From: Syntrophaceae bacterium
Lineage (GTDB): Bacteria; Desulfobacterota; Syntrophorhabdia; Syntrophorhabdales; WCHB1-27
DNA length: 17,979 nt
Assembly: GCA_003165115.1 (NCBI GenBank)
Contig: PLSJ01000086.1
Coordinates: 1 to 17,979 of the forward strand
Direction of reading: 5' to 3'
The position numbers and the translations under genes are program-made. Below, piece after piece: positions 1 through 17,979 of the stretch (its first letter is position 1; every line of letters starts with the position of its first letter). The notes beneath the pieces were generated by a model that had not been told where the DNA came from, did not search any database, and worked only from the letters and a program-made list of their open reading frames with translations.

Positions 1-1
1 T

Positions 2-657
2 ATACGATACGCCCGCGTATGCCGCGATTCGGGGGAAGAAGTCCCCTACCAGGACATCGTGAAAGGCTACGAGTACCGACAAGGGGATTACGTAGTCCTC
101 GAAGACGAGGACTTCAGGCGCGCCGCCGCCGGGAAGACCCAGACCATCGATATCGTCGAATTCGTCGATGCCCGTGAGGTAGACCCCAAGTTCCTCGACA
201 AACCATATTATCTTGAGCCGACGAAACAGGCGAGGAAGGCGTATGCCCTCCTCCGCGAGGCACTCAAGAAGACGGCAAAGGTGGGCGTCGGGACGTTTGT
301 CCTCCGGAACAGGGAGCACCTTGTCGTCGTGAAGCCCGAGGATGACGTTATCCTGCTCGAACAGATGCGCTTTGTCGACGAGATCCGGTCTGCGGCCGGT
401 CTTAACCTGCCTTCGAAGGATGAGGCGGGCGGGAGCTGGATATCGCGATAAAGTTGATCGACCAGCTCACCGAGCCCTTCAAGCCGGAGCAGTTTCACGA
501 CACCTACAGGGAGGAATTGGAGAGGGTAATACAGGAGAAGGCCCAGGGGAAACCGCCTCGGCCCGAAAAAGAGATACCGGTGCCCACTGAAGTCCCGGAC
601 CTTATGCAAAAGCTGCGGGAAAGTCTCGAGTATGCACGAAAACGAAAGACCGCCTGA
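2..657 (+). CDS. ku: Ku DNA end-binding protein, 5'-truncated by the window and frameshifted
   Basis: Bacterial Ku binds double-strand DNA ends as a homodimer and recruits LigD for non-homologous end joining. The frame is open from position 2 and reads a Ku core: EEVPYQDIVKGYEY, TQTIDIVEFVDAREVDP, KPYYLEPTKQARKAYALLREAL, then REHLVVVKP and RFVDEIR. The N-terminus lies outside the window. That frame stops at 449-451. The typical Ku C-terminal arm (IDQLTEPFKPEQFHDTYREEL, ending LMQKLRESLEYARKRKTA) continues one frame over and stops at 655-657. One extra G in the GGG at 431-433 would join them as DEAGGELDIAIKLIDQL, which is what the family looks like there. So this is one gene with an apparent 1-base deletion, not two genes. 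It overlaps the proposed ligD start, which fits a ku-ligD operon. Identity is near certain. Whether the break is real is not known. Confidence 0.9.
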
Positions 658-3241
658 CACGTCCGGTCCAGCCGCCATGAACCTCAAGGCATACCGAAAG
701 AAACGCAATTTTAGCGCGACTCCCGAGCCGCCCGGTGCGGTCCCGACAGAGGGGCAGGATCCCCTTTCTTTTGTCGTCCACAAGCACCGCGCCACACGTC
801 TCCATTACGACTTGCGCCTGGAGCTTGACGGCGTCCTCAAAAGTTGGGCGATACCGAAAGGGCCGTCCCTCGACCCGGCCGAAAAAAAGCTGGCGGTGAT
901 GGTGGAGGACCACCCCTTCGATTACCGCTTGTTCGAGGGTGTGATCCCCGAGGGCAATTACGGCGCGGGGCCGGTGATGATCTGGGACCGGGGCACCTAC
1001 AGCGCCGTCGGCCATACAACGCGCAGGGAGAGCGAAGAAGCGCTGCGACAGGGGCTTGGCCGCGGCCACATCAGCTTCGTTCTCGACGGGCAAAAACTGA
1101 AAGGCGAATTTGCCCTTGTCAAGCTGAAGAGGGCGGACGACAACGCCTGGCTTCTCATCAAGAAAACGGACGAGTTCGCCCACACCGGCGGAATCCCGCA
1201 CGCCGACACTTCTGTTGCGTCCGGTAAGACGATGGACGAGATCGCGGCGCAAGCCTCCGACCCCGCACCGACGGCAGCGGGCGGTCAAGACCACGGCAGG
1301 GAGGCGCCGCGGCGTCCGGTGCTCGATCTCACCGACGCGCCGGCCGCCCCTATGCCGGTCCATGTCAAGCCCATGATGGCCACCCTCGTGGAAAAACCTT
1401 TTGACCGGCCCGGCTGGCTCTTCGAGATCAAGTGGGACGGGTACCGCGCCCTTGCCGAGGTGAAGGCAGGAATCGTCCGCCTCTATTCAAGGAACGACAA
1501 GAACCTGGACGCACAGTTCAGGCCTATCGCTCAAGCCCTGACCGCCCTGCCCTTCGACGCCCTGCTCGACGGCGAGATCGTGGCGCTCGACAAATCGGGC
1601 AAGGCCGATTTCCAGTTGCTCCAGAACTACCTGCGGTCGGGCCGGGGGAACCTCGTTTACTACGTCTTCGATCTCCTCTATTGTGACGGCCGCGACCTGA
1701 GGGTGCTGCCTCTTAACCGGCGCAAATCGGTCCTGGAGCAGGTCGTCGAGGGCCGGCCGCCCCTGTTGCTGAGCGGCCACGTGGAGACGGAAGGGGTCGC
1801 CCTCTTCGAGGCGGCCAAGGAAGCGGGCGTCGAAGGGATCGTCGCCAAAGACGGCGAGAGCCCTTACCGGTCGGGCCATCGCGGACCCGAGTGGCTGAAG
1901 GTCAAGACGTATCTGCGCCAGGAGGCCGTCATCGCCGGCTTCACCCAGCCGCGGGGCGGAAGGTCCGGCTTCGGCTCCCTCGTCCTCGGCATCTACGAGG
2001 AGGGCTCACTGCTCTATATAGGCCACACGGGCGGCGGGTTCACGGACGCGCAGCTGAAGGCCCTTCACGGGCGCCTGGAGCGGCTCGTTGCAAAAGCATC
2101 CCCCTTCGGGACGCCGCCTAAGACAAATACGCCGGTGACGTGGGTCGTCCCCGAGCTTGTGTGCGAAGTGAGGTTCGCGGAGTGGACGGACGAGGGGCTT
2201 ATGCGCCAGCCTGTCTTCCTGGGCCTGCGCGAGGACGTTGCCCCCGCGGACGTGAAAAGAGAGAGACCCGAAAAGCTGCCGTTAGGGTCGGACCGGCCGA
2301 ACAAAACGGAAGAGCAGAGGAAACGGAGGGGAAGACTCGTCGCCATCAACGACGTGAAAGTCGATCTGACCAATCTCGATAAGGTGCTCTGGCCCGAAGA
2401 GGGATACACGAAGGGCGACATGATCGCTTACTACCGGTCCGTTGCGCCCTTTATCCTCCCCTACCTCAAGGACCGGCCGGAATCTCTGCACCGCCATCCC
2501 GACGGCATCGCGGCCCCCGGCTTCTTCCAGAAGAACACCGACCATGCCGTCCCCGGCTGGGTGGAGACGGTGCGCATCCGTGCGGAGTCGGAGGGCAGGG
2601 ACGTCGCCTACCTCCTGTGCCAGGATGAAGCGACCCTTGTCTACATGGCGAACCTCGGCTGCATAGAGATCAACCCCTGGCACAGCCGGACAGGCCGCCT
2701 CGATAATCCCGATTACATGGTCCTCGATCTGGACCCCCTCGATATACCCTTCGATGAGGTGGTGCAGTCTGCCCTCGTCACCCACGACGTGCTCGTGGAG
2801 ATCGGCGCAACGGGGTTCTGCAAGACATCGGGGGCGACGGGCCTCCACGTGTATGTCCCCCTCGGCGCCCGGTATTCCCACGACCAGGCCACGCAGTTCA
2901 GCCGGCTCGTCAACCTCCTCGTGCACAGGCGCCTGCCCCGCACCACAAGCGTCGAAAGAGACCCGGAGAAGCGAAAGGGAAAAGTCTACCTGGACTTCCT
3001 GCAAAACAGCCACGGTCAGACACTCGCGGCGGCGTATTGCCTGAGGCCCCGAAAGGGCGCGCCCGTGTCGACACCCCTGGCATGGGCCGAGGTGACCGAG
3101 TCGCTCGATCCTGCCCGCTTCACCATGGAAACGATGATGGCGCGGCTGCGGAAGAAGGGTGACCTGTGGAAAGACGTGCTCGGTCCCGGCATCGACATGG
3201 AACAGTGCCTCAACCGGCTCGACGAGTTAATGAAGAAGTGA
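632..3241 (+). CDS. ligD: LigD, multifunctional NHEJ DNA ligase (phosphoesterase-ligase-polymerase)
   Basis: ATP-dependent end-joining ligase that trims, fills and seals breaks held by Ku. Domain order is 3'-phosphoesterase (about residues 16-175), ligase (about 245-545), polymerase/primase (about 570-869), the same order as Pseudomonas LigD and unlike the mycobacterial one. The phosphoesterase metal and phosphate ligands are visible: H52, the HYD of RLHYDLRLE (H58, D60, R62) and H94 in VEDHP. The adenylated lysine is K267 in IKWDGYR. The polymerase DxD is D699/D701 in LDLDP, followed by the SGATGLHVYVPL motif. All three activities therefore look intact. The start is uncertain. ATG 632 has a weak GGGAAAG at 617-623, while ATG 677 (MNLKAYRKKRNF) is where family similarity begins and may be the true start. 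Length is normal for the family. It overlaps the end of ku. Confidence 0.96.
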   Translation: MHENERPPDTSGPAAMNLKAYRKKRNFSATPEPPGAVPTEGQDPLSFVVHKHRATRLHYDLRLELDGVLKSWAIPKGPSLDPAEKKLAVMVEDHPFDYRLFEGVIPEGNYGAGPVMIWDRGTYSAVGHTTRRESEEALRQGLGRGHISFVLDGQKLKGEFALVKLKRADDNAWLLIKKTDEFAHTGGIPHADTSVASGKTMDEIAAQASDPAPTAAGGQDHGREAPRRPVLDLTDAPAAPMPVHVKPMMATLVEKPFDRPGWLFEIKWDGYRALAEVKAGIVRLYSRNDKNLDAQFRPIAQALTALPFDALLDGEIVALDKSGKADFQLLQNYLRSGRGNLVYYVFDLLYCDGRDLRVLPLNRRKSVLEQVVEGRPPLLLSGHVETEGVALFEAAKEAGVEGIVAKDGESPYRSGHRGPEWLKVKTYLRQEAVIAGFTQPRGGRSGFGSLVLGIYEEGSLLYIGHTGGGFTDAQLKALHGRLERLVAKASPFGTPPKTNTPVTWVVPELVCEVRFAEWTDEGLMRQPVFLGLREDVAPADVKRERPEKLPLGSDRPNKTEEQRKRRGRLVAINDVKVDLTNLDKVLWPEEGYTKGDMIAYYRSVAPFILPYLKDRPESLHRHPDGIAAPGFFQKNTDHAVPGWVETVRIRAESEGRDVAYLLCQDEATLVYMANLGCIEINPWHSRTGRLDNPDYMVLDLDPLDIPFDEVVQSALVTHDVLVEIGATGFCKTSGATGLHVYVPLGARYSHDQATQFSRLVNLLVHRRLPRTTSVERDPEKRKGKVYLDFLQNSHGQTLAAAYCLRPRKGAPVSTPLAWAEVTESLDPARFTMETMMARLRKKGDLWKDVLGPGIDMEQCLNRLDELMKK

Positions 3242-3265
3242 GTCGGGACCACCAAGGAGTTTTCG

Positions 3266-3508
3266 ATGAAAAAAGTGACGATGTATTCTGTGAGCACCTG
3301 TTCCTGGTGCAAGAAAGCCAAGCGATACTTTGAGGAACAGGGCGTGGCCTACGAGTACACCGACTACGACCTCGCCGACGACGGAACGCGGCAGAGGATC
3401 GATAGAGACATGCACGATATCGAAGCGGGAGGTTTCCCCGTGGTGAAGATCGGCAGGGACGTCGTCACCGGCTACAAGCCCGACAGGTACAAAGAACTCC
3501 TCGGATAG
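3266..3508 (+). CDS. Glutaredoxin-family thiol-disulfide protein
   Basis: An 80-residue single thioredoxin-fold domain. It has the redox pair CSWC (C12, C15) at the start of helix 1 and the cis-proline loop GGFPVVKIG, which together define glutaredoxin or NrdH-like proteins. It probably reduces disulfides or glutathionylated/bacillithiol-type adducts in the cytoplasm. The partner reductase cannot be told from sequence. A clear AAGGAG lies upstream of ATG 3266. It follows ligD by 24 bp on the same strand, so it may be read through from the repair operon. Loosely related Grx-like proteins with a CxxC that deliver metals or electrons cannot be excluded. Confidence 0.9.
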   Translation: MKKVTMYSVSTCSWCKKAKRYFEEQGVAYEYTDYDLADDGTRQRIDRDMHDIEAGGFPVVKIGRDVVTGYKPDRYKELLG

Positions 3509-3548
3509 GGGTGTGCTCACCGACTTCGCGGCCCCGCCGGGGAGCGAG

Positions 3549-3577
3549 AAAAGGCAGGGCCATTTTCCGGCCCTGCC
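3549..3577 (-). terminator. Rho-independent terminator between convergent genes
   Basis: A perfect 9-bp inverted repeat, GGCAGGGCC (3553-3561) with GGCCCTGCC (3569-3577) and a 7-base loop. On the minus strand it is followed by TTTT (3549-3552). It fits the end of the PEP-CTERM transcript and could also stop the plus-strand glutaredoxin transcript. Confidence 0.7.
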
Positions 3578-3600
3578 CGTGACGCTGCACGAATAATCCC

Positions 3601-4364
3601 TTACTTCTTGAACCTTCTTCTTATTGCCGCAAGACCTGCGAAACCGGGACCGAAAAGAAGAAGAGCGCCGGGGACAGGCACCGGGCTTGTGTTGATAGTC
3701 AGGTTTACACCCATAAGCCAGGGTGTCATGCTGCCTTCCGACGTCGCCAGGAACGTTATCACATCCCCTGGCTTGACGCTTTCCGTAAAGACGCCAAAGG
3801 AATCGGGGCTGATACGGCTATAACCACTGCTGTAGTCGACGTTCCCGGATGTCAGCGGTGTCCCGTCCCGTTAAAGGAGAGAGACCAGCTATCGCCTCTC
3901 GACGTGCCCCACAGGGCGCCCGAGGAATCCCCCCACCAGGCGTTGCCGCTTATGCTGACCGTACCGGTAAGATTGCTGGTCCAAACGACGCTCCCTTGAC
4001 CGATGCCGGGGTACGCGGCAGTGTTCGCGGGATGCATCATGATGTCGCCTGTCTTTACGTCCGCGCCCCATTCCCCGTCCTTTATCGCCTGAAACCAGAC
4101 CGGGACATGGCCATAATTCGGATACTGTCCTACGGCCCAGGCCTGCTGGTTAATCGCGTACCCGTGGCTCGAATCGAAGTCCGATTGGTAAGGCAATAAA
4201 GTGGCGCCCTGGTAAAATGCCCAGGGCCCGTTGGGGTTGCCCCCCGGCCCGATCAGCCAGCCATCCTTAAGGTCATATGTCGCAGCATTGGTATTGTAGG
4301 ACAGGCAAAGGAGCACCAGGACGAACAGCATCGCCGCCAACTTCGTCTTCTTTAAACGTTTCAT
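3601..4364 (-). CDS. PEP-CTERM exported protein, frameshifted near residue 168
   Basis: Secreted protein with an N-terminal signal peptide (MKRLKKTKLAAMLFVLVLLC, likely cleaved after NTNA). The body is rich in beta strand, Trp, Gly and Asn (GWLIGPGGNPNGPWAFYQG, MMHPANTAAYPG, VVWTSNLTGTVSISGNAWW), as in PEP-CTERM proteins with a carbohydrate-binding-like sandwich. The first frame stops at 3852-3854 after SWSLSFNGTGHR. The neighbouring minus frame continues the same fold (PLTSGNVDYSSGYSRISPDS, VKPGDVITFLATSEG, WLMGVNLTINT). It ends in a PEP-CTERM variant sorting tail, VPVPGALLLFGPGF, then a hydrophobic stretch and basic RRRFKK, with stop at 3601-3603. One extra G in the GGG of ACGGGACA, near 3857-3859, restores an approximately 254-residue protein. 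Such proteins are sorted by an exosortase and linked to exopolysaccharide. SD is GGGGAGG, 4 bases before the ATG. The gene has a GEMM-I leader. Confidence 0.85.
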
Positions 4365-4382
4365 GAAGCCTCCCCTTCTAAA

Positions 4383-4493
4383 CCGTCTGAAACATCCGGC
4401 AGCGCGGCTGTCTACTGGAGAAGGCTCAATAAAACTATCAGAGACCCATTGCTTTCCGTCCTATGGTCGCCCATAGTTTGGCTTTTTCAGATT
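4383..4493 (-). promoter_or_regulatory. GEMM-I (c-di-GMP-I class) riboswitch
   Basis: Read on the minus strand, the leader matches the GEMM-I pattern in order. First comes GCCAAA, then a 6-bp stem CTATGG/CCATAG closed by a GCGA (GNRA) tetraloop (4461-4476). Next is GACGGAAAGC, then GGGTCT pairing with AGAC across a variable P3 arm (CTG/CAG extends it), then CAGCCGCGCTGCCGGATG. TCTGAAA at the 5' end can pair with TTTCAGA at the 3' end, closing the element. The GGAAAGC...GGGTCT...AGACAGCCG wording is like Geobacter-type GEMM-I. The ligand is probably c-di-GMP, but the cGAMP-type subclass cannot be excluded by eye. It ends a few bases before the SD of the PEP-CTERM gene, so control of translation initiation is plausible. 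Confidence 0.85.
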
Positions 4494-4503
4494 GTTTTCA
4501 TAC

Positions 4504-4530
4504 GTTATACCACGCATCACTGATTGTCAA
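4504..4530 (-). promoter_or_regulatory. Sigma70-like promoter for the riboswitch/PEP-CTERM transcript
   Basis: On the minus strand TTGACA (4525-4530) is followed after 15 bases by TATAAC (4504-4509), just upstream of the riboswitch. The spacer is shorter than the ideal 17. The boxes are otherwise near consensus. Confidence 0.55.
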
Positions 4531-4531
4531 G

Positions 4532-4569
4532 AAAAAACGCGCCGGTCCCGAAGAATAAATTTCCTCGCG
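4532..4569 (-). terminator. Possible weak terminator after sucD
   Basis: On the minus strand CGCG (4566-4569) can pair with CGCG (4538-4541), with imperfect further pairing, and T6 (4532-4537) follows. The stem is poor, so this is only a candidate end for the sucCD transcript. It abuts the -35 of the next promoter. Confidence 0.25.
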
Positions 4570-4636
4570 CATTCACGTGGCAGTATTTGGTTGCCGCCGG
4601 TTTATAAGAGAGATATAAAAAGCAGGGAATGAAAGC

Positions 4637-5509
4637 CTACCGCAGACAATGCGCTTTCGCCCACGCGGCCACGTGCACCGGGCTCTCCAGTACCTCGACC
4701 CCTGCCCAGCCCAGCGCCGCCTGTTTGCCCTCGACCGTCCCCGTGCTCCCCCGCACAATCGCCCCCGCGTGTCCCATGCGCTTGCCCGGTGGCGAATAAC
4801 GTCCGCAGATGTAGGCGGCCACGGGCTTTGTCATCTGTTCCACGACGAAGCCGGCAGCCCGTTCTTCCTGTTCGCCTCCCACTTCTCCCACGATGATGAC
4901 CCCGTCGGTATCCGGGTCCTCCTCGAAAAGACGCAGGATATCGGTGAGGTTCGTCAGCACCACGGGATCGGCGCCCATGCCTACCACCGCGCTCTGGCCC
5001 ACATGGCTCTCGGAGAGTATGCCCGCGAATTCATAGGACAAAGTGCCGCTCCGGGAGATGATCCCGACGCGTCCGGGGGCGAAGAGGGACGCGGGCATGA
5101 TGCCGATCTTGCTCTTACCCGGCACAAGGATGCCCGGCGTCGTGGGACCGAGGGCAAAAACGCCCTTTGCAACGGCATAATCGCGCATCTTCATCACGTC
5201 GTTTACCGGAATGTGCTCCGGCACAACCACGATCAGCTTTATCCCCGCATCGATGGTTTCAAGGAAGGCGTCCAGGACAAACGGCGCGGGCACGAAAAAG
5301 ACCGAAGCAGTCGCGCCCGTTTCCCTGACAGCCTGCTCGACGTTATCGAAAACCGGCAGCCCTTCGACGGTCGAGCCCCCTTTGCCGGGGGTGACCCCGC
5401 CCACGACCCTGGTGCCGTAGTCGAGCATCCAGTGCGTCTGCACCGCGCCTATCCGGCCCGTGATTCCCTGCACGATCACGCGAGTTTCATTATCGACCAA
5501 TATGCCCAT
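4637..5509 (-). CDS. sucD: Succinyl-CoA synthetase alpha-like subunit (ADP/GDP-forming acid-CoA ligase)
   Basis: Alpha subunit of an NDP-forming acyl-CoA ligase, 290 residues, the family's usual length. The CoA-binding Rossmann start is VIVQGITGRIG (residues 12-21). The phosphorylated histidine is H247 in GKRMGHAGAIV. The loop GPTTPGILVPGKSKIGIMPA (121-140) is the family's substrate/CoA segment. ISRSGTLSYE and GEVGGEQEERAA are also typical. It catalyses reversible formation of an acyl-CoA at the cost or gain of one NTP, together with the beta subunit encoded 85 bp upstream. Start is ATG 5509, and the SD is weak. The GITGRIG and GPTTPG wording departs somewhat from the housekeeping enzyme, and the gene sits next to an AbfD-like dehydratase. 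Another dicarboxylate or hydroxyacid may therefore be the true substrate (inference). Confidence 0.88.
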   Translation of the reverse strand: MGILVDNETRVIVQGITGRIGAVQTHWMLDYGTRVVGGVTPGKGGSTVEGLPVFDNVEQAVRETGATASVFFVPAPFVLDAFLETIDAGIKLIVVVPEHIPVNDVMKMRDYAVAKGVFALGPTTPGILVPGKSKIGIMPASLFAPGRVGIISRSGTLSYEFAGILSESHVGQSAVVGMGADPVVLTNLTDILRLFEEDPDTDGVIIVGEVGGEQEERAAGFVVEQMTKPVAAYICGRYSPPGKRMGHAGAIVRGSTGTVEGKQAALGWAGVEVLESPVHVAAWAKAHCLR

Positions 5510-5594
5510 CGCTGGACCCCGCTATCTTCTTCGTCGCCTGTTCCCATCTCCGATCCGTCCGCCCCGATAAGGGAGACGGCACACCAAAAAGCCG

Positions 5595-6734
5595 TCACTC
5601 CGCGCCGACAAGCTCGAACAACCGCTCGACGGCCCTTTCCGTCGCGGGATCGATGACCACGTGGATGCCGCCCGAGCGGAAGATCTCCCACGTCTCTTCC
5701 TGGTGGTTGCCGAGCGCCTTCGCCACGATGGGGATTCGCACATTGTGCTCCCTGATGTAGCGCACCACGCCTTTCGCACCCTCGTGGATGGGGTTAATCC
5801 CCCCGTAGACATTGATAAGGATCGCGCGCAGACCCGGCTTCATCATCACGAGGTCCATGCACTTGTAAAGCAGGTCGGCGGTGATGCCTCCGCCCGTCTC
5901 CAGGAAGTTCGCGGGCTTCATGGTATGCGCGATGATGTCCATGGAAGCCATGCCCAGTCCGGCCCCCGAAGAGATGAGCCCGATGTCGCCGTCAAGGTCG
6001 ACGTACGTGACACCGATCTCCTTTCCCCTGCGTTCCCTGGGGTTTTCTACCCGTTCCACGGGATCGGGCAGGAGCGGCCGCAGCCGCGACAACGCGGAGT
6101 CGTCTATCTCCAGCACCGCGTCTACCGCCAGCAGCCCGCCGTTGGGGAGCACGGCCAGCGGGTTGATTTCAACGATGAGGGCCTCGAAACGGGTAAACAC
6201 CTTGTAAAGCTGGGCGATCACGTCCGTGATCGCATTCAGCAGATTGTGACCGAGCCCGAGTTTCCGAAGGAGCGCCCTGGCCTGATAAGGATAAAAGCCG
6301 ACCGTTGGGTCTACCTGTATCGACGCGATCTTTTCCGGCGAGGTGCGGGCGGTCTCTTCGATATGCATGCCGCCTTCCGTGCTCGCTACGATGACCGGCC
6401 TGCCCGTGTACCCATGTACCGTGACGCCGACGTAGAGTTCTTTCGCGATCTCCGCTTTTTCCGCGACAAGTATTTTCCTCACGGGAAAACCGTTCACTTC
6501 GGAGGTTAAAAGCTGTTCGGCCGCCGCTTTCAGCTCCTCGGGGCTGGATGCGCTCTTTATGCCGCCGGCGAGCCCGCGGCTCCCTACCAGGACCTGAGCC
6601 TTGAGCATGACCGGGTACCCAATCTCCCCGGCCACATGGACCGCCTCCTGCACCGAGCTTGCGACGCCCCGCCGAGCGACCGGAATACCCATCGATTCAA
6701 AAATGTCGGCTGCCTCGAATTCATGGAGTCTCAT
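5595..6734 (-). CDS. sucC: Succinyl-CoA synthetase beta-like subunit (ATP-grasp)
   Basis: Beta subunit of an NDP-forming acyl-CoA ligase, 379 residues against about 388 for E. coli SucC. The ATP-grasp domain begins MRLHEFEAADIF. The nucleotide loop VGSRGLAGG lies near 50-58, and the metal ligands are N191 in VEINPLAV and D205 in AVDAVLEID. The C-terminal CoA-ligase domain has GDIGLISSGAGLGMASMDII (249-268), NFLETGGG and INVYGGINPIHEGAKGVV. That last motif is usually GGIMRCDVIAEGI, so this is a divergent paralogue. ATG 6734 is chosen because homology starts there and AAGGA lies about 8 bases before it. The same frame stays open to 7175, but it would run through the promoter region and antisense to the regulator. 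It is co-transcribed with sucD. Confidence 0.88.
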   Translation of the reverse strand: MRLHEFEAADIFESMGIPVARRGVASSVQEAVHVAGEIGYPVMLKAQVLVGSRGLAGGIKSASSPEELKAAAEQLLTSEVNGFPVRKILVAEKAEIAKELYVGVTVHGYTGRPVIVASTEGGMHIEETARTSPEKIASIQVDPTVGFYPYQARALLRKLGLGHNLLNAITDVIAQLYKVFTRFEALIVEINPLAVLPNGGLLAVDAVLEIDDSALSRLRPLLPDPVERVENPRERRGKEIGVTYVDLDGDIGLISSGAGLGMASMDIIAHTMKPANFLETGGGITADLLYKCMDLVMMKPGLRAILINVYGGINPIHEGAKGVVRYIREHNVRIPIVAKALGNHQEETWEIFRSGGIHVVIDPATERAVERLFELVGAE

Positions 6735-6828
6735 GGTTGAAGTCCTTCTTCCGTGGACGATCCTTACTGCGTGGGATTTGCAAGTATAGGCAGGCTCCCG
6801 CCCGGTTGTCAATAATTGATTTGAAATG

Positions 6829-6846
6829 TGATTTAATAGTAAATCA
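6829..6846. promoter_or_regulatory. Candidate regulator operator (palindrome)
   Basis: TGATTTA-ATAG-TAAATCA is a perfect 7-bp inverted repeat with a 4-base centre, placed midway between two divergent genes, one of which encodes a GntR/FCD regulator. Size and symmetry suit a dimeric winged-helix protein. The sequence is not a classic FadR-type TGGTnnnACCA site, so assignment to the neighbouring regulator is inference. Confidence 0.45.
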
Positions 6847-6900
6847 GGGCGATACCGCGCAAAATAAAGATGAAACATCACGCTATGTTGAGGAATTTGC

Positions 6901-6932
6901 TTGACAGGCGCGCCAAAAAATGAAATTTTAAT
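6901..6932 (+). promoter_or_regulatory. Possible promoter of the GntR regulator
   Basis: TTGACA at 6901-6906 is a perfect -35. The best -10-like words are TTTTAA or TTTAAT near 6926-6932, at a spacing of 19-20, longer than ideal. The position suits transcription of the regulator starting at ATG 6981. Confidence 0.35.
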
Positions 6933-6954
6933 GCGATTTCTAATTAAATTTGCC

Positions 6955-6969
6955 GGGGGCTTTGCCCCC
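6955..6969 (+). other. Short GC hairpin just before the regulator start
   Basis: GGGGGC-TTT-GCCCCC is a perfect 6-bp stem with a 3-base loop. It lies 11 bases before ATG 6981 and abuts the only SD-like word (CAGGG, 6972-6976). There is no T run, so it is not an obvious terminator. It could affect ribosome access. Confidence 0.4.
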
Positions 6970-6980
6970 ATCAGGGTGCC

Positions 6981-7667
6981 ATGCAGAAGAAGCAGGACAG
7001 CCAGGAAGACTTGAGCCATGCGGCGTACCAGGGCCTTCGCCGCATGCTCTATAACAAGGAGCTCGTGCCGGGACAAAAGATCGCGTACCGCGAGCTTGCG
7101 GAAAGGCTGAAGATGAGCCCTACACCGATTATACAAGCACTCAAGTGGATGGAGCTGCAGGGGTTCGTCCGCCATGAGGCAAATCGGGGCTATGCCATGG
7201 CGCCTTTCAGCATAAAGGAGATCGAGGAGATTTACGAGCTGCGGGAGTTGCTCGAACCCTCACTCGTCGACGCGACCGTGCGGCGTCTCGACAAAGAAGG
7301 CGTCGGCCGGCTCAAGGCCGCCCTGGAGGCCCACCGGTCGGCACAGCGCGAGTTCTATCTGAAAGAGAGGCTTTTCAAGAACCGGGAATTCCATGTGACC
7401 CTGGCGGCCCTTTCGGGAAAGGAAACCCAGATGCGCATTCTCCAGGACCTTTTTGACATGCTCTTCCTCAAATACGGCGGGAATTATCTGCCCATGTCAT
7501 CCCTCAAGTCCTCCGACGACGATCACCAGGCGATCTATGACTCCGTGGTCCTGCGCGACGTCGAAAGGGCCAGGGCCTTGCTCGCCAACCATGTATCCGG
7601 CGTCAAGAGAGAGGTTTTGGCCAGCGTACGGCAGATGCTGGCGGAACGGGAACGGTCTGACATCTGA
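6981..7667 (+). CDS. GntR-family transcriptional regulator, FadR/FCD subfamily
   Basis: 228 residues. The N-terminal winged helix-turn-helix (about 12-75) reads YQGLRRMLYNKELVPGQKI, ELAERLKMSPTPIIQALKWM, ELQGFVRHEANRGYAM, all typical GntR. The C-terminal all-helical FCD ligand domain (about 80-215) begins IYELRELLEPSLVDATVRRL. It carries the usual metal/ligand histidines in NREFHVTL, DDDHQAIYDSV and LLANHVSGVKREV. FCD regulators commonly sense organic acids or their CoA-pathway intermediates and repress adjacent catabolic genes. Here it lies between a sucCD-like pair (divergent) and an AbfD-like gene (downstream, same strand), so it probably controls both. The SD is weak and preceded by a GC hairpin. 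Confidence 0.93.
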   Translation: MQKKQDSQEDLSHAAYQGLRRMLYNKELVPGQKIAYRELAERLKMSPTPIIQALKWMELQGFVRHEANRGYAMAPFSIKEIEEIYELRELLEPSLVDATVRRLDKEGVGRLKAALEAHRSAQREFYLKERLFKNREFHVTLAALSGKETQMRILQDLFDMLFLKYGGNYLPMSSLKSSDDDHQAIYDSVVLRDVERARALLANHVSGVKREVLASVRQMLAERERSDI

Positions 7668-7729
7668 GCGTAGCGAGCTTAAGGGGGGAGACTCGGTGAG
7701 CTTGCTCATGGAGGGGGCGATGATCCCCG

Positions 7730-7740
7730 ATAATTGATTT
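7730..7740 (+). repeat. Copy of an 11-mer shared with the sucC-GntR intergenic region
   Basis: ATAATTGATTT occurs here, 62 bases before the dehydratase ATG, and again at 6812-6822 in front of sucC. Here it is followed by A, giving TGATTTA, the same arm as the palindrome at 6829. It is a possible half-site tying both promoters to one regulator. Confidence 0.4.
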
Positions 7741-7802
7741 AAAGGCGTTTTTCGGTTCTCACCTTCCGGAGACGATCTATTCAATCGAGGAGGTAATGCA
7801 TC

Positions 7803-9239
7803 ATGGGGCTTAAGACAAAAAAGGAGTATATCGAATCGCTGCGGGCGCTCCATCCCACGGCGTACATGTTCGGGGAACGGCTGACGGACATCGTCGACAA
7901 CCCCCGGATCCGCGCGGGCATCGAGGCAACGGGCGCCACCTACGAGATAGCGGAACTGGACGAATACCGGGACCTCGTGGTCACCATGAGTCCTCTCATC
8001 AACGAGCCCGTCAACCGCTTCACCCTGCCCCCTTCCAGCATCGAGGACCTGGTGGCGCGGGTAAAGGTCAACCGGAAACTGGGCAACTTTGTCGGCACCT
8101 GTCACCAGCGGTGCACGGGGCTCGACTGTCTTTCCACCCTATCCATCGTCACCTATGATATCGACCGGAAGCACCAGACCGGCTACCACAGCCGTTTCAC
8201 CGAATTCCTGAAGTACGTGCAGAAAAATGACCTGTCCGCAAACGCGGCCGTCACCGACGTCAAGGGCGACCGCTCCCTCGGTCCCTCCGACCAGGATGAC
8301 AGGGACATGTACCTCCGCGTGGTCGAAAAGAGGGATGACGGGATCGTGGTGCGCGGGGCGAAGGCCCATCAGACCGGCTCTCTTTCATGTCACGAGATCA
8401 TCGTCCTCCCGACCCGCGCACTCGGAAAGGCGGATAAGGAGTACGCCGTCGCCTTTGCGGTACCCTCCGACGCGGAAGGCTTGATCCACGTTGTCGGCAG
8501 GTCGACCCTCGACATGCGTGAGCTGGACGGCTGCGACATCGGCAACACCCTCTATTCGAAATATTGCCCCACCGTCATTTTCAACGATGTCTTCGTGCCG
8601 TGGGAGCGGGTCTTTATGTGTGGCGAGACCGAGTTCGCCCAGGAGATGGTCGTCAAATTTTCCTCTCTGCACCGCCAGAGCCACGGCGGGTGCAAGTCGG
8701 GCAAGATCGACTGCATGATCGGCGCGGCCCTCACCCTCATGGATTATAACGGGACCGCCAAGGTCAGCCATCACAAGCAGAAGATCATCGACATGATCCA
8801 CAGGGCGGAGACGCTTTACGCGTGCTGTCTCGCGGCCTCCTACGAAGGCAGCAAGCAGCCTTCGGGTTCCTACTACATCGATACGGTCCTCGCCAACGCC
8901 TCAAAACTGCACGAAGGCAAGGAGGTCGCGGAGGCGATTCGCCTCATGGTCGACATAAGCGGCGGCTTTGTGGCCGACCTGCCTTCCGACAGGGACTTCG
9001 CGAACCCCGAGGTCGGGCCGCTCCTCAGGAAGTACCTGAAGGCGGTCGACGGCCATTCCGTGGAAGACCGCATGAAGATGTACAGGCTGGTGGAAAAGAT
9101 GGCACTGGAGAGTGCCGACACCATCTCGGACATACACGGGGGCGGGTCGCCCGAGGCGCACCGGGTGACGATCTACCGGGAGACGGACCTGCCGAGCAAG
9201 AAACGGGCCGCCAAGAGACTCGCCGGGATAGACAAATAA
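7803..9239 (+). CDS. 4-hydroxybutyryl-CoA dehydratase/vinylacetyl-CoA isomerase family enzyme
   Basis: 478 residues, the full length of AbfD of Clostridium aminobutyricum (about 484), in the HpaB/acyl-CoA-dehydrogenase-like flavoprotein superfamily. All four [4Fe-4S] ligands are present with AbfD spacing: C100 and C104 in GTCHQRCTGLD, H290 and C297 in HRQSHGGCK. The AKAHQTGS segment (T191) and the final HGGGSPEAHR also match. AbfD removes water from an unactivated hydroxyacyl-CoA by a ketyl-radical mechanism and is oxygen-sensitive, which implies anaerobic life. One change stands out. Where AbfD has Tyr in HRQSYGGCK, this protein has His294, so the substrate or chemistry may differ. The SD GAGGAGGT (7787-7794) is excellent. 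The neighbours (GntR/FCD regulator, sucCD-like ligase) suggest an acid-activation plus dehydration pathway. The family assignment is firm, the substrate is not. Confidence 0.9.
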   Translation: MGLKTKKEYIESLRALHPTAYMFGERLTDIVDNPRIRAGIEATGATYEIAELDEYRDLVVTMSPLINEPVNRFTLPPSSIEDLVARVKVNRKLGNFVGTCHQRCTGLDCLSTLSIVTYDIDRKHQTGYHSRFTEFLKYVQKNDLSANAAVTDVKGDRSLGPSDQDDRDMYLRVVEKRDDGIVVRGAKAHQTGSLSCHEIIVLPTRALGKADKEYAVAFAVPSDAEGLIHVVGRSTLDMRELDGCDIGNTLYSKYCPTVIFNDVFVPWERVFMCGETEFAQEMVVKFSSLHRQSHGGCKSGKIDCMIGAALTLMDYNGTAKVSHHKQKIIDMIHRAETLYACCLAASYEGSKQPSGSYYIDTVLANASKLHEGKEVAEAIRLMVDISGGFVADLPSDRDFANPEVGPLLRKYLKAVDGHSVEDRMKMYRLVEKMALESADTISDIHGGGSPEAHRVTIYRETDLPSKKRAAKRLAGIDK

Positions 9240-9267
9240 GCGCGACGTCGCTTCAACGGGTACGACT

Positions 9268-9311
9268 GCGGTGGCGAAAAAGGGCAGGACAAGGCCCCTT
9301 TTCGCCACCGC
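9268..9311. terminator. Strong hairpin terminator between convergent genes
   Basis: GCGGTGGCGAAAA (9268-9280) pairs perfectly with TTTTCGCCACCGC (9299-9311), and GGG/CCC extends the stem beyond one mismatch. The A/T base of each arm gives a T4-containing 3' arm in either direction. It separates the dehydratase (plus) from the lipoprotein (minus). Confidence 0.75.
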
Positions 9312-9335
9312 GATTATTGGAAACCGGAGATTGTC

Positions 9336-9917
9336 CTAAGGCACCGACTGCCCGAAGGGCCTCCCGTATTTCTCCGCGAAATATCCCGTGCCTTCGCTGC
9401 GGTACTGCGCCATGTCGCTCTCGTACCGTCGTATGTCCTCGTCCAGAAGCCTTTCCAGGCGGACGATATCAACCCGGCCCGTTCGAAGCATCCTTTCGAC
9501 GGGCTCGTAATTTTTCAGAGGGTAATAGTTCTTGTAGTAATCATGATAAGCCCGGAGCGCCTCAAGGCCCTCCTCCCGCCTGCCCTCTTTAAACAAAATC
9601 AAAGCTCTGTACGCGAGAATGCGCAGAAAATAATCGGACTTCCCGTCAAGCTTCTGCGCCTCGTCGATGTATCGTCGGGCGCCCTGCACATCGTTCATCT
9701 TGTAGCTGGCGGTCGCCGCGAACGCATATGCCTCCGCACTCGGCTCGATTTGGGCCGCCCCGATAAAATCCTCCCTCGCCGGCCCGTAGTCGCCGCTGTC
9801 AAGAAGCTTTCTCCCCTCAAATATATCTTTCCTCGATGTATAGTATACCCCGACGCATCCCCAGAGCACCACGGAAAGCACCGCGAAAACCACCGCACTC
9901 CGCACTATTTTCGCCAT
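9336..9917 (-). CDS. Predicted lipoprotein with TPR-like repeats
   Basis: 193 residues. A hydrophobic leader ends in VVLWGC, giving a lipid-attachable C21, although Trp at -2 is unusual for a lipobox. The mature part is helical with tetratricopeptide-like units (GRKLLDSGDYGPAREDFIGA, YAFAATASYKMNDVQGARRY, ALILFKEGRREEGLEALRAY) and a basic/acidic tail. It probably lies on the periplasmic face of a membrane as an assembly or scaffold protein. Specific function is not recognised. The SD GGGGAGC precedes ATG 9917. It lies downstream of a small membrane-protein gene on the same strand, with a hairpin between them. Confidence 0.8.
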   Translation of the reverse strand: MAKIVRSAVVFAVLSVVLWGCVGVYYTSRKDIFEGRKLLDSGDYGPAREDFIGAAQIEPSAEAYAFAATASYKMNDVQGARRYIDEAQKLDGKSDYFLRILAYRALILFKEGRREEGLEALRAYHDYYKNYYPLKNYEPVERMLRTGRVDIVRLERLLDEDIRRYESDMAQYRSEGTGYFAEKYGRPFGQSVP

Positions 9918-9983
9918 TCGCCCGGCTCCCCTTTTTCATGCATGATAATCCCCGTGTACCGGCTTGTCAACGAAAGGCGATGG

Positions 9984-10006
9984 AAAGGCGATCTTGGATC
10001 GCCTTT
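9984..10006 (-). terminator. Hairpin after the small membrane-protein gene
   Basis: AAAGGCGATC-TTG-GATCGCCTTT is a perfect 10-bp stem with a 3-base loop, overlapping the gene's stop codon by two bases. On the minus strand the 3' arm ends TTT. GAAAGGCGAT is repeated directly at 9972-9981 and 9983-9992, so a competing fold exists. It may attenuate transcription into the lipoprotein gene. Confidence 0.5.
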
Positions 10007-10283
10007 ACGAGTGTCTGTTGTGCGGCCTCTTACCCAAAGAGACGGATATGATGAAGAAGAGCGCCAGGAACATGGTGGCCAGCCTGGAAAGCCCCAGGAG
10101 CATACCGTCCAGGGGCTCGGGCAGAAATTCCGACATGTCCAGAAGCGAAGGGAGACCGAACAAATCTCCCCCAAAACCCACAAGACCCGCGATCACCGCA
10201 AGCATAAGGTAAAACGAAGGTTTTCTGTGCATCTGCGCCGCCTTATAGGAGTATTCCCGCACCTCTACCGTTGCAACCTCCAT
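10005..10283 (-). CDS. Small predicted membrane protein, two transmembrane helices
   Basis: 92 residues with two hydrophobic segments, FYLMLAVIAGLVGFGGDLFGL (about 24-44) and GMLLGLSRLATMFLALFFII (about 60-79). They are joined by an acidic, proline-containing loop (MSEFLPEPLDG) and end in a basic tail. I do not recognise the family. A shorter start at ATG 10232 (MHRKPSFYLML), with AAGG about 9 bases upstream, would give 75 residues and keep both helices. The plausible membrane topology and the hairpin directly at the stop codon support a real gene. It precedes the lipoprotein gene on the same strand. Confidence 0.6.
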   Translation of the reverse strand: MEVATVEVREYSYKAAQMHRKPSFYLMLAVIAGLVGFGGDLFGLPSLLDMSEFLPEPLDGMLLGLSRLATMFLALFFIISVSLGKRPHNRHS

Positions 10284-10314
10284 GCCATCTGCTAACGTGT
10301 TGATTTAAGGGGAC

Positions 10315-10436
10315 CCTGCCGCGATCGGGCAGGAAATCGCTGTAAAGAAAGCGGACACCCACAGACGACCGAAGAGCGGGTGTGCACCGTGATTGCTTGT
10401 TGCTATGCTGTTTCCGCCGGCGCGTAAAGAAGCCGG
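10315..10436 (-). other. Intergenic stretch downstream of gnd with several inverted repeats
   Basis: CCGGC/GCCGG (10417-10421 and 10432-10436, just past the gnd stop) and CCTGCC/GGCAGG (10315-10320 and 10328-10333) can form small stems on the minus strand. None has a T run, so a gnd terminator here is only possible. No convincing coding signal was seen. Confidence 0.3.
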
Positions 10437-10452
10437 TCATGCGTCGTGCCCG

Positions 10453-11862
10453 CTACTCCCACTCCGTATGGAAAAGACCCTCCCGGTCGAATCTCCTGTA
10501 CCTGTGCGCGCCGAAATAGTCCCTCTGGGCCTGGACCAGGTTCGCGGGCAGCCATCCGCTCCGGTAGGCGTCGAAATAGGCGAGACAGGCCGCCAGGCCG
10601 GGGGTCGGCAGTCCGGCCGCGGCCGCGGAGCAGACGACGGTCCGCAGGTCCGCCTGGTCGCCCGTCACCATTTCCTTTAAGGCCGGGTCGAGAAGCAGAC
10701 TTTTCAGGTCGGGCCGGTTATGGAAGGCCCGGCGTATGGGCTCAAGCAACGCGGAGCGGATAATACAGCCGCCCCTCCATATCTTCGCCACTTCTTCCAG
10801 CCTGAGCCCGTACCCGTACAGCCGGGAGGCCCCGGCGAGCTGCGCCATGCCCTGGCTGTAGACGATAATCATGGAGGCCCTCATCGCCCGCGCCAAGCTG
10901 TCGACGAACCGCGCTCCGTCCTGACTCAGGCGCCTGTCCGGTCCGGAGAGCGCATGGTCCGCCTCCTGCCGCTCTTCTCTCAGGTCGGAAAGGTCCCTCA
11001 TGTGCACCGCGCTGCCGATGGTCGGTACGGGCACACGCAGGTCCATGGCGTCCTGGACCGTCCACTTGCCCGTACCCTTCTGCTGGGCTTCGTCGACGAT
11101 CATGTCCAGGAGAAAGCGACCGCCGACCTCGTCCTTTTTCGCGAAAATCCGGGCCGTGATCTCGATGAGGAAGCTCGGAAGAAGGGAGGAGTTCCATCCG
11201 TCGTAGACCTCCCGAAGCCTCCCGTTGGGCAGACCCAGGCCGCGCTTCATCAGGTCGTAGGATTCGGCGATCAGTTGCATCATCGCGTACTCGATGCCGT
11301 TATGTACCATTTTCACGTAGTCGCCCGCTGATCCGGGACCCATGTATGCGACGCACGGCTCTCCGTCCACCTTCGCGGCCGCTGCCTCGAAAATCGGCCG
11401 CACGCGGGCGTAACCGGCCTCGGGCCCGCCCGGCATAATGCTCGGCCCGAAGCGCGCGCCCCGCTCGCCGCCGGAGATGCCCACGCCCATGTAAAGGACA
11501 CGCCGCTCATCGAGACGGCGAATGCGGGCATCGGTCTCCCTGAAGTAGGAATTCCCCCCGTCGATCAGCAGGTCACCGGGCAGCAGATGGGGAAGGAGCG
11601 CGTCAATGACCGCGTCGACGGGAGGGCCCGCGGGCACGAGCATGATTATGGCTTTCGGGGTGCGCAGCAGCCCGACGAACTCGTCGATCGTGACCGCCCC
11701 GACGGCCGGCCGTCCCTCCGCCTCACGGCCGAGCGCTTCGACCTGCTTGGCGTCGGTATCGTATCCCGCCACGGAGAAGCCCTTGTCCGCGATATTGAGG
11801 GCAAGGTTCCGTCCCATGACTCCGAGCCCAATCATACCGATCTCACAGTTGCCGCTTTTCAT
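10453..11862 (-). CDS. gnd: 6-phosphogluconate dehydrogenase, decarboxylating
   Basis: Converts 6-phosphogluconate to ribulose 5-phosphate and CO2 with reduction of NAD(P). 469 residues, the length of the long (E. coli/animal-type) family. The N-terminal Rossmann fold shows GLGVMGRNLALN (12-23) and LIDGGNS (99-105). The substrate loop is GISGGERGARFGPSIMPGG (128-146). Catalytic K184 and E191 lie in KMVHNGIEYAMMQ. KGTGKWT and the C-terminal DYFGAHRYRRFD complete the active site across the dimer. It is the last gene of the glk-rpiB-pgi-HAD-gnd operon, 43 bp after the HAD gene. No glucose-6-phosphate dehydrogenase or lactonase is seen in the window, so the source of 6-phosphogluconate must be encoded elsewhere. 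Confidence 0.96.
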   Translation of the reverse strand: MKSGNCEIGMIGLGVMGRNLALNIADKGFSVAGYDTDAKQVEALGREAEGRPAVGAVTIDEFVGLLRTPKAIIMLVPAGPPVDAVIDALLPHLLPGDLLIDGGNSYFRETDARIRRLDERRVLYMGVGISGGERGARFGPSIMPGGPEAGYARVRPIFEAAAAKVDGEPCVAYMGPGSAGDYVKMVHNGIEYAMMQLIAESYDLMKRGLGLPNGRLREVYDGWNSSLLPSFLIEITARIFAKKDEVGGRFLLDMIVDEAQQKGTGKWTVQDAMDLRVPVPTIGSAVHMRDLSDLREERQEADHALSGPDRRLSQDGARFVDSLARAMRASMIIVYSQGMAQLAGASRLYGYGLRLEEVAKIWRGGCIIRSALLEPIRRAFHNRPDLKSLLLDPALKEMVTGDQADLRTVVCSAAAAGLPTPGLAACLAYFDAYRSGWLPANLVQAQRDYFGAHRYRRFDREGLFHTEWE

Positions 11863-11905
11863 CTTATCACCGCCTTAACCTTCCTTCCTCGTCACTCGCC
11901 ACTTT

Positions 11906-12514
11906 TCACTCAAGGCCGAGCGCCGCAAGGGCGGCCTTTGTCGGCGCGAGTCCCGTATGGACGATCCCCCTGATGCCGAGACTCTGCGCGACCTGGACAA
12001 AAGGCGGACGGTCATCGATGTAGACCACATTCCGGGCCTCGGCGAGGGCCACGTCAAGGGCGATCCGCCAGATATCCTTGTCCGGCTTCCTGAAATGGAC
12101 GAAGCACGAACAGACGAAGAAGTCGATCACCTTGTAAAGCTCGAACGTCCTCGCCCTGTACTCGGTCAGCTCCCGTCCCTCGTTGCTCACCGCGGCGACT
12201 TTCAGGTTGTAGCGGCGTTTCAGGGTGGCCACGTAGTCGAGCATCTCGGGATACGGCTGCGACCGGGCAAACATGAACGTAAGGAACTGCTCACGCGTAA
12301 ACGGGCGCTCCTCGTAAAACACGGTGCTGTCGAGATATTCGTCGAGGGTCAGCTTGCCCTCCTCGAAGGTGCCGAAGGTGAGGTGGTGGCGCTCGTTCAT
12401 TTCTTCATAGTCGAGGCCGAATGTCCTGGCGGCCTCTTTCCGCATGGTGCGGTCCCAGCCGTTCGTGAGAAGGACACCCCCGATATCGAGGAAGAGATGT
12501 GTCACGCCTCCCAT
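11906..12514 (-). CDS. HAD-superfamily (subfamily IA) hydrolase
   Basis: 202 residues. HAD motifs in order: FLDIGGVLLTN with nucleophile D10 (the usual second Asp replaced by Gly, as in many IA members), VSN with S110, the lysine of FRKPDKDIW (K143), and VVYIDDRP (D167/D168). A helical cap lies between motif I and II (about 18-85). Probably a small-molecule phosphatase. The Asp-to-Gly change at motif I is also found in haloacid dehalogenase-like and epoxide-hydrolase-N-terminal-like relatives, so the reaction is not certain. ATG 12514 directly abuts the pgi stop, which implies translational coupling and a role in sugar-phosphate metabolism. Confidence 0.88.
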   Translation of the reverse strand: MGGVTHLFLDIGGVLLTNGWDRTMRKEAARTFGLDYEEMNERHHLTFGTFEEGKLTLDEYLDSTVFYEERPFTREQFLTFMFARSQPYPEMLDYVATLKRRYNLKVAAVSNEGRELTEYRARTFELYKVIDFFVCSCFVHFRKPDKDIWRIALDVALAEARNVVYIDDRPPFVQVAQSLGIRGIVHTGLAPTKAALAALGLE

Positions 12515-14329
12515 CTACACCCCCTTTGTCCCCATGATCACGGCCCGTTCCACGAGCTGCCGCAAAAGTGAGAGACCCTTCTTCACGTCGTCTCCGAGGT
12601 CGACGCGCATCACCCTCCGGCCATGCTTCGTGAGCGCCTCTAGATCGCCCATGGCCTGGGCCTTCTTGAAAATACCGAAGGTGTACGGCTTGCGCGGAAT
12701 GGACACGTCGGTCGCGTCATGACAGGTCAACTGGATGAAAAGACCCGTGTCGGGACCGCCCTTGTGCAGTTGTCCGGTGGAGTGAAGGAAACGGGGCCCG
12801 TATCCAACGGTAGTGGCAAGTCTCAGGGCATCCCGGAGACGGAGCCGGATCGTCTGCAGCAGCTCGTCCGTGGACGCATCGAACGGCAGATAGGCCAGGA
12901 GCGCGACGTAATCGCCGGGATGGCCCTGCGAAAGGAAGTCCCAAAGCAGCTCCCCGGGGTTTTCGGCGCCATCCCTGGAAAAGAAGCTCAAGGGACCGTG
13001 GCTCATCACGGGGGCCGGCTCCGTGAGCGAGCCCCGCTCCCGGACAGAGGAAAGGAGGCGGTCCGTCGCGTCCTTGCTCTCCTGCACGTTGGGCTGGTCA
13101 AAGGGGTTTATGCCCAGTATGGCTCCGGCTATGGCGGTAGCCACCTCCCACCGGAAGAACTCCTGGCTTATGGCGGCAGGTGCCGCCACCTCGACGAACA
13201 CGAGGGGCAGGCTGGCGGTCTGAAGCATCCTCACGGCTTCCTCGAGCTTCGGGTCGCTCCGCCCTTTCATGTATATATGGACGAAGAGCCGGTCGCTGCC
13301 GTAGACCAGGGGCGTGCCCGCCGGCTCGCCGGTGACCGGGAGAAGTCCGGTCCCCTCCTTGCCCGTGCTCTCCGCGATAAGCTGTTCCAGCCACATGCCG
13401 AACGCGGCCATGTCGGGTGAGAGGAGGAACGTCACCTTGTCCCTGCCCACGCGCGCCATCTCGCCCCTGACCGCCCCCAGCAGGGCGCCGGGGTTCTCCT
13501 GGACGGGCACGGACGGCCCGCAGGCATGGACCATGTGGAGGGCCTCGTCGATGAGCCCCTCCACGTCGAGACCCATCAGGGCCGCCGGCACCAGGCCGAA
13601 ATAGGAAAGGGCCGAGTACCGGCCGCCGATGTCGCTGAAATTGAGAAACACCCGGCGGAACTGCCTTTCCCCGGCGCTTATCGCGAGCGGCGTGCCGGGG
13701 TCCGTCACCGCGACGAAATTCTCCCCTGCCTTTTCCCCTTTGACGGCCTTCACGCGCTCGTAGAAATAATCGTCGAAAGCCAGGGGCTCCGCGGTTTTCC
13801 CCGATTTGCTCGCCACGATAAAGAGGGTCTTTTCGAGGTCGATCCTCTGTTCAAGGGCCGCAATCGTCACAGGGTCGGTCGTATCGAGCACGCTCAGGGA
13901 GAGACCCCCCGGCGCGGGCTCGAACATATGCTGGAATACGAGTGGAGCGAGGCTGTTCCCGCCCATTCCCATGTGGACCACGTGAGAGAAACCCGACGCG
14001 GCGGCTTCCCTCGCGAACCCGACGAGATCCGGCAGGTTTTCCCGCATCTTCTCCGCCACATCGAGCCACCCGAGGGCGTGACCTATCTGTTCCTGCTCGG
14101 CAGCGTCTTCCTTCCAAAGCCCCACGTCCTTCTGCCAGAGCCGCTCCACGAACCGCTCCTTTTTCAGCTTCTCGAGGCACGGCTTCACGCGCGCTACCTG
14201 GAACGAGGCGGTATCGTGCGACATCAGGTCCTGGCGGCCCAGGTTCAACACGAGCCGGTTGGTCCTGCCTTCCGGCGCCTGCTCCTCAATTCTCGCGGCC
14301 TTGACGGCCCCCTTTTCCTTATCACTCAT
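12515..14329 (-). CDS. pgi: Glucose-6-phosphate isomerase, stand-alone form of the transaldolase-Pgi fusion type
   Basis: 604 residues. Two SIS-type lobes are visible: GMGGNSLAP (121-129), VLDTTDP, SKSGKTAEP (174-182), SDIGGRYSALSYFGLVPAAL. The catalytic-Glu segment is EQLIAESTGKEGTGLLPV, then GINPFDQPNVQESK, and near the C-terminus LHSTGQLHKGGPDTGLFIQL. The wording matches the Pgi half of bifunctional Tal-Pgi proteins better than ordinary Pgi, and residues 40-115 resemble the linker that follows the transaldolase domain there (LWQKDVGLW, LGWLDV). Here no transaldolase domain is attached, and a separate transaldolase gene lies at the window end. It interconverts glucose 6-phosphate and fructose 6-phosphate. 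SKSGKT carries Lys where Thr is usual. It overlaps rpiB by 8 bp and abuts the HAD gene. Confidence 0.92.
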   Translation of the reverse strand: MSDKEKGAVKAARIEEQAPEGRTNRLVLNLGRQDLMSHDTASFQVARVKPCLEKLKKERFVERLWQKDVGLWKEDAAEQEQIGHALGWLDVAEKMRENLPDLVGFAREAAASGFSHVVHMGMGGNSLAPLVFQHMFEPAPGGLSLSVLDTTDPVTIAALEQRIDLEKTLFIVASKSGKTAEPLAFDDYFYERVKAVKGEKAGENFVAVTDPGTPLAISAGERQFRRVFLNFSDIGGRYSALSYFGLVPAALMGLDVEGLIDEALHMVHACGPSVPVQENPGALLGAVRGEMARVGRDKVTFLLSPDMAAFGMWLEQLIAESTGKEGTGLLPVTGEPAGTPLVYGSDRLFVHIYMKGRSDPKLEEAVRMLQTASLPLVFVEVAAPAAISQEFFRWEVATAIAGAILGINPFDQPNVQESKDATDRLLSSVRERGSLTEPAPVMSHGPLSFFSRDGAENPGELLWDFLSQGHPGDYVALLAYLPFDASTDELLQTIRLRLRDALRLATTVGYGPRFLHSTGQLHKGGPDTGLFIQLTCHDATDVSIPRKPYTFGIFKKAQAMGDLEALTKHGRRVMRVDLGDDVKKGLSLLRQLVERAVIMGTKGV

Positions 14330-14783
14330 TCGATAACTCCTTCTTTTCTAACTGCCGCACTTTCTCCAGGCGCCTCGTGAAGCGCCCGGCACCTATAAAA
14401 CGGGCGGACAGGAAGGCTTTCACCAGGTCCCAGGCCAGGGCGGGTCCGACCACCCTGCCCCCAAGGCAGAGCACGTTCATATCGTCGTCCTCGACCCCCT
14501 GGTGGGCGGAAAAGACCTCGTGCACGAGGGCCGCGCGCACGCCCGCCACCTTGTTGGCCGCGATAGACGCACCCACGCCGCTGCCGCATACGGCTATTCC
14601 CCGCTCCACCTGTTTTTTGGCCACGGCCAAGGCCATGGGGACCACAAAGTCCGGGTAGTCGTCCGCGGGGTCAAGGACGGAGGGACCGAAATCGACGACC
14701 TCGTGGCCCCCTTCCCTGAGCAGCACCACGAGCCGTTCCTTCAATTCGAAGCCGCCATGGTCCGCCGCCAGTCCTATCCGCAC
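14322..14783 (-). CDS. rpiB: Ribose-5-phosphate isomerase B family protein
   Basis: About 153 residues. The GTG at 14781-14783 is chosen because a strong GGAGG lies 8 bases upstream and homology starts there (RIGLAADHGGFELKERL). A longer frame to 14873 would overlap the kinase gene without reason. RpiB/LacA-LacB fold: D8/H9 in AADHGG, active-site C66 in VCGSGVGASIAANKVAGVRAAL, and the tail GRFTRRLEKV. It interconverts ribose 5-phosphate and ribulose 5-phosphate, feeding transketolase. The segment SAHQGVEDDDMNVLCLGG departs from the usual SARQGVEHDDMNVLCLGG. His99, the ring-opening base of E. coli RpiB, is Asp here, and Arg94 is His. Activity or specificity may therefore differ. It starts 4 bases after the kinase stop and overlaps pgi by 8 bp. 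Confidence 0.9.
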   Translation of the reverse strand: MRIGLAADHGGFELKERLVVLLREGGHEVVDFGPSVLDPADDYPDFVVPMALAVAKKQVERGIAVCGSGVGASIAANKVAGVRAALVHEVFSAHQGVEDDDMNVLCLGGRVVGPALAWDLVKAFLSARFIGAGRFTRRLEKVRQLEKKELSNE

Positions 14784-14787
14784 GCTC

Positions 14788-15777
14788 TTATCCTCCGACC
14801 GGGCCTTCCGTCTCGCCGCCAAACGCGCGCATCGCGAGGCTTGCCGCCCCCACGACCCCCGCGCCCGGCCCAAGCATGCCCGGCACTATCTCGCAAGAGG
14901 CGCTCGCCGATGCGAGGGCGTCCTGCATCACCCCGCGGCGCACCCGGTCGATCATCTCGGGCAGACCGTCGATGACGCCTCCCCCGAGGACCAGCCGTGC
15001 AGGGTTAAACGCGTTCACGAGGCTGACGCAGCCCGTAGCGAGCGCCCGTCCCACGCCGTCGAGGAGGTCCAAGCAAAGCGCATCACCGCGATGCGCGCAC
15101 TGTGCGACCGTTTCAGCGGTGACCGCTTCCGGGGCGCCGCCTGCCGCGGCGAGGAGCATGCTGCCCGAGGCCGGGTCCCGGCCTATCATCCCGCGAGCCT
15201 CGCGCGCGATGGCCCATCCGCTGGCGAGCGCCTCCAGACATCCCCTGTTGCCGCACGTGCAGGGCGGGCCGTTCATGTCGATGACGATATGGCCCAGCTC
15301 TCCCGCGCTGTTGGCATGGCCCGACAACACGCGGCCGCCGCTGACCACGCCGCCGCCTATGCCGGTTCCCACGAAGAGGCATATTACGTCATCGAATCCT
15401 TTCCCCGCGCCGTAAAGCCATTCCCCCCAGGTGACGGCCCGCACGTCGTTGGTCACGACAGCGGCCATTTCGAGTGCCTCCTCCAGGTCGGCGCGGAGCG
15501 GCACTTCGCGCCAGTTGAGATTCGGCCCAAACAGCACGCGGCCGGTGTGCCTCTCGATCTGGCCGGCAACACCGACGCCTATGCCGACAGGCGCCTTCCC
15601 CGCCCTCTCCGTCAAGAGCCTCGCGGCTTCCACTATATCGCGCTCGACCGCGGCCGGTGTGCCCTCCACATTTGTCGGCACCCTGATCGAGTCGACGATC
15701 TTCCCGCCCCACTCAACCCTCGCCACCTCAAGCTTTGTGGCGCCCAGGTCGACACCCACAGCCCAGTATCCGTTCAT
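14788..15777 (-). CDS. glk: ROK-family glucokinase
   Basis: 329 residues. The ATP phosphate loop is GVDLGATK (8-15), and the catalytic base is D111 in VVTNDVRAVTWGE. The second phosphate loop is FVGTGIGGGVV (135-145). Sugar and zinc-binding residues are E160/H163 in GELGH and the CTCGNRGCLE cluster (C173, C175, C180), and LVLGGGV lies near the C-terminus. ROK kinases with this zinc motif are mostly glucokinases. Fructokinase or N-acetylmannosamine kinase is less likely but possible. It is the first gene of a five-gene minus-strand operon. SD is GGGAGGAT before ATG 15777. Its product, glucose 6-phosphate, is the substrate of the Pgi encoded two genes on. Confidence 0.93.
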   Translation of the reverse strand: MNGYWAVGVDLGATKLEVARVEWGGKIVDSIRVPTNVEGTPAAVERDIVEAARLLTERAGKAPVGIGVGVAGQIERHTGRVLFGPNLNWREVPLRADLEEALEMAAVVTNDVRAVTWGEWLYGAGKGFDDVICLFVGTGIGGGVVSGGRVLSGHANSAGELGHIVIDMNGPPCTCGNRGCLEALASGWAIAREARGMIGRDPASGSMLLAAAGGAPEAVTAETVAQCAHRGDALCLDLLDGVGRALATGCVSLVNAFNPARLVLGGGVIDGLPEMIDRVRRGVMQDALASASASCEIVPGMLGPGAGVVGAASLAMRAFGGETEGPVGG

Positions 15778-16002
15778 GTCACCATCCTCCCTCTCGCTTC
15801 TTTACTCCTTCTATAACTTGGAACCGACCGGCGTAACTTGCAAGTAAAAAGTGACGCAGTCCCGTGGGACGCCAAAGCACCGGCCCCGTCCTTGACGTCC
15901 GTGGAACGCGGGACTTATATAACTATAATTAGATAAATTCCGGCAGGCCGTCATGACGCGAAAGAAGTTGTGGAGCACACGATAAGTGAATAGGAGATAA
16001 TC
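15778..16002. other. Divergent glk/tkt intergenic region
   Basis: 225 bases. It holds the tkt promoter (separate entry), the direct repeat TAACTTG at 15814-15820 and 15834-15840 (exactly 20 bases apart), the palindrome ACTTGCAAGT at 15836-15845, and the inverted repeat GTCCC-GT-GGGAC at 15859-15870. These are candidate operators for co-control of both operons. No clean glk promoter could be picked. No coding signal is seen. Confidence 0.5.
15892..15920 (+). promoter_or_regulatory. Sigma70-like promoter of the transketolase operon
   Basis: TTGACG (15892-15897), a 17-base spacer and TTATAT (15915-15920), in an AT-rich patch about 80 bases before the tkt ATG. Spacing is ideal and both boxes are close to consensus. 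Confidence 0.65.
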
Positions 16003-17841
16003 ATGGCCCGGCAGGCACCAGGCTACCTCGAGAAATTGGCAAAATTGGTCCGGTACTACATTATCACCATGACATCGAAGGCGGGATCGGGTCATCCCAC
16101 GTCTTCCCTTTCCGCGGTCGAGCTTACCACCGGTCTCATGTTCGGCGGTTTTTTTCTTTACGACCCCGGCCGTCCGGCACTCCCGAATAACGACCGGTTC
16201 GTCCTGTCAAAGGGGCACGCCTCGCCCCTCCTCTACGCGCTCTGGGCCGTTGCGGGCCAGGTTACGGAAGAAGAGCTGTCGCAGTACCGGGTGTTCGGCA
16301 GCCGATTGGAGGGCCACCCGACACCCCATTTCCCCTATGTTGACGCCGCCACGGGATCACTCGGCCAGGGGCTTTCCATAGGCATAGGCATGGCCTTGAA
16401 CGCTAAATACCTCGATAAGCTGCCGTACAGGACCTATGTGCTCGTCGGCGACAGCGAGATGGCCGAGGGGTCGAACTGGGAGGCCCTGCAGATAGCCAGC
16501 CACTACAAGCTGGATAACCTGGTGGGCATACTGGATGTGAACCGCCTGGGCCAGAGGGGCGAAACCATGTATGGGTGGGACGTGGAGGCGTATGCGGAAA
16601 AGATCTCCGCCTTCGGCTGGGAGGCCGTGGTGATCGACGGCCACGCGTTCGACGAGGTGCTGTCGGCTTACAGGAAGGCGGCAGAGGTCAAAGAAAAACC
16701 GACAATGATCATTGCCCGCACCATCAAAGGCAAGGGCGCGCCGGCGGTGGAAAACAAGAACGGCTGGCACGGAAAGCCGTTGACAAAAGAGGATGCCGCC
16801 GAGGCGCTCGGGCTCCTTGAGCCGCTCGACAGGTCCGTGCGCGGAGAAATGACCCTTCCCGAAGACCTTATCCCTCCGAGACGGCCGCGCCAGGCGGCTG
16901 CTGCGCCCTCATATAAGCCTGGGGAGCCCGTCGCCACGAGGAAGGCGTACGGCAACGCCCTTGCGCGTCTCTACCCCGCTTTTCCCGAAATGGTGGTCCT
17001 CGACGGAGAGGTCAGCAATTCAACCTATGCCGAGATCTTTCACGAGGCCTTTCCCGAGCGCTACTTCGAGATGTATATTGCCGAGCAGAATATGGTCGGT
17101 ACGGCCATTGGCCTTTCCAGCCGCGGGAAGATCCCTTTCGTCTCCACCTTCGCCGCCTTCTTTACGAGGGCCTTCGACCAGATACGGATGAGCGGCTACT
17201 CCAACGCCAACATCAAATTCGCGGGCTCCCACGCCGGCGTCTCCATCGGCGAGGACGGTCCTTCCCAGATGGGGCTCGAAGACATCGCTATGTTCCGGAA
17301 TATCATCGACAGCGTCGTCCTCTACCCGTGTGACGCGGTCTCGACGGAAAAGCTCGTGGAACAGGCGGCAGGCATGGCCGGGATTGTTTACCTGCGGACG
17401 ACGAGAGGCGCCACATCCGTGATCTACGACCCCTCCGAGACGTTCGAGATAGGGGGGAACAAGCTATTGAGGAGCAGCGCCGGGGACCGGGTAGTTGTGA
17501 TCGCGGCGGGCGTCACCCTTTATGAGGCCCTGAACGCCCACGAGGAGCTGAAAAAGGAAGGGGTCTCCATAAAGGTGATCGACCTTTACTGCATAAAGCC
17601 TATCGACGCACATAAGCTCAAGGCGGCCCTGGGAGAGGTAAGAACGGTAGTCACGGTCGAGGACCACCACGCGGAAGGGGGACTGGGGGAGGCGGTAAGG
17701 AGCGCACTTGTGGGTGACGCGATAGCGGTGCACTCCCTGGCGGTGCGGAAGATCCCGAGGAGCGGCCACCCTTCGGAACTGATAGAGTACGAAGAAATAT
17801 CGAAGGCCGCCATCGTAAAAAAGGTGAAGGAGCTCATATGA
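16003..17841 (+). CDS. tkt: Transketolase (single-chain, animal/archaeal-like type)
   Basis: TPP-dependent enzyme moving two-carbon ketol units between sugar phosphates. 612 residues. The N-terminal TPP domain has AGSGHPTSSLSAVE (H31), LSKGHASP (H72) and the cofactor/metal motif GDSEMAEGSNWEA to VGILDVNRLGQ (149-184, D150 and N180). The second domain starts near 315 and carries the catalytic glutamate in YIAEQNMVGTAIGL. The C-terminal domain begins near 490. The LDVNRLGQ wording and roughly 620-residue length resemble human transketolase rather than the 660-residue E. coli type. SD AGGAG lies about 7 bases before ATG 16003. The transaldolase gene overlaps its stop by 4 bases (ATGA), so the two are translationally coupled. 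Confidence 0.95.
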   Translation: MARQAPGYLEKLAKLVRYYIITMTSKAGSGHPTSSLSAVELTTGLMFGGFFLYDPGRPALPNNDRFVLSKGHASPLLYALWAVAGQVTEEELSQYRVFGSRLEGHPTPHFPYVDAATGSLGQGLSIGIGMALNAKYLDKLPYRTYVLVGDSEMAEGSNWEALQIASHYKLDNLVGILDVNRLGQRGETMYGWDVEAYAEKISAFGWEAVVIDGHAFDEVLSAYRKAAEVKEKPTMIIARTIKGKGAPAVENKNGWHGKPLTKEDAAEALGLLEPLDRSVRGEMTLPEDLIPPRRPRQAAAAPSYKPGEPVATRKAYGNALARLYPAFPEMVVLDGEVSNSTYAEIFHEAFPERYFEMYIAEQNMVGTAIGLSSRGKIPFVSTFAAFFTRAFDQIRMSGYSNANIKFAGSHAGVSIGEDGPSQMGLEDIAMFRNIIDSVVLYPCDAVSTEKLVEQAAGMAGIVYLRTTRGATSVIYDPSETFEIGGNKLLRSSAGDRVVVIAAGVTLYEALNAHEELKKEGVSIKVIDLYCIKPIDAHKLKAALGEVRTVVTVEDHHAEGGLGEAVRSALVGDAIAVHSLAVRKIPRSGHPSELIEYEEISKAAIVKKVKELI

Positions 17842-17979
17842 GACCGCAGCAACTGAAGACGAGGATGTTCCTGGATGGCGGAAACCCCAATGAGACTGCC
17901 GAAGCGATACAGTTTCTCGGGTTCCTCGACGGCCAGACGACGAATCCCACGCTCATCTCGAAGAACCCCGGGGTCCGCG
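17838..17979 (+). CDS. tal: Transaldolase, 3'-truncated by the window
   Basis: Forty-seven residues are visible, starting at the ATG of the ATGA overlap with tkt. FLDGGNPNETAEAIQFLGFL followed by DGQTTNPTLISKNPG matches the first beta strand and the TTNP(T/S)L motif of class I transaldolases. These swap a dihydroxyacetone unit between sugar phosphates through a Schiff-base lysine, which lies beyond the window. It follows transketolase, as expected for the non-oxidative pentose phosphate pathway. The exact transaldolase subfamily cannot be settled from this fragment. Confidence 0.88.
   Translation, partial: MRPQQLKTRMFLDGGNPNETAEAIQFLGFLDGQTTNPTLISKNPGVR

Follow-up and report, generated by a model that had tools for sequence, protein, structure and literature searches.

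A repeated leader module with a predicted c-di-GMP riboswitch precedes PEP-CTERM genes in a Syntrophaceae genome

A GEMM-I aptamer ahead of a divided PEP-CTERM gene

The window (the whole 17,979-nt stretch of DNA analysed) is contig C267 of G000, a Syntrophaceae draft genome of 3.9 Mb in 521 contigs that is 75% complete with 4% contamination. The only structured RNA in the window to exceed its gathering threshold in cmscan lies on the minus strand at 4491-4394 and matches RF03167 at 60.3 bits (cut-off 59), and a genome search places RF01051 on minus-strand 4492-4395 at 57.9 bits (cut-off 35). With both families above gathering, we annotate a GEMM-I (c-di-GMP-I) aptamer at 4394..4491 on the minus strand. 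A sequence-only reading of this DNA had proposed a GEMM-I riboswitch at 4383-4493 before a PEP-CTERM gene, and had named the Rfam covariance check as the way to verify it; family, position and type of target were judged right, and only the range, slightly overlong at its 3' end, had to be trimmed. The elements on which that reading relied are all found at the places given, on the minus strand: CAAA at 4480-4477, GACGGAAAGC at 4460-4451 directly 3' of the P2 stem, GGGTCT at 4447-4442, AGACAGCC at 4413-4406 and CTGCCG at 4402-4397.

The P1 helix (4395..4491, minus strand) pairs 4491-4488 with 4398-4395. P2 (4461..4476) is a 6-bp stem, 4476-4471 with 4466-4461, closed by a GCGA tetraloop at 4470-4467 and extended by the inner pairs 4481-4456 and 4480-4457. 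In the upper P3 helix (4406..4447), as placed by the Rfam alignment and covariation, GGGTCT at 4447-4442 pairs with AGAC-AG-CC at 4413-4406. Across 22 aligned aptamers of G000 (the window's included; C402a, C290 and C506 left out), two-sided changes occur in 14 of 23 pairs, a number reached in none of 500 shuffles. Paired cells make up 88% in the drawn structure and 28-48% in slid controls, a comparison tilted towards the structure, since it was drawn from the Rfam layout on the same 22 sequences. P1 is the weakest helix (73% of cells paired; two-sided changes in three of its four pairs), and the P2 stem and inner pairs reach 99-100%.

The downstream gene is split between two frames. The first, at 3852..4364 on the minus strand with its ATG at 4364, spans 170 codons and, judged from the ORF list and from relatives, encodes a signal-like N-terminal segment and most of a passenger domain. 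The C-terminal part lies in another frame at 3604..3852, ends in VPVPGALLLFGPGFAGLAAIRRRFKK and carries the features of a sorting signal (VPVPG...RRRFKK: a Pro motif, a hydrophobic helix and a basic cluster). This fragment scores 74.7 bits with our C-terminal profile A1, of whose 18 rows it is itself one, and 14.6 bits with TIGR02595, below the cut-off of 16. No single ORF joins the N-terminus to the sorting signal in the window assembly, the break falling near 3850-3870, so that the earlier description of a PEP-CTERM gene holds for the PEP-CTERM end and fails for one intact gene (4364-3852 and 3852-3604 are separate frames). The halves are joined in a single frame in three relatives (247-255 aa), which are 81, 71 and 47% identical to the first half; PF07589 passes its cut-off of 20.7 bits on one of them (P0005, 21.9) and scores 13.7 on another (P0003). 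Because the two halves are still 81% and 78% identical to one intact relative, the break is either recent or an assembly error of the draft genome. By sequence, no relative of solved structure was found for the passenger domain (A3). Exosortase EpsH (PF09721) was not detected in G000, a 75% complete genome; of 11 genomes tested for it, seven have it, including G005, G028 and G011.

Elsewhere in the window, two adjoining minus-strand genes at 4637-7175 encode CoA-binding/CoA-ligase and ATP-grasp domains resembling succinyl-CoA or acetyl-CoA synthetase; this pair stands behind a divergently oriented regulator of the GntR/FCD type (6981-7667) and a protein of the HpaB family (7803-9239).

Aptamer-led PEP-CTERM genes across the genome

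Rfam models detected 24 (RF01051) and 25 (RF03167) aptamers in G000, and R1, a covariance model built from the 22 aligned aptamers, detected 31 at E<0.01. PF07589 gave 10 matches at E up to 10, of which 3 were above its cut-off; since this model alone is too short for genome counts, we made profile A1 from the C-termini of 18 genes. A1 identified 37 PEP-CTERM-type ends at E<0.01 and one cut off by a contig end (C108:2-58, E 0.14), a total of 38 that includes A1's own 18 rows and two weak matches of 20.6 and 22.2 bits. Such an end follows 26 of the 31 R1 aptamers on the same strand within 1.7 kb, against a chance expectation of about 0.8% per aptamer; these 26 are spread over 21 contigs and cover 25 of the 38 genes. 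Thirteen C-termini have no aptamer: three of these are found at the edge of a contig, and another belongs to a gene that comes second after one with an aptamer. Because aptamer-led genes supplied the rows of A1, the approach is circular and may undercount PEP-CTERM genes that lack an aptamer.

No PEP-CTERM C-terminus was found within 1.7 kb of five aptamers (C283:7134, C410, C291, C355 and C100); in the first two cases the gene runs off its contig before that distance is reached. The C100 aptamer heads a same-strand exopolysaccharide cluster, a presumed operon, that encodes an export protein, a chain-length determinant, a tyrosine kinase, a glycosylphosphotransferase and a glycosyltransferase. 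Searches of seven proteins of this cluster gave TIGR01007 and TIGR03025 above cut-off, and the best models included TIGR03027 and TIGR03007 of the XrtA/PEP-CTERM system, both under cut-off.

Six of the 31 aptamers have diverged below the Rfam level, all of them before PEP-CTERM genes; both C271 aptamers are without P3, and C284:2342 contains an assembly gap. We note decayed aptamers before PEP-CTERM genes at C395, C301, C271 (two) and C409 (L056, L053, L055, L051), with Rfam scores of 25.2 bits for C395 and 23.4 bits for C301 and no match for the other three. At C402:9105-9453 (L017) two aptamers stand in tandem, separated by about 150 nt; both have a promoter match of their own, and by eye the upstream one has G and the downstream one A at the position-47 equivalent. 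A GGAGGTGA-like element lies shortly 3' of the aptamer, with about 60-150 nt then leading to the start codon, in seven leaders (C108a, C407, C402b, C283a, C7, C108b, C318); it might encode a leader peptide or serve as a structural partner.

The sequence-only reading had connected the riboswitch to biofilm and matrix functions, and the genome supports this link, with 26 of 31 aptamers before PEP-CTERM-type ends and one before an exopolysaccharide cluster. As the predicted c-di-GMP sensor is repeated before most PEP-CTERM-type genes found in G000, a single signal probably induces an entire coat of matrix proteins.

A shared promoter overlapped by an inverted repeat

Upstream of the window aptamer, a -35 box TTGACA (4525..4530, minus strand) stands 15 nt before a TATAAC -10 box (4509-4504), a 12/12 match to TTGACA/TATAAC. 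A pair of this type scoring at least 9/12 is found in 27 of 30 G000 leaders and in 13% of shuffled upstream sequences, TATAAC being the family's own reference and the spacer mostly a short 15-16 nt. In 26 of the 27 matching leaders the promoter ends 5-12 nt before the aptamer, and among the five decayed copies named above it is kept in four and lost in C395.

Covering the -10 box is an operator-like inverted repeat, GTGATGC-N3-GTATAAC in the window (4504..4520, minus strand) and GTkATrC-N3-GTATAAC in its general form. Over 22 leaders the arms show a mean of 4.3 of 7 matches compared with 1.7 for shifted arms, and none of 5000 arm shuffles did as well. A stricter form has eight exact matches in G000, the window not among them; all eight are at aptamer leaders, two of which have decayed aptamers. 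The repeat suggests a second input, by a protein that would bind it.

Predicted ligand

We mapped Vc2-type position numbers on the P2 frame as given in the portions of PMC3764141 available to us (loop 32-35, pairs G45-C22 and G14-C93), which also describe A47 as stacking between two guanines. On the minus strand of the window the A47 equivalent is 4455 and the G20 equivalent is 4482; position 20 is treated as a selectivity factor, and as no hard filter, in the accessible part of PMC9262584. Both bases are invariant in the 22 aligned G000 aptamers. Equally invariant is the C at 4399 (minus strand), which we take to be the C92 equivalent and count among the ligand bases. The upstream C402a aptamer, outside this alignment, seemingly has G at the position-47 equivalent.

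Riboswitches for cGAMP (GEMM-Ib) carry A at the position-20 equivalent, a mark absent from the window, where 4482 is G. Inspection of this base, which the earlier reading had singled out for the choice between the two dinucleotides, thus favours c-di-GMP together with A47 and C92; on these base identities the window aptamer is predicted to bind c-di-GMP, and cGAMP is an unlikely ligand. G000 has eight GGDEF-domain matches, seven of them above cut-off.

A predicted switch at the start codon

The Shine-Dalgarno sequence GGGGAGG (4369..4375, minus strand) lies 4 nt before the ATG at 4364. In the minimum-energy fold of the free window leader, the P3-loop strand (4418..4435, minus strand) is its predicted partner: 4435-4429 pairs with 4364-4358 and 4427-4418 with 4375-4366, hiding both Shine-Dalgarno and AUG. 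Their probabilities of being unpaired are 0.22 and 0.02 in the free leader and rise to 0.67 and 0.35 when the aptamer is forced, at a cost of 11-13 kcal/mol. The loop-RBS duplex is worth -22.9 kcal/mol (z -3.3; 1 of 300 loop shuffles). Among 13 aptamers joined in turn to the downstream leader of the window, the window's own hid the start region best and freed it most (0.25 free, 0.42 forced), and none of the 12 foreign aptamers matched it in either respect. Energy folding of this kind is blind to tertiary contacts and to co-transcriptional order.

Other leaders share this pairing as a weak tendency at most. The mean z for P3 loop and RBS is -0.58 in 12 short and -0.49 in 10 long G000 leaders and 0.02 in 12 G005 leaders, z is positive in all three G028 leaders, and in the aptamer-swap folding the gain is at most 0.01 in 4 of 13 leaders. 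These loop-shuffle figures skip 9 of 46 leaders with an unparsable loop or start (1 of 23 from G000, 8 of 20 from G005), omit C410 and C402a beforehand and include certain doubtful automatic start choices. P3-loop/anti-SD pairing is therefore unsupported as a regulon-wide mechanism, most siblings being without the platform.

A different platform is present in G005, where intrinsic terminators (-15.5 to -21.4 kcal/mol) in 4 of 20 leaders use the last 10-11 nt of the aptamer as the beginning of their 5' arm (C46:5301, C8:85342, C27:6832 and C27:10087; L087, L088, L091 and L092). Both on C27 precede PEP-CTERM genes; C46 and C8 have none within 1.7 kb. Terminator control finds no support in G000: in the leaders scanned, no strong hairpin followed by a T-run overlaps the end of the aptamer, and the candidates C402a (-9.8 kcal/mol), C283a (-11.3) and C98b (-7.9) are weak. 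One aptamer subtype thus occurs with two platforms, the terminators of G005 and the leaders of G000. Modelling predicts both the window's P3-loop/RBS design and the terminator-overlap design of G005 to be ON switches.

Together our computations identify an aptamer, its ligand bases, a repeated module and an alternative fold, and we consider it probable that a PEP-CTERM gene in the window is turned ON by a class I c-di-GMP riboswitch, itself one copy of a repeated promoter-repeat-aptamer module. In the model that we favour, this module begins with a sigma-70-type promoter whose -10 box is covered by an inverted repeat, continues with the aptamer, and is repeated before most PEP-CTERM-type genes found in G000 and one exopolysaccharide cluster. 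In the unbound window RNA, the P3-loop strand would pair with the Shine-Dalgarno and AUG and block translation. Binding of c-di-GMP at the P1/P2/P3 junction (G20, A47, C92) would close P3, and closure would break the loop/RBS pairing and let ribosomes start. We infer the ON direction from the folds, and ligand binding from the bases at the junction.

The window could instead hold an OFF switch, or share with its siblings a general mechanism near P1 as in Vc2, which the accessible part of PMC9262584 presents as a translational OFF switch; the P3-loop pairing would then be a folding artefact of one leader. The pairing is missing in most siblings, and in short leaders the Shine-Dalgarno lies merely some 10-20 nt behind P1, as this reading would have it. 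We nevertheless judge it unlikely, given the window-specific statistics from loop shuffles, forced-aptamer folding and swaps, and given the ON design of the four G005 terminator leaders, two of them before PEP-CTERM genes. Less likely again is that the window copy is a decayed leader whose gene is broken and whose riboswitch is no longer used: the frame break between 4364-3852 and 3852-3604 and the decayed aptamers in other G000 leaders would fit, whereas the ligand bases, helices and promoter of the window are all intact.

A change of ligand is the least probable of these departures, and we would be surprised by it. RF03167, the top Rfam match, outscores RF01051 by 2.4 bits in the window, which would make the aptamer a c-di-GMP-I-GGC variant, and a cGAMP riboswitch is the other form that such a change could take. 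The name GGC appears to denote the bases at positions 20/47/92, as we infer from the RF03167 consensus, which has G at position 47. The window lacks that G and has A at 4455, so its top label is no sign of the GGC variant; sibling aptamers are likewise labelled RF01051 or RF03167 on a difference of few bits, and the window has G20 and not A20.

Distribution in the order and beyond

Among 41 genomes of the order, G000 included, RF01051 matches occur in 10 and A1 matches at E<=0.001 in 14. G005, from another family of the order, has 67 PEP-type ends and 22 aptamers (17 above the Rfam cut-off); 17 of the 22 aptamers have a PEP-type end no more than 1.7 kb downstream, and one more stands before an 828-aa frame. 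PEP-type ends also follow three of five aptamers in G028, namely those whose inner P2 pairs are CC/GG, and the single aptamer of G011. They follow none of the aptamers in G001 (0/8), G003 (0/6), G033 (0/2), and G002, G017 and G034 (0/1 each); in G001, G002 and G003 the aptamers belong to the GC-pair subtype, mostly have a GAAA loop and precede other genes. The subtypes separate largely and not fully, with GAAA loops in two CC-type G005 aptamers and several P3 receptors outside the simple patterns used for sorting. G008 and G009 have PEP-CTERM ends (5 and 6) without any RF01051 match, so the link between aptamer and PEP-CTERM is not obligatory.

Two G005 aptamers have A at the position-20 equivalent, including C15:21377-21481 (L094), whose gene starts very much like that of C23:562-666 (L093), where the aptamer is G20; C58:2779-2878 (L095) is a third locus grouped with them. 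C15 and C23 look like duplicates, of which the first could sense cGAMP and the second c-di-GMP.

The C21-G46/GYGA subtype is widespread among the matches listed. We rejected the idea that it is dedicated to PEP-CTERM genes generally: a PEP-CTERM-type first gene, called by our own profile, follows 14 of 123 sites among the matches listed, which come from named genomes and viral contigs and in several cases have little or no downstream DNA. Of these 14, L193 looks spurious, and by eye L125, L132 and L182 are PEP-CTERM-like too. Because the CC/GYGA subtype serves many kinds of gene outside the order, its dedication to PEP-CTERM genes is lineage-specific. The viral-collection contig L242 (IMGVR_UViG_3300040744_000142) has the same subtype before a PEP-CTERM-type gene, and may be a provirus, host DNA or a carried gene.

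Relation to sigma-54 control of PEP-CTERM genes

In the available text of Haft et al. 2006 (PMC1569441), a sigma-54/PrsR motif is reported before 99 of 167 proteobacterial PEP-CTERM genes, and the regulators of many PEP-CTERM genes are said to await discovery; the accessible part of PMC3333781 reports that a D. vulgaris regulator of the PrsR kind bound its predicted PEP-CTERM targets. We found no -24/-12 site of at least 9/10 in the 250 nt before the aptamer of 18 G000 leaders (best 8/10), and the best PrsR (TIGR02915) score in G000 is 438 against a cut-off of 502.6. Of five PEP-CTERM genomes tested, TIGR02915 exceeds its cut-off in G009 and stays below it in G000, G005, G028 and G011. In G009, a 9/10 sigma-54 site is present in three of five PEP-CTERM leaders examined and in two cases lies 4 nt upstream of the first codon at which translation could start; an R1 search of four G009 stretches returned no aptamer. 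The PrsR comparison covers five genomes, with G000 incomplete, and the sigma-54 sites were scored in G000 and G009 only.

We give an even chance to a broader proposal, in which classical PrsKR/sigma-54 control has been replaced in some lineages by a two-input module, a transcription-factor operator over a sigma-70 promoter combined with a c-di-GMP riboswitch, which duplication carried to most PEP-CTERM genes and an exopolysaccharide cluster, so that c-di-GMP would set matrix proteins and sugar at the RNA level. The riboswitch and PrsR/sigma-54 would then be alternatives inside one order. The aptamer module is a concrete candidate for a regulator through which c-di-GMP, as the main biofilm signal, would act on exosortase substrates, and a rise in c-di-GMP would turn on dozens of surface proteins at once. 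The decaying copies offer a natural series for the gain and loss of a riboswitch regulon.

Comparison with known systems

The window aptamer shares with c-di-GMP-I (GEMM-I, RF01051) the common fold, G20/A47/C92, the three-helix junction, a GNRA tetraloop on P2 and a receptor region in P3. It differs in its inner P2 pairs (C21-G46/C22-G45 instead of G21-C46), its loop (GCGA instead of GAAA) and its P3 (GGGUCU/AGAC-AG-CC instead of the 11-nt receptor), and despite these differences scores within RF01051. Overall length and P3 sequence resemble c-di-GMP-I-GGC (RF03167), whose score is just above cut-off; the consensus of that family departs from the window at position 47.

Many-copy GEMM-I regulons are known from Geobacter, where the parts of PMC8835794 available describe 17 GEMM-I copies in G. 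sulfurreducens, 12 of them shown to bind cGAMP. G000 has a many-copy regulon as well, whereas its aptamer bases predict c-di-GMP and its targets are of the exosortase type. The nearest precedent is Methylophaga nitratireducenticrescens GP59 (PMC12530212), for which the accessible text places four of seven c-di-GMP riboswitches beside PEP-CTERM or VPLPA-CTERM genes and reports higher transcripts in biofilm for 10 of 11 riboswitches of all types, with the PEP-CTERM-linked Ribo5 transcript higher in planktonic cells. A c-di-GMP riboswitch beside a PEP-CTERM gene is thus already in print. The four PEP-CTERM-linked copies of this methylotroph lie within 18 kb; the 26 of G000 are scattered over 21 contigs and have a promoter and an inverted repeat in common. 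None of the titles or abstract openings we searched describes a regulon of PEP-CTERM genes led by aptamers across a whole genome, subscription literature lying outside that search, and PMC10599522 shares only words with the topic; the dedicated regulon looks new. Like the PrsK/PrsR/sigma-54 system as presented in the available text of PMC1569441, it places one cis-element before many PEP-CTERM genes; that system combines a sigma-54 promoter with a response regulator, whereas G000 combines sigma-70-type promoters with a riboswitch.
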